NCBI GenBank assembly: GCA_002701385.1
Contig: NZVD01000057.1
Span: forward strand, 115,089-179,088
Length of the DNA: 64,000 bases
Origin: Rhodopirellula sp.
GTDB taxonomy: Bacteria > Planctomycetota > Planctomycetia > Pirellulales > Pirellulaceae
Reading direction: 5' to 3'
Every line of letters starts with the position of its first letter. Within the stretch, counting starts at the first letter, position 1. This document shows positions 1 through 64,000 of the stretch, in pieces. A program made the translations under genes and the position numbers. Below the pieces are notes generated by a model. It was not told the DNA's origin. It did no database searches and was given only the letters and a program-made list of their open reading frames with translations.

Positions 1-1452
1 GGTGACTTGAATACAGATTGGGGAGCCGTCGATCCGACCCAATCCAATCCACAAGGCTACTCGTCACTTCTGCCCGGCCCCAACAAGATTGATCCGTTTC
101 AATCGCCTCGTAATAACCACTGGTACTTATTAACCATCGCCTGCCGACGCGCGATTACATTTCTGGAGCAGCAGACGGAAGTTGACGCAGAACGACTGGG
201 AGTCCTGGGGCACTCTATGGGAGGTCGTCTAACCGGTTTGGTTGCGGGCAGTGATCCACGAGTCAAAGCAGCATCGCCGTCGGTAGGAGGATCAGGTTTT
301 TTATATGAAGACATTCGCATGATCACGAACTCCGGGCGTCGCCAACAGGGGAGTCTTCAACTGATGAAAAGCACGATTGCTGGCGAAGCTTATTTAAAAC
401 GAGTGCAGTGTCCGATTCTTTTCCTCAGCGCGACCAATGACTTTAACGCTCCTATGGAGAGTGTTGAAAAAGGCATGAATTTGGTACCTCATCAAAACAA
501 GCGGACTACATATGCCGTCCATTTGAATCACCGCTTTACTCCCGAAGCAGATATCGCTCGCAAACTTTGGTTTGATGCCCATTTGAAGCACCAATTGGAT
601 TTCCCAAAAAAACCAAAGCTAGATTTAAAGCTGAAGACGCCTACCGGCATTCCAGCGGTTCACCTCACGCCGGATGGCAGTCGTGAGATTGAAGATATTA
701 GGATTTATTACGGTTATGACCGAGATCCTCGTAATCGTTTCTGGGCCTCCGCTGATGCTCGTGTGGCCGGAAATATATGGATCGCAAGCTGCCCCATCTA
801 CGATTTGGAAGAGCCTCTTTTTGTACTCGCCAATGTCCACTACAAACTCGAACCTGAATTACGTCACCCTCGGGATCCCGAGTCGTTTATTCTCAGCGTA
901 TCGGCCTCGGCTTATCCGGAAGCACTGAAGGCTGCTCGTGTCACACCAACACAGAAACGCCAACGCATAATCGATCAACTCAATGAAAATGCCGTCATGA
1001 GAGATTGGTATATTCTCAATCCTGGGAATAATCACCATTGGCTCTACTCCACAAGGAAACTAGTGGATCCACGATTTGAAGCCCCCCTGGGCGGCCAACT
1101 TAAAATAACAATGTTAACTGACGAACCCGACAATCACGTGGCCATCAAAGCCGTTACTCACAGTTGGCGGAACTACATTGGCAAACGCAGCAAGACGTTC
1201 GTTGCCGTTGCCAAATTAGACAAAGTGGGTAAACACATCGTACAGCTCCAATCTTATGCCTTCAAAGATGACGAAGGAAATATTCTTGACGACTGGGATG
1301 GAATCACGGAACTACAAATCCAGTCCGCCGACAAAGCTTTGCCCGATGTACCGGACTTCCAACCCTGGAATGGCTCACAGCTTAAGCTTCTCGGCCTGGA
1401 GTGGGAAGGCGGGATCTTACACGCGCGTCCTAAACCCTACCCGGCAGATTAA
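1..1452 (+). CDS. alpha/beta hydrolase, dienelactone hydrolase/acetylxylan esterase-like (5' partial)
   Basis: The reading frame is open to the first base of the window, so the N-terminus is missing; a TTG at position 7 is only an in-frame codon, not a convincing start. The nucleophile elbow GHSMGG is encoded at 208-225, in the setting 'LGVLGHSMGGRLTG' typical of dienelactone hydrolase/acetylxylan esterase-like serine hydrolases. A later Asp in 'LSATNDFNAP' and a His in 'LNHRFTPEA' sit where the other two catalytic residues are expected. The C-terminal half (from about base 640) is beta-rich and does not look like part of the hydrolase fold; I do not recognise it. Planctomycetes carry many such enzymes for esterified polysaccharides, so an exported esterase is the best guess; the substrate is unknown. 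The 3' end overlaps a convergent small gene by 23 bases. Confidence 0.75.
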   Translation, partial: GDLNTDWGAVDPTQSNPQGYSSLLPGPNKIDPFQSPRNNHWYLLTIACRRAITFLEQQTEVDAERLGVLGHSMGGRLTGLVAGSDPRVKAASPSVGGSGFLYEDIRMITNSGRRQQGSLQLMKSTIAGEAYLKRVQCPILFLSATNDFNAPMESVEKGMNLVPHQNKRTTYAVHLNHRFTPEADIARKLWFDAHLKHQLDFPKKPKLDLKLKTPTGIPAVHLTPDGSREIEDIRIYYGYDRDPRNRFWASADARVAGNIWIASCPIYDLEEPLFVLANVHYKLEPELRHPRDPESFILSVSASAYPEALKAARVTPTQKRQRIIDQLNENAVMRDWYILNPGNNHHWLYSTRKLVDPRFEAPLGGQLKITMLTDEPDNHVAIKAVTHSWRNYIGKRSKTFVAVAKLDKVGKHIVQLQSYAFKDDEGNILDDWDGITELQIQSADKALPDVPDFQPWNGSQLKLLGLEWEGGILHARPKPYPAD

Positions 1453-1648
1453 TCTCAATCTCCGAAGCGTAGTGATAAACAGCAACCATTGCCTTGCAGG
1501 CAATAAAGATAATCCATAAAGTCACCATGAGCCCAATTAAAATTTCGCTGAGGCCCGGTGTCAAAGTTGCAATTGATAATCCCATTCCTAATTTTGTCGC
1601 CGAAATATTAGGCGTTCCTACAATCGGCTTTGTCAGAATCTCAAACAT
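1430..1648 (-). CDS. small membrane protein, 72 aa, unknown function
   Basis: This short frame encodes MFEILTKPIVG..., with one strongly hydrophobic stretch (LSEILIGLMVTLWIIFIACK) that would make a single membrane helix, followed by a short polar tail. The start was chosen at 1648 because GGAGG lies 7 bases upstream of that ATG; the longer frame back to 1687 has no such site. It overlaps the end of the upstream hydrolase gene on the opposite strand. I do not recognise a family. Size and topology would fit an accessory inner-membrane protein; a holin-like or toxin-like role cannot be argued from sequence. The strong ribosome binding site is the main reason to believe it is real. Confidence 0.5.
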   Translation of the reverse strand: MFEILTKPIVGTPNISATKLGMGLSIATLTPGLSEILIGLMVTLWIIFIACKAMVAVYHYASEIEINLPGRV

Positions 1649-1936
1649 GCTTTTGCCTCCACTAGCCAGTTTTTCCAAGTGACTCACTGAGATTATTGGA
1701 GACTTTTAAGCTTTCGTCAAAGGCATTCTAGAGGCAAAAAAGAGTCTGAAGAAAGAGGTATTCAAAAGCGACTCCGTATTGAAATAGGTTCTCAAAACCT
1801 TGTTTCGACGGGCTTTCGGTGTTTTTTCAAATAGCCAATGGTGAACTCTCTTAATGATACACAGTATCGCCGATTATCTCGTTTCGCACGTCGATTTTAA
1901 AACTTTGATATTTTTAAAAAAAATTTTCAACGCCAT
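1649..1936. other. non-coding gap between the small membrane protein gene and the secretin terminator
   Basis: No convincing gene is seen on either strand. The interval holds the leader of the small membrane protein gene on the minus strand and AT-rich sequence. A terminator for the secretin gene follows immediately. Confidence 0.5.
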
Positions 1937-1969
1937 AAAAAAAGCCCTTCGAAATAGTCGAAGGGCTTT
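1937..1969 (-). terminator. intrinsic terminator after the secretin gene
   Basis: A perfect 12-bp stem (AAAGCCCTTCGA at 1941-1952 with its complement at 1958-1969) around a 5-base loop is followed on the minus strand by a run of T. It lies 19 bases beyond the secretin stop codon. Confidence 0.85.
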
Positions 1970-1988
1970 ATGAAAATCAATGACGCTT

Positions 1989-4052
1989 CTAGTCTTGACT
2001 AGGCTGCTGGAATAATCGCCCTGAAGTTTGGGTGCCATAAGCTTCAGGTAAATTCTGCATTTGCGGCCGAGTTGCCGGACTCTTATAGCCATTACGAATA
2101 TATGGATGATGAGATTTGGACGTCAGGAATTCTTGGGTCGCTTTCTCTGATTGTTTCGGGGTTGAGATCACATGAGGAGTAATCAGGATGATTAACTCCG
2201 TCTTCTGCTCCTGTTCAAAGTCCTTTCTAAAAAGAGCACCCAGCGTCGGAATATCTCCTAAGAGTGGTACTTTTAACTGACGTTTAACAACCTTTTCTTC
2301 GACCATACCTCCTATGGCAACAGTCAACCCATCCTTAGCGACGACCGTATTGACCGTGGTCGCATTGCTAACGACTGGCCGAGTAACCGTCTGCGTTGCG
2401 GAAATCGGAATGATATCCTGTTTTCCGGTATCGTCACCGGTGCGTTCCTGAAAAATCGTCAGCGTTACTGTGCGGTCTGCATTAATTTTGGGCAACATCA
2501 TCAGCGAAGTACCAATCTGTTGATCTGATGTTTCAATATTAGTACCAACAGTCTGGCCACCTTGATTGGCGTTGGTGATAGTGGAAGCGCTGTCTGTAAA
2601 CCGCCGCTCTTCACCAATTCTCAGAGAGGCCGGCCGATTATTGGAAGCTAATAAAATAGGTGTTGCTACGACATTAACACGATTTTCTTCTTCGAGTAAC
2701 TGAACACGAGCACGGAAATTCTGATCAAGGAACTGATAAACAAATGTTGAGCCATCTGCCTCGACATCAAAGTTACCACTACCTAATGCCGATCCCCCAT
2801 TGTTGAGATAAGAGGCACCGGGACCGATAAACTGCTCCGTTGCTGTATTAACGAGATTGGAAGGGACATATGCCGGATCGCCAACGGCAGGCGTGGTCTT
2901 GTTCTGGCTGAATTCAAAGTCAAAGGCTGACTTAAACTGATCACCTAAGGTAACTTCTAAAATCCTCACTTCTAATAGAACCTGCGGTGTAGGACGATCC
3001 AACTGTTCAATCAAATTCGCAATAGAATTCATCGCAACCTTATCACTGGTTCTTACAATAATCATTCCATGTGTTTGATTAATCGCAACGTGAATTGGTG
3101 GCTCCTGAGAAGTAACTTCCTGCAGCCTTTCTGAAGAGATTCCTCCTGTTTGAGCTGGATCCTGATTACCTAACGCCTGTAACTGGTCGGTCGTCAACTT
3201 TTCATCATTCAATAATTCCTGACGACGATTAACGGCTTCATAGTCAATCGTAGTTTGCTGTGGACCACCGCCACCCATGCCACCCATGCCACCCATGCCG
3301 CCCATACCAAAACCGCCCATGCCCATGCCCATGCCCATGCCACCCATGCCCATGCCGCCCATGCCAAAACCGCCCATACGGCCAAAGCCACCGCCAAAGC
3401 GGCCGCCAAAGCCGCCGCCAAAGCCGCCGCCAAAGCCGCCGCCCATGCCGCCGCCTCCGCCGCCCATGCTACCCATCATCTGCATGATCATCATCAACTG
3501 TTGTGACTGCTGACCTGCCGTCGCAAGAAATTGATCGTCGTAGTATCGGGGTAGGGAAAGTAAAACACGCTCGCCGTACAGGTCTTGGATATGCTGGGCG
3601 ATACTGAAAACATTTGGATGAAGCAAAGTGAAAACTTGTGTATCTTCTTCGCGGTAGATAACCAAGTCTTTACCATACTCTTCGGTGGTCATAATTCGCA
3701 CTAAACCTACCTCTTCCTCTTCGCGGTACCAAAGCCCACCCACCTTGCAAAGAGTTTCAATCGCATCAATCGTTTTGACATGTCTCAGGAATAACGATAT
3801 CTCAACGATACCGGCCGCCTGAGTTGCAACCACATTGATTCCACTAACCTCAGAAATTAGTCTCGTGGCGTCAAGAACAGTACTCTGATTCAACTCCAGG
3901 CGAGTGATCACCTGTTTCTTACCAATTTCATATTCGACATTGGCAGTGCTGACCGGTTGCGAGGGTACCGTCGCTGGAGGTTGAGCGAATAATTCATCGC
4001 CCGTAATAGTAAGAAGTACGATACAAACTAGTAGTTTTTTATTGATAGCCAT
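1989..4052 (-). CDS. secretin (GspD/PilQ-like) with Gly/Met-rich insert
   Basis: Outer-membrane secretin ring of a type II secretion or type IV pilus-like machine. A signal peptide (hydrophobic LLVCIVLLTITG, cleavage after LFA) is followed by N-domain-like repeats. Residues about 187-263 are an extraordinary Gly/Met/Phe-rich stretch (GGGFGG, MGMGMGMGG). The C-terminal secretin domain ends with the family signature 'VPLLGDIPTLGALF' and 'TELIILITPHVI' (to about residue 629), then a 58-residue Ser/Gln/Pro-rich tail that could bind a pilotin or the cell wall. The start at 4052 is preferred because AGAG lies about 10 bases upstream; a TTG two codons earlier is too close to it. A terminator follows the gene. 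Function in secretion versus piliation cannot be decided from this gene alone. Confidence 0.92.
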   Translation of the reverse strand: MAINKKLLVCIVLLTITGDELFAQPPATVPSQPVSTANVEYEIGKKQVITRLELNQSTVLDATRLISEVSGINVVATQAAGIVEISLFLRHVKTIDAIETLCKVGGLWYREEEEVGLVRIMTTEEYGKDLVIYREEDTQVFTLLHPNVFSIAQHIQDLYGERVLLSLPRYYDDQFLATAGQQSQQLMMIMQMMGSMGGGGGGMGGGFGGGFGGGFGGRFGGGFGRMGGFGMGGMGMGGMGMGMGMGGFGMGGMGGMGGMGGGGPQQTTIDYEAVNRRQELLNDEKLTTDQLQALGNQDPAQTGGISSERLQEVTSQEPPIHVAINQTHGMIIVRTSDKVAMNSIANLIEQLDRPTPQVLLEVRILEVTLGDQFKSAFDFEFSQNKTTPAVGDPAYVPSNLVNTATEQFIGPGASYLNNGGSALGSGNFDVEADGSTFVYQFLDQNFRARVQLLEEENRVNVVATPILLASNNRPASLRIGEERRFTDSASTITNANQGGQTVGTNIETSDQQIGTSLMMLPKINADRTVTLTIFQERTGDDTGKQDIIPISATQTVTRPVVSNATTVNTVVAKDGLTVAIGGMVEEKVVKRQLKVPLLGDIPTLGALFRKDFEQEQKTELIILITPHVISTPKQSEKATQEFLTSKSHHPYIRNGYKSPATRPQMQNLPEAYGTQTSGRLFQQPSQD
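3255..3475. repeat. low-complexity Gly/Met-codon repeat inside the secretin gene
   Basis: About 220 bases of short imperfect repeats built from 'cccatgccg', 'cccatgcc' and 'aaagccgccgcc' units. On the minus strand they encode the Gly/Met/Phe-rich insert of the secretin. Slippage between units probably varies the length; open frames on the other strand here (Pro- or Ala-rich) are by-products. Confidence 0.85.
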
Positions 4053-4106
4053 TTTCAAAATTCTCTTTGAATTGGGGGGCTTAACCGTATAGATAACACG
4101 AATCTT

Positions 4107-4673
4107 TTAGCGGATGCTAAAGAACTGAGCATTTGAGGACTCGAGAATCACTTCACCGGATTCTGTAATCTTCCTAATGGAATATTTTTCACCGGCATGC
4201 ACAATTTCTTCACCAACACGACGAATAATGGAATCTTCTTCATCACGTTGAATCAAAACTTTAGCTCCATCTGGAACAGCAATCGTTCCAACGACTCGAA
4301 TATTCGGCAATCTGGCATAGTTGAGTTTCTCAGCCGGTTTTTCATCCCTCGGAGAGACTTCGAAACTTGTGCCGGTTACCGGAACGACCCCGGATTGAAT
4401 ACCTTCCGGAGGCCCGGATGCCGGTATAAATTGCCCCTGTAGGTAACCTGATGAATCATAGGGCTGAACTGCATATTGATTCCCGCTGTTTTGCTGACGT
4501 TGTTGAAACTCAACGCGGGACTGAGCAGCCTGGGCTTTAGCATTTTGGATCGCCAATGGATCCGTTATTTCATTTTCCACCTGCGCTGTAAATGCCGTGG
4601 ATGGTTTGGTAGTCGACATACAGCCACTTACTGTTGGAAGTATTAATATCACAATGAGAGAAAGCCGAAGCAT
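4107..4673 (-). CDS. lipoprotein with GspC/PilP-like C-terminal domain
   Basis: The 188-residue product starts with a lipoprotein signal peptide ending in the lipobox VSGC (Cys18), so it should be anchored in a membrane. After a Gln-rich linker, the last ~70 residues ('IRVVGTIAVPDGAKVLIQRD' and on to 'GEVILESSNAQFFSIR') have the pattern of the homology region shared by PilP and GspC: a small beta-domain that links inner-membrane assembly proteins to the secretin. It lies 54 bases upstream of the secretin start and is probably cotranscribed with it. The family call is by pattern only and is less secure than the neighbouring genes. Confidence 0.6.
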   Translation of the reverse strand: MLRLSLIVILILPTVSGCMSTTKPSTAFTAQVENEITDPLAIQNAKAQAAQSRVEFQQRQQNSGNQYAVQPYDSSGYLQGQFIPASGPPEGIQSGVVPVTGTSFEVSPRDEKPAEKLNYARLPNIRVVGTIAVPDGAKVLIQRDEEDSIIRRVGEEIVHAGEKYSIRKITESGEVILESSNAQFFSIR

Positions 4674-4830
4674 ATCTTGGTACTTTTTAAAAATTGTTAT
4701 TGGAAAGAAATCGTTGATCCCTAGGTTAAATTAGTGGAATTAATACGGCGAATAGATGGTTTAAGTACCAAATTCTGAAGCACGCTGTAAACGGCAATAA
4801 CCCTCCAGTTGCAAAAGAATTGCATAAAAA

Positions 4831-4860
4831 AACGCGATGCCTAAGCATCGCGTTAACAAT
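4831..4860 (-). terminator. intrinsic terminator between the two PilP/GspC-like genes
   Basis: A 10-bp perfect stem AACGCGATGC (4831-4840) with its complement at 4845-4854 is followed by a T run on the minus strand. It ends the transcript that reads through the 4885-5460 gene, so the lipoprotein and secretin genes downstream need their own promoter or read-through. Confidence 0.85.
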
Positions 4861-4884
4861 TTTTTTATTTCTGATTATTGGTAT

Positions 4885-5460
4885 TTAGCGAATAATCACA
4901 GACTCCGCCAAAGTCCCCAATTTAACTTCAACAAACCCATTTTCGATCGCTGAAATTTCAATCACCAGATTACCGCCGGATCTGGTCAACGTAACCCGAT
5001 CTTTCTCCCGAACAAAATAGACCCGTCCATCAACGCGGATGCTAGCAACCTTGTTCTTATTTGGCTTGCTAACCTCAGCTTCTTCATCATCCGAGCCTTC
5101 TTCATCATCCGAGCCTTCTTCATTCGCGGCATTCGCGTTTGAGGCAATCGTGACTACTCCGACCAAGGAAACTTGCGGTACATTTACTCCCGGCCCGACT
5201 TCTATAAACTCGTTATTAGCTCGTCGCTGTTCCTTCAGGATAACTGCATCAGGGGCAAAGGGGTCCCGTAGATCCTGCTGTTGCAACCGAATAAGTAGTT
5301 CCTGTAAAAGCTGATTGGTATCGGCTGGCGGCGTTTCCGCCCCATCCTTTACTTCCTCTACAACCATCGGCTTTGCAGGCTCAGCAGCATCCTGTGCTAA
5401 CGTCGTCAAACTGGTTAGCATCAAAGCTATCATTCCTAGCAAATTCAATTTAATCTTCAT
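4885..5460 (-). CDS. PilP-like periplasmic pilus/secretion assembly protein
   Basis: The 191-residue product has a Sec signal peptide (MKIKLNLLGMIALMLTSLTTLAQ). The central 'QDLRDPFAPDA' followed by 'VSLVGVVTIASNA' is the pattern seen in PilP proteins, where a DPF motif precedes the small beta-domain. An acidic insert, EEGSDDEEGSDDEE, interrupts that domain and is encoded by a tandem 18-bp duplication. The tail 'VEVKLGTLAESVIIR' resembles the end of the downstream lipoprotein, suggesting that the two are distant paralogues. It probably bridges the PilO/GspM-like proteins and the secretin. A terminator lies 24-54 bases past its stop codon. Confidence 0.65.
   Translation of the reverse strand: MKIKLNLLGMIALMLTSLTTLAQDAAEPAKPMVVEEVKDGAETPPADTNQLLQELLIRLQQQDLRDPFAPDAVILKEQRRANNEFIEVGPGVNVPQVSLVGVVTIASNANAANEEGSDDEEGSDDEEAEVSKPNKNKVASIRVDGRVYFVREKDRVTLTRSGGNLVIEISAIENGFVEVKLGTLAESVIIR
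5079..5114. repeat. tandem 18-bp duplication (acidic insert)
   Basis: Two exact adjacent copies of an 18-bp unit (cttcttcatcatccgagc), with the first bases of a third. On the minus strand each unit encodes six residues of the EEGSDD repeat in the PilP-like protein. The duplication keeps the frame. Confidence 0.9.
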
Positions 5461-5557
5461 TATTAAAATCCTTTAGGCAAGAAGATATCTCCATTTAAAC
5501 TTCGTCAAAAACCCAGCCCCATCTCCAACTAATCTATAAGCCAGGCTTATGCCAGGC

Positions 5558-6784
5558 TTATGCCACGCTCATACCCAAAGCAGCCATGAAGAAGCTAAAG
5601 TATACGAAACCGACAATTCCACCAACAATAATTATCATTACTGGTTCTGTAATAGCACTAAGCCAGCGAATTCTTGCCTGTAATCTTGAATCATAATAAC
5701 TGCCGATCTCATCTAACACTTCACCTAAGTTACCGGTTTGTTCACCAATGGCAATTACCTGAGAAACGGTAGGGGGAATGATGATATCTTCGATAGCATT
5801 GGCAAAATTCTCACCGTCAATGATCTTTTCTCTTGTTGCTAAAATGTGATTTTGAATGGCCTCATTTCCGACCGATTTACCAGCGATCCTTAGAGAATCA
5901 ACCAACGTCAAGCCACTTTCGATAAGTACAGACAAGGTAAATCCAAGTTGAGATATGGCGGAAAAAGTGAGGATTCCTCCAATGATCGGAACATCCAGCA
6001 ATATTCGATGAATTCTGTAACGTCCAGTCTTATTTCGCCACGCCATAATTAAGCCTAATATCACCAAACCAGTACCGATCAATAGGTAGGGAAGGTAAGC
6101 AATCGCACCTTTACTTAAATCCATTAGAAACTGTGTTGATGCCGGTAACTGTCCACCTTGTCGTTCAATGAAGGTCGCAAATTTAGGGATAACGCCATAA
6201 ACAAGAAACAACGTTACAAGCGTGGCGACAACCATCACGAAAAGTGGATAGAACAAAGCCGAAACCAGTTTGACGATTTGTTCACTACGACGTTCTATTC
6301 CCTCAGCAATACGGCTCATTGCAGATTCTAATTCACCACTAGCCTCTGAGCTTTCGACAAGTTGGACAATCACGGAGGAGAATATCCGTTTATGCCGGCC
6401 CATGGCATTAGAAAACGAAGCTCCATTTTCAACATCATCAATCATCTGCTGAATGACATTACGGAATGCTTTTTTCGCCGACTCTCTCTTACAAATTTGA
6501 AGTGCTTGCAAGAGCGTCAGACCGGTTTGAACCATCATCGACATTTGACGAAAAAAAGTAGCTCGATCCCGTGCCAAAATCGGTAGCAACCAGGCTGCCC
6601 GATGTATCCAACGTCGCTTAGTCACAGAACCAATGTTCTCCGGATTGGCCGTCTCCTGCAAACTAACCACCATTAATCCACGCTGACGAAGATTAGCTGC
6701 AGCTTGCTCCATAGAATCCGTTTCGAGTGTCCCATTATCCTGCCGCCCATCAGGATGCAATGCTCGGTATTCAAAATACGCCAT
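5558..6784 (-). CDS. GspF/PilC-type inner-membrane platform protein
   Basis: The 408-residue product opens with 'MAYFEYRALHPDGRQDNG' and has the two-domain GspF architecture: a cytoplasmic helical domain (about 70-190), membrane helices around 'FVMVVATLVTLFLVYGVI' and 'YLLIGTGLVILGLIMAW', a second GspF domain, and a final helix ('PVMIIIVGGIVGFVYFSFF'). Length and layout match the family (about 400 residues). It forms the inner-membrane platform turned by the GspE/PilB ATPase. The start codon overlaps the stop of the upstream ATPase gene by one base (TAATG), which points to translational coupling. Confidence 0.93.
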   Translation of the reverse strand: MAYFEYRALHPDGRQDNGTLETDSMEQAAANLRQRGLMVVSLQETANPENIGSVTKRRWIHRAAWLLPILARDRATFFRQMSMMVQTGLTLLQALQICKRESAKKAFRNVIQQMIDDVENGASFSNAMGRHKRIFSSVIVQLVESSEASGELESAMSRIAEGIERRSEQIVKLVSALFYPLFVMVVATLVTLFLVYGVIPKFATFIERQGGQLPASTQFLMDLSKGAIAYLPYLLIGTGLVILGLIMAWRNKTGRYRIHRILLDVPIIGGILTFSAISQLGFTLSVLIESGLTLVDSLRIAGKSVGNEAIQNHILATREKIIDGENFANAIEDIIIPPTVSQVIAIGEQTGNLGEVLDEIGSYYDSRLQARIRWLSAITEPVMIIIVGGIVGFVYFSFFMAALGMSVA

Positions 6785-8406
6785 TAGATACTAGCTCCGA
6801 TCGTTACACCGATTACTTCTTCGAGGCTGGTCAATCCTAAGCTAACTTTATCTAGGCCATCACGAAACATCGTCTTATGTAAGTCTCCACTGACTCGGCT
6901 AATCTCATGTTCAGCTGCTCCATTGGAAATTAACTCCCTTGTCTCCTCACCTGTCCAAAAACACTCAAAGAGGCCAATTCTTCCGCTATAACCGGTTCCT
7001 AAACACTGTGGACAACCAACGGACTTAAATTGTCGTTTTAATTCGTGATCCCCAAGCAAAGCGCGATTAGCATCATCCACGTCCACTTCTTCGCGACACG
7101 CAGGACATAAACGCCGAACTAATCTCTGAGAAATAGCACCTACAAGTGTTGCACTAACAAGATAGGGTTCGCAACCAAAGTCCATCAATCGGGTCACTGC
7201 ACCAATAGCAGTATTTGTATGTAAAGAGGAGAAAACTAAGTGGCCAGTAAGCGCAGCCTTTAGGGCAATATCAGCCGTAGGGAGGTCTCGAATCTCACCA
7301 ATCATTACCACATCAGGATCGTGTCGCAGGATTGATCGGAGTGCTGAGTCAAAGGTCACTTTATCCGACGCACCGACTTGAACCTGAGAAATGTTAGGAA
7401 CTATCTGTTCGATGGGATCTTCCACGGTGATGATATTTCGCCAACTACCATTGATCTCTTTAAGTGCACTATAGAGGGTAGTCGACTTACCCGATCCAGT
7501 GGGGCCGGTCAATAAAACAATCCCATGAGGTTTTTGAATTGCCCGACGGAATGCTTCTAGCTCCGTATCCAACATCCCCAAAGTGGATAATGTTAGATTT
7601 TCCTCGGTCGTTCCCAATAAACGCATTGTGATACGTTCTCCGAAACGAGTCGGAATTACTGCGACACGCATGTCCTGAGAGATGCCATTACTCAGTTCAA
7701 ATTGCATACGACCATCTTGGGGAGCACGCTGCTCAGCAATGTCCAATCCGGAAAACACCTTGATCCTGGAGATCAATGACCGACCGATTTCCACGGGAAT
7801 ACTACTAATAAAGTTGATCAATCGGCCATCAACTCGAAAACGAATGCGAAGCGTATTTTCAGCCGGCTCAATATGAATATCAGAAGCATGATGCAAATAA
7901 GCTTCATTAATCACTCGGGAAAACAAATCCGCAGCGTCTTCCTCTTCAACCTCAACGGTTGCCAACTCTTCATTGCGTAATTTACGAATGAACTGAACGG
8001 CATCACTAATAGCACTGGGGGTAGCAAGTGCCACTTCGGCTAAGATATCTAAGGACCGTTCCACAGCACTAATTAAAGCCAAATCGTCAATTTCAGCGGT
8101 TGCCAAAATAATCTTACCGTCTTGATCGCAAACTGGAATCACTCCTCGCCGAAGACCAATTTCAGCCATCTCAATTGCCGCCTGCTCATCGATTGGATAA
8201 ACACCAAGATCTACAAACCGAATGTTACGTTCGGCAGCAACAGCATGATATAACGCCTTGAGGGGTACCCGATACGCAATTGTGATTGCCTCTAACGAAG
8301 AAATCCCCTGAGTATTAGCTGACCTCCGAATTTCCATGAGTTGATCATCTTCGATCAAACCCTGCGAGACCGCGGCGTCCAAGAATTCCTGTTCACGAAT
8401 TGGCAC
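6784..8406 (-). CDS. GspE/PilB-type assembly ATPase
   Basis: The 540-residue product is the extension ATPase of the machine. The N-terminal domain (1-~140) is MshEN-like; ASDIHIEP (174-181) marks the N2 domain; Walker A GPTGSGKST is at 301-309; the Asp box/Walker B region 'DPDVVMIGEIRD' at 363-374; and a four-Cys zinc site is formed by C434, C437, C465 and C468. All key residues are present. The start is a GTG at 8406 with GGGAG six bases upstream; an overlapping ATG four bases earlier is in another frame. It lies 10 bases after the PilT-like gene and overlaps the gspF-like gene. Confidence 0.95.
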   Translation of the reverse strand: MPIREQEFLDAAVSQGLIEDDQLMEIRRSANTQGISSLEAITIAYRVPLKALYHAVAAERNIRFVDLGVYPIDEQAAIEMAEIGLRRGVIPVCDQDGKIILATAEIDDLALISAVERSLDILAEVALATPSAISDAVQFIRKLRNEELATVEVEEEDAADLFSRVINEAYLHHASDIHIEPAENTLRIRFRVDGRLINFISSIPVEIGRSLISRIKVFSGLDIAEQRAPQDGRMQFELSNGISQDMRVAVIPTRFGERITMRLLGTTEENLTLSTLGMLDTELEAFRRAIQKPHGIVLLTGPTGSGKSTTLYSALKEINGSWRNIITVEDPIEQIVPNISQVQVGASDKVTFDSALRSILRHDPDVVMIGEIRDLPTADIALKAALTGHLVFSSLHTNTAIGAVTRLMDFGCEPYLVSATLVGAISQRLVRRLCPACREEVDVDDANRALLGDHELKRQFKSVGCPQCLGTGYSGRIGLFECFWTGEETRELISNGAAEHEISRVSGDLHKTMFRDGLDKVSLGLTSLEEVIGVTIGASI

Positions 8407-8416
8407 TCATGTCTCC

Positions 8417-9526
8417 CTACAATTGAATTCCATATGCACTACCAGGAGAAATACCTCCTCGCAGTCGTTGCAATCGCGAAACCATTGCTGCCGGATCACG
8501 AGCTAATCTACGACCATCTTCCTCAAGAATTTGATTGCGGTAGACAAGTTCTGCCAAAGCGAAATCCGCCGTTAGCATTCCTTCAGAAGAGCCAATCTCC
8601 ATCAATGAATAAATCTGAGATGGTTTGGAGGTCCGGATTAGATTAGCAACTGCAGAAGTCACAAACATTACCTCCGCCAACGGGACTCGCCCATCACCAT
8701 CGGCCACAGGCAATAGGTGTTGAGCGACAACAGCACGCAGGACCATCGAAAGTTGTTGCCGAATCGCTAACTGTTCTTCGGCACTAAAAACACCAATCAT
8801 ACGATCAATCGCGCCAACACAATCTCCGGTATGGAGTGTCGAAAAGACCAGATGTCCTGTTTCAGCAGCGGTGATCGCAGCGCGAATGGTTTCCACGTCA
8901 CGCATTTCCCCAATAAGCATGACATCCGGATCTTCACGAAGCGCTGCGCGAATGGCTCCATCGAATGTTTGGACGTCAGAATATAACTCACGCTGATGAA
9001 TTAAAGACTTTTTGTTTGTGTGAACATACTCAATAGGATCTTCGACGGTGATGATGTGATCTGCACGAGTACGGTTAATCTTATCAATAATGCTGGCTAA
9101 TGTAGTTGATTTACCCGAGCCTGTTGGGCCTGTCACCAAAACCAGCCCATCTTTCATCTGGGTAAATCTATCAAGTTGAGGAGGTAGATTGAGCTCCTCT
9201 AGACTGCGGAATTCGTTATCCAAAAGACGAATCGCAAAACTAACATTACCGCGGTCTCGATAGACATTTACACGATATCTCTCATTACCATAAGCAATCG
9301 CAACATCCACCTGTTGGTGCTGACTAAACACCACCTGTTGATTTACATTCAGTACATCAAGAGCAACCTGTTCCAATTCAGCGGCAGTCGAGTAAAAATC
9401 ATCCTGACGTACTAAACGACCATCTTCACGAAAGAACGGATGCTCATCTGAGCTCAAGTGAAGATCAGATGCACCCTTTTCCAACATACGTTGGAGCAAC
9501 TGTTCGAAATGTGCCTTGTTAAACAA
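8417..9526 (-). CDS. PilT/PilU-type retraction ATPase
   Basis: The 369-residue product has the PilT layout: ASDLHL near residue 19, Walker A GPTGSGKS at 133-140, 'REDPDVMLIGEMRD' at 197-210 and the His box 'GHLVFSTLHT'. The C-terminal 'NLIRTSKPSQIYSLMEIG' stretch matches the helix that follows the AIRNLIRE motif of retraction ATPases. It lacks the zinc site of GspE, so a retraction role fits better than assembly. The start is TTG at 9526 with TAGGA at good spacing; the upstream gene stops 22 bases before. Presence of a PilT argues that the machine makes retractable pili rather than acting purely as a type II secretion system. Confidence 0.9.
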   Translation of the reverse strand: MFNKAHFEQLLQRMLEKGASDLHLSSDEHPFFREDGRLVRQDDFYSTAAELEQVALDVLNVNQQVVFSQHQQVDVAIAYGNERYRVNVYRDRGNVSFAIRLLDNEFRSLEELNLPPQLDRFTQMKDGLVLVTGPTGSGKSTTLASIIDKINRTRADHIITVEDPIEYVHTNKKSLIHQRELYSDVQTFDGAIRAALREDPDVMLIGEMRDVETIRAAITAAETGHLVFSTLHTGDCVGAIDRMIGVFSAEEQLAIRQQLSMVLRAVVAQHLLPVADGDGRVPLAEVMFVTSAVANLIRTSKPSQIYSLMEIGSSEGMLTADFALAELVYRNQILEEDGRRLARDPAAMVSRLQRLRGGISPGSAYGIQL

Positions 9527-9548
9527 CGTAGAAGATCCTATCGCTACA

Positions 9549-10340
9549 CTAATAAACCAACATCATCGTGAATACGATCTGAGGTGAATCATCATTGTTA
9601 GTTTTTGACTTATTAATACTTGTATCCAGTATAAACACGTCCTGTTCCAAGGCTTCGAGCTGTTTCAAAAACACATAAAACAGCAATGGACTACCGGTAA
9701 ATTTATATTTTCGACAAGTAAATAATTCCGAAGACAGGATCTCGGCGGCCTGCGCGTCCGTCACAATAGGCGAGCCGATTACTGCCCGTTTACCCTGAGG
9801 GATAGTCGAAATCCTGTTGTTTTCTCGATTTTTGAGACCCGTATCTGAAAAATCGGTCACCGGCGTCGTTTCTACCAATTCAATTCCCGTCCGCGCTGCC
9901 AGTTGACTAATGGAACTAAGAAGTTGGGCTTCTTCAGTACTGGTATCTGCCTTATCAATCAAGTTAGCCGTGAACGATACATACTTCTGCTGCTTGAAAT
10001 CCACCTCAGCACTGACTTCATCGGACTGTGATGTAACTGTATCTAGGTTCGTCTGAGTACCACCTAGCTGAATGGCCTTCATCGCCTCATCTCGGTCGTT
10101 TGCCGTGTCTGCTACCAATTCCTCTAGCTCTTGTTCTAGAGATTCCTTATGAGGCAGATAGGACTTGATAGATTCGTCTGCAAAAATAGCCGGGTCGCTA
10201 GGGTCAGAGACGACAATATTATTTACCAAATCAACAATAATCCCACCGGTGAACCGAACGTGATAATAACCAAAACAAATGACAATCCAAAGCAGCAAAA
10301 ACATCTTACGCTTTTCCCCTTTGGTCTTATTACTCAGCAT
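9549..10340 (-). CDS. PilO/GspM-like inner-membrane protein
   Basis: The 263-residue product has a short basic N-terminus, one membrane helix (MFLLLWIVICFGYYHV), a coiled-coil-prone segment (ESLEQELEELVADTANDRDE) and a C-terminal region of mixed alpha/beta character ('SSELFTCRKYKFTGSPLLFY'). This topology and its position after a GspL/PilM-N-like gene fit PilO/GspM, which pairs with PilN/GspL in the inner-membrane platform. No single motif proves it. The first 11 bases overlap the upstream gene. Confidence 0.65.
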   Translation of the reverse strand: MLSNKTKGEKRKMFLLLWIVICFGYYHVRFTGGIIVDLVNNIVVSDPSDPAIFADESIKSYLPHKESLEQELEELVADTANDRDEAMKAIQLGGTQTNLDTVTSQSDEVSAEVDFKQQKYVSFTANLIDKADTSTEEAQLLSSISQLAARTGIELVETTPVTDFSDTGLKNRENNRISTIPQGKRAVIGSPIVTDAQAAEILSSELFTCRKYKFTGSPLLFYVFLKQLEALEQDVFILDTSINKSKTNNDDSPQIVFTMMLVY

Positions 10341-11943
10341 CTTCTAATTCCTCCAGGTTCTCTGGGAGATCTTCAATTTGCGGATTGATACTGACTAGTA
10401 TTTCCGTTCCGTCCACTCCAACATCTCCCTGACCGCTACGAGTCGAAAGGACTTCCACTGTTAGATTCATCGCTGACAATTTCTCGCTCAACACTTCCAC
10501 AAAAGCACTGCCTTGCTGAGGCGTTATAGACCAAAGCGCTACTGCAAACGCATCGCCACTGGTGGATTTTAGTGAGTCAATGACAACGCCTTCACTAATC
10601 GACTCCATCAACGTTTCTATTAGTTTGATTTGGAATCCCGATCGATTCTTTAGATTGTCAATTAAATTAATGCCTTCATCGGCGTTGGCAATGAGCTCTT
10701 GATTTGCCTTAATGCCATCCTCCAACATTCCAACTCTGCCAAGGAATTCCGATGCTTCGGACCACCTGTCTTCCCATTCAATGTGCTCAAGACGTTTAGT
10801 TTCTAAGTCATCCATCAATGGCTGAATTTCTCGTCTGATATGGTTTTCAGCCCAGAAAACAACACCAGCAGCAAGCAAGGCTGCGTAAACCCATGGCATA
10901 AACGGCTGGTCTCGCAAGGGCTTCGGTGGATTCTTTAGAGGGAAAACCACATGCCTCATCGAGTTAATTGCGTTAACGGTTGAGATACCCAGAATCTGTC
11001 CCACCTCATTGGGATCATCAAGAAGTTGACTATCTTTATTCGTATGTTCACCCGTCGCTAAAACTAAGTCTCGCAATTCATCTGTCGTAGCCCAAATGTG
11101 TTTCTGAGAACTACCAACGCGGGAAAGAAGATTACTTAATTGCTCAACCTCCATTGGTTTACCACCAAAGGGGATCGATTCGACTGAGCCGGAACCATCT
11201 AAAGCAACAATGTTTATTCCGTGATCGTAGATTTCAACCAAATTGCCGTTCGTGAATTGTTTTCCAAAATAATGCCGGGCGGTTCCGGCAAACGGAACAA
11301 TCGCAGTTAAACGAAAACCAACCTGCTTAAGTGCAGCAAGCCAGCGATCACGGACTTCCTGATACATGAAGCCAACTTCAGTACCAGCCGGCATTCCATA
11401 GTTCGCTTTCAGTTCCGGGCCAATACCGGCTAAGGGGGAGGAGCTCAATGGAGGCTGATTGATTCGTCGTTGGACATCAATCGATTTATCGACCTCCTCC
11501 TGAGTCGTAAACCCTTTCGAGACGGCCAGAGCTCCCAGGTGTTGATAATTTCCTGCTGAGCGATCCTTGCGGGATTCTCTTTGTTCTGCGAGTAGCTGCT
11601 TTAACTGAGCGTGAGTAATCAGCGAACGCCCGACAAGCACTTCACCAATCATTGTGTCGTTCTGAGGCATTTTAGACATCAACTCGAATTGAACAAGTTG
11701 ATTACGCTCATCAAAACCTAAGTTGTCTGCTGCTCCGGGTGGGAATTCGACGGAGCCAGCAACCGCTTCTCTTGTGACAACCACGACATCCCGAACCCCT
11801 TTGAAAGAAGCTTTGAACTCTTTCAAGGCAGCGGCGAATTCGACTTCCGACGCCACAACAACCGCTGCCGATTTTCCGGTAGCATCTACCTTGGTCGCCT
11901 TAAAAGTAAAACCATCATCGATTATGACTAGGTAGCTATTCAA
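10330..11943 (-). CDS. GspL/PilM-PilN-like protein with MshEN-like insertion
   Basis: A 537-residue bitopic protein. The N-terminal half (1-~330) is cytoplasmic and has the look of an actin-like PilM/GspL domain; a membrane helix follows at about 349-366 (WVYAALLAAGVVFWAE); the rest is a coiled coil plus a PilN-like beta domain with 'AMNLTVEVLSTRSGQG'. Within the cytoplasmic part, residues about 98-160 carry two short helical repeats ('IGEVLVGRSLITHAQLKQLL' and 'LGALAVSKGFTTQEEVDKS') of the kind found at the N-terminus of GspE/PilB ATPases. The start is TTG with GGAAAG upstream and no ATG nearby. It would connect the ATPase to the periplasmic PilO/PilP proteins. Confidence 0.7.
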   Translation of the reverse strand: MNSYLVIIDDGFTFKATKVDATGKSAAVVVASEVEFAAALKEFKASFKGVRDVVVVTREAVAGSVEFPPGAADNLGFDERNQLVQFELMSKMPQNDTMIGEVLVGRSLITHAQLKQLLAEQRESRKDRSAGNYQHLGALAVSKGFTTQEEVDKSIDVQRRINQPPLSSSPLAGIGPELKANYGMPAGTEVGFMYQEVRDRWLAALKQVGFRLTAIVPFAGTARHYFGKQFTNGNLVEIYDHGINIVALDGSGSVESIPFGGKPMEVEQLSNLLSRVGSSQKHIWATTDELRDLVLATGEHTNKDSQLLDDPNEVGQILGISTVNAINSMRHVVFPLKNPPKPLRDQPFMPWVYAALLAAGVVFWAENHIRREIQPLMDDLETKRLEHIEWEDRWSEASEFLGRVGMLEDGIKANQELIANADEGINLIDNLKNRSGFQIKLIETLMESISEGVVIDSLKSTSGDAFAVALWSITPQQGSAFVEVLSEKLSAMNLTVEVLSTRSGQGDVGVDGTEILVSINPQIEDLPENLEELEDAE

Positions 11944-11961
11944 TTTTAACTCTTTCCTTTG

Positions 11962-13497
11962 CTAGGGCTGCGGCTGCACTGTTGAGGATAGACTTATTTG
12001 CAGGACATTTGTCTGACCGGGCAGAATATTGATATGTTTTGCCCGAATTAAAACATTGTTTGCATCAGTTGGATCAAAAAGAATCTGTATATTTGCAAAG
12101 TCACGATTGTTCGTCATCGCTGTCGTGGCTGCGGCCGCATCGAGTTTGATTGTGTTGTCACTTGCAACATATTCAAGTGGATCAGAATCATACTCTCCAA
12201 CTCCAACGCCTCCATCGCGAAACTTAGTGTTAAGTTCACTTATTTTCGTAGACAATGGTAAGAGGTCGTACGCATCATTGATGTAGGTTACAGAATTGCT
12301 TAGATCATCAGGGTCAGGCAATGTCACCTGCAATTTGTATTTGATTAATCTTGAATCGGGAGCAAACAATAAGCGTTGAATTTCTGGCTGCGTAGAATTT
12401 TCATCTCCCGCCTGAACTTCATCCGCTAATGCCAAAGGGGTAGTCCGGGAATTACTTTCTCTATTTAAAAGCAAAACATGTGTGCCTGCAGGAATTCGTA
12501 GCCCGGCCGGAAAAGCAATCCGAGAAAAACCATTGCTTGGGGAAGAACCAAAATTCAAGCTGGGAATACTTCTCCACTTATTAATCTTGGCGTTATAGAC
12601 AAGCAGCAATGCTCTTAAGTCCGAACAATCACGCTCAACCTCAAAGACATCATTCTGCAGTTCAACATGAACATCTGTACTGTCAACCGACCAATCATCC
12701 GCATGAATCGTGGCAAGAACTAAGTCCTCGTCATAATCGGTACCACCTTGCTCACCATTCTTTCCATAACTGGAGATAATTAAGGATGTTTCGACGTTAT
12801 CTGGAAAAGCCCACTCCCAACCATGTGTCAACTCATCATCACCAAACGCATTCGAAGCAGGAATAGTATAGCTTTCTCGTTTGGTGTAGCTATTCGCAGG
12901 AGATACATTTCCCCAACCATCATCAAATCGAGGTTTCCCTAAACCTTCATAAATATTTTTGCCCGGTTTTAAGGAAAGATACCCGCCCATATAAAAATTA
13001 CGAGGCGTACCCTCATTTGTTTGCAATGCTAGTCCGCGGTAACCTTTCCTAAGATTTAGCGAAGTGCTGACAGGAGAAGGAAAACCGAGGAGAAGAGCGA
13101 ACTCATCGCCACTACCATTTTCGTAATAATCAACACCTGGGGTCGGATCAAATCGTGGCGCGATACTTTGATTTTCTGGAAAGACGTCATCAGGGTCTCC
13201 ATCTTTCACCCCGAAGGCTAATTCCGTCATGTTATCGGGCAAGTCACCCATATCAGCAACGAATCCAGAAACAACTTCCTGCCCATCAACACGGTCAATA
13301 ATTGCTTTTTTTAACCCTACTGCCTGATTATTAGCACGCTCATATCGATACTGATCCTGACTGGAATCCATCGTATTAGTCAAAGAGACCGCACTAAAAG
13401 CCAGCACCGACATGATGAAAACCACCAGTAGTAATTCCAGCAAGGTAAACCCGCTTGTTTTGCTAATACCGTATTGAAACTTTGGACTTCGGTACAT
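11962..13497 (-). CDS. prepilin/pseudopilin-like protein (large, 511 aa)
   Basis: A type III signal peptide is clear: 'KTSGFTLLELLLVVFIM', with prepilin peptidase cleavage expected between Gly and Phe and the conserved Glu at mature position 5. The hydrophobic N-terminal helix is followed by about 480 residues, far more than a normal pilin (~150), so the globular head is large and probably surface-exposed. It may be a minor, tip or adhesive subunit. It lies 10 bases after the previous prepilin gene and 18 bases before the GspL-like gene. No prepilin peptidase gene is in this window. Confidence 0.85.
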   Translation of the reverse strand: MYRSPKFQYGISKTSGFTLLELLLVVFIMSVLAFSAVSLTNTMDSSQDQYRYERANNQAVGLKKAIIDRVDGQEVVSGFVADMGDLPDNMTELAFGVKDGDPDDVFPENQSIAPRFDPTPGVDYYENGSGDEFALLLGFPSPVSTSLNLRKGYRGLALQTNEGTPRNFYMGGYLSLKPGKNIYEGLGKPRFDDGWGNVSPANSYTKRESYTIPASNAFGDDELTHGWEWAFPDNVETSLIISSYGKNGEQGGTDYDEDLVLATIHADDWSVDSTDVHVELQNDVFEVERDCSDLRALLLVYNAKINKWRSIPSLNFGSSPSNGFSRIAFPAGLRIPAGTHVLLLNRESNSRTTPLALADEVQAGDENSTQPEIQRLLFAPDSRLIKYKLQVTLPDPDDLSNSVTYINDAYDLLPLSTKISELNTKFRDGGVGVGEYDSDPLEYVASDNTIKLDAAAATTAMTNNRDFANIQILFDPTDANNVLIRAKHINILPGQTNVLQISLSSTVQPQP

Positions 13498-13507
13498 TCG
13501 TAAAATT

Positions 13508-14323
13508 CTATTCGACTAAATAAACAAGTTGATCATCGGACGAAGCGTTACCACCCTGGTAGGCACGGTCAGCTCCCATCCCGACGATCCAAACAGCTGA
13601 ATCGGTTGGAAAATACATGTAGGGTCTTCCAAAATTTGGAAAAGCGGTTCCATGTAAACTCGTAACAACGTCCTTCTCACCAAATTTCCGTACTGGAAAA
13701 TTATCCGTTTCACCTATGAATGGATCACAAAGCAAGACTAAATCCGTCACTAGCGGGGTCCCCTCACCATTCCAACTGGAATTTGGCCAGCTATTCGGTG
13801 TATGAGCATCTGCCACCGGATCATATTCTTCGGCGTCACCTACGATAAGGCTGACAACTCCATCCTTTATATAGGGGCCTCGCCAGCCACGACCTGTCTG
13901 GATACTGAACGATTCCAACGCATGTCCTGTCGATTTCAAAGGGCTGTCACTAAGTACTAATTGATAGAAATTGGCTGGGTGATTGAACCATTTGGTCCGT
14001 TCTGCGGAATTTTTATCTGACAAAAATGCTGGCCAGTGATCAGCATTGCCAGGATCAATCTCGCCCCCAGGGACTAGAGCAAACGGACCTTGCTTCGGAT
14101 AATAGCCAGTATCGCGTCGAAATTGTTTTATCGCTTCGGAAACAGTGCTTACTTCCGCGTTCGAAAGATCTTCAGCGACCTTCGAACGAATACCTGTCAT
14201 TGAATAAACAATTGCACCACCAACAATCGCCAGAAGAGAAACCACCATTAAAACCTCAAGCAAGGTAAAACCATGGCTTAACCTACAATAAAGTCGGGGG
14301 TTATAGCGGTGTCTAAACTGCAT
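13508..14323 (-). CDS. GspG-like prepilin (271 aa)
   Basis: The prepilin signal 'LSHGFTLLEVLMVVSLLA' is followed by a helix and 'TVSEAIKQFRRDTGYYPKQG', which matches the GspG/major pseudopilin pattern in which a long helix leads to the segment 'YxxDxGxYP'. The 271-residue length exceeds the usual ~140, with a larger head domain. The first 26 residues of the mature region closely resemble those of the upstream prepilin (14445-15365), so the two are paralogues. It is probably a pseudopilin or minor pilin of the same machine. Confidence 0.85.
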   Translation of the reverse strand: MQFRHRYNPRLYCRLSHGFTLLEVLMVVSLLAIVGGAIVYSMTGIRSKVAEDLSNAEVSTVSEAIKQFRRDTGYYPKQGPFALVPGGEIDPGNADHWPAFLSDKNSAERTKWFNHPANFYQLVLSDSPLKSTGHALESFSIQTGRGWRGPYIKDGVVSLIVGDAEEYDPVADAHTPNSWPNSSWNGEGTPLVTDLVLLCDPFIGETDNFPVRKFGEKDVVTSLHGTAFPNFGRPYMYFPTDSAVWIVGMGADRAYQGGNASSDDQLVYLVE

Positions 14324-14383
14324 GCTAAATCTTACATCCTAAAAAGCAGTAATTGCAATTAAATTGCATTTAAACGGAAGAAA

Positions 14384-14420
14384 GCGTGCGCCCGACATAA
14401 AGCCGAACGCACACTCACGC
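14384..14420 (-). terminator. imperfect hairpin after the first prepilin gene
   Basis: GTGCG (14386-14390) pairs with CGCAC (14408-14412), extended outwards by GCGTG/CACGC, and a T-rich stretch follows on the minus strand. It lies between the first prepilin gene and the rest of the cluster. It could act as a partial terminator or processing site that makes the first prepilin transcript more abundant; the stem is imperfect. Confidence 0.35.
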
Positions 14421-14444
14421 CGTATATGCTCTACCAAATACTGA

Positions 14445-15365
14445 CTATGGTTTTTGGCCAGTAGCTTCTGCAAATTCTTCGTCAAGGAAATCGCCACGTG
14501 AGTCGACAACAGCGACTAACTTAGCAGGACTACTTGCTACATCAATCAAAGCAATGTAGTGGCAATATTCGTTCTTAGCTACGTTACCGTAGTAAGGTGC
14601 GTGCAGTAGATTAGTAAATACGCCTTCACCAACTAGGTTAGAAGCATTACCCAATCCCATACCAACTAAGATCTGGTTAGCCTGACCACCAACTTTGATA
14701 ACATCATAACCACCAGCGGTAGTACCATCAGCTTTAGCTGCTCCCCAATACATCAGTTTTGGGGTCGGGGTTGTACTAGCAGCCAAGTTGAGATAATAAC
14801 CACGACCACGATTTCTTCCAGAACCTGGACGAGGTGCCTCAAACGCATGCTGTGGAATAGAAATTGCTGAAAGGGCACCTACATCAGTAGCATCGCTGCC
14901 ATCTGCTGCTTTAATGTCGAGGGTAGCTACAGTTTCATCATTACCTTTAAGATCCATAAACCGAAGTTTTGAAATACCAGCAGCTACCAAAGCGTTTATA
15001 TGGTTAGCAGAAGCTGTCTGCAGGCCAAACTTATCAGTGAGCTTTGGTGACATAAGATTTCCAGCCATTGCTTCACCCGATACGGCATCTGCACTACTGT
15101 CCAATTCAGCGGCCTGATATTGTGGAGAAGTTGGAGTAGCAGCCATTAAGCTCTCCAAATTGTTTGGTAAACCACCTTCTGTTGAATCATATACCAAAAA
15201 GGCTTCCGTTATTGCAGCAATCGCGTGAGTAGCAGTACCTTTAGCAGCCTTATCTTCAAGACCACCATAACTGGTGATGATTGCACCACCGACAATTGCT
15301 AACATGGCAACTACCATGAGAACTTCAAGCAGCGTAAAACCTGCTTTTCTTAGAGAGCATTTCAT
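14445..15365 (-). CDS. type IV prepilin, probably the major subunit
   Basis: The 306-residue product begins MKCSLRKAGFTLLEVLMVV: a short basic leader, cleavage expected at Gly-Phe, and Glu at mature position 5. The start at 15365 is decided by AGGAG seven bases upstream. The body is Ala/Thr/Gly-rich, as expected for an abundant secreted subunit, and lies in first position with a long leader and its own downstream hairpin, which together suggest the major pilin. At about 300 residues it is roughly twice the size of classical pilins. The gap upstream contains two perfect inverted repeats and a weak sigma-54-like site. Confidence 0.88.
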   Translation of the reverse strand: MKCSLRKAGFTLLEVLMVVAMLAIVGGAIITSYGGLEDKAAKGTATHAIAAITEAFLVYDSTEGGLPNNLESLMAATPTSPQYQAAELDSSADAVSGEAMAGNLMSPKLTDKFGLQTASANHINALVAAGISKLRFMDLKGNDETVATLDIKAADGSDATDVGALSAISIPQHAFEAPRPGSGRNRGRGYYLNLAASTTPTPKLMYWGAAKADGTTAGGYDVIKVGGQANQILVGMGLGNASNLVGEGVFTNLLHAPYYGNVAKNEYCHYIALIDVASSPAKLVAVVDSRGDFLDEEFAEATGQKP

Positions 15366-15490
15366 TTTGAAACTCCTATAAAATATAAACATCTATGCTC
15401 ACGATACCCGCCGAGGTTAATAGTGAGGTCATTCTTATACCTAGCCAAAGGTTTGCCTTTTCGGAGATTTATTCTCACAAACCGATGTCG

Positions 15491-15515
15491 CTTATTGAAA
15501 CTAAGTTTCAATAAG
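15491..15515. promoter_or_regulatory. perfect 12-bp inverted repeat, possible operator
   Basis: CTTATTGAAACT, one central base, then its exact reverse complement. The near absence of a loop makes an RNA hairpin unlikely, so a dimeric DNA-binding protein site is more plausible. It lies about 125 bases upstream of the prepilin start. Confidence 0.5.
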
Positions 15516-15577
15516 AACAATTTAATATCATAATCTGTCATTTGAAATAGGCTAAAAGACTTTTTTATATGAAATCA

Positions 15578-15593
15578 TGCAAAAAATGCCCCT
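15578..15593 (-). promoter_or_regulatory. weak sigma-54-like promoter candidate for the prepilin gene
   Basis: On the minus strand the sequence reads AGGGGCATTTTTTGCA. GG and GC are separated by exactly 10 bases and the -12 box TTGCA is complete, but the -24 box matches the consensus TGGCAC poorly. Pilin genes in several bacteria are sigma-54-dependent, which is the only reason to list it. Confidence 0.25.
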
Positions 15594-15598
15594 TTTAT

Positions 15599-15613
15599 TG
15601 AGACGATGTCTCA
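15599..15613. promoter_or_regulatory. perfect 6-bp inverted repeat (TGAGAC-GAT-GTCTCA)
   Basis: Short dyad between the prepilin and PQQ-like genes, just upstream of the weak sigma-54-like site when read on the minus strand. It could be a regulator site; it is short enough to occur by chance. Confidence 0.3.
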
Positions 15614-15789
15614 TTTAATTGGTTCTCTAAGCTGAATCCTGTCATTGTTTCGTGTTAGATTGTGGTGACAAACATCGTTCCTGCAGCTGAATTAACCATT
15701 TATTCGCCTTACAAATCATCATTGAGGACTTTCGCATCACGTAACGTAATAGCTCAAAAGATTTCAAACTAAACGGTATTCCCTGCACT

Positions 15790-17157
15790 ATGAAGACGAT
15801 TCAAACATTTTTCCTAGCGTTTAGTATTTACGCCTATTTTCTTTGCTCATGCACCCGGGGTGAGGACTGGACACAATGGCTTGGGAACGCTCGTGATGGA
15901 GTTTGGCGGGAGTCAAACATCCTGACTACCTTTCCGGAAAATGGTCCTAAGCTACTTTGGAAGTCGTCAATCGGTAGCGGATACTCAGGACCGTCAGTCT
16001 CCAAAGGTAAAGTCTATGTCATGGATCGCATTGAAAGTGCTGACCCTAAAACTGCCAAAGACCTACATGATGGAAACCCGCCGAAAAACTACAACTTTGT
16101 TCGCAAGCTCATTCCAGGCAAGGAACGCATGCTCTGTCTGGATGAAAAGACGGGCGACATTCTTTGGTCTCACGAATGGGACTGTCCTTATACATCGGTC
16201 GCAGCCTATGCCATCGGACCGCGGGTAACTCCAACCGTGGATGGGAGCCGAGTTTACGCCTTAGGCGCTGAAGGCCATTTCTATTGCTTTGACAGCCAGA
16301 ACGGAAAAGTCATTTGGTCCCGAGACTTTAAAGAAGACTATGATTTAGTGATCCCCGAGTGGGGAACGGCAGCTCATCCGCTAGTAGATGGTGACAACAT
16401 CATTAGTATTGTTGGCGGACAGAATACAACCGTCGTTGCCTTCAACAAATTCACCGGCAAAGAAGTTTGGCGTGCCCTATCATCCAAGCAACCAGGCTAT
16501 TGCCCACCAATCATCTATACCATCAATGGCGTCCGGCAACTCATCATCTGGCATGGTGAAGGACTTGAATCGGTCGATCCTAAAACCGGCGAGTTGTTTT
16601 GGTCCGTCCCGGTGATTCCGACTTACGGCATGTCCATCGGACATCCAGTACTACATGGGAATAAGCTTTACATGATGGCCTGGGCACGTGTATCCGCATG
16701 CGTCGAAGTTGCTGATTCCGGAAAAGCAGCCAAATTGGCCTGGGAAGGTGATACCAATATTGGTATCGGCGGAGTGTTTTGCACAGCCGTTATTCAAGAC
16801 GGTTTCATTTATGCCTGTGGTATCAGCGGGCGATATACCTGTGCCAAACTAGAGAACGGCTCAAAACTCTGGACCACTTACAAACCCGCAACCGGTGCTC
16901 GTCCCGGAGCCTGGGGCAATGTCTTCACCATTAAGCACGAAGATCGGTATTTCCTCGCCAATGACTTAGGCGAGTTGATCATCGCCAATCTCAGTCCAGA
17001 AGGATATGACGAAGTCAGCCGTACCAAATTAATCGAGCCTACTCATTGGGTTGCCGGACGCACGCTAGTCTGGTCGCACCCGGCATTTGCGAATCGCTGT
17101 ATCTATCTTCGCAACGACAAAGAAATCCGCTGTTACTATCTGGGCGAAGATCAATAA
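15790..17157 (+). CDS. exported PQQ-like beta-propeller repeat protein
   Basis: The 455-residue product has an N-terminal hydrophobic signal segment followed by a propeller built from repeats such as 'MLCLDEKTGDILWSHEWD', 'FYCFDSQNGKVIWSRDF' and 'ESVDPKTGELFWSVPV', the pattern of the PQQ-like (PF13360) domain. The opening 'DWTQWLGNARDGVWRE' is typical of planctomycete members of this family. A Cys at 'FLCSCT' is not a clean lipobox. True quinoprotein dehydrogenases have extra active-site features that I do not see, so a scaffold or binding role outside the cytoplasm is more likely than catalysis. It stands alone, divergent from the pilin cluster. Confidence 0.85.
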   Translation: MKTIQTFFLAFSIYAYFLCSCTRGEDWTQWLGNARDGVWRESNILTTFPENGPKLLWKSSIGSGYSGPSVSKGKVYVMDRIESADPKTAKDLHDGNPPKNYNFVRKLIPGKERMLCLDEKTGDILWSHEWDCPYTSVAAYAIGPRVTPTVDGSRVYALGAEGHFYCFDSQNGKVIWSRDFKEDYDLVIPEWGTAAHPLVDGDNIISIVGGQNTTVVAFNKFTGKEVWRALSSKQPGYCPPIIYTINGVRQLIIWHGEGLESVDPKTGELFWSVPVIPTYGMSIGHPVLHGNKLYMMAWARVSACVEVADSGKAAKLAWEGDTNIGIGGVFCTAVIQDGFIYACGISGRYTCAKLENGSKLWTTYKPATGARPGAWGNVFTIKHEDRYFLANDLGELIIANLSPEGYDEVSRTKLIEPTHWVAGRTLVWSHPAFANRCIYLRNDKEIRCYYLGEDQ

Positions 17158-17197
17158 AGCAGTCAGAGTAGTCCGTCAGCATTTATGAGATCTATGG

Positions 17198-18052
17198 CTA
17201 CTCCAAGTCTTCACTGGCTTCAGGGCTCAGGAGCTCTTTAATCTCTGCGATCTCTGCTTCGGCTTGCTGAGGAGCCTTTTCAAGATACTCTAAAGCGGTC
17301 TTTCCATTGGAATCCTTGATCTCGGAATCCGCGCCTGCATTTAACAACATCCTGACTCCATCATTATTTGCCGCGGCGACAGCCCAATGCAATGGCGTGG
17401 AAGCTCCCTCTGTTTGTGTCAATGCGTTTACATCAGCACCACGTTTTATCAACAAAGCAGCTGCCTGATTGGAAAACTCGCTCACTGCCACATGTAAAGC
17501 AGTTGCGCCATGAGCTGGATCTCCTGACAAGTCGAGTCTTTCGTTGACATCTTCCTCATTGGATAAGTGGTAATCCACTGCCGTCAAATCATCTATGGCT
17601 GCAGCTTTCCAGAGTGTGGACTCCAAATCTGGAAGCACACCCTCGTCTGTACCGGAGGCTGCTCCCAATATCATTACCAAAGGAGCATGTCGTACATATT
17701 CTGCCGTTGCTAATGCAGTCAATCCATCAACGTTAACCAGTGTGAGATCGGCGCCTTGCGAGATAAGATATTCAGCAATATCAATCTGCCCTCGGTAAGC
17801 CGCGATATGTAAGGCTGTGGCTCCCCGATCATCCTGAGTGTCAATATCGATCCCAGTCTCAATCGAAAGGATGACTGAATCTAAATCACCGTCATTCACC
17901 GCCTGAAAAAACCCCTGAGCTTCACCTTCGATCTTACCGGGAACAAAAGCAATTTCCTGAGATGTATACACATCTACCGGTTCATCACAGCCAAAGAAGG
18001 TGAGCAATAGCAAAGCGACTAGGTTTCGTTTCTTTACCATTTTCAACTTCAT
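17198..18052 (-). CDS. ankyrin-repeat lipoprotein
   Basis: The 284-residue product has a lipoprotein signal ending in 'LLLLTFFGC', so Cys is probably lipidated. At least five ankyrin repeats follow, recognisable by 'DDRGATALHIAAYRGQIDIA', 'DGLTALATAEYVRHAPLVM', 'AHGATALHVAVSEFSNQAAA' and 'STPLHWAVAAANNDGVRMLL'. Ankyrin repeats bind partner proteins; the partner is unknown. Two in-frame ATG codons and a TTG lie close together at the start; 18052 was chosen because AGAGA lies just upstream. The gene is convergent with the PQQ-like gene and divergent from icd. Confidence 0.85.
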   Translation of the reverse strand: MKLKMVKKRNLVALLLLTFFGCDEPVDVYTSQEIAFVPGKIEGEAQGFFQAVNDGDLDSVILSIETGIDIDTQDDRGATALHIAAYRGQIDIAEYLISQGADLTLVNVDGLTALATAEYVRHAPLVMILGAASGTDEGVLPDLESTLWKAAAIDDLTAVDYHLSNEEDVNERLDLSGDPAHGATALHVAVSEFSNQAAALLIKRGADVNALTQTEGASTPLHWAVAAANNDGVRMLLNAGADSEIKDSNGKTALEYLEKAPQQAEAEIAEIKELLSPEASEDLE

Positions 18053-18206
18053 CAATTCTCTAAAACTAAAGGGCCGGTTCCTTCCGTTGCACTACTGTTC
18101 TTAACTATAACAGTCAGTCAATCATCCTGTGAAACTTCCTGCAAGACGATGCCTGCAATTGTTGGAGTAATAAAGTAGTGCTAAATTGAATGTTCTCTGC
18201 TGGTAA

Positions 18207-20462
<2,256 letters not shown>

Positions 20463-20499
20463 TGTAAACCTCGCCCGGTGGTAAGAAAGTTTATTTGCC

Positions 20500-21411
20500 A
20501 TGTTGCCCAAAAGAACTCTCGGTAATACCGATCTCAAAGTGACTCAGTTGGGTTATGGAAGTATGGGCTTACGTGGCCCTGCAACATGGGGGGTCCGAGT
20601 TGTCGAAGATGAAGCCGCTGATCAGTTCCTCAATCTGGTTTTAGACAGTGGAATCAATTTCATCGACACGTCACCTGATTACGGAGTCAGTGAAGAACGT
20701 ATTGGCAGGTTTATCGGATCCCGACGTAAGGAGTATTACCTGTCTACGAAATGTGGATGTGACTATGTTCAACACGAAGACCACCTTGAAGTACTGCATA
20801 CATGGTCGAGTGATGTGCTCAAGAGGAATATCGAAACAAGTTTGCAACGACTGCAAACCGACTACATCGATCTACTCCAGTTTCACGGCGGCGATGCTGA
20901 AACCATTCAGCAGGCAGGGTTAATCGATACCCTGCTGGAATTCAAAGCTCAGGGGCTGATCCGATTCATTGGGTCCTCCAGTTCTTTGCCTCATTTACCT
21001 GGCATGATTGAACTAGACGTCTTTGATACGATTCAAATGCCCTATTCCTGTCTGGCTCCCAGGCATCACGATTGGATTACGAAGGCGGCCGAAAGTGGAG
21101 CGGGCATTATCATTCGTGGAGGGATTGCCCACGGTGGCCCCGATGCAGAAATTGATCGTCCTGCATTGTTCGATGTTTGGACTCAGGCGGCATTAGATGA
21201 ATTGCTTGTTGATGGCATGAGCCGATCCGAACTCATTCTTCGTTACACCATAAGCCATCCACATTGTCATACGACCATTGTAGGAACATGTAACCCTGAA
21301 CATCTGGACGAGAATATTAGCAGCCTTACCAAAGGACCACTCGATACGTCTGTCTATGACGAGGTGACTACCAGAGTACAACAGGTTTTAGACGCCATTG
21401 AGCCTAAGTAG
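20500..21411 (+). CDS. aldo/keto reductase
   Basis: The 303-residue product is a (beta/alpha)8-barrel oxidoreductase. The catalytic tetrad can be placed: Asp and Tyr in 'FIDTSPDYGVSEERIG', Lys in 'YYLSTKCG', and His in 'LLQFHGGD'. The C-terminal 'TIVGTCNPEHLDENISS' resembles the NADPH-binding segment. Planctomycetes have many such AKRs, often for sugar-derived carbonyls; the substrate cannot be told. It begins 37 bases after icd and may be cotranscribed. Confidence 0.9.
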   Translation: MLPKRTLGNTDLKVTQLGYGSMGLRGPATWGVRVVEDEAADQFLNLVLDSGINFIDTSPDYGVSEERIGRFIGSRRKEYYLSTKCGCDYVQHEDHLEVLHTWSSDVLKRNIETSLQRLQTDYIDLLQFHGGDAETIQQAGLIDTLLEFKAQGLIRFIGSSSSLPHLPGMIELDVFDTIQMPYSCLAPRHHDWITKAAESGAGIIIRGGIAHGGPDAEIDRPALFDVWTQAALDELLVDGMSRSELILRYTISHPHCHTTIVGTCNPEHLDENISSLTKGPLDTSVYDEVTTRVQQVLDAIEPK

Positions 21412-21420
21412 TTCCGAAGT

Positions 21421-22344
21421 CTATTTCACTTTCGTGTACATCTTCACGAAGGCATAGAGCCGTTTGGCGTTTGTACTCGAGTAGAAAACGTGCCCACCAT
21501 GTTTACCTTCGGAAACCCGGTGAAATGTAATCGTGAGCCCAGCCTCTCTATAGGCTTTGTCAATGGCTTCAGACTGATCGATCAAGACCGTCTTATCTTT
21601 CTCACCATGAAAGACCAGAAACGGGGGGTCGTCCTTGGTCACGTGATATTTTGCCGAGGCTTGCTTTGCGATGTCGACTAACTGATCTGCTCCACCACCA
21701 AGCAGGTTATAAACTACCGAGCCTTTTTTGTTAGCACGGGAAGGCTGAGTTTTACTTCGCAAAACAAAATCCGTGGCACCATAGTAATCAACTACGCCCT
21801 GGACCCGGGAAGATTGCTCCCGGTTGCCACCGACCTCTCCCTCTAATTCTTCGACATCGCCTGTCGTACCCATCAGGGCAGCTAAATGTCCGCCGGCACT
21901 CGCCCCGGCAACGACAATGCGGTCTGCGTTGTAGCCATACTTCTCGGAATTCGCGCGTAGCCAACGTACTGCCCCTTTACAGTCATGGAGTTGCGCTGGC
22001 CACCTGGCTACATCCACCAACCGGTAATTGATACTGGCGACCGTAATCCCATAATTAGATAACCAGGAAACAAAAATCTTAGATTTATTGTTCTGATACC
22101 AACCACCACCGTGAATCCAAACCACCAGCGGAGATCCCATCGGTTGCTTAGGAAGATATAGATCAAGCAACAATTTGTGATCTCCCACCATGGCATATTC
22201 AACATCGGCCACTTTAGTACCGGTTAACTTCACTTTGGCGACACTATTATCTTTTTCTGGTTGTTGCTGTTGCGTGAATTCATCAATCGACTGTTGGGCT
22301 ACACAAGAGCCGCAAATCAAAAGAAGTATCATGAAGCTACGCAT
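21421..22344 (-). CDS. exported alpha/beta hydrolase, BD-FAE/carboxylesterase-like
   Basis: The 307-residue product has a signal peptide (MRSFMILLLICGSCVA) and the esterase/lipase fold: oxyanion motif HGGGW, nucleophile elbow GASAGG, a catalytic Asp in 'FHGEKDKTVL' and His in 'GKHGGHVFY'. These features match bifunctional feruloyl/acetyl-xylan esterase-like (BD-FAE) enzymes. An exported esterase acting on acylated polysaccharide or other esters is likely. It is convergent with the AKR gene. Confidence 0.88.
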   Translation of the reverse strand: MRSFMILLLICGSCVAQQSIDEFTQQQQPEKDNSVAKVKLTGTKVADVEYAMVGDHKLLLDLYLPKQPMGSPLVVWIHGGGWYQNNKSKIFVSWLSNYGITVASINYRLVDVARWPAQLHDCKGAVRWLRANSEKYGYNADRIVVAGASAGGHLAALMGTTGDVEELEGEVGGNREQSSRVQGVVDYYGATDFVLRSKTQPSRANKKGSVVYNLLGGGADQLVDIAKQASAKYHVTKDDPPFLVFHGEKDKTVLIDQSEAIDKAYREAGLTITFHRVSEGKHGGHVFYSSTNAKRLYAFVKMYTKVK

Positions 22345-22447
22345 AGGTCACCTTTTGTCAGCCATCCAATCATTTTTGAAATTCTAAAGGGTCAAGAATT
22401 CACCCTCAGTCGTATTGTTACACGAATTTCTGCTCTCGCCACCCACC

Positions 22448-23404
22448 CTAGGCAAGAGTCAAACAACGCTCGATATAAGCTCGGGATTTGTTAATTGCAG
22501 CTGTTACTTCCGTCACAGTCGGCAAGATCGGTATTCCTCGAGGGACAGGGTGCATAAAGATTTCGACGAATCCCTGATAATCAACATCTTTCAGGGCCTT
22601 GACAATCGGACTGTAATCCAACCCACCACCGAATCCCGGCATTTGTTGCATCTCAATCTCTTTCGAAGCCTTTGTGCGTATTCCTTCACTATGCTCCTGA
22701 AAATAGATAAAGGGAACATGCTTTGGACAAAGATCGCGACACAACTGAGGGATTTGTTCTTCCCACTTGTGTAAATGATGGAATGCCAAGGCAATCCCCA
22801 AATGTTTAGAACGATTGAATTCCGCAAAGTATTTCAATGCGTCTGGATGGTACAGAAGCTGGCGATCATGATTCTCTAACGCGATCGTGACTCCTAATTC
22901 CTCTGCCCGAGCAACATGCGGTTTCATCTGTTCGAGAAATGCCTTAACTGCTGACTTGGCTTCCGCTCCTTCGGGTTCCCGTGGTCCACGTGTGCCACAG
23001 AGGACAATCTTTCCTTTCAGACCCTTCAACCATTTCATCTCTTCCTGCAGCCCGAATGGTCCCAATGGGTATCGAGTGCTTACACCTAATTCGACTTGAT
23101 GCTTTTTCAACAACTGCTGAAAGGCTTCCACGCCCATATCGTCTATTTGTTCACGCTGATTGCCATGTACACGACACCAAATATCGATCGCGTGTGCTCC
23201 CGTCTTCCGAACTTCTGGCAAGATGTCCTTCAAGGCAAACTCACCGTACATCGCAGACGAAACTATATAGTTCAAACGATATGGCTGATCTCGCTCTGGT
23301 AACTTGGTTCCGTAAACCTCTTTTACTCCCAGTCCAGTTGCTGCCGTAGTCATGGCTGCCGCCTGATGAAAGGTCCGACGGGTTATCGGTTTATTCATTT
23401 CCAT
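22448..23404 (-). CDS. Tat-exported sugar-phosphate isomerase/epimerase-like TIM-barrel protein
   Basis: The N-terminus carries a Tat-like signal (NKPITRRTFHQAAAMTTAA) and the body is a xylose-isomerase-like TIM barrel (AP-endonuclease-2 family), with 'GVTIALENHDRQLLYHPDAL' and 'GFVEIFMHPVPRG' placing metal-binding Glu and His residues. It probably isomerises or epimerises a sugar or polyol outside the cytoplasm. The start is uncertain: ATG at 23404, ATG at 23398 or a TTG at 23428; none has a good ribosome binding site, and 23404 has a weak GGGAC. Divergent from the operon that starts at 23537. Confidence 0.82.
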   Translation of the reverse strand: MEMNKPITRRTFHQAAAMTTAATGLGVKEVYGTKLPERDQPYRLNYIVSSAMYGEFALKDILPEVRKTGAHAIDIWCRVHGNQREQIDDMGVEAFQQLLKKHQVELGVSTRYPLGPFGLQEEMKWLKGLKGKIVLCGTRGPREPEGAEAKSAVKAFLEQMKPHVARAEELGVTIALENHDRQLLYHPDALKYFAEFNRSKHLGIALAFHHLHKWEEQIPQLCRDLCPKHVPFIYFQEHSEGIRTKASKEIEMQQMPGFGGGLDYSPIVKALKDVDYQGFVEIFMHPVPRGIPILPTVTEVTAAINKSRAYIERCLTLA

Positions 23405-23536
23405 TGGTGATCTGTCCCACGTTGTCAATTCGATGGCTCGATTAATATCTGTACTGCGAAGAGATTGAGAACCTATAGGATTCGCAACCTATTAAACTGG
23501 AGTAAATACCCATCATTCTAAAATATTGAAAAACAA

Positions 23537-24634
23537 ATGCGCATGTTCTATCGCTTCGTCGGGCTAGCTATGATTCTCACCTCGAGTGTAGTTATGGCTA
23601 ATGACAACCAAGTTATCTCGGGTCATTTAATCTCTGTCAATCTAGCCAAAGGTGAACTTGTCATTGAAGACAAGGAACATCAGCAATCTGTTATCAAAGT
23701 CGCACGAAGTACCCGCATCTTTCATGATGATCAAAAAATCACCTTGATCACCTTGTGCCCGAAACAGCGTCTGTCGGTTTCAATCGATTCTTCCATTCCG
23801 GCAGCGGACCGAATTGACTTGCTCGGAGAACGGAAATTTCCGCCCAATTTTCTATACCCGACTAACGATTTGGTCACTGTCATCCCAGGCACACTGCCTC
23901 TCATAATCTCTGCTCCACATGGTGGCCGAGAAATGATTCCAGGAGTCCCTAAACGGAAGGATGATACGATTCCAAAATTCGTCATCACCATGGATTCCAA
24001 TACCTATGAATTGGCACGATCCATTACCGAAAACATCGAACAGAAGCTTGGAGGAAGACCCTGGTTTATTGGAGCTAAGTTTCATCGCTCATATCTAGAT
24101 GTTAACCGTTCGGTGGAACATGGACTGGAACACAAAAATGCCCGAGAGGTTTACATCGCTTATCACCAGGCTCTCCAACACGCAATATCACAGGTAGCAT
24201 GTCAGTACCAAACAGGACTCTTGATCGATGTCCACGGCCAAAGCAGATTACCCGATGTTGTCTGGCGAGGGACGCGTAAAGGAACCACTATGGGTGGACT
24301 CGTGGATCAATTCGGCTGGGAACCGATCGAGGGGAAACTGAGCCTTATGCATTCTTTTAAAGAATGCGGCTATCCTATTCACCCTAAGGGGATTGATGCG
24401 AGCGAGGCTCCCTTTACCGGCGGCTTTATTACTGGCACTTATGGATATCCTTACGGTCTTAACGCAATTCAACTTGAATACGGTTACTCGTTTCGAGCCA
24501 GCAAGGAAATTTATCTTAAGACTGCTCAGGATACCGCCAACGCCATTCTCAAGTTTAATAATCGCTATTTAATGAAGAAGTTAGATTGTGTCACAGATGT
24601 TGAGAATCGTGAATTGCCTCATCAGACCAATTAG
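23537..24634 (+). CDS. exported N-formylglutamate amidohydrolase-like protein
   Basis: The 365-residue product has a signal peptide (ending VMA) and a small beta-rich N-terminal part (about 25-85) resembling DUF5666-like domains. From about 115 it follows the N-formylglutamate deformylase/amidohydrolase fold, with zinc-ligand motifs 'IISAPHGGREMIPG', 'YLDVNRS' and 'LLIDVHGQ'. Cytoplasmic HutG-type enzymes lack the export signal, so this member must act on an external N-acyl or peptide substrate. It is the first gene of an apparent four-gene operon; the next gene follows after 40 bases with AAGGAG. Confidence 0.8.
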   Translation: MRMFYRFVGLAMILTSSVVMANDNQVISGHLISVNLAKGELVIEDKEHQQSVIKVARSTRIFHDDQKITLITLCPKQRLSVSIDSSIPAADRIDLLGERKFPPNFLYPTNDLVTVIPGTLPLIISAPHGGREMIPGVPKRKDDTIPKFVITMDSNTYELARSITENIEQKLGGRPWFIGAKFHRSYLDVNRSVEHGLEHKNAREVYIAYHQALQHAISQVACQYQTGLLIDVHGQSRLPDVVWRGTRKGTTMGGLVDQFGWEPIEGKLSLMHSFKECGYPIHPKGIDASEAPFTGGFITGTYGYPYGLNAIQLEYGYSFRASKEIYLKTAQDTANAILKFNNRYLMKKLDCVTDVENRELPHQTN

Positions 24635-24674
24635 AATATAGGAATTCCAATTCTGCTTTAAGGAGTACTGGGCT

Positions 24675-26072
24675 ATGAATCATTCACAACCTCGACGCGA
24701 CTTTTTACAACAATCTCTGGCAGCTGCAACGCTATGGAGTTTGCTTCCTGATTCTCTCAAGGCAGACGAGCATCGTACCGACAGTCTTTCCCTTTCTCGA
24801 TTCACGGTCGATATTACACCGCCTGAGGGTCATTCTCTATGTGGCGGCTGGATAACTCCAGTGAAAGATGTGACCGATGAATTACAAGCACTCGGTTTAA
24901 TACTTCAGGGAGCAGGGAAACCCATTGTTGTAATGGCCATCGACTGGACTGCATTATCCAATGGTGGCCATTTACTCTGGAGAACCAAAATAGCCGAGGC
25001 CGTGGGCACTACTCCGGAAAGAGTTGCTATTCACTGTGTCCATCAACACAACGCTCCGTTTGCCTGCCTAGAAGCCCAGGCCATTGTCGAAGCCCAGGGG
25101 GATTTGCCTCACATCGTGAGGTTGGACTACTTCCATGACTGCATCGATAGAATTTCAAGAGCCGCCAAAGAGAGTCTCACTCACCTTAGTCCGGTCTCGC
25201 ACGTCGGGAAGGGGGAAGCTCGTGTGGAGAAAGTCGCATCCAACCGCCGGATCTATCGCGATGAAAATGGCGTCATCAAAGCGATGCGCGGCAGTAGTTG
25301 TAAAGACCCTAAACTGCGAGCTATGACCGAGGGTACGATCGACCCGATGCTCAAGACGATCTCCTTCTACAACAAAGATCAATGTGTAGCTGCCATTCAC
25401 TACTATGCCACCCACCCGATGAGCTACTACGGTGACGGATTGGTGACGAGTGATTTTGTAGGAATTGCACGCAAGCGTTTACAACAGGAACAGCCTGATT
25501 GTCACCACATTTACTTTACGGGAGCCGCAGGCAATGTCTCTGCCGGAAAGTACAACGACGGTAGTCATCCGGTTCGGCCCATCCTCGCACAACGAATCTA
25601 TGAGGGCATGATCGGGGCTTTAAAGAACACCACTAAATCTCCGATTGAATCTGTCAGTTGGCGAACCGTGGAAATGTTGCCGGAGGTTCGCAGTACATTC
25701 GATAAAGATGAGTTACTAAAAGTTATTTCTAATAAAGACGGGAGTGTCGTAAGTCGTAATCGCCCGTCCTATATGCTCGCCTGGCTGAATCGAGTGCAGA
25801 GAAAGCAACCTATCGTACTGAGCTCACTGGGCATCAACGATATTTCGACTATCCATTTACCAGCTGAGTCCTTTATCGAATACCAATTGCGTGCTCAAAA
25901 ACTTGCTCCTAAACAATTTGTTGCCACAGCCGCATACGGCGACGGTGGCCCGTGGTATCTGCCTGTGAAAGAGGAGTATCCGGCAATGGGTTATGAGGTG
26001 CGTGTTGCATTTTGTGAACCGACGATTGATGACATTATGACTGCTGGCATTAAAGAATTGTTGGGAGTCTAA
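24675..26072 (+). CDS. neutral/alkaline ceramidase-like exported hydrolase
   Basis: A Tat-like signal (QPRRDFLQQSLAAATLW) precedes a domain with the hallmarks of the neutral ceramidase N-terminal domain: 'FTVDITPPEGHSLCGGWITP', 'AIHCVHQHNAP' and 'YYATHPMSYY' (His metal ligands) and 'TGAAGNVSAGKYNDG'. The C-terminal immunoglobulin-like part of true ceramidases seems absent or short (465 residues in total). Planctomycetes have many copies of this family and the real substrate may not be ceramide. AAGGAG lies upstream of the start; the next gene begins 5 bases after the stop. Confidence 0.83.
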   Translation: MNHSQPRRDFLQQSLAAATLWSLLPDSLKADEHRTDSLSLSRFTVDITPPEGHSLCGGWITPVKDVTDELQALGLILQGAGKPIVVMAIDWTALSNGGHLLWRTKIAEAVGTTPERVAIHCVHQHNAPFACLEAQAIVEAQGDLPHIVRLDYFHDCIDRISRAAKESLTHLSPVSHVGKGEARVEKVASNRRIYRDENGVIKAMRGSSCKDPKLRAMTEGTIDPMLKTISFYNKDQCVAAIHYYATHPMSYYGDGLVTSDFVGIARKRLQQEQPDCHHIYFTGAAGNVSAGKYNDGSHPVRPILAQRIYEGMIGALKNTTKSPIESVSWRTVEMLPEVRSTFDKDELLKVISNKDGSVVSRNRPSYMLAWLNRVQRKQPIVLSSLGINDISTIHLPAESFIEYQLRAQKLAPKQFVATAAYGDGGPWYLPVKEEYPAMGYEVRVAFCEPTIDDIMTAGIKELLGV

Positions 26073-26077
26073 AACAC

Positions 26078-29000
26078 ATGAAGAGAACTCATTCTGGGAC
26101 CTTTACACTTGCCTTGTTACTATCGTTTACATCGGTCCTATTTGCACAAGAGAATCGTGTTGTCACTCAGGCTGATATGCCTCGAATCCCTCATACTGAA
26201 CTTAAAGATGCGTTATCGACCTTTAAGCTGGCGGACGGATTTGAATTAGAATTAGTCGCCGGCGAACCTCTGGTTTCAGATCCGGTCGCAGCCTGCTTTG
26301 ATGCTAGTGGACGCATGTTCGTTGCTGAAATGCACGGCTATCCTTTCTCGCAGGAGCCCACCCAACTAAACCCTGCCGGTGGTGGCCTTCAGGATGCCGG
26401 AATCATCCGAATGCTAGAGGACACTGACAAAGATGGAACGATGGATCGAAGCGTTGTTTTTGCCGACAAATTGAGCTGGCCAACATCGGTGCTACCTTAC
26501 AACGGAGGCATCTTTGTGATGGCTCCCCAGTATCTTTACTACCTGAAAGATACCGACGGCGATGACAAGGCTGATGTGCGTGAAGTCGTGCTCTCCGGAT
26601 TTGGCAGAAACAACGTACAGTCCGTTGCCAATGGGCTAATCTGGGGGCTTGATAACAAAATTTACTTCGCTGCCGGGCGCAACCCAAAAACTCTGTTACA
26701 CCGAGGGAGTCCACTTTTCCCGGTAAGCGGAGCGGATCTCCGATTCGACCCAAAGACAGAGGATTTTGAACTTGTAACCGGAGGACTACAATTCGGGCAC
26801 TCCAGAGACATCTGGGGCACGCGATTTGTATGCAGCAACAGCAATCACATCCAGCAAGTCATACACCCACAACATTACATTACACGCAACCCATATCTGG
26901 TCGCCTCCGGCATGGTTCGTGGCATCGCCACAGATGGAGCAAGTGCCCGGGTATTTCGATTGAGTGCTCCGGAACCATGGCGAATCGTCCGACAAAAGTG
27001 GCGTGCACTCGACAAAGGCTATCGACTAGTTATCAACGACGAAGGAGGTTGGGAATTCATTCCTGTTGACCCTTCCAAACCTGCTGGCGGTGTCCCCACT
27101 GAATACCCCGTCGGATTCTTTACCTCGGCCACAGGAATTACAATCTATTCCGGAGATGCGTACCCTGCAAAATATCAAGGTAACGCGTTTGTTGGAGACG
27201 TGGGCGGAAATCTGGTTCATCGAAAAACGGTCAATAGCGACGGAGTCATATACTCCAGCAAGCGAGCGGACGAGAGAGTGGAATTTATACAATCCACCGA
27301 TAACTGGTTTCGCCCAGTGAATTTTCTCAATGCACCGGACGGTACGTTACATGTATTAGATATGTATCGTGAAACCGTTGAACACCCTTACTCCATTCCG
27401 GCTGAAATCAAAGAATTCCTGCACTTAACCAGCGGGAAGGATCGCGGTCGTATTTACCGAGTAGTTCGTAAAGACATGCAAGTCCGTCGCCCTCTCAATC
27501 TCGCCACGATGAGTAGTCTCGAATTAGTCGGACAACTGAGTTCTACTAACGGTTGGAATCGCGACACCGCGCAGCGTCTGCTGGTAGAACGAAATGACCA
27601 CGGAGTTCGGTTGGCGTTGGATAACTTGGTTCTCAAAGGCGAGTCATCTCTGGGACGCCTTCATGCTTTATATACATTGAAGGGACTTGGGCTACTTGCG
27701 CCAGCTCATGTCTTTGGCGGACTACTGGATTCCAATCCCCGCGTTAAGGCACATGCTGTAAAACTCGCTGAGCCTTACCTTCAGGAGCACATCAATTTAA
27801 TCCAGCATCTCAATCGACTAGCCTCTCACCCGAGTGAACATGTCCGATCTCAGGTCGCGTATTCGTTAGGAGAAGCGAATCCTAAATACGCTACCGAAGG
27901 CCTTTTAACGCTGGCCTTAGCCCCTAATTCCACATCAGAAATTCGGACGGCGCTGCTTTCATCGATCGGAACACAGGCTGAAGACTTTCTGCTCCAACTG
28001 TTGCGACGCGGTGGTGGAAACCCACAACTGCCAACGATTGCCTTACAAACTGCCATCATTGTGGGATCGGATAAAGATGATTCCAAATCGATCCAGGCCT
28101 TAATGGAGATCAATAAATTCGACGCAACTGAACAACAGATCATCCTACGGGGCATCGGCGAAGGGCTAAAGCGACGAGGTTTGTCCCTGCAGGCTTTGCT
28201 CAAGAAGAAGACCACTCCGGATTCCTTGAATGCCCATCTGCAAAACACGTTTACCAAAGCGGAGGCAGTTGCCGTAGACTCACGCGCCGAATTACCACAT
28301 CGTATTTCAGCAATACAATTACTTGCTTTTTCACACCTCGACTCAACTTCAACCACTCTCACCAAATTACTAACGGCTCAAACTCCGCAGGCAATGCAAA
28401 TCCAAGTAGTCCAAACACTAGGTTCGATCAATCCTCCGGAATTAGCCAGCCACTTACTGAGCCCTTGGAAGGGCCATAGTCCCTTGGTGCGAAGAGAAGT
28501 GATTGATATCCTCGCAAGTACAGTAGGTAATGCAGTTGCAGTACTAAACGCTGTTGAAGCTGGGCAGATTCAACGAGTGGAAATTGAGCGTGACAAAAAA
28601 CAACTGTTACTGCAACACCCTGATTCTTCCGTCCAAAAGTTAAGCCAACGCCTGTTTGGAAACGAAGCGGAGTCCGACCGTGCTAAGGTGGTTCAACAAT
28701 TCCAACATGTACTCGAACTCGAAGGACGACAGATTCCCGGGAAAGAAGTCTTTCGAAAGAAATGCTCGCTTTGTCATCAGGCTGGAACGATCGGAGTCCA
28801 AGTAGCTCCTAATCTCGCAAGTGTCAAAAACAAGTCAGAAGCTGATCTCTTAATTTCGATACTGGATCCCAACCGAGAGGCTCAACCTAACTTCAACGTA
28901 TATACGGTTGTCACATTACAGGGAAAGGTATTGAATGGGATCATTGCTTCTGAAACAGCCACCAGCATCACTCTGAAACGGGCGGAAGGAAAGCAGGACG

Positions 29001-29137
29001 TGGTATTACGAAATAACATCGATGAGTTACTCTCCAACGGCATTTCGCTCATGCCTGAAGGCCTGGAGAAAGAGCTCACCGCTCAAGATCTCGCAGATGT
29101 CATCGCCTTCATAAAGCAAAGTAAAGAGCTTAAATAA
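26078..29137 (+). CDS. PVC-type membrane-bound dehydrogenase: propeller, HEAT repeats, cytochrome c
   Basis: A 1019-residue exported protein. After a signal peptide (LALLLSFTSVLFAQ), residues about 45-460 form a glucose/sorbosone-dehydrogenase-like beta-propeller with Ca-binding-like DTDKDGTMD and DTDGDDKAD loops. HEAT-type repeats follow (about 480-850). The C-terminal ~130 residues carry one haem-c motif, 'FRKKCSLCHQAG', in the setting typical of PVC-type haem-binding proteins ('SILDPNREAQPNFNVY'). It probably oxidises a sugar or alcohol outside the cytoplasm and passes electrons to other cytochromes. A close paralogue follows after 40 bases. Confidence 0.92.
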   Translation: MKRTHSGTFTLALLLSFTSVLFAQENRVVTQADMPRIPHTELKDALSTFKLADGFELELVAGEPLVSDPVAACFDASGRMFVAEMHGYPFSQEPTQLNPAGGGLQDAGIIRMLEDTDKDGTMDRSVVFADKLSWPTSVLPYNGGIFVMAPQYLYYLKDTDGDDKADVREVVLSGFGRNNVQSVANGLIWGLDNKIYFAAGRNPKTLLHRGSPLFPVSGADLRFDPKTEDFELVTGGLQFGHSRDIWGTRFVCSNSNHIQQVIHPQHYITRNPYLVASGMVRGIATDGASARVFRLSAPEPWRIVRQKWRALDKGYRLVINDEGGWEFIPVDPSKPAGGVPTEYPVGFFTSATGITIYSGDAYPAKYQGNAFVGDVGGNLVHRKTVNSDGVIYSSKRADERVEFIQSTDNWFRPVNFLNAPDGTLHVLDMYRETVEHPYSIPAEIKEFLHLTSGKDRGRIYRVVRKDMQVRRPLNLATMSSLELVGQLSSTNGWNRDTAQRLLVERNDHGVRLALDNLVLKGESSLGRLHALYTLKGLGLLAPAHVFGGLLDSNPRVKAHAVKLAEPYLQEHINLIQHLNRLASHPSEHVRSQVAYSLGEANPKYATEGLLTLALAPNSTSEIRTALLSSIGTQAEDFLLQLLRRGGGNPQLPTIALQTAIIVGSDKDDSKSIQALMEINKFDATEQQIILRGIGEGLKRRGLSLQALLKKKTTPDSLNAHLQNTFTKAEAVAVDSRAELPHRISAIQLLAFSHLDSTSTTLTKLLTAQTPQAMQIQVVQTLGSINPPELASHLLSPWKGHSPLVRREVIDILASTVGNAVAVLNAVEAGQIQRVEIERDKKQLLLQHPDSSVQKLSQRLFGNEAESDRAKVVQQFQHVLELEGRQIPGKEVFRKKCSLCHQAGTIGVQVAPNLASVKNKSEADLLISILDPNREAQPNFNVYTVVTLQGKVLNGIIASETATSITLKRAEGKQDVVLRNNIDELLSNGISLMPEGLEKELTAQDLADVIAFIKQSKELK

Positions 29138-29177
29138 ATACTGACATTCAACCAACGTTTAATTGCAAGTGAACTCC

Positions 29178-32100
29178 ATGCGTCAAACGGCCATCCTTCT
29201 GACACTCTTTCTAACTGCGGTTACCACAGCAGTCCTTTACTCACAAGCTCCTGAGGAAAAGCCCAGTGCTGAAGAGATCAGTAAGAAGATTGATGAGTTG
29301 GCAAGTCAGATGCCACGACTGCCCTCGTCGACTCCGGAACAATCCCGGAAACAAATGGAACTCCATTCGGAATTTGAAGTTCAAATTGTCGCGACCGAGC
29401 CTCTAATTCGCGATCCTGGCGCAATCGACATCGACGAAGATGGAAAAATGTATGTCTGCGAATTGCCAGAGTACAACGCTTATGCTGCCAAAGAGGACCC
29501 CGGTCAAAAGGGAGCCATCAAACAACTTCTCGACACCGACGGGGATGGTCGATATGACAAGGCCACAACGTTTTTATCAGACATTCCATACCCAACTGCC
29601 GTGCTCTGTTGGGATGGTGGGGTATTCATTGGTGCCGCCCCCAATATCCATTACGCCAAAGATACTGATGGAGACGGCGTAGCTGACGAAAGTAAAGTCG
29701 TTCTTTCAGGATTCGGTAGCGACCTGGCTGGCGAGGCTCACCTTAATTCATTCCGCTGGGGGCCGGATAATCGAATCCATCTATCGACCAATCTTTCGGG
29801 TGGCGACGTGAAACCTCATGAAGGAGGTAAGGAAGCAATCTCCGTGCGGGGGAGGGGAATCATCTTTGATCCCCGTAATCCGGCTGATTTTGAGTTAACC
29901 AGCGGTGGTGGACAGCATGGGATGAGCATGGATAACTGGGGGCGTAAATTCGTTTGTCAAAACAGTGTCCCGGCTGAAACTTTAATGTATGACGATCGAT
30001 ACTTAGCACGAAACCCCGTGATGCAAGCGACTAAAGCCGCTGTGTCGATCGCTCCCGATGGGAAATTCACTCATCTGTTTCGCATTAGCAAAGGCGAGCC
30101 TTGGCGTGAATTACGGACAATGCTTAGGCGGACAAAACAATTCCGAGGATCAGATGAAGGTGGAAAACCGTTCGGATTTTTTACCGGAGCTACCGGTATC
30201 ACCATCTATCGCGGAGACGCATGGCCTAAGTCGATGCACGGTAACCTCATCGTCGGCGATGTTGCTAACAATCTCGTGTATCGCGCTTCTTTAAAAACAG
30301 ACGGACTGAATTTGATTGCCGAACGAGCTGATCAAGGGCAGGAATTCCTAGCCTCTAAGGATCTTTGGTTTCGACCTGTCCAATTTATGAATGCTCCGGA
30401 TGGAACTCTGTATGTGTTGGATATCTCTCGTGAACTAATTGAAGGGGCTGCATTTCTGCCACCGGAATTCATAAACCATCTCGATCCGGTTAGTGGTAAT
30501 GATCAGGGACGTATTTTTCGAATTGCACCAAAAGGTTTTGATTCAGCCCTGACACTCAATCTCTCCCAATGGAATACTCCCGAACTGGTCGACTTACTGG
30601 ACCATAGTAATGGATGGCATCGAGATACAGCTTCTCGCCTGATTTATACTCGGCAGGACCTGTCCGCTGTGGCCAAACTTCGCCAGCTAGTGCAACAAGG
30701 GAAGACCGCTAACGGACGTTTTCTGGCTTTGTATAGCCTCCAGGGATTGGGAGCATTGGACGAAACGAGCGTTCTTCGAGGCCTTCAGGACGATGAACCG
30801 ATTATTCGCTGGCACGCATTAAAGACGGCTGAGTCTTTATGTAATCAGTCGCCTGCCATACTACATACGATGAATCAGATGGTTAGTGATCCTGATATCC
30901 GAGTACGATATCAATTGGCATTTTCCATCGGACAGGCGCTCGCTCCTTCAAGAAACTCAACGTTAATCACTCTGGCTCGGAAGGATATTGGCAATGCCTG
31001 GATGCGACTAGCGATTCTGAGTTCACTCTCAAAGGGTGCGGATAAAGTCCTGTCTGCATTAGCAACAGACGGCGACTTCTCAAGCCAACCCGACGGTTTA
31101 GCGTTTCTTAAGGATGTCTGTAGCCAGATTGGAATTCGCAACCGACCTCATGAGATCTCCACTGTCATCGGATTAATGGAAAAACACACCGACCTCGCAA
31201 GTCCGTTCCTAGAGGCGCTCGTGAGCAAGGTTCAGGGGGAACAACGAGAACAGCTACTCGCCTTTACAAGTGGAAAGACTGCAGACGTCCTGATGAAATT
31301 GGTTACGTCCGCTGTCGAGACGGCACAAAATGTTGAGCTCGAGCCAGCCACACGTATTCATGCTATCGAGAATCTTCAATTAGCTGAGTTTCGTCAGGTA
31401 AGCGAGTTACTGGATCAACTTCTTGACGTAAGACAACCATTCGAAATCAAGGCTACAGCCATCGACACTTTGGGCGAATTTACGCAGCAGGAGGTGGCAC
31501 TAATACTGTTGTCACGCTGGTCTATGCTTGGCCCAACGCTTCGGATGCGAGCAGCTGAAGTTTTGCTGTCACGAAATGTCTGGACGCACGAATTGCTTCA
31601 GGCTGTGGAACAGGGTCGTGTAAAACGCGGAGAACTAGACCCGGCTCGCGTCGTACTACTCAAAACTCATCCGGATGAAACGATTGCCAAACGTGTGAAC
31701 AACCTGTTTGCCAATTCTGGCAATGCCGCTCGTGCAACCGTCTTAAAAGACTATCAGAGTGCATTAGATTCCGAGGGTAACTCCGAACAGGGGAAAGCTT
31801 TGTTTAAGAAACACTGCTCCGCATGTCACCGTCTGGAGAATGTTGGAAATCAGGTTGGTGCCGATCTCAACGGTATTCGCAACCGTGGTATGGATGCCGT
31901 CTTACTGAATATTCTTGATCCCAATCGGGAAGTCAAACCGAAGTACCTTACCTACGTAATCGTAGACTTTGATGGCCGGAGTATTACCGGAATGATTGCG
32001 GAAGAAAGTGCCAATAGTATTACAGTGCAGAAACCCGACGGCACATCGACCACCGTATTAAGATCTGAAATAGATCTACTGAAAAGCACAGGGCTTTCCT

Positions 32101-32180
32101 TTATGCCCGAGGGTCTTGAGAAGCAGATCAACAAACAGCAAATGGCAGATCTGCTGGCGTACCTAAACTCGCTGCAATAA
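29178..32180 (+). CDS. second PVC-type membrane-bound dehydrogenase (paralogue)
   Basis: Same order as the gene before it: signal peptide (MRQTAILLTLFLTAV), propeller with DTDGDGRYD and DTDGDGVAD Ca-like loops, HEAT repeats and a C-terminal single haem c ('FKKHCSACHRLENVGNQVG' and 'ILDPNREVKPKYLTYV'). ATG at 29178 is preferred over a TTG at 29163. The 1000-residue protein is similar to its neighbour in length and in every domain, so this is a tandem duplication, old enough for large divergence. Both may be subunits acting on related substrates, or one might act downstream of the ceramidase-like or amidohydrolase-like enzymes encoded before them. Confidence 0.92.
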   Translation: MRQTAILLTLFLTAVTTAVLYSQAPEEKPSAEEISKKIDELASQMPRLPSSTPEQSRKQMELHSEFEVQIVATEPLIRDPGAIDIDEDGKMYVCELPEYNAYAAKEDPGQKGAIKQLLDTDGDGRYDKATTFLSDIPYPTAVLCWDGGVFIGAAPNIHYAKDTDGDGVADESKVVLSGFGSDLAGEAHLNSFRWGPDNRIHLSTNLSGGDVKPHEGGKEAISVRGRGIIFDPRNPADFELTSGGGQHGMSMDNWGRKFVCQNSVPAETLMYDDRYLARNPVMQATKAAVSIAPDGKFTHLFRISKGEPWRELRTMLRRTKQFRGSDEGGKPFGFFTGATGITIYRGDAWPKSMHGNLIVGDVANNLVYRASLKTDGLNLIAERADQGQEFLASKDLWFRPVQFMNAPDGTLYVLDISRELIEGAAFLPPEFINHLDPVSGNDQGRIFRIAPKGFDSALTLNLSQWNTPELVDLLDHSNGWHRDTASRLIYTRQDLSAVAKLRQLVQQGKTANGRFLALYSLQGLGALDETSVLRGLQDDEPIIRWHALKTAESLCNQSPAILHTMNQMVSDPDIRVRYQLAFSIGQALAPSRNSTLITLARKDIGNAWMRLAILSSLSKGADKVLSALATDGDFSSQPDGLAFLKDVCSQIGIRNRPHEISTVIGLMEKHTDLASPFLEALVSKVQGEQREQLLAFTSGKTADVLMKLVTSAVETAQNVELEPATRIHAIENLQLAEFRQVSELLDQLLDVRQPFEIKATAIDTLGEFTQQEVALILLSRWSMLGPTLRMRAAEVLLSRNVWTHELLQAVEQGRVKRGELDPARVVLLKTHPDETIAKRVNNLFANSGNAARATVLKDYQSALDSEGNSEQGKALFKKHCSACHRLENVGNQVGADLNGIRNRGMDAVLLNILDPNREVKPKYLTYVIVDFDGRSITGMIAEESANSITVQKPDGTSTTVLRSEIDLLKSTGLSFMPEGLEKQINKQQMADLLAYLNSLQ

Positions 32181-32193
32181 TACTGGCTGGCGA

Positions 32194-33606
32194 TTAAGCA
32201 ACAGGGTCCAGTTCGTCGATACAGTCGCCGAATGGAAGGATCGGCATAGGCCGTCCACCGAAGTCCGGGAAAGCATCGTCAAAATTAATCCCCAGATGCT
32301 TATAGACACTAGCCCACAGGTCGTTCGGCGACAAAGGACGCTTCACAGGTTCTTCACCACGAGTGTTAGTTTCCCCAATCACCTGACCAGTACGCATGCC
32401 TCCGCCCGAAACAATAAAGCTCATCGAATTCGGCCAGTGGTCACGCCCTGGTTGCATCACTTTAGACTTGGTCCCAGGACGTTCGTTGATTCTTGGCGTA
32501 CGACCAAATTCACCCGTCACAACCAACATGACTCGCTTATCAAGACCGCGGTCATAGAGGTCTTCAATCATGGCTGATACGACCTGGTCATAAATTGGAA
32601 AGCGGACTTCCGCATCTCGGAACAGATGGCAATTAACCGCATGGCTGTCCCAGTTGTAGACGCCCCAGTCCGGCATAGTGATTCCGGAGACGTATGGATT
32701 CTCCATAACGATCGTCACCCAGGGAACACCTGCTTCGACCAATCGACGGGCAAGAATCGCTCGCTGGCCCCACTCATGTCGGCCATAACGATCTCGTAAC
32801 GCATCCGATTCATGAGATAGGTCGAACGCTTTATGAGCCTCTGACGAAGTGATCATGGAAATCGCCCGTTGATTGAACGTGTCCATGGAATCCAACAAGC
32901 CACTCGTTTCAACGTCTTTTCTTAAAGAGTCCAAACCACTTAGCAAGGAAACTCGATCGTTAAGTCGTTCTTCAAACAACCCGGCGTTCAAGGAGAGATT
33001 CTGTACTTTGAATGTTTCTGAATTGGGATCACCAGAGACGTTGAATGGATGGGTCTCATTTCCCAAATAGGCTGAACCAAATGCAAACGTGTCGACTGAA
33101 TTCACTCGGCCATTTCCCAAAACTACGTAGTTACATAGCCCATTGGGATTAACGTATTCTTCCAGTTTCTTGGAAGCGATGGAACCTACGCACGGAGCGT
33201 CATTGATCGTTCCGGTAGGAGTCGCGGGGACACGCCCTGTTAAAAATCGCTTGTGACCGCCACCATGATCGGCGAAGTTGTGATGCACCGAACGAATGAT
33301 ATTGAACTTATCAGCTACTTTGGCTTGAAGCGGGAATAACTCGCAAATATCCATGCCAGGAACCTTTGTTCCGATTGGCTTGTAAATTCCACGGTAATCT
33401 TCTGGAGCATCAGGCTTGAGGTCATACATCTCCATATGAGGAGGACCGCCTGGTAGCCATACAAAAATGACCGAAGGATTATCTGCAGAAGGACGTTGGT
33501 CGGATCGTTCCTGAGCTTCAAGCAGCTGTGCTAGTCCGAGTCCACCGATCGCACTTCCACCGGCCTGTAACACACTTCGACGACTTAGTTTTTGATTCCC
33601 GTTCAT
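32194..33606 (-). CDS. DUF1501 exported protein
   Basis: The 470-residue protein has a Tat-like signal ('KLSRRSVLQAGGSAIGGLG') and the DUF1501 pattern throughout: 'VIFVWLPGGPPHMEMYDLKP', 'IRSVHHNFADHGGGHKRFL', 'VMLVVTGEFGRTPRINE' and 'RDHWPNSMSFIVSGGGMRTG'. DUF1501 is related to the alkaline-phosphatase/sulfatase superfamily, and its genes are very common in planctomycetes, usually next to DUF1549/DUF1553 genes; the function is unknown. Here the neighbour is instead the propeller/cytochrome operon. It is the last gene of the minus-strand group 32194-39277, 118 bases after the propeller gene, and is convergent with the previous operon. Confidence 0.92.
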   Translation of the reverse strand: MNGNQKLSRRSVLQAGGSAIGGLGLAQLLEAQERSDQRPSADNPSVIFVWLPGGPPHMEMYDLKPDAPEDYRGIYKPIGTKVPGMDICELFPLQAKVADKFNIIRSVHHNFADHGGGHKRFLTGRVPATPTGTINDAPCVGSIASKKLEEYVNPNGLCNYVVLGNGRVNSVDTFAFGSAYLGNETHPFNVSGDPNSETFKVQNLSLNAGLFEERLNDRVSLLSGLDSLRKDVETSGLLDSMDTFNQRAISMITSSEAHKAFDLSHESDALRDRYGRHEWGQRAILARRLVEAGVPWVTIVMENPYVSGITMPDWGVYNWDSHAVNCHLFRDAEVRFPIYDQVVSAMIEDLYDRGLDKRVMLVVTGEFGRTPRINERPGTKSKVMQPGRDHWPNSMSFIVSGGGMRTGQVIGETNTRGEEPVKRPLSPNDLWASVYKHLGINFDDAFPDFGGRPMPILPFGDCIDELDPVA

Positions 33607-33724
33607 ACTTACATTCTAGCATCTGAATAAATCGGCCACTACATATATATTTCATCGACACGATCGCCTGCCGTACTTTTGGATTCAACTCACCCGATTT
33701 AAGTAGATTCACGGGAATTAGAGG

Positions 33725-35245
33725 CTATTCGGCCAATCCCGGAATCTTATTGAGAGTGTAATAACCGTTGGGATGAAGCAATGCATCTCCTTGCTTAGAC
33801 TTTAAGTTGATGCAATTCAGTTCATGGACATAGCCTTGTCTTAAATCAGAAACGGTTAACTTGACCGTCAAGCCATCTTCTGACACCTGGACATCAGTAA
33901 TGTCATTTCGTTCGGTTAGAATCTCAGGACTACCGTACTTAGCCTGCAGTAGATAGGTGTAGTTCTTCATCCGATAAGACTTCAGGTCTGCGGCTGATTC
34001 TGGATCCACAGGCCGAGTGAACTCCAATTCAAATCCATTTGGTTTGGATCGCATTTCCTTAATTTCGAATGGCATTTCCCCAGTCCACTCAAGACGCTGC
34101 AATCCGTAGGACGAGGAGCCAAGTGAACTCCAACCTCGATTCGTTAGGCCAACATACATTTGTCCGTCAGCGCTGAAATCCATTCGCACGACAGCTGAGT
34201 CGAAACCGCTGCGAAACCGAAAACAAGCTCCCTGATATTCCCCGCCCACCTTTTCCAGAAAGACTCGATTGATTTCAGAAAGTCGAAATTCGCCGATGAA
34301 TAATTGCCCGGCAAAGGGCCCAAATTTTCCACAGGTATTGTCCAGCACAACATCTGTGGCGCTTTGCCCAACCTTCTTATAGGGAAACCAAACTGCAGGT
34401 GGCTTTAGATTTTTAACCCGTGGTATCGCCGCCGGCCAGGGTACTCCTGGCGATAACTTATCCACCTCCTGAGACGTAGGAAATTTGTCAGAGTGCGGGC
34501 TTCTCAAACCCCAGGGGTGTCCGAAGAATGAATCCTCTCGCATGTGATGAAGCGAACAGGTGGCAATCCAGTTTCCCTGTTGATCGGTAAAAAACATGTC
34601 ACCCTGCTGGTTGGCTCCAAAGCCACTTGGTGAACGCATACCCGAACAGACCGGAGTGAGTTTTCCTTGCTGATCAATCTTCACTCCCCAACCACGCCAA
34701 AGGTCGTCTCCATTGTATGCGTGGTCTCCCATCCCCATGTTTAACGTAACCCAGAAATTGCCTTGATGATCCAACTTGGGTCCGTAGGTGTATTCATGGT
34801 AGTTACCTGTCACACCCCATCCCGCAGCAACATTTTCGTATTCATCAGCATAGCCATCGCCGTCGGTATCACGGATGGCGGTCAATTCAGCACGTTGCGC
34901 CGTATAGAAAGTACCGTCCTTAAAAACAAGTCCCATCGGGTCGTGTAAGGCGTCGGCGAAAAGTGAATATTCTATGTTCTTGGGGTCACCTTCGAGATTC
35001 GACAGAATCCAAATTTCACCCTTGCGAATTGCCACAGCTAACCGACCGTCTTCGAGTGAAGTCAGCCCTGTAACTTCAAGTACGACTTCATTCGTATCAG
35101 GCCTCCAACGCTTATCGCGTGAATGTGTCTTAGCCTGAGCACTGACCAGAGTTTGTAATTGGTAATAATCGTTTTCACGTCGCTGTCCGAATGCGGGCAA
35201 CGAAAAAACGCCGACCAAGAAAAGTGATAACAAAGTCTTTACCAT
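33725..35245 (-). CDS. exported soluble beta-propeller (sorbosone-dehydrogenase-like)
   Basis: The 506-residue product has a signal peptide (LLSLFLVGVFSLPAFG) and a propeller with 'EVTGLTSLEDGRLAVAIRKG', 'RDTDGDGYADEYENVA' and 'TYGPKLDHQGNFWVTLNMG', as in the propeller part of the PVC dehydrogenases. HEAT repeats and a cytochrome domain are missing, but the preceding gene encodes a pentaheme cytochrome, so the two may together do what the fused proteins do. The C-terminal ~100 residues form a separate beta-domain ('NGFELEFTRPVDPESAADLK'), possibly Ig-like. Its start overlaps the cytochrome stop by 7 bases. Confidence 0.85.
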   Translation of the reverse strand: MVKTLLSLFLVGVFSLPAFGQRRENDYYQLQTLVSAQAKTHSRDKRWRPDTNEVVLEVTGLTSLEDGRLAVAIRKGEIWILSNLEGDPKNIEYSLFADALHDPMGLVFKDGTFYTAQRAELTAIRDTDGDGYADEYENVAAGWGVTGNYHEYTYGPKLDHQGNFWVTLNMGMGDHAYNGDDLWRGWGVKIDQQGKLTPVCSGMRSPSGFGANQQGDMFFTDQQGNWIATCSLHHMREDSFFGHPWGLRSPHSDKFPTSQEVDKLSPGVPWPAAIPRVKNLKPPAVWFPYKKVGQSATDVVLDNTCGKFGPFAGQLFIGEFRLSEINRVFLEKVGGEYQGACFRFRSGFDSAVVRMDFSADGQMYVGLTNRGWSSLGSSSYGLQRLEWTGEMPFEIKEMRSKPNGFELEFTRPVDPESAADLKSYRMKNYTYLLQAKYGSPEILTERNDITDVQVSEDGLTVKLTVSDLRQGYVHELNCINLKSKQGDALLHPNGYYTLNKIPGLAE

Positions 35246-37608
35246 TGGTAGCTAACCTCCACCTTCTGAGCCCCTGAGTTAAGTATTAACAAGATATGAC
35301 CATCCTTGACGACCACTTCATGGCCCGACTTAATCTGGATTCTCAATTTATCATCGACATGGACCATCGTTCCCTCACGTTTAACTGACGTGTTTATGGA
35401 AGCGAGTAAGACTGCCCATTTGGCGTCACTCGGAGCCTGCGATATCTCCATCCGACGTAATAGCCCTGTCTCGGTGGGTGTCAAAGTATCAGCGACCTTT
35501 ATCTGTTGATTACCATACCGAATCGTGGGGACTGTATTAGGAGGCTTTGCCAATCGGTATCCAAGGTACCGAATTCCCGCGGCTTCTGCGGAATCAGGCC
35601 ACCTGCCACTGGCGGCATCAACTTGGGCTAATGCAACACCCTGCGTTAGAGTGATTTGCTCGTTACCTAAAGGAGAAGCAAATGGTATGAAGCGATCGAA
35701 CCAGGTTCCATGTGCATCGAGAAATCGCCCTTTCCAGGCTAAAGCTAGTCTCACTTCCCGCAGGTCAAATGCATAATGAACGCGTTCTGGAAACCCAACA
35801 GCAAAGGCACGGGTCCCGACGTTTTGCATAAATGTTCGTAAACGGATTGGTGACTCGTTCGGCTCAAGCTCAAACCCCTGTTGCTCATCCGCCAATAACT
35901 TATCAGGCAACTCTGCCTTGTCACTGTGGTTTAAGTAGGTCCAAATCGCTGTGACTTGGTGTTCCACATTACCCTCGAGAATCTGAGGTACCGATGCGTT
36001 ACCCTGAGGAAAGAAATTAGGCATCCGAGTCCGGGGACGTTTGCTATTTGGATTGAGCAGAAATTCCTTAAACCACTCAGGCTGCAATCGAGAAATTGGG
36101 TTCGCCATCTCGACTCCAACGACGCCTGTCATACGTTTTCCCTGGATAGCATGACATTGCACACACCCCTTATCCACCAACTGCCGACCGGCTTCAATGA
36201 GATCCTTCTCTGGAAGATTGGCCTCCAACACTGGTTGATTCTTTTTCGCATCATCTACCGCACTAAAGACTGACGGGAGTTGCTCAGTTACCGGTGCGCC
36301 AAACAGAGGCATCCGAGCCTGCATATGAGGACGGATATCCCGTTTTCCGGCCAACACATCAGCCAGAGCAGTGGAGACTAATTTATTCCCTACTCCGGAT
36401 AGAGGAGGTGGAATTTTTCCTTCATCTCCAAAATCCACATGGCCCACAGTTTCAAAATAGGAAAATCGCCGTGCGCCAACACCGCCCACCGATTCCTGAT
36501 CTGACCAGATTCGCTGATGGCAAGCATAGCAGTTTCCAGTCACCAGTTTACGATGTAAGAATTGTTCACCCGTTTCAGGAGCTTGTGCTGTGATGGCACT
36601 TTTAATCAACTGGCGTTGTGCGTCAGTCAGATGATATTCCACCGGTCGGTGTGCAGATTGAACGTCAAGACACCCTCCGTCGAAACGCTCAGGGACAAGC
36701 CGTTCATAGGCTGGGCGGTCAATCTGACTAAAATCAGCATCATGCTGATGACACTCGACACAGCCGAACTGAACGAAATGGCTCTTTCCCTTTTCAACTA
36801 ACTCGGGAGCCGGAATGGCTCCTGAAGGCCGCGTTTGAACTGTCTTCTCTCGCAACAAATAATGGGCGACGTCGGCTGCTTCCACAACATTCAACTTCAA
36901 ACTCGGCATGCGCCCCGATGGCCGACTGTGGCTCGGATTAAGCAGAAACTTGGTAAGGGAATCATGGGAATACTTCTCGAATAAATCTGGCAGAGGCACT
37001 GAATCTGCCCACTCGGAAAGTACAGGGCCAACCCCTACCAGACCGTTATCTTCAAAGTCCTCCTTTTTAAGTTGATGAAATTTCTCTGAAGCATCCGGGG
37101 CATGACAGGCGACGCATCCGACCGTATGGAATAGTTCATATCCACGCTCTGCATTGCTCGCACCTGGGTCACCATTCTTATCTTCTTTAAGCGGAGCATA
37201 AATCGGTTTACGGGAAGACTGTAGGAATGCCACTAGTTCACGAGCAACCTGTGCTCTCTGCGATTCAGCTAGTTTCCCAAGAACGTCAGGCATCGTTGTG
37301 CCCGGTTTTACCTGATGAGGGTCTGAGATAAAGGCGGTAGCCCAAGCGGGTTGAATTCGATGAAACAAACCAGTCAAAACCGGCCCCTTCTTGGGCTGCA
37401 ATGTTTCATTGAGCACCGGAGCATGGCAAGCCGTACAACTTAGTTCAGTTAAAAGGGCGTTTCCTGGTTGACCGGCATAATCTCCATCGGCAGTTCGAGT
37501 TAACCCGGGAATGATCGGTGGTGTCCCGTCAGCAGCCTTGACGACTGATAAAGTAAGTAATGCGATGCTAAGTCCACTCAGGGCTGATACCCAATGTTTA
37601 CTTTTCAT
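35239..37608 (-). CDS. exported pentaheme c-type cytochrome
   Basis: The 789-residue protein has a signal peptide and five CxxCH motifs: CTACH, CVACH, CVECH, CYACH and CVQCH. These should bind five covalent haems, in a chain of cytochrome-c-like domains ('RGYELFHTVGCVACHAP', 'EKGKSHFVQFGCVECHQ', 'DKGCVQCHAIQGKRM'). Several 'GRMPSLKLN' and 'RTRMPNFFPQG' motifs supply likely distal Met ligands. The C-terminal ~200 residues have no haem motif and are beta-rich. It probably carries electrons from the propeller protein encoded next to it. The start overlaps the end of the upstream gene by 11 bases. Confidence 0.92.
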   Translation of the reverse strand: MKSKHWVSALSGLSIALLTLSVVKAADGTPPIIPGLTRTADGDYAGQPGNALLTELSCTACHAPVLNETLQPKKGPVLTGLFHRIQPAWATAFISDPHQVKPGTTMPDVLGKLAESQRAQVARELVAFLQSSRKPIYAPLKEDKNGDPGASNAERGYELFHTVGCVACHAPDASEKFHQLKKEDFEDNGLVGVGPVLSEWADSVPLPDLFEKYSHDSLTKFLLNPSHSRPSGRMPSLKLNVVEAADVAHYLLREKTVQTRPSGAIPAPELVEKGKSHFVQFGCVECHQHDADFSQIDRPAYERLVPERFDGGCLDVQSAHRPVEYHLTDAQRQLIKSAITAQAPETGEQFLHRKLVTGNCYACHQRIWSDQESVGGVGARRFSYFETVGHVDFGDEGKIPPPLSGVGNKLVSTALADVLAGKRDIRPHMQARMPLFGAPVTEQLPSVFSAVDDAKKNQPVLEANLPEKDLIEAGRQLVDKGCVQCHAIQGKRMTGVVGVEMANPISRLQPEWFKEFLLNPNSKRPRTRMPNFFPQGNASVPQILEGNVEHQVTAIWTYLNHSDKAELPDKLLADEQQGFELEPNESPIRLRTFMQNVGTRAFAVGFPERVHYAFDLREVRLALAWKGRFLDAHGTWFDRFIPFASPLGNEQITLTQGVALAQVDAASGRWPDSAEAAGIRYLGYRLAKPPNTVPTIRYGNQQIKVADTLTPTETGLLRRMEISQAPSDAKWAVLLASINTSVKREGTMVHVDDKLRIQIKSGHEVVVKDGHILLILNSGAQKVEVSYQW

Positions 37609-39277
37609 TTCGTTGAAACAATCTCTCTTGATATTGAAGAGTTAAAAACAACAGGGCCATAGCTCCGGCTCGATCATTGCGGGATTGCAAAGCTTCACGA
37701 TCCAGGTAGGCCCGAAAGTCCTTCTGCTTCCCTGTACCTGTACAAACATTGTTGATAGAGCCATCGGCCGCAATCCTCCGTAAGGTTGCCAGTTCAGCTT
37801 TTTCTAGGACTTGATAATAATCTGACGCATCGAGGATCCCTCCGTTCACACCGATTTTGATCGCCGCGGCAATCATACAGGTAGACGTAAACTCTGGATA
37901 GCTCTCTGGATGATCAATAACCTGATGCCAGCTCCCTGTAATACCCTGATGCTTTACTAATGCTTCTATGTGTTTTACAAAGCTAGCCTTGCTCTGTTCC
38001 CATCCTTTTGTATTGTGTGGAACCTGCACTAAACTCATGGCTGCCCCTAATGCAGCAAAACCATTACCTCGTCCCCAGGCGGCCTGATCTAACGGAGAAT
38101 GACGATACAATCCGTTCTCCAGTTGGTTCATGGAAGCACAGGCCTGTAGATGTGAAAGGCATGCGTTAAAGTACTGTGACTTCCCCAGGCTACCTGCCAG
38201 AGACAGTAACGGGCCTCCCATAAATACCGCATCACTCATTTCCGAGTGAAAGGGCATCATACGAAGCCCGTCGTATTCAGTTGGATTGGAGTCGTACAAT
38301 CCTGCAACGTCCCATATTCTTTCGCGACATGCTTGCTGATACTCCACCGGATAAAGGGGGTACATAAGATGAGTTACGAAGACCAAATTTCCGGCAATCT
38401 CAGAACCACTTTTAGGAAGGGACTGTTTCAATAGTGGCTCAACCACTTTTCTCGTCTTGTCACCATCGAGTGTATTTTCAAATTCGAGATTGTGGCAGGT
38501 AATTTGGGACATGACTGCTAAAGCGGGGATGTAAGAGATCCTATCCATCTTTCGGCCATAGACATCAAGCAATTGCTCAATGGCTCCCTTGGCATCCATG
38601 GCTTTCTGTTCGAAGTTTTGTCGAGTCGCACTTTTCCCCTTAGTTTGGGCTGCCCCCTTAATGGACTCAGCTGCAAATTCCAACTCGTCTTCATAAGCGA
38701 GTGAAATCGCTTCCAATGGAACTCCAAAGTGCTTGCTCCCTTCCGTAATGGAATTCAGATAGTTGGTTTGCTCGGTAGCAGGATTATCTTGAACAGGCAG
38801 TCGGTACTTTCGCGTTTGGGCAGATTCATTCAATACGATTCCCTGTGTTGAGGCAGAGTCGAGGAGCACAATCGTATCGACTAAGTGGTATGCAGACCAA
38901 CCAATCAAGTACTGGTATTCCGGATTGGATTGCGACTGATAGAAAGACTTTTTGTCAGCGGGTGTCACCTCTTTTGCACCAGTCTGATCGGGGTAGAGAT
39001 CCGGACAGACGGCGAGCAAGAAATTGTCTCCACCGACGAGTTGCCGAGCCAATTTTGTCGCATCCTTAACTGTCTCCTCGCCGAACACTCCACCTACGAC
39101 AAGAATTCGAGTGGAGGTATTTTGAACATCAAAGAAGTCCACCGGCGCTGTCACAGGAATGCCATTGCCTTGCCGAGTGACACCCAAAAACGACTCATCG
39201 GCGGCTTCGACAACCAAGCCTGGTGACAGGGAGATTAAGAGTGCTAAAAGAGGGAGGAAGATTCGTCTAATTCGCAT
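37598..39277 (-). CDS. exported six-hairpin glycosidase-like protein (GH88/GH105-like)
   Basis: The 559-residue product has a signal peptide (LLALLISLSPGLVVEA). The C-terminal half has the unsaturated glucuronyl/rhamnogalacturonyl hydrolase pattern: 'LDQAAWGRGNGFAALGAAMS' and 'SWHQVIDHPESYPEFTSTCM'. Such enzymes cleave the unsaturated sugar left by polysaccharide lyases, which suggests pectin or glycosaminoglycan-like substrates. The N-terminal ~200 residues are different; 'RILVVGGVFGEETVKDATKL' is faintly like the M14 metallopeptidase GGxHGxE motif, but the zinc His is absent. It is the first gene of the operon continuing into the cytochrome and propeller genes. Confidence 0.75.
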   Translation of the reverse strand: MRIRRIFLPLLALLISLSPGLVVEAADESFLGVTRQGNGIPVTAPVDFFDVQNTSTRILVVGGVFGEETVKDATKLARQLVGGDNFLLAVCPDLYPDQTGAKEVTPADKKSFYQSQSNPEYQYLIGWSAYHLVDTIVLLDSASTQGIVLNESAQTRKYRLPVQDNPATEQTNYLNSITEGSKHFGVPLEAISLAYEDELEFAAESIKGAAQTKGKSATRQNFEQKAMDAKGAIEQLLDVYGRKMDRISYIPALAVMSQITCHNLEFENTLDGDKTRKVVEPLLKQSLPKSGSEIAGNLVFVTHLMYPLYPVEYQQACRERIWDVAGLYDSNPTEYDGLRMMPFHSEMSDAVFMGGPLLSLAGSLGKSQYFNACLSHLQACASMNQLENGLYRHSPLDQAAWGRGNGFAALGAAMSLVQVPHNTKGWEQSKASFVKHIEALVKHQGITGSWHQVIDHPESYPEFTSTCMIAAAIKIGVNGGILDASDYYQVLEKAELATLRRIAADGSINNVCTGTGKQKDFRAYLDREALQSRNDRAGAMALLFLTLQYQERLFQRNEK

Positions 39278-39370
39278 GACCTACAGCTCAGGATGATCCG
39301 TAAAATTGATGCTCTGATTGTATCATCCTTCGAAAGATGTTTGGGCACTCTGGAAATAGTGGGCTCAAAT

Positions 39371-39429
39371 CCAATAAGTGCCACCCACTCGAAGATGGAT
39401 TGGCTGATCGAGTGGGTGGCACTTATTGG
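39371..39429. repeat. perfect 22-bp inverted repeat with 15-base loop
   Basis: The arm at 39371-39392 (containing AAGTGCCACCCACTCG) is an exact reverse complement of 39408-39429. The two arms could form a very stable hairpin between two minus-strand genes. A third, partial copy (AGTGGGTGGCACCTATT, one mismatch) lies at 39460-39476. No T run follows, so this is not a standard terminator. It resembles a REP/MITE-like intergenic element. Confidence 0.85.
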
Positions 39430-39459
39430 GGCATTTGGGAGTTTTTGAGGCTGGGAGGT

Positions 39460-39476
39460 AGTGGGTGGCACCTATT
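39460..39476. repeat. third, partial copy of the AGTGGGTGGCAC element
   Basis: AGTGGGTGGCACCTATT differs at one base from the right arm of the inverted repeat at 39408-39429, in the same orientation, and it runs into the stop codon of the DUF11 gene. It suggests that the element inserted or expanded at the 3' end of that gene. Confidence 0.7.
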
Positions 39477-41733
39477 AATTATCGGAATAGATACGAGTGC
39501 TTTCTTCTTTGGTGACAGGGACATTTACGTCATCGGAGAGCATTTGCACTTTGATGACATTGTCACCGGAGTCGAGCGCCTTAGCCTTGACTCGGAAGAC
39601 CGCCTCCTGATTAGGAGGTAGCCGATCCAGAGGTGCAAACAGTGCATTTTGGCCTTCAATTCTCAAGTCACTAGGCCCGCCTCCCTGGACCGCTCGTAAC
39701 GCCGTCGGAAAGGCTGCGTAGATCTGCACACCGGTGGCAGTACGCGTTCCTCGATTGACGACCCGAATCTCATATGTCGTATCACTGCCAACTTCGATTG
39801 GATCTGCGGTATCCTTCACACTAAATTCTAATTCCGGAACAGATTCCACTCGGACAATGTGATCAAAACTATCCTTTACTCCTAAGTCCGCTTTCCCTTC
39901 CAGCACGATCTTCTGCTCACCCGGCTCGACCGCCACAGCCGTTAGCTTGACAGAATCCCGTACATTTGGAGGTAACTCCTCGAGCTTCCAATACACGGCA
40001 TGTTCCCGCGCGTCATATTCTCCAAAATGATCCGTCGAAACGAATTTAAGCCCTTTCGAAAGAAAGGCAACCAAGTTTACATTTCGAGCGGATGCCGTCC
40101 CTGGATTGGCAACATCCACGGCGTAGGTCGCCTCCCGATCGAGATATCTTACTCTGGGACCTCGCAAACCTACCTGGACACCCGGTGCGATCACTTCAAT
40201 TTGCTGAACACTACGATCTTCCATCTGTCCATTACCTCGAACCGTCAGTGTATTGAACACAACTCCTGCCGCTTTCGCCGTTAGTCGCAAAGCCACTTGC
40301 TTCTGCTGTCCCGGACGCAATGTCCCAACCGGATACTCAAGTTCATTTCCTGCAACATGAGATAACTCCGGAGGAATATCCGCCTCTAAAACCACTCCGG
40401 TCGCATCACCACTTCCCGGATTCGAAACAGTCACATTGACCAAAACACTCTGACCAATCAACACTTTCTCGGGTGTCGTCTGAGTGATGGAGAGCTGAGG
40501 GCGTGTACTAACTGTGCGAACCGAAGCCAATGCTTCAAAAGACACACGAGCAACACTACCGATTTCCCCCTCCGCCAAAGGAACAACTTTCATCGACACG
40601 GTCGTTTCATCCCCAGGTTCCAATGTTCCTAATGCCCATTGGATCGAGCCGTCACTGGCTTGAATAAACTCAGGATGAGCACTTTCTAATCGTGAGCCTT
40701 TAGGCACAAAATCGGTCACACGAATACCATGAGCAGATACCTTCCCTGTGTTCTTAATTTTGGTTGTGAACACTGCTGTTCGGTTTACCTGGACTTCAGC
40801 TGGAGCAACTTTCTCCACGGTCAATGTTGGAGTTTGCTGGCCTTCAAGTTGGAGGCTGCCAGGCTGGGCGGTCAAAGCAGGGAATTCCCTTTCACTGCCT
40901 TCCAATTCAAATCCTGAATCTGTAGCCACATCATTCTGTGGTAAGGGTAAAGGAGCCAGATTAGGTTCGTTGGTCAAGCTTAACTGTCCCGGCGTATTGT
41001 CCGTTAATTCGGTAGGGGGGAGAGGTTGCTCGACCGTTTCAGCTCCCAAATCAACCGGCGTGTCTGCAATCGAGAAATTCCCGTCGCTCTCTACTGTGGG
41101 TTCAGGCAAAGGCAGTGGTTGTTCAGTGACAGTGGATGCATCGTCGGTTACTTGGAATTCTCCAGATTGTTCGTCGTCAAATGCCGGGGCGATCGGATCT
41201 GCCTGATCCCCAATGGTAAATTCTCCCGTTGAATTGCTGGGCGCAAACTGATCTGCATTCGTCTCATCACCAATAACAAACGAGTCACTGTCACCTGATT
41301 CAACCGGCGTATCCTCAGTGGAATCACCAACGACAAATTCTCCGTTCTCAATCGCAGCATCCGAAGAATCACCAACATTCAATACAAACTGATCCGAATC
41401 TTCCTGTTGACTAACAGTGACTTCTGTAGAATCGGTCAATTCCCATTCAGCTCCTTCAGTCATTCCTGTTGTGTCTGAATTCCCAGAAACAGGTAACGCG
41501 TCGGATCCCATAGAGAGCCGGTCGAAATCATCTGTGGTAGGAGGGGCGATATCCTGCTCAGAAATAACAGCATCGGGATCCACCAGACCAACGATTTCTT
41601 CATCTGTCTGGTTCACTCCAGCTACAGACGAGCTTTCACCAAACCATTTGGAGTAGACAACCCAACCTGAGCCACCGAGCATACAGACGGCCAACAGGCC
41701 TGTCAGCCCTACGCGGATTGCAGACGACTTCAT
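39475..41733 (-). CDS. membrane-anchored DUF11-repeat surface protein
   Basis: The 752-residue product starts with a membrane anchor (VGLTGLLAVCMLGGSGWVV), then a long acidic Ser/Thr/Pro/Asp-rich linker (about 35-290) and at least four DUF11-type beta-sandwich repeats, each with the pattern 'xGxxVxxxVxxxNxGxxxAxxVxxxxxxPxGxxxV' (for example 'VLIGQSVLVNVTVSNPG'). The linker holds degenerate copies of a short GxFxVxD motif. It is probably a stalk-like cell-surface protein. The start at 41733 was chosen because GGGGGA lies six bases upstream. The stop codon overlaps a repeated element. Confidence 0.88.
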   Translation of the reverse strand: MKSSAIRVGLTGLLAVCMLGGSGWVVYSKWFGESSSVAGVNQTDEEIVGLVDPDAVISEQDIAPPTTDDFDRLSMGSDALPVSGNSDTTGMTEGAEWELTDSTEVTVSQQEDSDQFVLNVGDSSDAAIENGEFVVGDSTEDTPVESGDSDSFVIGDETNADQFAPSNSTGEFTIGDQADPIAPAFDDEQSGEFQVTDDASTVTEQPLPLPEPTVESDGNFSIADTPVDLGAETVEQPLPPTELTDNTPGQLSLTNEPNLAPLPLPQNDVATDSGFELEGSEREFPALTAQPGSLQLEGQQTPTLTVEKVAPAEVQVNRTAVFTTKIKNTGKVSAHGIRVTDFVPKGSRLESAHPEFIQASDGSIQWALGTLEPGDETTVSMKVVPLAEGEIGSVARVSFEALASVRTVSTRPQLSITQTTPEKVLIGQSVLVNVTVSNPGSGDATGVVLEADIPPELSHVAGNELEYPVGTLRPGQQKQVALRLTAKAAGVVFNTLTVRGNGQMEDRSVQQIEVIAPGVQVGLRGPRVRYLDREATYAVDVANPGTASARNVNLVAFLSKGLKFVSTDHFGEYDAREHAVYWKLEELPPNVRDSVKLTAVAVEPGEQKIVLEGKADLGVKDSFDHIVRVESVPELEFSVKDTADPIEVGSDTTYEIRVVNRGTRTATGVQIYAAFPTALRAVQGGGPSDLRIEGQNALFAPLDRLPPNQEAVFRVKAKALDSGDNVIKVQMLSDDVNVPVTKEESTRIYSDN

Positions 41734-41859
41734 TTTTATAATCCCCCAATTCAATCGTTCTATTCGTTAAAGCGGAACGGTTTAACTTGGGATAGATAAC
41801 AAAAATAGGGATCTGAGGGAATACCAATCGCTTGTCGGGATATCGCGAGAACGGATTCG

Positions 41860-42864
41860 TTAACGAACGCTAATGATGGTAGGGGCTAGACACAGTAGAG
41901 GAATCACAAGTGAGGCCAAGCCAATAATCCAGCGAACAGGGCCCAACTTCACGGAATCATCTCGAGTAGGTGGATGCTCAAGTCCCATCGCCATAATCAT
42001 GATGATCATCAGAATGAACATCATCGACTCCATATACACCTGATAGGCAATCACCAACACCATGAGCACTCTTGCGATCCAATGCGCTGCTTTACCAAAC
42101 AAGCAATAGGTCACATGGCCGCCATCAAGCTGTCCCATGGGGACCATGTTGATCCCCGTCACAACCAGACCAAACCAACCTGCCACAAAAGCCGGGTTCA
42201 ACTGAGAAAACACAACGACATCCGGTAGTGGACTATCCGGATGAGCCCATCCATACATAAATCGAATCAACAGTGGTAATTCCAGTTCAAACGGCCCTAC
42301 ACCAGGCTTACTCAAATCGAGCGTCGCGACACCATACCACATCACAGGAATGGCTAGTACCAAACCTGCGATAGGACCGGCCAATCCGATATCAAAAATT
42401 TGACGCCGATCTGCCTTGCGGCCATCCATCAAAATGACAGCTCCAAAAGTTCCCACGGGACTGATAGGACAAGGGATACAGTAGGGCAAGGTGGATGGAA
42501 TACCGTAAATACGAGTGGCAATATAATGCCCGAATTCGTGGAGTAATAAGATCCCCATGGAACAGAGCATATAAGTAATACCTTGATCGATATTTTTCAG
42601 AATTGTTGCACGTAGCCCGATGGAGTCGACACTGGCTGTCCCCATCCCCGCAGGCATCCAATAGTACATTGGCATAAAATCTAAAGCGGCAACAAAAAAG
42701 ACACTCATCAATGTCAATCCAAGCCATACCAGCGGTTTCAAAACGCGAGGCCGGTGGCGTGCCGGGGCTTCAGCCCCTGAATCCTGTACGGATTCATCTT
42801 CACCCACAGGCAAATCATCCACTGTTGGTGAGATTAGGTTGTCATCTGTATCACTGGAGTCCAT
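41860..42864 (-). CDS. M50 site-2-protease-like membrane metalloprotease
   Basis: The 334-residue product has several membrane helices and the zinc motif HEFGH ('GILLLHEFGHYIATRIYG'), with the second motif 'NMVPMGQLDGGHVTYCLFG' supplying the third ligand (Asp). 'PVGTFGAVILMDGRKADRR' matches the family. It cleaves membrane-embedded substrates such as anti-sigma factors in other bacteria; no candidate partner is adjacent. The start at 42864 is taken because it lies 10 bases after the EamA stop; an upstream start at 42915 would overlap that gene. A 12-base palindrome sits over the stop codon. Confidence 0.9.
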   Translation of the reverse strand: MDSSDTDDNLISPTVDDLPVGEDESVQDSGAEAPARHRPRVLKPLVWLGLTLMSVFFVAALDFMPMYYWMPAGMGTASVDSIGLRATILKNIDQGITYMLCSMGILLLHEFGHYIATRIYGIPSTLPYCIPCPISPVGTFGAVILMDGRKADRRQIFDIGLAGPIAGLVLAIPVMWYGVATLDLSKPGVGPFELELPLLIRFMYGWAHPDSPLPDVVVFSQLNPAFVAGWFGLVVTGINMVPMGQLDGGHVTYCLFGKAAHWIARVLMVLVIAYQVYMESMMFILMIIMIMAMGLEHPPTRDDSVKLGPVRWIIGLASLVIPLLCLAPTIISVR

Positions 42865-42874
42865 ACCCCTAATT

Positions 42875-43783
42875 CTAACCTTCCATTGCCAGCTGGCGAG
42901 AAGTCTTTCGTTCATTCATAAAGCGAATGACAAGTCCAATCAATATGAACACAGCTCCGATCAACGTACTCACTTCAGGACGCTCATAACTTGTCAGGTG
43001 CCCCCAGGCGATATAGACCCAGAGCGGCACAAGAATCGGTTCCAGAATCACAATCCCTGTTGCTTCATGACCTGGGATTTGCTTAACGCTTTTTGCAAAC
43101 AGCCAATAGGGTAATCCCATCTGCAACATTCCAAAGGCAGCCAGTGCCACCCACTGAATCCACTCCTGTGGATAAATGCCAACCTGAACGACAAAGGGAA
43201 GAAAGACCACGCATGTGACGACATGATTAATTCCCACAATCCAGGCTGCTTCAAAATCGCGCATCCAGCGTAAGGATAAGACCACCAAAGCATAAGTAAA
43301 TCCAACCAGTATTTTTAGTGTCAGCCCCCATAATGTATCGTCCTGAAATTGTGGAATGAGAATCACGAGCACGCCGATCATCTGAAAGAAAACCATAGCC
43401 CAGTCTGCCCAGCCGGTCTTCTCTTTCAGCATGATGACCCCCAGAGTAATGATCCAAATCGGAGCGGTATATTGCAGCCAGATGGCATTCGATGCTTCGT
43501 AACGCTCCATCACCGTCAGGTAGGTGTAATTCATCGCTACAAAAATCAAGGTCACAGGAATCAACCTGACCGACCATTGTGGCTTACGAACGATGGGCAA
43601 CAAAATTAAACAAGCGAATGCTGCACGCCAAAATGCCAGTACAAAACCTGGCCAACCCTCAAACCAGGGAGCTTTGGCGAAAAATCCACTTGTGCTCCAC
43701 AATATGGCCGCCAGAACAATCATCCAGCGAGCGCGCACAACAGCCGCACGCTTGGCTTGATCGACGTTCGACGAGGCTTGCAA
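42875..43783 (-). CDS. EamA-family (DMT) transporter
   Basis: The 302-residue product has about ten hydrophobic helices in two repeated halves, with 'WMIVLAAILWSTSGFFAKAP' at the N-terminus and 'ATGIVILEPILVPLWVYIAWG' in the second half, which is characteristic of EamA drug/metabolite transporters. The direction and substrate are unknown (often amino acids or metabolites). The start is a TTG at 43783 with GAGG seven bases upstream. It lies 14 bases after the FAD oxidoreductase gene and 10 bases before the M50 gene, so the three are probably cotranscribed. Confidence 0.9.
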   Translation of the reverse strand: MQASSNVDQAKRAAVVRARWMIVLAAILWSTSGFFAKAPWFEGWPGFVLAFWRAAFACLILLPIVRKPQWSVRLIPVTLIFVAMNYTYLTVMERYEASNAIWLQYTAPIWIITLGVIMLKEKTGWADWAMVFFQMIGVLVILIPQFQDDTLWGLTLKILVGFTYALVVLSLRWMRDFEAAWIVGINHVVTCVVFLPFVVQVGIYPQEWIQWVALAAFGMLQMGLPYWLFAKSVKQIPGHEATGIVILEPILVPLWVYIAWGHLTSYERPEVSTLIGAVFILIGLVIRFMNERKTSRQLAMEG

Positions 43784-43797
43784 ACCGTGGCCTCGCT

Positions 43798-45423
43798 TTA
43801 TAGATCTTTCAGGATGGCCGCGGCAGCATTTCGGCCACAGGTCCCCATCACTCCGCCGCCAGGGTGACTAGCAGCTCCGCAAAGATATAGCCCGGAAAGA
43901 GGAGTGCGATGATCCGCCCATCCTGTCACCGGTCGATTAAAGAAGAGTTGATTGGGTGACATTGCTCCCTGCATGATATTACCACCGGTCAGTCCAAACT
44001 CCCGTTCTAGGTCCAACGGACTCAATATCTGGCGATGCTCTATTGCATCCGGCACGTTGGGAGCATAGCGGCTAAGTACTTGAATACAGCGATCTGCAAA
44101 ATCTTCCTTGATATCATCCCAGTGCTTCCCATCGGCTAGTTGATAAGGAGCAAACTGAACAAAGATATTCATTAAATGCTTACCTTCCGGAGCAATCGTT
44201 TTGTCGAGGCTCGTAGGCAACGTAATTTCCAACACAGGTTCGGTACTCGGCCAGCCCGCCACGGCATCTGCGTAAGCGCGTTCGATATATCCCACCGTTG
44301 GGCTAATGTGAATCGTCCCATGATGATGGGGAGCCGTTTCAGTGGACTTTTTACAGGTAAAGTTAGGGAGTTCACTAAGGGCCAGATTTATCTTCATTGA
44401 TGCTGAGCTGTAATCGATGCGATTGACGGCATGCAGAAAAGCTTCAGGCAGGTGTTCCGGCTTCACCATATGATTGAATGTAAGATTTGCATCCACGCTG
44501 GACGCGACCACAGGAGCTTCGATCAATCGACCATCGGAAAGCGTCACTCCGACCACCTGTTCCTCTTCGACCAACACCCGGCGTACTTCCGACTCGCGGT
44601 AAATGTCCACCGACAAGCTTTGGCAAACAGAAGCTAACGCATCCGCCAACGCTCCCATGCCTCCCTGAACATAGCCCCATACGCCACGCTCACCGCCGGC
44701 CTTCCCCATGACATGATGTAATAGGACATAAGCAGACCCCGGAGCCGATAACGACTGGAAACTGCCGATGATTGCATCGGTTCCGAGCGTCGCTCGAAGG
44801 ACTTCACTTTCAAAAGTATTTTCCAGGATTGGTCGGGCGGCACCGGTTAGGAAATCCATCGCCGCCGGTAGATCTTCACCGAGTTCCCCCAAAGACTGAT
44901 ACAGATTTAGTAGTCGTGCCGAGTCCTTCACCTTCGAAGTGAAACTTCGACTACGCCATGAGTTTGGTAAGGGGAGCGGACTAGACGCTGGGTTTTGCAT
45001 GAGCGGTTCGATCACTTGTGCAATCCGTTCCAGTTGCGCACAGTATTTCGGATAAGCTTCCGCATCCGATTTACTAAACTGGGCAATCTCCTGTTGATTG
45101 GCAGCCATGTCCGGACCGAGCGTTAGGCTTCGGCCATCCAGCAATGGTGTAAATGAAGAGGGATTCCTGCGTAGAATCTTCAGCCCCTTTTCAGCCAGTC
45201 GCAAGTCCGCCATAACCTGTGATTCCATTAAGCTCACAACATACGCGGCGGTGGATACTTTATATCCCGGCCAGAGTTCTTCAGAATTCGCACATCCACC
45301 TAGGACATGACGGCGTTCCAGTACGCAGACTTTCTTTCCCGCACGCGCCAAATAGGCTGCTGTCACCAGGCCATTATGGCCACCACCAATAACGATGGCA
45401 TCATATCGATCAAAACCAGACAT
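43798..45423 (-). CDS. FAD-dependent oxidoreductase, phytoene desaturase/PYROXD2-like
   Basis: The 541-residue product opens with a dinucleotide-binding fold, 'YDAIVIGGGHNGLVTAAYLA' followed by VCVLERR (the acidic end residue binds ribose). The C-terminal 'GLYLCGAASHPGGGVMGTCG' is the family's second FAD-binding motif. The overall sequence matches the phytoene-dehydrogenase-related group that includes mammalian PYROXD2, rather than the carotenoid desaturases proper; no carotenoid genes are next to it. Substrate unknown. First gene of the unit that continues with the EamA and M50 genes. Confidence 0.9.
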   Translation of the reverse strand: MSGFDRYDAIVIGGGHNGLVTAAYLARAGKKVCVLERRHVLGGCANSEELWPGYKVSTAAYVVSLMESQVMADLRLAEKGLKILRRNPSSFTPLLDGRSLTLGPDMAANQQEIAQFSKSDAEAYPKYCAQLERIAQVIEPLMQNPASSPLPLPNSWRSRSFTSKVKDSARLLNLYQSLGELGEDLPAAMDFLTGAARPILENTFESEVLRATLGTDAIIGSFQSLSAPGSAYVLLHHVMGKAGGERGVWGYVQGGMGALADALASVCQSLSVDIYRESEVRRVLVEEEQVVGVTLSDGRLIEAPVVASSVDANLTFNHMVKPEHLPEAFLHAVNRIDYSSASMKINLALSELPNFTCKKSTETAPHHHGTIHISPTVGYIERAYADAVAGWPSTEPVLEITLPTSLDKTIAPEGKHLMNIFVQFAPYQLADGKHWDDIKEDFADRCIQVLSRYAPNVPDAIEHRQILSPLDLEREFGLTGGNIMQGAMSPNQLFFNRPVTGWADHRTPLSGLYLCGAASHPGGGVMGTCGRNAAAAILKDL

Positions 45424-45486
45424 CGCGTTTCTAATTCCTAAGAAGCTTCGGGGGTAAGGAAGGCAGGTAGGTTAGTTTTCTGGGCC

Positions 45487-47052
45487 CTACCACTTGAGAC
45501 CAAATTGTTCTCCACCTGAAGAACGATCGCGTCCACCTTTTAATGGGGCATCCGAGCGTTTAACAGCTAGTTCGCGCGGTGGTAATTCCTCTTCCACTTC
45601 TTTTCTGGTTTGTTTTACCGGAGCCGCAGTGGTTTGTTTGATAGACAACGCGATTCTTTGCGCGTCCACGTCGACCGAGAGAATTTTGACATTCACTTCC
45701 TGTCCTTCACTCACTTCTGTGCTCACGACACTGACTCGACGATGAGCCAATTCACTGACGTGAACAAGCCCTTCTATTCCTGCGGCCAGTTTGATAAAGG
45801 CACCAAAGTCTGCGATCCGAGAAACCGTGCCACTGACCACTTCACCTACGCGAAAGCGTTCATTGATTCCTTCCCAGGGATGGGACTGTAATGCCCGCAG
45901 CGACAATCCCAGCTTTCCGGTCTCGGGGTTTATCTTCTCCAAACGAACGCGAACTTTATCGCCTTCTTTCACGAGCTCGCTGGGATGCTTAATTCGCTCC
46001 CAACTCATCTGACTGATATGGATCAGGCCGTCGATACCACCAATATCAACAAACGCTCCAAAGTCTTTGACGCTACGCACGACGCCTTCATGGACACTTC
46101 CCACTTCCAGTGAGCCCAATTTCTGTTCGCGTTGCTCAGCTGCTTCACGTTCCATAATGGCTCGGTGACTCAGCACTAGATTACGACGTTCGGCACTGGC
46201 TTCGGTCACAACACACTGTAACTTTCGCCCGACGTACTCTTCAAAATTCTCTACACGATAAATCGAAATTTGGCTGGCTGGAATAAACCCACGAATGGAA
46301 TTGGCCTGGCATTCCAAGCCCCCCACATTACTTCCCGTGATGGTTACATCAATCACAGCACCTTCCTGCAGATCACTCCAATCTGCAACGGAAACCGCTG
46401 CTCCGGGAATCGTCACTTCATAAATCTGGTCGTCTTCATTGAAGCCTGTCACGATGATATCGATATCAGATCCCACTTCTGGAATCTCGGTGAACACCTG
46501 CAGGTTTACCACTCCTTCATTGGCGGCACCTAAGGAGACGAACAGATGATTGGCATCCACACGCAATACCGTAGCTCGTCGACGATCATCCAGTTCTACA
46601 TTTCCTGCATTCGCCGGAGCGGAGGTATCCAACAGATCGTCAATACTCTCTCCACCCAATGCAGCCGCGATTTCATCCTCTAAATCCTGAGACAATTGAT
46701 CTCGAACCGAAGGGATCGGCACGGGGCCTTTGTTGGGTACGACGACTGCATCGGCAGGAGCTTTTCCACCGACATGCGGCTTCGCTCCACGGGGCTTATC
46801 GCTTTCACCCTGTTGTCGTCGAGATCCGATTTGAATTTTTCTCGCAGGCCCTGTTGGTGTGGCATCGGTGCTTTTCTGAGCAGGCGTTTCGGCAGCCGCG
46901 GGCGTGTCCCCAGCGTTAGTCTGATTTGCTGAAGTAGCAGCCGCTTCGCTCTGTGTGTTTTCCTCTGCCACTTCGGCTTGGGCTTCGCCTGTCGCAGCCT
47001 CTGTTTCAGCTGGCTGATTGTCCTCGGGTTGCTGATTGATCTCTTCGGTCAT
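45487..47052 (-). CDS. rpsA: ribosomal protein S1-like, S1-domain protein
   Basis: The 521-residue product has an acidic/Ala-rich low-complexity N-terminus (about 1-80) and a basic Gly/Arg-rich segment, then four S1-type OB-folds at about 155-225, 232-305, 320-395 and 400-475. The last two are classical ('GVVRSVKDFGAFVDIGGIDG' and 'GTVSRIADFGAFIKLAAGIE'), while the first two are divergent. It binds mRNA on the 30S subunit. Enterobacterial S1 has six domains; four-domain forms are known in other phyla. The N-terminal extension is unlike the enterobacterial one. A hairpin lies in the 5' leader. Confidence 0.9.
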   Translation of the reverse strand: MTEEINQQPEDNQPAETEAATGEAQAEVAEENTQSEAAATSANQTNAGDTPAAAETPAQKSTDATPTGPARKIQIGSRRQQGESDKPRGAKPHVGGKAPADAVVVPNKGPVPIPSVRDQLSQDLEDEIAAALGGESIDDLLDTSAPANAGNVELDDRRRATVLRVDANHLFVSLGAANEGVVNLQVFTEIPEVGSDIDIIVTGFNEDDQIYEVTIPGAAVSVADWSDLQEGAVIDVTITGSNVGGLECQANSIRGFIPASQISIYRVENFEEYVGRKLQCVVTEASAERRNLVLSHRAIMEREAAEQREQKLGSLEVGSVHEGVVRSVKDFGAFVDIGGIDGLIHISQMSWERIKHPSELVKEGDKVRVRLEKINPETGKLGLSLRALQSHPWEGINERFRVGEVVSGTVSRIADFGAFIKLAAGIEGLVHVSELAHRRVSVVSTEVSEGQEVNVKILSVDVDAQRIALSIKQTTAAPVKQTRKEVEEELPPRELAVKRSDAPLKGGRDRSSGGEQFGLKW

Positions 47053-47068
47053 AGTCGTGACTTAGTTT

Positions 47069-47084
47069 GTGCTCTGAAGAGCAC
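47069..47084 (-). promoter_or_regulatory. hairpin in the rpsA leader
   Basis: GTGCTCT and AGAGCAC pair perfectly around two bases, 17-32 bases upstream of the rpsA start codon. S1 synthesis is autoregulated through leader structure in other bacteria, so this may be a translational control element; it is short. Confidence 0.35.
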
Positions 47085-47303
47085 TTTTCCATGTGGCTTA
47101 TTTGGTGTTACTCCCGAATTTTGTCCCGTGAACAAATGAAATTCGAGGTATTGAGTAGTTTACCAATGGCATTGGTGTGTGGGTAGTCAGCAAACAGATA
47201 CTTCACGTCTCAATCGGAGAAGATGTTGACGAAGCCAGCGGTCAAGATAGATGATATTAAGGAGTTCTAAGTTCATTTCTTTCCATCAGGACACCGCTTC
47301 ATC

Positions 47304-47864
47304 GTGACAGGTTTTAAATCCGCCGATTATGGCTCCGCTTTTGCTGTATTGATTGACCCCAATCGACCAGTGGCCATCGACGCAGGCAGTGCAAATACGT
47401 CTCTGCAGGCCACTTTAGAAAACACGGATATCGAAAACGCCTTTGCTTCACCTATCACCAGTATTGATTTTGCTTCAAGCTGTCTTTCGGCCGCATGGCT
47501 ATGGAACGACTTTTTAGATGAGTCCCATACCATTAGTCAGGACATTCACACCTCAACCGGTAGTTTCTGGCATGCCATTATGCATCGACGAGAGTGTGAT
47601 TACTCAAATTCCAAATACTGGTTTCGAAAAGTAGGGAAACATGATGTATTTGTGCCATTAGCCGAGCAGGCGGTGGATTTGGCAGGCGGCACCGACAGAT
47701 TTGGTCTATTGGATCATGGCGGCTGGGATCCTTTTGCGTTTGTCGACCTATGCCAGCAGGCCGGAAACGGTGACCCCAGCTTACTCGACTACTGCCGTGA
47801 AATAACTCGCGTTGAGTGGGAATTGTTGTTTGATTATTGTTATCAACGTGCTGTTGGTTCATAG
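47304..47864 (+). CDS. conserved hypothetical protein, 186 aa
   Basis: A soluble, acidic protein with many Trp and His residues ('TGSFWHAIMHRRECDYSNSK', 'YWFRKVGKHDVFVPLAEQAV'). I recognise the style of a planctomycete conserved hypothetical protein but no known domain. It lacks a signal peptide. The start is unsure: GTG at 47304 is the first start codon after a stop at 47268, with AGGA 13 bases upstream. An AAGGAG at 47259-47264 has no matching start codon at the proper distance. Divergent from rpsA. Confidence 0.7.
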   Translation: MTGFKSADYGSAFAVLIDPNRPVAIDAGSANTSLQATLENTDIENAFASPITSIDFASSCLSAAWLWNDFLDESHTISQDIHTSTGSFWHAIMHRRECDYSNSKYWFRKVGKHDVFVPLAEQAVDLAGGTDRFGLLDHGGWDPFAFVDLCQQAGNGDPSLLDYCREITRVEWELLFDYCYQRAVGS

Positions 47865-47903
47865 ACAATAGCAGAGATCCAATCGTATCCAAGGACGAAT
47901 GAT

Positions 47904-48509
47904 ATGGCCTTTCAATTTCGATGCCCTAATGGATGTTTACTCGAAGCTGAGGATCATGATGTCGGCCAGATTATCAACTGTCCGGCTTGTGCAACGAGAA
48001 TGGCTATCCCTCCCAATCCCGCCGGCCCTCCAGTCGCTGCTCCTATCTCACCTACTGCCCCATCGGCAACGCATCAATACGCAGCAAACTCGCCCGAAGA
48101 GTACTATGAAGATCCTCCGGAAGTGGAAGTTTTCCCGGACGTCACCAGCGATCAAGAATTTGCAACGGATGAATTCAGCGTGGACACAGGCGAAGAATCG
48201 GTGGGAGATTCTGAACTCCCGGACTTCGATGGTGAAATTGAGAACAAAGATGAACTCCATATTCCCTGTCCCAATGGACACGTGCTGGCCGTAACCAGAG
48301 ATCTACTGCAGGAAGTAGCTATTTGTCCTTACTGTGGCGTAGAATTCGAATTACTGGAACGAAACAGTGTCGAAGCAAAGCAAAAGAGGGCCGAGCAGGC
48401 AGAGCGTCGTGCCGAAAAGGGTGAACGCGTCTTTCTCTATTGGGGAATCGGGGTGGCTGTGATTGTCGTCGGGACCATTATTGGACTCGCCATTGCGTAC
48501 AGTAAATAG
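47904..48509 (+). CDS. double zinc-ribbon protein with C-terminal membrane helix
   Basis: The 201-residue product has two zinc-ribbon-like motifs: C7, C11, C26 and C29 ('FRCPNGCLLEAEDHDVGQI' to 'NCPAC') and a second, 'CPNGHVLAVTRDLL' to 'CPYCG', near residues 116-140. The region between is acidic and Pro-rich. After a basic Lys/Arg/Ala helix (AKQKRAEQAERRAEKGERV), one membrane helix (YWGIGVAVIVVGTIIGLAIA) ends the protein, so it is tail-anchored with the ribbons in the cytoplasm. Such ribbons are frequent in planctomycetes; the function is unknown. 39 bases separate it from the hypothetical gene upstream. Confidence 0.8.
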   Translation: MAFQFRCPNGCLLEAEDHDVGQIINCPACATRMAIPPNPAGPPVAAPISPTAPSATHQYAANSPEEYYEDPPEVEVFPDVTSDQEFATDEFSVDTGEESVGDSELPDFDGEIENKDELHIPCPNGHVLAVTRDLLQEVAICPYCGVEFELLERNSVEAKQKRAEQAERRAEKGERVFLYWGIGVAVIVVGTIIGLAIAYSK

Positions 48510-48529
48510 GTTTCCCTGTCTCTGGCTGA

Positions 48530-48557
48530 TTTACAGCGAGCTGGAAATCAATACAAT
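48530..48557 (+). promoter_or_regulatory. sigma-70-like promoter for trxA
   Basis: TTTACA and TACAAT, each one mismatch from consensus, separated by 16 bases, about 80 bases upstream of the trxA start codon. Plausible as a housekeeping promoter; AGGAG for translation lies further downstream. Confidence 0.45.
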
Positions 48558-48636
48558 TTTGATTAGTGGACAATCTCATTGAGAGCATGGCCTGCCACCA
48601 TTTATTAACACAATCTTTAGGAGTTAGGGTTCCAAA

Positions 48637-48963
48637 ATGAGCAACGCTTTGGAAGTAACAACAGACAATTTTGATGCCGAAGTTTTACAAGCGGATGAAC
48701 CTGTGTTGGTTGATTTTTGGGCTCCTTGGTGCGGACCGTGCCGTCAGATCGCCCCGATGATTGATGAACTTGCTGACGAAAACGCTGGCAGCGTTAAAGT
48801 GGTCAAGGTGAATATTGATGAAGCCGGTGAGTTAGCGCAACAATACGGAGTGAGCAGCATTCCAACCCTGATGATTTTCAAAGGTGGTGAGACGCAAGCT
48901 CAGCTCATCGGTGCTCAACCAAAACCAGCTGTACAGGAAGCTCTGGACGCGGCCAAAGGCTAA
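48637..48963 (+). CDS. trxA: thioredoxin
   Basis: The 108-residue product is a complete thioredoxin: WCGPC active site with Cys32 and Cys35 ('VDFWAPWCGPCRQIAP') and the cis-Pro loop 'SIPTLMIF'. Length is normal. It reduces disulfides in cytoplasmic enzymes such as ribonucleotide reductase. It has its own candidate promoter and a strong terminator, so it is a single-gene unit. Confidence 0.97.
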   Translation: MSNALEVTTDNFDAEVLQADEPVLVDFWAPWCGPCRQIAPMIDELADENAGSVKVVKVNIDEAGELAQQYGVSSIPTLMIFKGGETQAQLIGAQPKPAVQEALDAAKG

Positions 48964-48993
48964 GCCCCTTCCAACACAATCTGAAAAACACTT

Positions 48994-49037
48994 AGTCGAC
49001 CCGGAGCTAGATTTTTTAGTTTCGGGTCGACTTTTTT
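48994..49037 (+). terminator. intrinsic terminator after trxA
   Basis: AGTCGACCCG (48994-49003) pairs with CGGGTCGACT (49023-49032) and is followed by six T. It lies 31 bases past the trxA stop codon. Confidence 0.88.
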
Positions 49038-49409
49038 ATGGCAATTTCGAGTGAACTTCCGGTCACAGTCTCTGTGATCCTTAGCATCAGGGTGCAGTAT
49101 TCGTCACACTCGTTACGACCCTACATCTAGCCGCGACGAAACCACCAAAAAACAGGAAAGCACTTAAAACAACTCCAAAGCTCACCTCGCACAGACGACG
49201 ATAACAAGCAAAGTTCATACAACACCCCCAAATTCACAGGATTTCGGGAGTGGAGATAGTTTCGATTGGATTCGCTCTGACACAAATCGTCGGTTGAGCG
49301 AATTAAGGTGCAATACTATATTGAACAACTGGTTAGTTATCAGATTATTAAATCTAATCAACTGCCATACGAATGAAGTGACCCACGAGACCGAACCAAT
49401 CAGAAAAAC
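49038..49409. other. intergenic region before the fatty-acid module
   Basis: No gene is seen. It contains a sigma-70-like promoter at 49294-49322 reading into the FabZ-like gene; otherwise AT-rich sequence without a clear repeat. Confidence 0.6.
49294..49322 (+). promoter_or_regulatory. sigma-70-like promoter for the fatty-acid module
   Basis: TTGAGC (4/6) and TATATT (5/6) with 17-base spacing, about 90 bases before the first FabZ-like start codon. The best promoter-like match in this gap. Confidence 0.5.
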
Positions 49410-49901
49410 ATGCAATTCATCTTGATAGATAAGATTCTTGAGCTTAATAAAGGCTCGGATATTACTGCTATCAAGACCCTGTCCATTGCAGAGGAATACC
49501 TGAAAGATCACTTTCCCAGGTTTCCGGTAATGCCCGGTGTATTGATGCTGGAGGGATTATTCCAAGCCAGTGCGTGGTTGGTTCGCGAAAGCGAAGATTT
49601 TGCTCACTCGATGGTCATTATGAAAGAAGCTCGCAATACAAAATATGCGGGATTTGTTTCACCAGGACAGACGCTTACTATCAAAGCCAATATCCTGAAA
49701 CAAGACGAGACAACCACGACGCTTAAAGCAACCGGAGAAGTGGACGGAAATGTTGCCGTCTCCAGTAAACTCCTGCTTGAGCGTTTTAACATCAAAGATA
49801 GAAGGCCGGATCGCCAAAGTCTGGACGCTTACTCAATTCGTAAGCTGAGACAACAATTTGCTTTGTTATATGACAAAGCCGAACCGGTTCTCAATCAGTA
49901 A
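49410..49901 (+). CDS. FabZ-like 3-hydroxyacyl-ACP dehydratase
   Basis: The 163-residue hot-dog-fold protein carries the FabZ active site: His34 in DHFPRFPVMPG and Glu48 in 'MLEGLFQASAWL'. It should dehydrate 3-hydroxyacyl-ACP to the trans-2-enoyl form during acyl chain elongation. The ribosome binding site is weak. It is followed by an acyl carrier protein gene, another FabZ-like gene and fabF, so the four probably act together. This may be the main fatty-acid set or a dedicated set for a special lipid; no FabG or FabI is in this window. Confidence 0.85.
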   Translation: MQFILIDKILELNKGSDITAIKTLSIAEEYLKDHFPRFPVMPGVLMLEGLFQASAWLVRESEDFAHSMVIMKEARNTKYAGFVSPGQTLTIKANILKQDETTTTLKATGEVDGNVAVSSKLLLERFNIKDRRPDRQSLDAYSIRKLRQQFALLYDKAEPVLNQ

Positions 49902-50001
49902 TTGATGGTGAAGTAAACCGTTTACCGTGAAGACCATAACTGTGTTGGCTTCACATTTAATACATATATAAGTTAAGTAGGTTTTTGGGAGCACAACACA
50001 A

Positions 50002-50385
50002 ATGCCGACTTCTGAAGAAATCTTCGACTCCATTAAAGACATCCTGATCGAGGCACTTGCCTGTGACGACGATGAAGTAACCAATGACGCTACATTGGTT
50101 GGAGACCTCGGAGCAGAGTCAATCGACTTTTTAGATATCGTGTTCAATCTGGAACAAAAATTCAGCATCGAAATCGAACGTAGCGAGTTGTTTCCGGAAG
50201 ACATTCTTACGAATGAAGCTTTCGTAACAGACGGTACAGTCACTGAAGCTGGATTGGCTGCACTTGGTGAACGCATGCCGTTTATGGATCTCAGTACATT
50301 CAGCGGAAACCCACGTGTTCAGGATTTCGGAAACCTGATGACCGTTGGTGACCTCTGCCAATTCATCGCAGGAAAAACCAGCTAA
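50002..50385 (+). CDS. acyl carrier protein, long form
   Basis: The 127-residue acidic protein has the phosphopantetheine site at Ser40 in 'DLGAESIDFLDIVFNLEQKF', equivalent to the DSL motif of AcpP. Ordinary ACPs are 75-85 residues; here an insert of about 45 residues (about 63-110) follows helix II and loop, ending with 'LMTVGDLCQFIAGK' which is the normal last helix. GGGAG lies 10 bases upstream of the start. Its place between two dehydratase-like genes suggests that it carries the acyl chain for this module and not only for general synthesis. Confidence 0.9.
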   Translation: MPTSEEIFDSIKDILIEALACDDDEVTNDATLVGDLGAESIDFLDIVFNLEQKFSIEIERSELFPEDILTNEAFVTDGTVTEAGLAALGERMPFMDLSTFSGNPRVQDFGNLMTVGDLCQFIAGKTS

Positions 50386-50432
50386 CACTGCCTGGTTTTT
50401 GTTTAACTGATTTCTAGTTATCCGAGATAGTA

Positions 50433-50966
50433 ATGCGTTGGTATTGGATCGATCGATTCGAAGAATTCGTTAGCGGGACACGTGCTGTCAGCATTAAAAA
50501 CGTTTCTTTAGCTGAAGAGCATATCCATGGGTATTGGCCTGGTTTTCAGGTCATGCCCAATTCGCTCATTATTGAGGGTATGGCGCAAACCGGCGGCTTG
50601 TTGGTTGGAGAAAAGAATCAGTTTGTGGAAAGTGTTGTACTGGCAAAAGTCAGCAAAGCCATTTTCCACGATGTCGTCGTACCGGGTGATACTCTGAGGT
50701 ACACTGCTACCGTCGCTGATATCCGTGAAGACGGAGGGATCATTCAGGGCGAGGTGCATCGTGATGGTGAGTTAGTCGCAGAAGTGAATCTAGTTTTTGC
50801 CTGCCTACGCGGCGATCTTGCAGAAGTCGAACAATTCTATCCGGAAGAATTTATCTGCATGCTTCGTGGACTCGATATGTACCGTGTTGGTGTCACCCCA
50901 GATGGTGATCCCATGATCCCACCACAATTCATGCTCGATGCTGAAGCAGCTATGGCCACAAGCTAA
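50433..50966 (+). CDS. FabZ-like hot-dog protein with His-to-Tyr active-site change
   Basis: The 177-residue product aligns without gaps to the first FabZ-like protein over its N-terminal 55 residues: Glu48 is kept ('NSLIIEGMAQTGG') but the catalytic His34 is Tyr (HGYWPGFQVMP) and the following Gly43 is Asn. The classical dehydratase pair His/Glu is therefore broken. It could be an inactive partner of the first protein, as in heterodimeric dehydratases, or could use another mechanism. It lies 47 bases after the ACP gene. Confidence 0.82.
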   Translation: MRWYWIDRFEEFVSGTRAVSIKNVSLAEEHIHGYWPGFQVMPNSLIIEGMAQTGGLLVGEKNQFVESVVLAKVSKAIFHDVVVPGDTLRYTATVADIREDGGIIQGEVHRDGELVAEVNLVFACLRGDLAEVEQFYPEEFICMLRGLDMYRVGVTPDGDPMIPPQFMLDAEAAMATS

Positions 50967-51223
50967 CCGCTGGTCTTACCTCACATTTAGGCCTAAAAAA
51001 GAGTCTACTTCCCGCTACCGGAATGCACTTGAAAGCAATTTGTCACCAGCTTTAATTGGCAGATTGGCTCTCAACCCGAGATAAAAAACCGTAAATCGTG
51101 GTTTTCATCCCTTCCCGTGCTCGGTTAGAATCCAATGCATACTTCAGACCGCTCCTGTGGACTTATAGTGAAGGGTGTGTTTGGAGCCATCTACTAATAT
51201 CGTCAAGAAGGGATTAACGGCGC

Positions 51224-52501
51224 ATGACACGTCGCGTAGTCGTAACTGGAATTGGAATGGTTACCCCATTGGGTAACGACCTAAATACAACGTGGAATAA
51301 TATCAAAGAAGGCAACTCCGGCGTCGCATACACGACGATTTTTGATGCCAGCAAATTCCCCACCAAATTCTGCGCAGAAGTAAAAGACTTCGATGCGGAC
51401 GCCTTCGGTGATGACCCTGCGAATTGGGTGAACCGAGGCCGGCATACTAAGTTCGGAGCAGGTGCTGCGCATCAGGCCGTGATGGATTCAGGGATCCTCG
51501 ACGCCAATGTGGACCCACTCCGCTTCGGTATTTACCTAGGAGCCGGAGAAGGATTTCAGCACTTCAGCTCGTTTATGAGTAGTATCGCGGGTGGACTCAC
51601 TGAAGACGACATCAACTTTAATGACTACACCACAACGGCTTACGAAGCCTTTAATTTTGAGCGTGAGTTGGAGAATGAGCCCAATATGCCAGCGGCTCAT
51701 ATTTGTGCCATGTTCAATATTCAGGGACCATCCACCAATACTCTGACTGCCTGCGCTGCCAGCAATCAGGCTGTCGGTGAAGCCACAGCACAAATTCGTC
51801 GAGGCGATGCGGATGTAATGCTTGCCGGCGGAACCCATAGTATGATTCACCCGTCAGGCGTGACTGGATTTAACCTACTCGGAGCGCTTTCCAAAAATAA
51901 CGATGATCCTACTGGAGCATCACGGCCGTTTGACCGATTGCGAGATGGATTTGTTCTTGGCGAAGGCTCGTCCATGATGATCCTGGAGGAATTAGAGCAT
52001 GCCAAGGCAAGGGGAGCTCAGATTTATGGTGAGATCAATGGCTATGGCAGTACGGCTGATGCCTACCGTGTCACCGATCAGCACCCAGACGGTCGTGGAG
52101 CCATCGGATGCATGTCGTTAGCAATCAAAGATTCAGGAATTGATTCCTCACGTATTAACTACGTCAACGCCCATGGCACCAGTACCCAGGTCAACGACAA
52201 AGTTGAAACGCTCGCCTGCAAAACCGTCTTCGGTGAAAACGTGCCTCCGATTTCAAGTACAAAAAGTATGATGGGGCACCTGATCACCGCGGCCGGAGCA
52301 ACCGAACTGATCATCTGTCTGATGGCGATCAACGAAAATACATTGCCACCAACCATCAATTATGAAAATCCCGATCCCAATTGTGATCTAGATTATGTGC
52401 CCAATGAATCACGTGAACAAACATGTGATGTCATTTTGAATAACAGCTTCGGGTTTGGAGGCCAAAATGTTTCCATTGTGGCTTCTCGATTTACTGATTA
52501 G
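51224..52501 (+). CDS. fabF: beta-ketoacyl-ACP synthase II
   Basis: The 425-residue product is a complete FabF-type condensing enzyme with the triad Cys177 ('NTLTACAASNQAVGEA'), His317 (NAHGTSTQVND) and His352 (KSMMGHLITAAGATE) together with Lys347. It condenses malonyl-ACP with an acyl chain. Length is normal. AGAAGGGA lies about 11 bases upstream. A 257-base gap separates it from the second FabZ-like gene, so it may also have its own promoter; a bidirectional terminator follows. Confidence 0.95.
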   Translation: MTRRVVVTGIGMVTPLGNDLNTTWNNIKEGNSGVAYTTIFDASKFPTKFCAEVKDFDADAFGDDPANWVNRGRHTKFGAGAAHQAVMDSGILDANVDPLRFGIYLGAGEGFQHFSSFMSSIAGGLTEDDINFNDYTTTAYEAFNFERELENEPNMPAAHICAMFNIQGPSTNTLTACAASNQAVGEATAQIRRGDADVMLAGGTHSMIHPSGVTGFNLLGALSKNNDDPTGASRPFDRLRDGFVLGEGSSMMILEELEHAKARGAQIYGEINGYGSTADAYRVTDQHPDGRGAIGCMSLAIKDSGIDSSRINYVNAHGTSTQVNDKVETLACKTVFGENVPPISSTKSMMGHLITAAGATELIICLMAINENTLPPTINYENPDPNCDLDYVPNESREQTCDVILNNSFGFGGQNVSIVASRFTD

Positions 52502-52539
52502 TGGTAATCGTAGCTCGGAAGAGCGATTAGCCTAGCAAT

Positions 52540-52572
52540 AAAAAAAGCGAAATGTCACGTCTCGCTTTTTTT
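52540..52572. terminator. bidirectional intrinsic terminator between fabF and the small lipoprotein gene
   Basis: AAAAAAAGCGA (52540-52550) pairs with TCGCTTTTTTT (52562-52572). A/T tracts on both sides let it work for the plus-strand fabF and the convergent minus-strand lipoprotein gene. Confidence 0.85.
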
Positions 52573-52600
52573 AATATGTCTTTTGTTACGCCCAGCTTCA

Positions 52601-52879
52601 TTAACGCCCAATCGTTGGTGGATTGGCTTGCAGGAAGTCCCGTGGGGACCGCGTCGTATAGTACGGATAGGCATGTGTTCCCACTGCGGACGGATGAGCA
52701 TTCTGCAGCATCTGATTTTGAGGATATCCATGCTGAGGAGCCGGAGCCTGAACATTCACCTGAGCGGCCTGCATCGGCGGTTGCATCATTTGTCGCTGTC
52801 CAGTACGCATTTGATTCTGCGCACAACCCACAGTCGATATCGCGATACACATAAAACCTAAAACTAGTAACCGCTTCAT
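52601..52879 (-). CDS. small Gln/Pro-rich lipoprotein, 92 aa
   Basis: The product begins MKRLLVLGFMCIAISTVGC, a textbook lipoprotein signal with lipobox STVGC, then a Gln/Met/Pro/Ala-rich, probably disordered chain ('QMMQPPMQAAQVNVQAPAPQ'). The start at 52879 is decided by AGGAGAG seven to thirteen bases upstream; the frame itself runs further. No known domain. A small envelope lipoprotein of unknown role is the safe call. It ends next to the bidirectional terminator. Confidence 0.72.
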   Translation of the reverse strand: MKRLLVLGFMCIAISTVGCAQNQMRTGQRQMMQPPMQAAQVNVQAPAPQHGYPQNQMLQNAHPSAVGTHAYPYYTTRSPRDFLQANPPTIGR

Positions 52880-53134
52880 TTGCTCTCTCCTGAGAATCAC
52901 TCCCACTGTAGACACCATTGACATAATTCGATCCCTACATACTGTTCTTGTGCAGGCATACAACGCCCTAGTCTTTTCTTCGGACACTATAAGCGTCAAA
53001 GTTCAACAAATCGTTAAATCAATTACATTCCGCACTTTGGACAAGCCACTTCGATATTGGATGAATCACTCAAATGTGTTAAAAATCAGCAGATTCAGAC
53101 GGTTTTAGGCACGTTGACCTGTAAAGGCACATTT

Positions 53135-55093
53135 ATGCGGAATTTCTTTCGAGCAGTAAAAATAGGGCTGCAATACCGCTTAACATGCCTCGGGGTCATC
53201 GCCTGTAGCCTGTTTGTCGCTTTTTTCTGGAGTGCCAATATAGGCACTATTTATCCGCTGGTCGAAGTCGTCTTTCAAGGCAAGTCAGGCCCTCAATACT
53301 TGACCGAATCGATTACCGAATTGGATGGTCAAATCCAAGCAAAGCAGGCTCTGATCCAAACCGAATCAGATCCTGCGAGCACTTCATTTCTTGAAGCTCA
53401 ACTTGTAGGACTCGAGGAAGAACGAGCGTTTAAGCAAGATCTACTCCCAATAGCCCAGCAGTGGTTACCAGCAACACCGTTTGCGACGTTGATTCTCGTC
53501 GTCTGTTTGATGATTGGGGTTACGGTCCTCAAAGATCTGTTGCTTATGGCTAATATTATTCTCTCTCATCGCTTTACCCAACTCTCCGTCTTCAATCTGC
53601 GTAAGGACTTCTATCGTCGTACGCTCAAAATGTCGGTTGGATCCTTCAACACCGATCGCACAACAGAATTGATGAGCCGCTTCACGAATGATACTGAAGT
53701 GGTGACGCACGGGATCATGCAACTGTTAGCTAAAGCCATTCGAGAGCCGCTCAAGATGGCGACCTGCCTGATTGCGGCTGCTTTTATTTCCTGGCGTCTA
53801 CTAATCTTCTGTCTGATTATCGTCCCCATTGCCGGCGTGATCATGGGCTACCTATCGAAAGCCTTGCGACGGTCCAATCGTAAAGCAATGCAGGAGATGG
53901 CAAAAATGTACGGCCTGATCGGTGAGACCTTTAAGGGGATTGTAGCCGTCAAGGCTTTCAACATGGAAGCTTACGAACGTAAACGCTTTCATCACTCAGC
54001 GAAGAACTACTATCTCAAGGCGATGAAAATTGCTAAGTATAATTCGATGACCCGGCCAACCACTGAAATTATGGGCATGACCATTGTTGGTCTAGGGATG
54101 TTATCTGGTGGGTACCTGGTCCTCAATCAGGAAACCCATTTGCTCGGAATTCAAATGTGTGTCAACCCAATGAGTTTTGGGGACATGATGACATTTTTCG
54201 CGTTTCTGGTAGGTGCGAGTGATCCATTACGCCGAATCGCTGATGTTTTCAATGTAGTACAGCGTAGCTCCGCAGCAGCTGACCGGATCTACGAAATGCT
54301 GGATAGAGAACCTGATTTACCTGAGATTGATAACCCGCTTCCTGTTACACAAAACGTACAGCGAATCGAATTCAAAGGGGTTGATTATCAATACACTGAT
54401 GATTGTCTTGTCATTGATGATGTTTCTCTGGTGATCCCCCAGGGGCAAACGGTTGCTCTGGTAGGGCCTAATGGTTGTGGCAAAAGCACGTTAGCAAGAA
54501 TGCTTCCGAGGTTCTTTGATCCGTGTCGAGGTGGCATCTTCATCAACGACGTCAATATTGCGGATGTCCGTAAACGCGACCTACGGAAGAAAATTGCAAT
54601 GGTCACTCAAAATGCAATCATGTTTGATGACACGGTGCTAAATAATCTGAAATACGGAAAACGAGACGCCTCACTCGACGAAGTAATTGCCGCAGCCAAA
54701 AAAGCCAAAGCTCATCAGTTCATTGAAAACAAATTGGAAGATGGTTATCAAACCGTGATCGGAGAAGGGGGCGGTAAATTATCCGGCGGTCAGCGACAGC
54801 GACTGGCCTTGGCTCGAGCAATTCTTACCGACCCTGAAATCATCATCCTGGACGAAGCGACCAGTCAGGTGGACCTGGAAAGTGAACAGGTCATCCATTC
54901 TGTACTCAAAGATTTTCTATCCAATCGCACAGCGATCATGATTACCCACCGAATTTCCAGTTTACAACTGGCCGACAGAATCATTGTCATGAATCAAGGG
55001 AAAGTGGTAGACGACGGTACACATGAAGAGTTGATTCAGAGAAATACAATCTATCAAAGTATGGCAGCTCCCGGATTAAAAGATATTGCATAA
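53135..55093 (+). CDS. MsbA-like ABC exporter with coiled-coil insert
   Basis: The 652-residue half-transporter has an ABC_membrane domain and an ATPase domain with Walker A GPNGCGKST, signature LSGGQRQR, Walker B IIILDEAT and switch His in MITHRI. Between the first helix (17-40) and the second (about 117-140) lies a polar, helix-forming insert of about 75 residues ('ESITELDGQIQAKQALIQ'), extracytoplasmic by topology and unusual for MsbA. The start at 53135 (MRNFFRAVKIG) is preferred over a TTG at 53057. Lipid A or another lipid is the likely cargo; the neighbouring lipoprotein gene is divergent. Confidence 0.92.
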   Translation: MRNFFRAVKIGLQYRLTCLGVIACSLFVAFFWSANIGTIYPLVEVVFQGKSGPQYLTESITELDGQIQAKQALIQTESDPASTSFLEAQLVGLEEERAFKQDLLPIAQQWLPATPFATLILVVCLMIGVTVLKDLLLMANIILSHRFTQLSVFNLRKDFYRRTLKMSVGSFNTDRTTELMSRFTNDTEVVTHGIMQLLAKAIREPLKMATCLIAAAFISWRLLIFCLIIVPIAGVIMGYLSKALRRSNRKAMQEMAKMYGLIGETFKGIVAVKAFNMEAYERKRFHHSAKNYYLKAMKIAKYNSMTRPTTEIMGMTIVGLGMLSGGYLVLNQETHLLGIQMCVNPMSFGDMMTFFAFLVGASDPLRRIADVFNVVQRSSAAADRIYEMLDREPDLPEIDNPLPVTQNVQRIEFKGVDYQYTDDCLVIDDVSLVIPQGQTVALVGPNGCGKSTLARMLPRFFDPCRGGIFINDVNIADVRKRDLRKKIAMVTQNAIMFDDTVLNNLKYGKRDASLDEVIAAAKKAKAHQFIENKLEDGYQTVIGEGGGKLSGGQRQRLALARAILTDPEIIILDEATSQVDLESEQVIHSVLKDFLSNRTAIMITHRISSLQLADRIIVMNQGKVVDDGTHEELIQRNTIYQSMAAPGLKDIA

Positions 55094-55115
55094 ATAAGTA
55101 GTTCATGAATACTTT

Positions 55116-55131
55116 TGGCACGCTAGTTGCA
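55116..55131 (+). promoter_or_regulatory. sigma-54 promoter, full consensus match
   Basis: TGGCACGCTAGTTGCA matches the sigma-54 consensus TGGCACGNNNNTTGCW at every defined position, with GG and GC spaced by 10 bases. It lies 23 bases after the ABC transporter stop codon and reads into a 700-base region without a protein gene. Transcription should start near 55143. Confidence 0.85.
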
Positions 55132-55142
55132 CCCCTATAACA

Positions 55143-55255
55143 ACACCAACAAATTCCTGCCTGAAAAGAGAAGACTCTAAAGACCAACGGAAGAGGGGCC
55201 GGACCAGAGAAGAGGCAAATGATCAGGGCCGGAATACAGGCAGAAATTTGATGGT
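55143..55255 (+). ncRNA. possible sigma-54-driven structured RNA or leader
   Basis: AAATTCCTGCCTG (55151-55163) and CAGGCAGAAATTT (55237-55249) pair at 12 of 13 positions and enclose about 73 bases. The region directly follows the sigma-54 promoter and lacks a credible protein frame, although a 10-codon frame (55219-55251) sits in it. Whether this is a stable RNA, a leader of the DUF1549 gene or neither cannot be told from one sequence. Confidence 0.35.
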
Positions 55256-55700
55256 TTTCCAGGAGGACTAAGGCGAATGACACTATGAATTAAGTGTTTT
55301 TCGGATGTTAGTTACAATCAGAAGAGACTTGAACAGACCTTCGAGATTAACTGGATTTGAGGCAATATCAGGCAACTTGCTGTTACAGGATCATGCTTGA
55401 ATTACGATGATGGGGATCATCTAATCCAATGCACCTGTAGCACATAGCCTGTATTGTTTTGATACATGTGTAGTATATTAGAACACCTTTTCCTATCTGC
55501 AACGATGATCGCTCGCTTTGGGCGGCAAAACATCGGGATCAAACCGTTTAGTGTTTGGCTTGGCTGTTTCTGGCTATTTCTAGCGGCCAATAGGGAAAGC
55601 TGCCTGCAATATGCTCTGTAAACCCTGTATTTAGTGCATTTTTGTGCAAGACGCGTAGAATATTTTGTTTTAGAATTAGATGTTTAGTAGCGATCAAATT

Positions 55701-55728
55701 AGGGGGTATAATTACCTATCCCCTTTTT
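55701..55728 (+). terminator. terminator-like hairpin upstream of the DUF1549 gene
   Basis: AGGGG at 55701 pairs with CCCCT ending at 55724, inner bases GTA/TAC can extend the stem imperfectly, and five T follow. It could end the sigma-54 transcript. It also contains TATAAT (55707-55712), so a -10 box for the next gene is an alternative reading. Confidence 0.45.
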
Positions 55729-55839
55729 ACGACAGTTGTTTTTCCGTTTTTTGGAGAATCCTGAGTACCCGCCAAGGGTGTAGTGCGTTACTAAACTGTG
55801 GGGCATGGTTTGTGTCTAACCCAGATAGGAATTAATCGA

Positions 55840-57522
55840 ATGAAACGTCAACTTTGGGCTTTCGCATTATTGGGTCTTCTTGCCCAGATGGTTTCTCTGC
55901 CAGGCAGCGCCAATGCTCAGACTGAAGCCTCGGATTACGGAATTCAGGAAGTTGCCGAGATCAATCGGCTCATTCGCCAGGGCTGGTTGGATTATGAAAT
56001 CAGACCCTCTGTCGCAGCATCCGATGGCGAGTGGGTGCGACGTGTTTACCTGGACATCTTGGGACGCATCCCATCGGTCGAAGAGCTTCGTGAATTCACT
56101 CAAGAGCGTTCACCGGAAAAACGAAAAGCCCTCGTCACTAAGCTACTTTATGACGAAGAATACACGGAACAATACGCGAACAATTGGACAACCATTTGGA
56201 CAAACGTATTGATTGGCCGGAGCGGCGGAACCGAACGAAATAGTCTGACCAGCCGACCAGGTATGCAAAAGTACCTGCGAGACTCTCTGGCTCGCAACAA
56301 GTACTACAACGAAATGGTTTACGAACTGGTTACAGCGACTGGCTCAAACACACCGGGAACTGATCAATTCAATGGTGCTGTCAATTTCATGACGATGAAA
56401 CTTGAGGAAAAGGCGGCTCAGGCTACAGCCAAGACCTCACGTATCTTTTTGGGATTACAGGTTCAGTGCACGCAGTGTCATAACCACCCATTTAACGAAT
56501 GGAAGCAACAGAAATTCTGGGAGATGAATGCTTTCTTCCGTCAAACCAGAGCTTTACGTCGCTACGAACCTGGCACTCGCAATGTTTCGCACGTTGAATT
56601 AGTTAACGAATCCTTTCAGGGAGAAGGGTTAACAAAGGATCCTGACAAAGCTGATATCTATTACGAATTACGAAATGGTATCACTAAGGTTGCTTACCCA
56701 GTCTTTGTAGACGGTCAAACAATTGACCCCAGCGGTTATGTCGAGGACGTTATTCGTCGGGATGAACTCGGGAAGTTGATGATGGAATCCCGCTATCTCG
56801 ATAAGATGTTGGCCAATCGAATTTGGGCGCACTTTATGGGATATGGATTTACTAAGCCCATCGATGATATGGGACCACACAACCCTCCAACGCATCCAGA
56901 ATTACTTGACTATCTAGGCCAGCAGATTCGCAAGAAAAACTTCGACTTAAAGCAAATCATTTCCTGGGTTGCTCTTAGCGAACCGTACGCACTTTCAAGT
57001 CGCACTAATTCCTCCAACGAATCGCTGGATGATCCTCTGTTGGGTGAGTCTCCTAAGTTCAGCCGCTTTTACATGCGTCAAATGCGAGCTGAAGAACTTT
57101 ATGAATCATTGCTAACAGCAACGCGTGCTCACGAAGGTCGCGGAGACTATGAAGCTCAGGAAGAATTGAAATCACGTTGGCTCGGACAGTTTGTCGTTGC
57201 TTTTGGTAATGACGAAGGTGAAGAAACAACGAATTTTAATGGTACGATTCCTCAGGCCCTCATGATGTTCAACGGAGACCTGGTAAAGAAGGCGACCGAT
57301 AGTAATAAGGGCAGTTTCCTAAGTGAACTGGCTGAAAGTAATCTAAACAACACACAGAAAATAAATCACTTGTTCGAAGCTGCGTTTGCACGCAAACCCA
57401 GCACCAATGAAGTTAAAGTTGCCAATCAATTACTGATTGCCCGCAAAGGGGATCTAACTGCAGCATTGCAGGATATTTGGTGGGCTGTTCTTAACAGTAA
57501 CGAGTTTATATTAAACCACTAA
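55840..57522 (+). CDS. DUF1549/DUF1553 exported protein
   Basis: The 560-residue product has a signal peptide (LWAFALLGLLAQMVSLPGSANA) and the planctomycete DUF1549-DUF1553 architecture: 'RRVYLDILGRIPSVEELREF', 'QVQCTQCHNHPFNEWKQQ' and, in DUF1553, 'RIWAHFMGYGFTKPIDDMGP' and 'FARKPSTNEVKVANQLL'. The CxxCHNHP motif may bind haem or metal. The function is unknown. The start at 55840 is set by TAGGA nine bases upstream. It lies 54 bases before a DUF1501 gene, the usual pairing in this phylum, and closely resembles the protein encoded at 59534-61663. Confidence 0.93.
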   Translation: MKRQLWAFALLGLLAQMVSLPGSANAQTEASDYGIQEVAEINRLIRQGWLDYEIRPSVAASDGEWVRRVYLDILGRIPSVEELREFTQERSPEKRKALVTKLLYDEEYTEQYANNWTTIWTNVLIGRSGGTERNSLTSRPGMQKYLRDSLARNKYYNEMVYELVTATGSNTPGTDQFNGAVNFMTMKLEEKAAQATAKTSRIFLGLQVQCTQCHNHPFNEWKQQKFWEMNAFFRQTRALRRYEPGTRNVSHVELVNESFQGEGLTKDPDKADIYYELRNGITKVAYPVFVDGQTIDPSGYVEDVIRRDELGKLMMESRYLDKMLANRIWAHFMGYGFTKPIDDMGPHNPPTHPELLDYLGQQIRKKNFDLKQIISWVALSEPYALSSRTNSSNESLDDPLLGESPKFSRFYMRQMRAEELYESLLTATRAHEGRGDYEAQEELKSRWLGQFVVAFGNDEGEETTNFNGTIPQALMMFNGDLVKKATDSNKGSFLSELAESNLNNTQKINHLFEAAFARKPSTNEVKVANQLLIARKGDLTAALQDIWWAVLNSNEFILNH

Positions 57523-57576
57523 GCCTTGGTTGTTCTGATGGGAGAACATGGCTTTAAACATAGCGGAGATTAAACA

Positions 57577-58848
57577 ATGAGCAGATCATCAACACCTAAA
57601 GGAATGTCCCGTCGACACTTCATGTCGCACATGACTGGGGCTTCCGCCATGACCATGCCAGCCTTGGCCATGGGTAACACCTTGCTAAACAATGCCGAAG
57701 ACCTGAAGCGTCGACGTAAGTCAGCTATCCTTCTCTGGATGGGTGGCGGGCCTTCCACGATGGACATCTGGGACTTAAAACCCGGAGCTCCTACCGGCGG
57801 TCCATTCCGTCCGATTGCCACCTCAGGCGACCAGCAAATCAGTGAGCATATGCCATTGATGGCAAAGCAAATGCATAACATGTCCATCATCCGAAGTATG
57901 AGTACTCGGGAAGCAGACCACGGTCGCGGACGTTACTACATGCACACTGGTTATGTTCCAAACCCAAATATTGAACATCCAAGTTACGGAGCTGTACTGA
58001 GCCACCAACTTTCACACCAACGTCCTGAACTGGAAATTCCTCCGTTCGTAACAGTCGGTGGTGGAAGCGTTGGCCCAGGATTCTTGGGTATGGCCTGGGC
58101 TCCGTTCTCAGTCAACTCTAATGGGCAGGTTCGCAACCTGCAGATGGGTCTTGAAGACCAGCGTCTGTACCAGCGAATGTACGCTCTGGATCTCATCGAA
58201 TCCGGCTTCATCAATCAACGCCGTGGTTCTGCAGCATCTGACCATCAGAAGATTCTCAAGAAAACCTTGAATCTGATGACAAGTTCACAAATGGACGCTT
58301 TCAAAGTGGCTGGTGAACCAGAAGACGTGAAGGAACGCTATGGAAACACCAACTTCGGCCGCGGCTGTCTCATGGCACGTCGTCTGGTTGAACAAGGAGT
58401 TCCATTTATCGAAGTCGGTCTGGGCGGCTGGGATAATCACCAAAATATCCACGCGACACTTCGCGACACCAAACTTCCGGAACTGGACCAGGCCATGAGT
58501 GCCTTGGTCGAGGACTTGGAACAACGCGAATTGCTTCAGGACACCGCGATTATCTGGATGGGTGAGTTCAGCCGAACTCCTCGGATCAATGGTAACGCTG
58601 GTCGTGACCACTGGGCACGAAGCTGGAGTGTCGTTGTTGGTGGTGGTGGCCTCAACGGTGGCCTTGCCATTGGAGAAACAAATTCCGATGGGACACGGGT
58701 AGAAACAGAACCTTACACCTCTCAGGATGTAATGGCATCTGTTTGTAAAGGATTGGGGATTTCACTCCAAACAACCTTTACTAGCCAAAACGGCCGTCCT
58801 ATGAAGATTGCCAATAGCGGCAAAATCATCAAGGAATTGTTCAGCTAA
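57577..58848 (+). CDS. DUF1501 exported protein
   Basis: The 423-residue product has a Tat-like N-terminus (MSRRHFMSHMTGASAMTMPA) and DUF1501 motifs: 'ILLWMGGGPSTMDIWDLKPG', 'IRSMSTREADHGRGRYYMH', 'IEVGLGGWDNHQNIHATLRD', 'IIWMGEFSRTPRINGNAGRD' and 'HWARSWSVVVGGGGLNGGLA'. It pairs with the DUF1549/1553 gene upstream; the two products are thought to work together at or outside the membrane, with no known activity. It is a distant paralogue of the 32194-33606 protein. A strong terminator follows. Confidence 0.93.
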   Translation: MSRSSTPKGMSRRHFMSHMTGASAMTMPALAMGNTLLNNAEDLKRRRKSAILLWMGGGPSTMDIWDLKPGAPTGGPFRPIATSGDQQISEHMPLMAKQMHNMSIIRSMSTREADHGRGRYYMHTGYVPNPNIEHPSYGAVLSHQLSHQRPELEIPPFVTVGGGSVGPGFLGMAWAPFSVNSNGQVRNLQMGLEDQRLYQRMYALDLIESGFINQRRGSAASDHQKILKKTLNLMTSSQMDAFKVAGEPEDVKERYGNTNFGRGCLMARRLVEQGVPFIEVGLGGWDNHQNIHATLRDTKLPELDQAMSALVEDLEQRELLQDTAIIWMGEFSRTPRINGNAGRDHWARSWSVVVGGGGLNGGLAIGETNSDGTRVETEPYTSQDVMASVCKGLGISLQTTFTSQNGRPMKIANSGKIIKELFS

Positions 58849-58876
58849 GAGCAATGCCTTTTAGATCTGTTTTTTC

Positions 58877-58920
58877 AAGGGGCGAGTGCATCCCATAGCA
58901 CCGCCCCTTTTTTGTTTTTT
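58877..58920 (+). terminator. intrinsic terminator after the DUF1501 gene
   Basis: AAGGGGCG (58877-58884) plus GTGC pairs with GCAC plus CGCCCCTT (58898-58909), with one bulged A, followed by T-rich sequence. It separates the DUF1549/1501 pair from the sigma-factor unit. Confidence 0.82.
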
Positions 58921-58990
58921 TTTTTGTATTTCCGAGTACAACTCACGCAGTTCATACGCTCTCAATACAGGGTAAGTTACGCCAACAATC

Positions 58991-59530
58991 ATGAGCGACA
59001 GAATGCCAAACTCTGAGCCTCCTGAGCCTCTAAGTCCCGAAGAATTGATACAAAAGTATCAAAATGGGATTTGGCGTTACTTGCGTGTACTGGGTTGTGA
59101 AGCATCGCTGGCAGATGATATCACCCAGGAGACCTTTTTGAGAGTCATCCGAAAGGGTTTTGAGCAGTATAACGATGCTGCCACAGCCGGATACCTACGA
59201 AAGGTGGCCTACAACCTGTTTATCTCTGTCATGCGAAGAGAAGGCAGAAAGGTTGTTACTGACGATATTGAGCAATTAGATGCGAGTTGGAATAAGTGGG
59301 CTGGAGCAGATAATGGCGACGGCCTATTGGATATGCTTCGAGAGTGTTTGGAAGGGCTAACCGAACGAGCTCGAAGTGCCTTGGAGCTCCGATTTAAAGA
59401 AGAACATACACGTTCTGCAATTGCGAACCATTTGCAAATTACAGAACACGGTGCCAAGAACCTAATGCAACGGGCCAAGAAACAACTACGAGACTGTGTG
59501 GAAAACAAAAATCAGGCGGAATTCAGTTAA
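58991..59530 (+). CDS. ECF-type RNA polymerase sigma factor
   Basis: The 179-residue protein has sigma region 2 ('GCEASLADDITQETFLRVIR' and 'YLRKVAYNLFISVMRREGRK') and region 4 ('RARSALELRFKEEHTRSAIA' to 'EHGAKNLMQRAKKQLRDC'). Region 3 and 1.1 are missing, as in ECF factors. The next gene starts 3 bases after its stop and encodes a membrane protein with a possible anti-sigma N-terminus, so the two form a coupled unit. Confidence 0.93.
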   Translation: MSDRMPNSEPPEPLSPEELIQKYQNGIWRYLRVLGCEASLADDITQETFLRVIRKGFEQYNDAATAGYLRKVAYNLFISVMRREGRKVVTDDIEQLDASWNKWAGADNGDGLLDMLRECLEGLTERARSALELRFKEEHTRSAIANHLQITEHGAKNLMQRAKKQLRDCVENKNQAEFS

Positions 59531-59533
59531 CGT

Positions 59534-61663
59534 ATGACAAACACACACGAAGATTTTAATGATCCCCTTTTGGATGTAATGCTCGAAGAGCTATTAGGTG
59601 ATACTGCGCCTCCAGATCTTTCATCTGAAATCCTCGCCCAGCTCGGCCACCAAACAGTTGATTTAGCGAGTCAGATCAATATCAACGCTCAGCCCGCCCG
59701 GAGACGGTCCTCGTTCATTCCTTCGCTCTCGCTGGCCTTATCCGCCGCCGCATGCATCCTGGCGGTTGTCGCTATTGTGCTCAATGCCAAGTCCACTCAC
59801 TCACCTCAATCACACGAAGAAGTGGTGGCAGATTCTTCAAGGCCATCCGATGCAGACAACCTTACTCCCAATCAACTTGCCAACGACCAAAATCGTCAGG
59901 AACAACAGGATCAACCAGAACAACAGATGAGGCCAGACGGTTCAACGCCATTTGAGCAGCCAAAGCCAATCGCTATGTCGGATGATAACTCGGTAAATCC
60001 GGAATCCGTCACCGTGCCGGAATTGACGCCGGCGACCAACACATGGAAGCATCCGCTAGCATTCGTTTCCACATCTAAAATCACTCCTTTGAGTCAACCG
60101 GAAGTGCTCGCAGGTATTTCTCACGAGCTCAATAAACAATGGAATGAACAGGGAATTACCCCCTCCGAATTTGCAACTAATACGGAATGGGTTCGTCGAA
60201 TCTATTTACGACTACTTGGACGTGTCCCTACTTCGAGTGAACTGATGCCTTTCCTTGAACAGGATGTTACTGAGCAGACGCGTGAAGCCTTAGTCAATCG
60301 TTTGTTATTCTCGACTCAGTATTCGGAAGAGTACCTGCAATACTGGACTAATCTTTGGACGAACACATTAATTGGTCGCCACGGTGGAACTGGCAAGGAT
60401 AAAGCTCACCGTGAAGGTCTGGCGAAGTATCTGTACGATTCTCTGCAAATCAATAAGCCATACAATCAAATTGTCAGTGACCTGATTTCAGCGACTGGAA
60501 AGTCACACCCTGATGCAGAGGGTTTCAACGGAGCTGTCAATTTTTTGCTCGCTGCCACGAACGAAGACGATACTACCTTAGCGACTTCCCGAACAACGAG
60601 CCTCTTCCTAGGACAGAAACTTCAATGTGCCCAGTGCCATAACCATCCGTCTTCAGACATCGGGCAAAATCAGTTTTGGGAAATGGATGCCTACTTCAGT
60701 CAATTGGAGATCGTTGCACTAGGTAAGGAAAAAACCGCTGGATATGAATTGCTCAATACAGATTTTCGAGGAGTGGAAACTCCTAATGGCGACGCGGGGA
60801 ACTACTTTGAACAACCCAATGGGGTCGCTCGATTAGCTTTTCCTGCATTTTTAGGACACGCAGAAGCTTCGGCGAGTGGAGCCATAGAGAATTTCGACCG
60901 CCGTGGGAGACTGGCATCGTTGGTTAGTAATTCGCCACTCCTGGAGCGAACTTTGGTTAACCGGATGTGGAGTCATTTCTTTGGCTATGGTTTTACCACC
61001 GAAGTGGACGACATGGGACCACATGTCCAGATTACTCATCCTCAGCTACTGCAATCGTTGGCCAATCAGACCCGAGCGAATAAATACAACTTAAAACTCC
61101 TACTGAAGTGGATCGCACTATCCGATCCCTTCCTTCGATCCAGTGTCTATTCCAAGTCCAACGACATCGATAGCCCAGAACTTGGGGACCAGCCACTGTT
61201 TAGCCGCTATTATTCCCGACAGCTTGATCCCGAAGAAGTCTATCAATCGTTGTTAGTCCTAAGTGGAAAAACTCGGAAAGCGAACTCCTTTGGGCAACAG
61301 CAATTAGCTCAACGCAGCTGGCTGGGTCAATTCACTCGACAAATGGAAACCGATGAAGGTGAGGAAGCAAACACATTCAAGGGAGATATTCACCAATCAT
61401 TAGTATTGATGAACGGTGATTTAATGAAACAGGTTACTTCACTGGAAGAAGATACGGTACTCAAGAGAATTGTTGTAAGCCAGCAACCCACACAGGAAAA
61501 AGTCCGTCAATTATTCCTAGCTTCACTTGCTCGCTATCCCTCTGATGAAGAGCTAAACCAGATTAAACAATTGTCCGTAGAAGCTAAGGTAGCAGAGCAG
61601 CAATTTCTACAGGATATCTGGTGGGCTCTACTGAACAGCAGTGAATTCATTCTTGATCACTAA
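59534..61663 (+). CDS. membrane-anchored DUF1549/DUF1553 protein, possible anti-sigma partner
   Basis: A 709-residue protein. The first ~60 residues are acidic and cytoplasmic ('FNDPLLDVMLEELLGDTAPP' and 'LSSEILAQLGHQ'); a membrane helix follows at about 59-80 ('SLALSAAACILAVVAIVLNA'), a Gln/Asp/Pro-rich linker, and then DUF1549-DUF1553 as in the 55840-57522 protein ('RRIYLRLLGRVPTSSELMPF', 'QCAQCHNHPSSDIGQNQFW', 'RMWSHFFGYGFTTEVDDMG'). The fusion of a short cytoplasmic domain, one helix and an external domain directly behind an ECF sigma gene is the arrangement expected of a membrane anti-sigma factor whose outer domain senses something. Confidence 0.88.
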   Translation: MTNTHEDFNDPLLDVMLEELLGDTAPPDLSSEILAQLGHQTVDLASQININAQPARRRSSFIPSLSLALSAAACILAVVAIVLNAKSTHSPQSHEEVVADSSRPSDADNLTPNQLANDQNRQEQQDQPEQQMRPDGSTPFEQPKPIAMSDDNSVNPESVTVPELTPATNTWKHPLAFVSTSKITPLSQPEVLAGISHELNKQWNEQGITPSEFATNTEWVRRIYLRLLGRVPTSSELMPFLEQDVTEQTREALVNRLLFSTQYSEEYLQYWTNLWTNTLIGRHGGTGKDKAHREGLAKYLYDSLQINKPYNQIVSDLISATGKSHPDAEGFNGAVNFLLAATNEDDTTLATSRTTSLFLGQKLQCAQCHNHPSSDIGQNQFWEMDAYFSQLEIVALGKEKTAGYELLNTDFRGVETPNGDAGNYFEQPNGVARLAFPAFLGHAEASASGAIENFDRRGRLASLVSNSPLLERTLVNRMWSHFFGYGFTTEVDDMGPHVQITHPQLLQSLANQTRANKYNLKLLLKWIALSDPFLRSSVYSKSNDIDSPELGDQPLFSRYYSRQLDPEEVYQSLLVLSGKTRKANSFGQQQLAQRSWLGQFTRQMETDEGEEANTFKGDIHQSLVLMNGDLMKQVTSLEEDTVLKRIVVSQQPTQEKVRQLFLASLARYPSDEELNQIKQLSVEAKVAEQQFLQDIWWALLNSSEFILDH

Positions 61664-61872
61664 GGTCACTCATCGGCCACAGAGCATCGGAATCTCATTG
61701 GCGGCTCAAGTCAGTTTTCATGAGTAGGTATTCCTGAAACTAAACGTGCTTTAGAAAGCCTCGTTGACTCATTCAGTTAACCGCCCCATACTGTCGGTTT
61801 CGCGTTTTAAATGCCTCGGTCTATATCAGCCGTTGAATTCTAACGCAGTATGCCCATTCGTTGAGCAGAAGT

Positions 61873-63273
61873 ATGGACGCAGTGGCCAACATCGTTAATT
61901 CCAAAACGAATATGCGTCCAATGCTGCGCCTGGCTTTACCCGTGGTGATCGAGCAATTGATGATCATGATGGTCACCTGGACGGACCACTATCTCACTGC
62001 TCAGCATCTCGAGACTCCTCACTTAGCAGCCATAAACCTAATGGCCTATGTGCTATGGGTGCTTCCCTCCATCTTTGCCGCCATTGGCGTGGGTGCCACC
62101 GCTTTGGTGTCTCGGTTCTTCGGAGCAGGTGAATATAACAAAGCAAAGTATGTGACTAATCAGGCAATTACTCTCGCGTTAATACTGCTCACAGTCATTA
62201 CCACCGTAGCCTGGATGTACCCGCGTGAACTGATCGATATTATGCAGCTTCCACCGGCGGCTACCGACGCGGGGGCTCAGTATTTCAAGATCATCATTCC
62301 TGTATTCCCATTTGCCATCATGCACATGATTGGAAATGCCTGTTTACGGGGAGCCGGAGATATCATGAGCGGCTTTGTCACCATGCTGATCGTGAACATA
62401 ATCAATGTGCTTTGCAGCCTTTGTCTCGTCACGGGCTGGGGACCATTCCCTGAATTAGGTTGGGAAGGCATTGCGATTGGAACAGCGATTGGATACGCCG
62501 TAGGTGGTTCCATTATTATCGCCTATTTGATTCGCGGACGTTTTCATTTGAAGCTCCACTTATCAAAGATGAAGCCTGACTTCAAAATGATTTCCCGCAT
62601 TCTGAAGATTGGAATACCAGGCGGGATCGACATGCTAACCGTGGTCTCATTTCAAATGTGGTTTTTGGCAATTGTCAATTCGATGGGAGATGTCGCTGCC
62701 GCGGCTCATGGCACTGCCATACGTATCGAAGCGTTAGCCTACTTACCTGGTCATGCATTCTCTGTGGCTGCCACGACCATGGTCGGTCAATTTTTAGGAG
62801 CCGGGATGCCCGGTCGCGCCAGTCGCTCTACATGGCTCGCCTGCCTTTGGGGAGGGAGTGTCATGTCATTGGCAGGCTTGATTTTCTTCTTTTCCGCCGA
62901 CGCTATTACAGGCATATTTGCAGGAGAAAAAACTGCCGAAGCCGTCGGTATGGCCGCTCCATTGATACGTATTGTCTCAATCAGCATGCCTTCTCTGGCC
63001 ATCGTCATTGTCATGACTGGTGCTTTACGCGGAGCGGGGGATACCATCTTCCCGTTGCTGTTTTCCTTTGTCGGATTACTGTTTGTTAGAATTCCACTCG
63101 CCTATTACTTGTGCTGGGATCAAATATCTTTACCCTTCTCCGACATCGTTATAGAAGGCTATGGCATGGGAGTCCAAGGCGCTTGGTATGCAATGGTAGC
63201 GGATATTGTCTTAAGAAGCCTAATGGTACTGGGCCGGTTTCAACAGGGTGGCTGGAAGCACATTAAGGTATAG
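61873..63273 (+). CDS. MATE-family efflux transporter
   Basis: The 466-residue product has about twelve membrane helices in two repeated halves, with 'MLRLALPVVIEQLMIMMVTW' at the start, 'GVGATALVSRFFGAGEYNKA' and, in the second half, 'VAATTMVGQFLGAGMPGRAS'; 'MTGALRGAGDTIFPLLFSFV' is also typical. MATE proteins export drugs or metabolites in exchange for Na+ or H+. ATG at 61873 is preferred over a TTG at 61861. It is convergent with the kinase/receiver gene, 9 bases apart, with no terminator seen between them. Confidence 0.92.
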   Translation: MDAVANIVNSKTNMRPMLRLALPVVIEQLMIMMVTWTDHYLTAQHLETPHLAAINLMAYVLWVLPSIFAAIGVGATALVSRFFGAGEYNKAKYVTNQAITLALILLTVITTVAWMYPRELIDIMQLPPAATDAGAQYFKIIIPVFPFAIMHMIGNACLRGAGDIMSGFVTMLIVNIINVLCSLCLVTGWGPFPELGWEGIAIGTAIGYAVGGSIIIAYLIRGRFHLKLHLSKMKPDFKMISRILKIGIPGGIDMLTVVSFQMWFLAIVNSMGDVAAAAHGTAIRIEALAYLPGHAFSVAATTMVGQFLGAGMPGRASRSTWLACLWGGSVMSLAGLIFFFSADAITGIFAGEKTAEAVGMAAPLIRIVSISMPSLAIVIVMTGALRGAGDTIFPLLFSFVGLLFVRIPLAYYLCWDQISLPFSDIVIEGYGMGVQGAWYAMVADIVLRSLMVLGRFQQGGWKHIKV

Positions 63274-63282
63274 CAACGAAAT

Positions 63283-64000
63283 CTATTCAGCCTCTTCCAA
63301 AGCTTCTTTACGGCTAATTAGCTTGACTAAGGCTGCGCGCAGCTGTCTAACTTTAATCGGCATTTGAAGCAGTCCCTGTAAATTACCGAGTTTCGCTCGA
63401 CTCGCGAATGTCGACTGGTTCTTTTCGACAATAATCACGGCTGGTACTGATTCGGTGCGATAGTCCTCACGCATTTGGTTAAAAGCCGATAGAGCATTCT
63501 CCTCCAGCGCACCTGTACAAAAGATCGCACAATCAAACTGTCCCGGACTATCTTGTAGTCGTTGCAATCCACGCTCGGCATTCGACACAAGCAGGACTCG
63601 ATAGCCTCGTTTCCCTAGCTGAGCTCGTAGCAATTCCTGCATTTTCTGACGTGAATCAACTAACAGTACGGTCTTTCCTTCACCTTCCTGTTGAATCTCT
63701 CCTCGTTTGGCAGGGGTTGCCTGTTCTTCCTCTCCGTCCTTGTTAGTTAGCACTTCATTACGTTTAAGCAAGACACCTTCAGCCGCTTCGACTTTATCAA
63801 GGTCGGATTTTAAGAGTTCATAATTGGGATAGCGTTTGTCGGGATCAAATGCGATCGCTTTATTCACAATATTAATGACCGTGTGAGGCAGGCCAGTAAC
63901 ATATTTTCCGATCGGTGGAATGTCACGATAACGACCAATATTGAGCCTTTGGATTCGGTCTCTGGTTTCGACCAATGGAGGCTTACCAGCTAACAAATGA
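63283..64000 (-). CDS. Ser/Thr protein kinase (C-terminal part) fused to a degenerate receiver domain (5' partial)
   Basis: The frame is open to the window edge; the N-terminal kinase part lies beyond it. The first ~75 residues seen are the end of a Ser/Thr kinase C-lobe (LLAGKPP, then 'GLPHTVINIVNKAIAFDPDK' with RYPNYEELL-like sequence). After a charged linker, residues about 108-230 have the receiver fold ('KTVLLVDSRQKMQELLRAQL', 'GKRGYRVLLVSNAERGLQRL'), but the phosphoacceptor Asp is Cys (FDCAIFC), the acidic pair is DS and the usual Lys is Met (QMPIK). It is therefore unlikely to be phosphorylated in the normal way. Confidence 0.8.
   Translation of the reverse strand, partial: HLLAGKPPLVETRDRIQRLNIGRYRDIPPIGKYVTGLPHTVINIVNKAIAFDPDKRYPNYELLKSDLDKVEAAEGVLLKRNEVLTNKDGEEEQATPAKRGEIQQEGEGKTVLLVDSRQKMQELLRAQLGKRGYRVLLVSNAERGLQRLQDSPGQFDCAIFCTGALEENALSAFNQMREDYRTESVPAVIIVEKNQSTFASRAKLGNLQGLLQMPIKVRQLRAALVKLISRKEALEEAE

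Follow-up and report, generated by a model that had tools for sequence, protein, structure and literature searches.

The function of PSCyt genes has been described as wholly unknown (PMC5615132). The DUF1549/DUF1553 proteins that they encode are very numerous in planctomycetes, and the genome studied here has 152 matched places, often more than one per gene. Among the closest described systems is one from the related planctomycete Rhodopirellula baltica, in which the ECF sigma factor RB10049, whose expression rises under heat, cold and salt, was proposed as regulator of the PSD1/PSC2 protein RB10051 (PMC2754498, citing Studholme et al., 2004); a link between a sigma factor and a PSD1/PSC2 protein had already been put forward before our analysis. 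The locus described here, possibly orthologous, likewise couples an ECF sigma factor to a DUF1549-DUF1553 protein, and differs from the R. baltica description in that the latter, as far as the available portion of that source extends, includes no anti-sigma module, haem sensor argument or promoter (PMC2754498). From the analysis of a window of 64,000 nt from a Rhodopirellula sp. genome (contig NZVD01000057.1) and of its counterparts in Pirellulaceae, we consider it highly probable that the pair is a dedicated ECF sigma/membrane anti-sigma system of this family, which has a CxxCH-containing paralogue as sensor and regulates its own operon and a DUF1549-DUF1501 operon.

The exact ORFs place the sigma gene (58991-59530; 179 aa) and the membrane protein gene (59534-61663; 709 aa) on the same strand (+, as for all features given below), with the ATG of the partner 3 nt past the TAA of the sigma gene. 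This spacing agrees with the original prediction, which also placed a free DUF1549 copy with a DUF1501 partner upstream of the pair, where we find the corresponding ORFs (55798-57522 and 57577-58848). The first of these opens at a GTG (55798) lying roughly at the expected transcription start; judging by eye from the promoter and from relatives, the ATG at 55840 is the more likely start of this free exported PSCyt2-PSD1 protein (55840-57522), which contains CxxCHNHP and was assigned from its ORF, Pfam and paralogy. The DUF1501 protein (57577-58848; ORF and Pfam) has an RR signal-like N-terminus, read by eye as a putative Tat signal. An intrinsic terminator is predicted between the DUF1501 and sigma genes (58877-58926; hairpin at 58877-58909, followed by a T run; -22 kcal/mol, z -5.9), in a stretch kept in five of the seven aligned loci of the genus. 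With this strong terminator between them, the DUF1549-DUF1501 pair and the sigma pair are apparently transcribed separately at this locus. Each has its own predicted promoter, GAGTAC-N17-CGTTAC for the DUF1549-DUF1501 operon (55763-55791), putatively sigma-dependent, and GAGTAC-N17-CGCTCT for the sigma/anti-sigma operon (58934-58962), putatively autoregulated, both identified from comparison of the seven genus loci and from family-wide enrichment. The promoters and the terminator, as well as the CxxCH conservation and the shared N-terminal module described below, were absent from the original prediction.

The sigma factor has the layout of ECF (group IV) proteins, with regions sigma2 and sigma4 only in about 180 aa: Sigma70_r2 (residues 19-86) and r4_2 (residues 114-166) are the sole Pfam domains over the cut-off. 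Its best NCBIfam model is TIGR02989, at 88.4 bits and below the cut-off of 124.55, and its solved relatives are SigL, SigE and SigW. Orthologs are present in 118 of the 149 family genomes, and the loci of all but three of these (G103, G140, and G150) were retrieved; a scan of the contigs gave at least 80 loci, from which 26 were examined (L087-L112), the rest being distant ECF sigma factors. Once five partners cut by contig ends are set aside, 113 partner ORFs are untruncated, and 106 of these encode an outer domain with CxxCH. Taking the nearest ATG or GTG, 94 of the 106 have a potential start located from -45 to +20 nt relative to the sigma stop. The pair thus recurs across the family, which indicates that it is not a chance arrangement; the original prediction had staked its reading on such conservation.

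The membrane partner was identified from its ORF, Pfam and family comparison, and its organization follows the predicted layout of a single membrane helix, a linker and a large external DUF1549-DUF1553 part. Hydrophobicity and charge indicate one helix (around residues 65-84, with the transmembrane segment at 66-84; 59729-59785) with RRR just ahead, followed by a low-complexity linker (residues 85-187; 59786-60094; mostly pLDDT <50) and by the PSCyt2 (DUF1549; residues 197-391; 60122-60706; 134.8 bits) and PSD1 (DUF1553; best stretch at residues 460-584; 60911-61285; 100.7 bits) domains, both over the Pfam cut-off. Lysine plus arginine are more abundant before the helix than after it in 91 of 110 partners, so that, by the charge rule, the N-terminus is predicted to be inside and the outer domain beyond the cytoplasm.

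The predicted sigma-binding part is a short N-terminal module (residues 10-39; 59561-59650), delimited by profiles and an AlphaFold model, with the motif LxE..LGG..PPDLxxxIL and two predicted helices around PPDL (residues 11-21 and 29-47; mean pLDDT 79.5, pTM only 0.31). The same module also opens partners of the sigma factor whose outer parts are unrelated (VWA, LRR, and DUF4349), which is what a small anti-sigma domain would be expected to do. As an independent test, a profile was built exclusively from 13 partners with other outer domains; of the 112 DUF1549-type N-termini, it matched 97 (E<=1e-3), with E 1.1e-9 for the partner in the window. Among 425 neighborhood ORFs the module profile had 27 matches, 26 of them sigma partners, and there is one copy of the module in the genome of the window. 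These results support the anti-sigma reading of the original prediction and suggest, together with gene coupling, that the membrane protein probably holds the sigma factor back. Class I anti-sigma domains (ASDI) are described as having a four-helix N-terminal domain of about 100 aa on average (PMC7406223, in the part available); here, two helices are predicted in the approximately 64 residues before the membrane helix, and residues 1-60 contain no cysteine that could form the optional zinc motif Hx3Cx2C. In Pfam and PDB the module had no match to a described anti-sigma family, and its 30-position profile matched no solved anti-sigma factor. A score of 20 of 100 bits to the NCBIfam "antisigma" model NF052375 was discarded as evidence. 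That the two genes are mere chance or operon neighbors, with the membrane protein never contacting the sigma factor and the promoter element belonging to another regulator, is a reading that we regard as very improbable; it gains from the module being new to the libraries, but must accommodate that this module opens the partner of this sigma subfamily regardless of the outer domain.

The promoter element bears on the same question. Initially found in seven loci of the genus of the window, the element G[A/G]GTAC-N16/17-CG[T/C]T occurs upstream of the sigma gene in 55 of 113 loci (expected 0.08; none on the other strand) and upstream of the free DUF1549-DUF1501 operon in 54 of 75 (expected 0.06; one on the other strand), in counts that exclude five loci with other outer domains; GAGTAC is also the top enriched hexamer upstream of both sigma and DUF1549 genes. 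Several search settings (the stretch of 420 nt, or 350 in one count; the spacer; the GGGTAC variant) were tuned on the same family data, so that operons unlinked to sigma are a cleaner test: the element is present in 19 of 21 of these, four of the 21 having been first met through a pattern search. Both places lack the element in 14 of the 75 operon-bearing loci. Likewise, 7 of 28 genomes without a linked operon showed no close free ortholog, so that in these genomes either the sigma factor has no such target or the target is missing from a draft assembly. According to the part of PMC8103513 available, AAC is the hallmark of the ECF -35 box and CGT occurs as an ECF -10 box; GAGTAC departs from the former, which favors the view of unconnected neighbors, although the element consists of two boxes 16-17 nt apart, the -10 box being CGT-like, and precedes 28 of the 31 sigma genes for which no DUF1501 gene was found upstream (three of the 31 with <1000 nt of upstream sequence). 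The occurrence of this element, which is new here, at linked and unlinked operons leads us to conclude that the sigma factor most likely has two target operons, its own and that of DUF1549-DUF1501; in this reading it would be held by an anti-sigma factor with a haem-c-type paralogue of the target as sensor. The control of DUF1549/DUF1501 that had been originally proposed is thus supported by comparative sequence data.

Searches for a wider regulon gave few candidates. In the genome of the window, GAGTAY-N17-CGYTMY had nine matches, two being the sites described above, vs. six for the control, which is near chance, and reading by eye the contexts of these nine sites and of six more from a genus search revealed no convincing new target in this genome. 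A site recurring between species (L277 and its kin) was rejected because it lies inside coding sequence. Across the 149 genomes, the strict consensus had 34 matches, vs. five for the reversed control pattern, with 13 at known sigma or DUF1549 promoters. Twenty of the other 21 sites were fetched (all except G006:C140) and comprise four unlinked DUF1549-DUF1501 operons, a gene for a PSCyt1 protein with two CxxCH in four genera, a lamin-tail/CotH-type protein in two genomes, an FHA-GAF-histidine kinase in two species of one genus, and eight patternless sites, five of these inside long ORFs. The PSCyt1 gene was discarded as a core target because only 3 of 12 tested orthologs, and 0 of 4 from the genus of the window, have the element.

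Sequence comparison indicates that the outer domain and the neighboring free DUF1549 protein are paralogues. Within the genome, no other paralogue is as close to the partner as this free copy (42%; next 32%). In a midpoint-rooted tree, all 19 free copies fell on one side of a branch with support 100/99, and the 19 free copies plus 26 sensors were split from 14 paralogues and six divergent sensors with 99/99. Besides these free copies and paralogues, the tree included 32 sensors chosen from 104, namely the 26 most window-like among rows <75% alike plus the six least window-like; the six divergent sensors, with long branches, were unplaced, and sensors as a whole required two changes. Sensors evolve faster than free copies, as seen from branch lengths and from their identities between genomes G000 and G001 (77% vs. 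91%). An alternative is that the membrane DUF1549 protein is an anchored working copy with an anti-sigma tail and no sensor, the sigma factor being governed mainly by its amount. The domain in the window does retain the family core, including CHNHP; however, the faster drift of the sensors argues against this alternative, as does the fact that among eight DUF1549-type sensors scanned with Pfam three (L065, L091, and L094) are under the PSCyt2 cut-off and L074 is barely at it. Similarly, 98 of the 106 CxxCH partners match the free-DUF1549 profile at E<=1e-3 and 8 do not, these eight being called DUF1549-type by module, CxxCH and alignment only. We therefore judge the working copy unlikely, and favor a sensor.

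The sensor of the window has CAQCH, a haem-c attachment motif (CxxCH), at residues 365-369 (60626-60640), past the membrane helix and thus, according to the predicted topology, outside the cytoplasm. The seven partners without CxxCH correspond to five with VWA or DUF4349, one frameshifted, in which the other frame holds the motif, and one substituted. The motif is present in 106 of 107 readable DUF1549-type cases, in proteins whose full-length median pairwise identity is about 20%; a 104-row alignment included only CxxCH-bearing sequences, so its 100% reflects selection, and 106 of 113 is the representative count. The genome of the window also encodes a cytochrome c assembly protein (PF01578), and the outer domain probably carries covalent haem c at CxxCH. 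A rival that we take seriously, while thinking it on balance doubtful, accepts the pair and its control of DUF1549-DUF1501 as real but holds CxxCH to be haem-free, serving to bind metal or as a thiol switch, or persisting as a structural relic of the parent protein. In its favor, one species of the same genus (G008) has lost all three residues and kept both Pfam domains, from which it follows that haem is not always needed; a solved relative was not seen, with no Foldseek match for the fold of the partner in PDB at E<=0.001; and a second ligand was not found, the candidate histidine at alignment column 659 not being fixed (95 of 104 sensors and 9 of 77 free copies, with Q or W in the window and its six nearest relatives, Q in the window). 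Against it, C, C, and H are jointly kept in 106 of 107 readable sensors, while only 37 of 106 retain the HP that follows and drift has affected most of the domain; L091 and L094 are recognizable by Pfam mainly around the motif; and all 77 long copies of the free parent retain CxxCHNHP. A phycobilisome-linker resemblance was weak (best Z 6.2; Pfam E 0.048) and uninformative on function.

With a haem-binding sensor as the preferred reading, the two-helix module would keep the sigma factor at the membrane in the resting state, and the outer DUF1549/DUF1553 domain, probably with covalent haem c, would read an extracytoplasmic signal, for which candidates are the redox state, a small ligand, or a partner or substrate common with the free protein; in this way, the sigma factor may sense the state of the DUF1549/DUF1501 system. 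The signal would lead to release of the sigma factor, by proteolysis or conformational change, and the freed factor would transcribe its own and the DUF1549-DUF1501 operons from the G[A/G]GTAC-N16/17-CG[T/C]T promoters, as well as perhaps the PSCyt1 cytochrome gene in some genera. More tentatively, and with somewhat less than even confidence, we propose that the partner is an anti-sigma factor of a new kind, in which a duplicate of the exported DUF1549 protein encoded at this locus has become a membrane-anchored c-type cytochrome. Through the state of its haem it would gate an ECF sigma factor making more of that protein, so that a copy of the target would have become the sensor, and its short planctomycete module would be one that has been combined with many different outer domains. 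If true, a haem-c anti-sigma factor would be a new type of input for ECF signaling. A dedicated sigma factor, a predicted promoter with well-defined boxes and an anti-sigma sensor also offer a handle on when a DUF1549/DUF1553 protein is needed and what is sensed, and the short module a route to further anti-sigma factors unnamed in the libraries searched.

Parts of this arrangement have parallels elsewhere. The RsgI/SigI systems of Clostridium thermocellum are alike in that membrane anti-sigma factors sense substrates of the exported system they regulate; as described, RsgI signals are cellulosome substrates (PMC12203970), whereas the outer domain in the present locus contains CxxCH and is paralogous to the target. 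The Geobacter chemotaxis proteins GSU0582 and GSU0935 likewise combine membrane signaling with a c-type haem in an outer sensor, but this has a PAS fold and a chemotaxis output instead of DUF1549/DUF1553 and a sigma factor (PMC3460858). In the Class II factor CnrY two helices bind the sigma factor (PMC7406223), the class being characterized by a pair of helices wrapped around sigma4 and sigma2; two helices are predicted here before one membrane helix. No sequence match between CnrY and the module was seen. CnrY presumably also lacks an outer domain resembling DUF1549/DUF1553. The complete sigma/anti-sigma/promoter system was not found in the literature searched, and an earlier account of this sigma group may exist. 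Finally, BlaR1/MecR1 have a sensor domain paralogous to the exported protein that is regulated, as we propose here, but, unlike the system in this locus, they act through a protease-repressor pathway with no anti-sigma factor.

The ECF sigma gene (58991–59530; 179 aa) and that of its membrane partner (59534–61663; 709 aa) are on a common strand with a gap of 3 nt, exactly as in the original prediction. Domain and family profile searches identified the first product as an ECF sigma factor with sigma2 and sigma4 regions. In the partner, an N-terminus of around 64 residues precedes a single membrane helix, after which come a low-complexity linker and the DUF1549-DUF1553 (PSCyt2-PSD1) region. The free exported DUF1549-DUF1553 protein (55840–57522) and the DUF1501 protein (57577–58848) that had been anticipated just upstream of sigma are both encoded there. 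The outer domain of the partner is 42% identical to this free copy and 32% to the next best of the many paralogues in the genome. A MATE-type transporter gene, named by eye, lies 3′ of the partner (61861–63273) and has a relative at the equivalent position in two other genera (loci L061 and L071).

When a single sequence served as query, 34 of 40 genomes, its own among them, gave a sigma of this type; the weakest of these matches (about 25–35% identity) are probably other ECF sigmas. With a profile, the sigma was found in 118 of 149 genomes of the family, taken to be Pirellulaceae, at E ≤ 1e-25. In a separate scan, named relatives among the matches listed include Blastopirellula, Rubripirellula, Rhodopirellula and Pirellula. 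The survey covered 115 of the 118 positive genomes, with 118 loci in all; a single CxxCH, the haem c attachment motif (residues 365–369 of the window's partner), was present in 106 of the 113 partners whose ORF was not cut before the motif site. In the named set, among the matches listed, 12 of 12 Pirellulaceae-like loci (L087–L098) have a CxxCH partner. The pairing of sigma and DUF1549, for which a search in other planctomycetes was proposed at the outset, is conserved across the family. Ninety-eight of the 106 CxxCH partners match the free-copy profile at E ≤ 1e-3 (80 at 1e-10), and in 94 the nearest ATG or GTG falls in the interval from −45 to +20 nt relative to the sigma stop. The seven partners lacking the motif have VWA domains (L077, L261, L262, L264) or DUF4349 (L263), or are those of L058, a frameshift-broken ORF with CxxCH in the other frame, and of genome G008, where all three CxxCH residues are replaced. 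Among the 102 CxxCH loci for which 2300 nt or more of upstream sequence was available, 75 have a linked operon, defined as a free DUF1549 gene (at least 45% identity) and a DUF1501 gene (at least 55%) upstream on the same strand. The locus of sigma and its predicted anti-sigma is a real, conserved and self-consistent unit, and we consider its regulatory reading likely.

Comparison of seven loci from the genus of the window revealed a putative two-box promoter upstream of both the free DUF1549 gene (55763–55791) and the sigma gene (58934–58962). Its two one-mismatch matches in the window alone are at chance level, so the case for this element rests on conservation. Across the family, no hexamer was more enriched than GAGTAC, either upstream of sigma (57 of 107 regions; 2.8 expected) or upstream of DUF1549 (45 of 76; 2.5 expected). 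The full element, G[AG]GTAC-N16/17-CG[TC]T, was counted against expectations from first-order random sequences: it precedes sigma at 55 of the 113 loci (0.08 expected; none on the other strand) and DUF1549 at 54 of 75 (0.06 expected; one on the other strand). Of these 75 loci, 16 have it at both places and 61 at one or more. Out of 2785 other 320-nt windows taken from these loci, 4 contained the close form GAGTAC-N15 to 18. Sigma itself is preceded by the element in 27 of 82 loci with DUF1501 upstream versus 28 of 31 otherwise, as expected if a joined operon were served by one promoter. In the window, an intrinsic terminator, strong at −22 kcal/mol (z −5.9), separates the two units; this calls for two promoters, and a candidate was found for each.

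The cleanest test of the element came from 28 genomes without a linked operon, in which a free ortholog was sought elsewhere. It was found in 21 (58–65% identical), with DUF1501 behind it in 19 within the stretch examined, and the element was within 420 nt of 19 of these 21 orthologs (L306, L307, L323, L324 and L339–L359; 0.02 expected; none on the other strand). The element therefore accompanies DUF1549-DUF1501 even away from sigma, and its sharing by linked and unlinked operons supports the original suggestion that the sigma may control this system.

The element was also seen upstream of other genes: those for a PSCyt1 secreted protein with two CxxCH motifs in four genera (L311, L315, L318, L325), a lamin-tail/CotH-type protein in two genomes (L309, L312), an FHA-GAF-histidine kinase in two congeneric species (L316, L317) and an unidentified ORF in G002 (L280). 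The PSCyt1 gene in the genus of the window (C46:11585-13474 in its genome, G000) is without it. According to PMC5615132, the PSCyt genes have no known function.

The N-termini of the partners share the consensus DxxLDxxLxExLGGxxPPDLxxxIL, a module that also starts the partners of related sigmas with VWA, LRR, DUF4349 or unclassified outer domains. With a profile trained solely on 13 partners without DUF1549, 97 of the 112 partners of DUF1549 type were matched at E ≤ 1e-3 (1.1e-9 for the window's partner). Among 425 ORFs from 36 neighbourhoods it gave 27 matches at E ≤ 1e-3, 26 of them sigma partners, one of which (L079) belonged to the training set; the other was another large ORF, in L078. 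The genome of the window contains one copy. AlphaFold predicted helices at residues 11–21 and 29–47, ahead of the membrane helix (mean pLDDT 79.5, pTM 0.31), and positive charge on the N-terminal side of this helix in 91 of 110 partners places the module, by prediction, in the cytoplasm. No match was seen with solved anti-sigma structures; as modelled, this putative sigma-binding part fits an anti-sigma domain below class I size, of class II size (classes as in PMC7406223). By eye, the L066 and L071 partners carry the module twice in tandem. Fused to VWA/YfbK-like domains, the module also comes after related sigmas in L077, L099, L111, L261, L262 and L264, apparently as another branch of the system.

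A tree was built from 32 sensors, 19 free copies and 14 own-genome paralogues. One branch (100/99) had all free copies to one side; another (99/99) split them, together with 26 sensors, from the paralogues and six divergent sensors. Since those 26 are the sensors most like that of the window, the tree informs on them and not on the divergent ones; within this limit, the sensor most likely arose through early duplication of its free neighbour. Sensors change faster, being 77% identical between G000 and G001 against 91% for the free copies. The model of the outer domain was confident over most of its length, and comparison with solved structures revealed no clear relative. Searches of Pfam, of PDB sequences and of folds showed a weak resemblance between the DUF1549/DUF1553 helices (residues about 223–340 and 562–709 of the window partner) and phycobilisome linker domains.

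CxxCH is retained although the median pairwise identity of full-length partners is only about 20%, and Pfam detects little beyond the stretch around it in L091 and L094, both Rubripirellula sensors, a pattern expected if what the sensor needs is covalent haem. The genome encodes the cytochrome c assembly protein PF01578. The motif is followed by HP in all 77 long free copies but in only 37 of 106 sensors. Against haem, the G008 sensor (L055) lost the motif, at residues corresponding to 365–369, while its free copy is kept, a natural test of the importance of haem; likewise, the second haem ligand is not fixed: at column 659, where 95 of 104 sensors have histidine, that of the window has Q. On balance, we slightly favour an outer domain carrying haem c in most species.

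A link of this kind has prior art, which lowers its novelty: according to PMC2754498, Studholme et al. (2004) suggested for R. baltica that RB10051, a protein with PSD1 and PSC2 domains, is regulated by the ECF sigma RB10049, which is increased in heat, cold and salt. The pairs are alike, by description, in joining a sigma to such a protein. In the part of the open literature covered, we recognised no description of a CxxCH or DUF1549 anti-sigma. In the mechanism that we propose, the anti-sigma would keep sigma at the membrane until an external signal reaches its outer domain, which is paralogous to the target and probably a c-type cytochrome; the released sigma would then raise its own operon and DUF1549-DUF1501 through the shared element. 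The complete reading, a membrane-anchored c-type cytochrome anti-sigma duplicated from its exported target, with haem state gating sigma and a module combined with many outer domains, is tentative and may well not hold as a whole. As the sensor is a copy of its target, it may, by analogy, read a ligand, partner or redox state that the target reads too. The sensor BlaR1 reads the same as its target, beta-lactamase. RsgI, in turn, senses cellulosome substrates (PMC12203970). The likeness to both is in a sensor that reads what the exported target deals with, as proposed here from paralogy.
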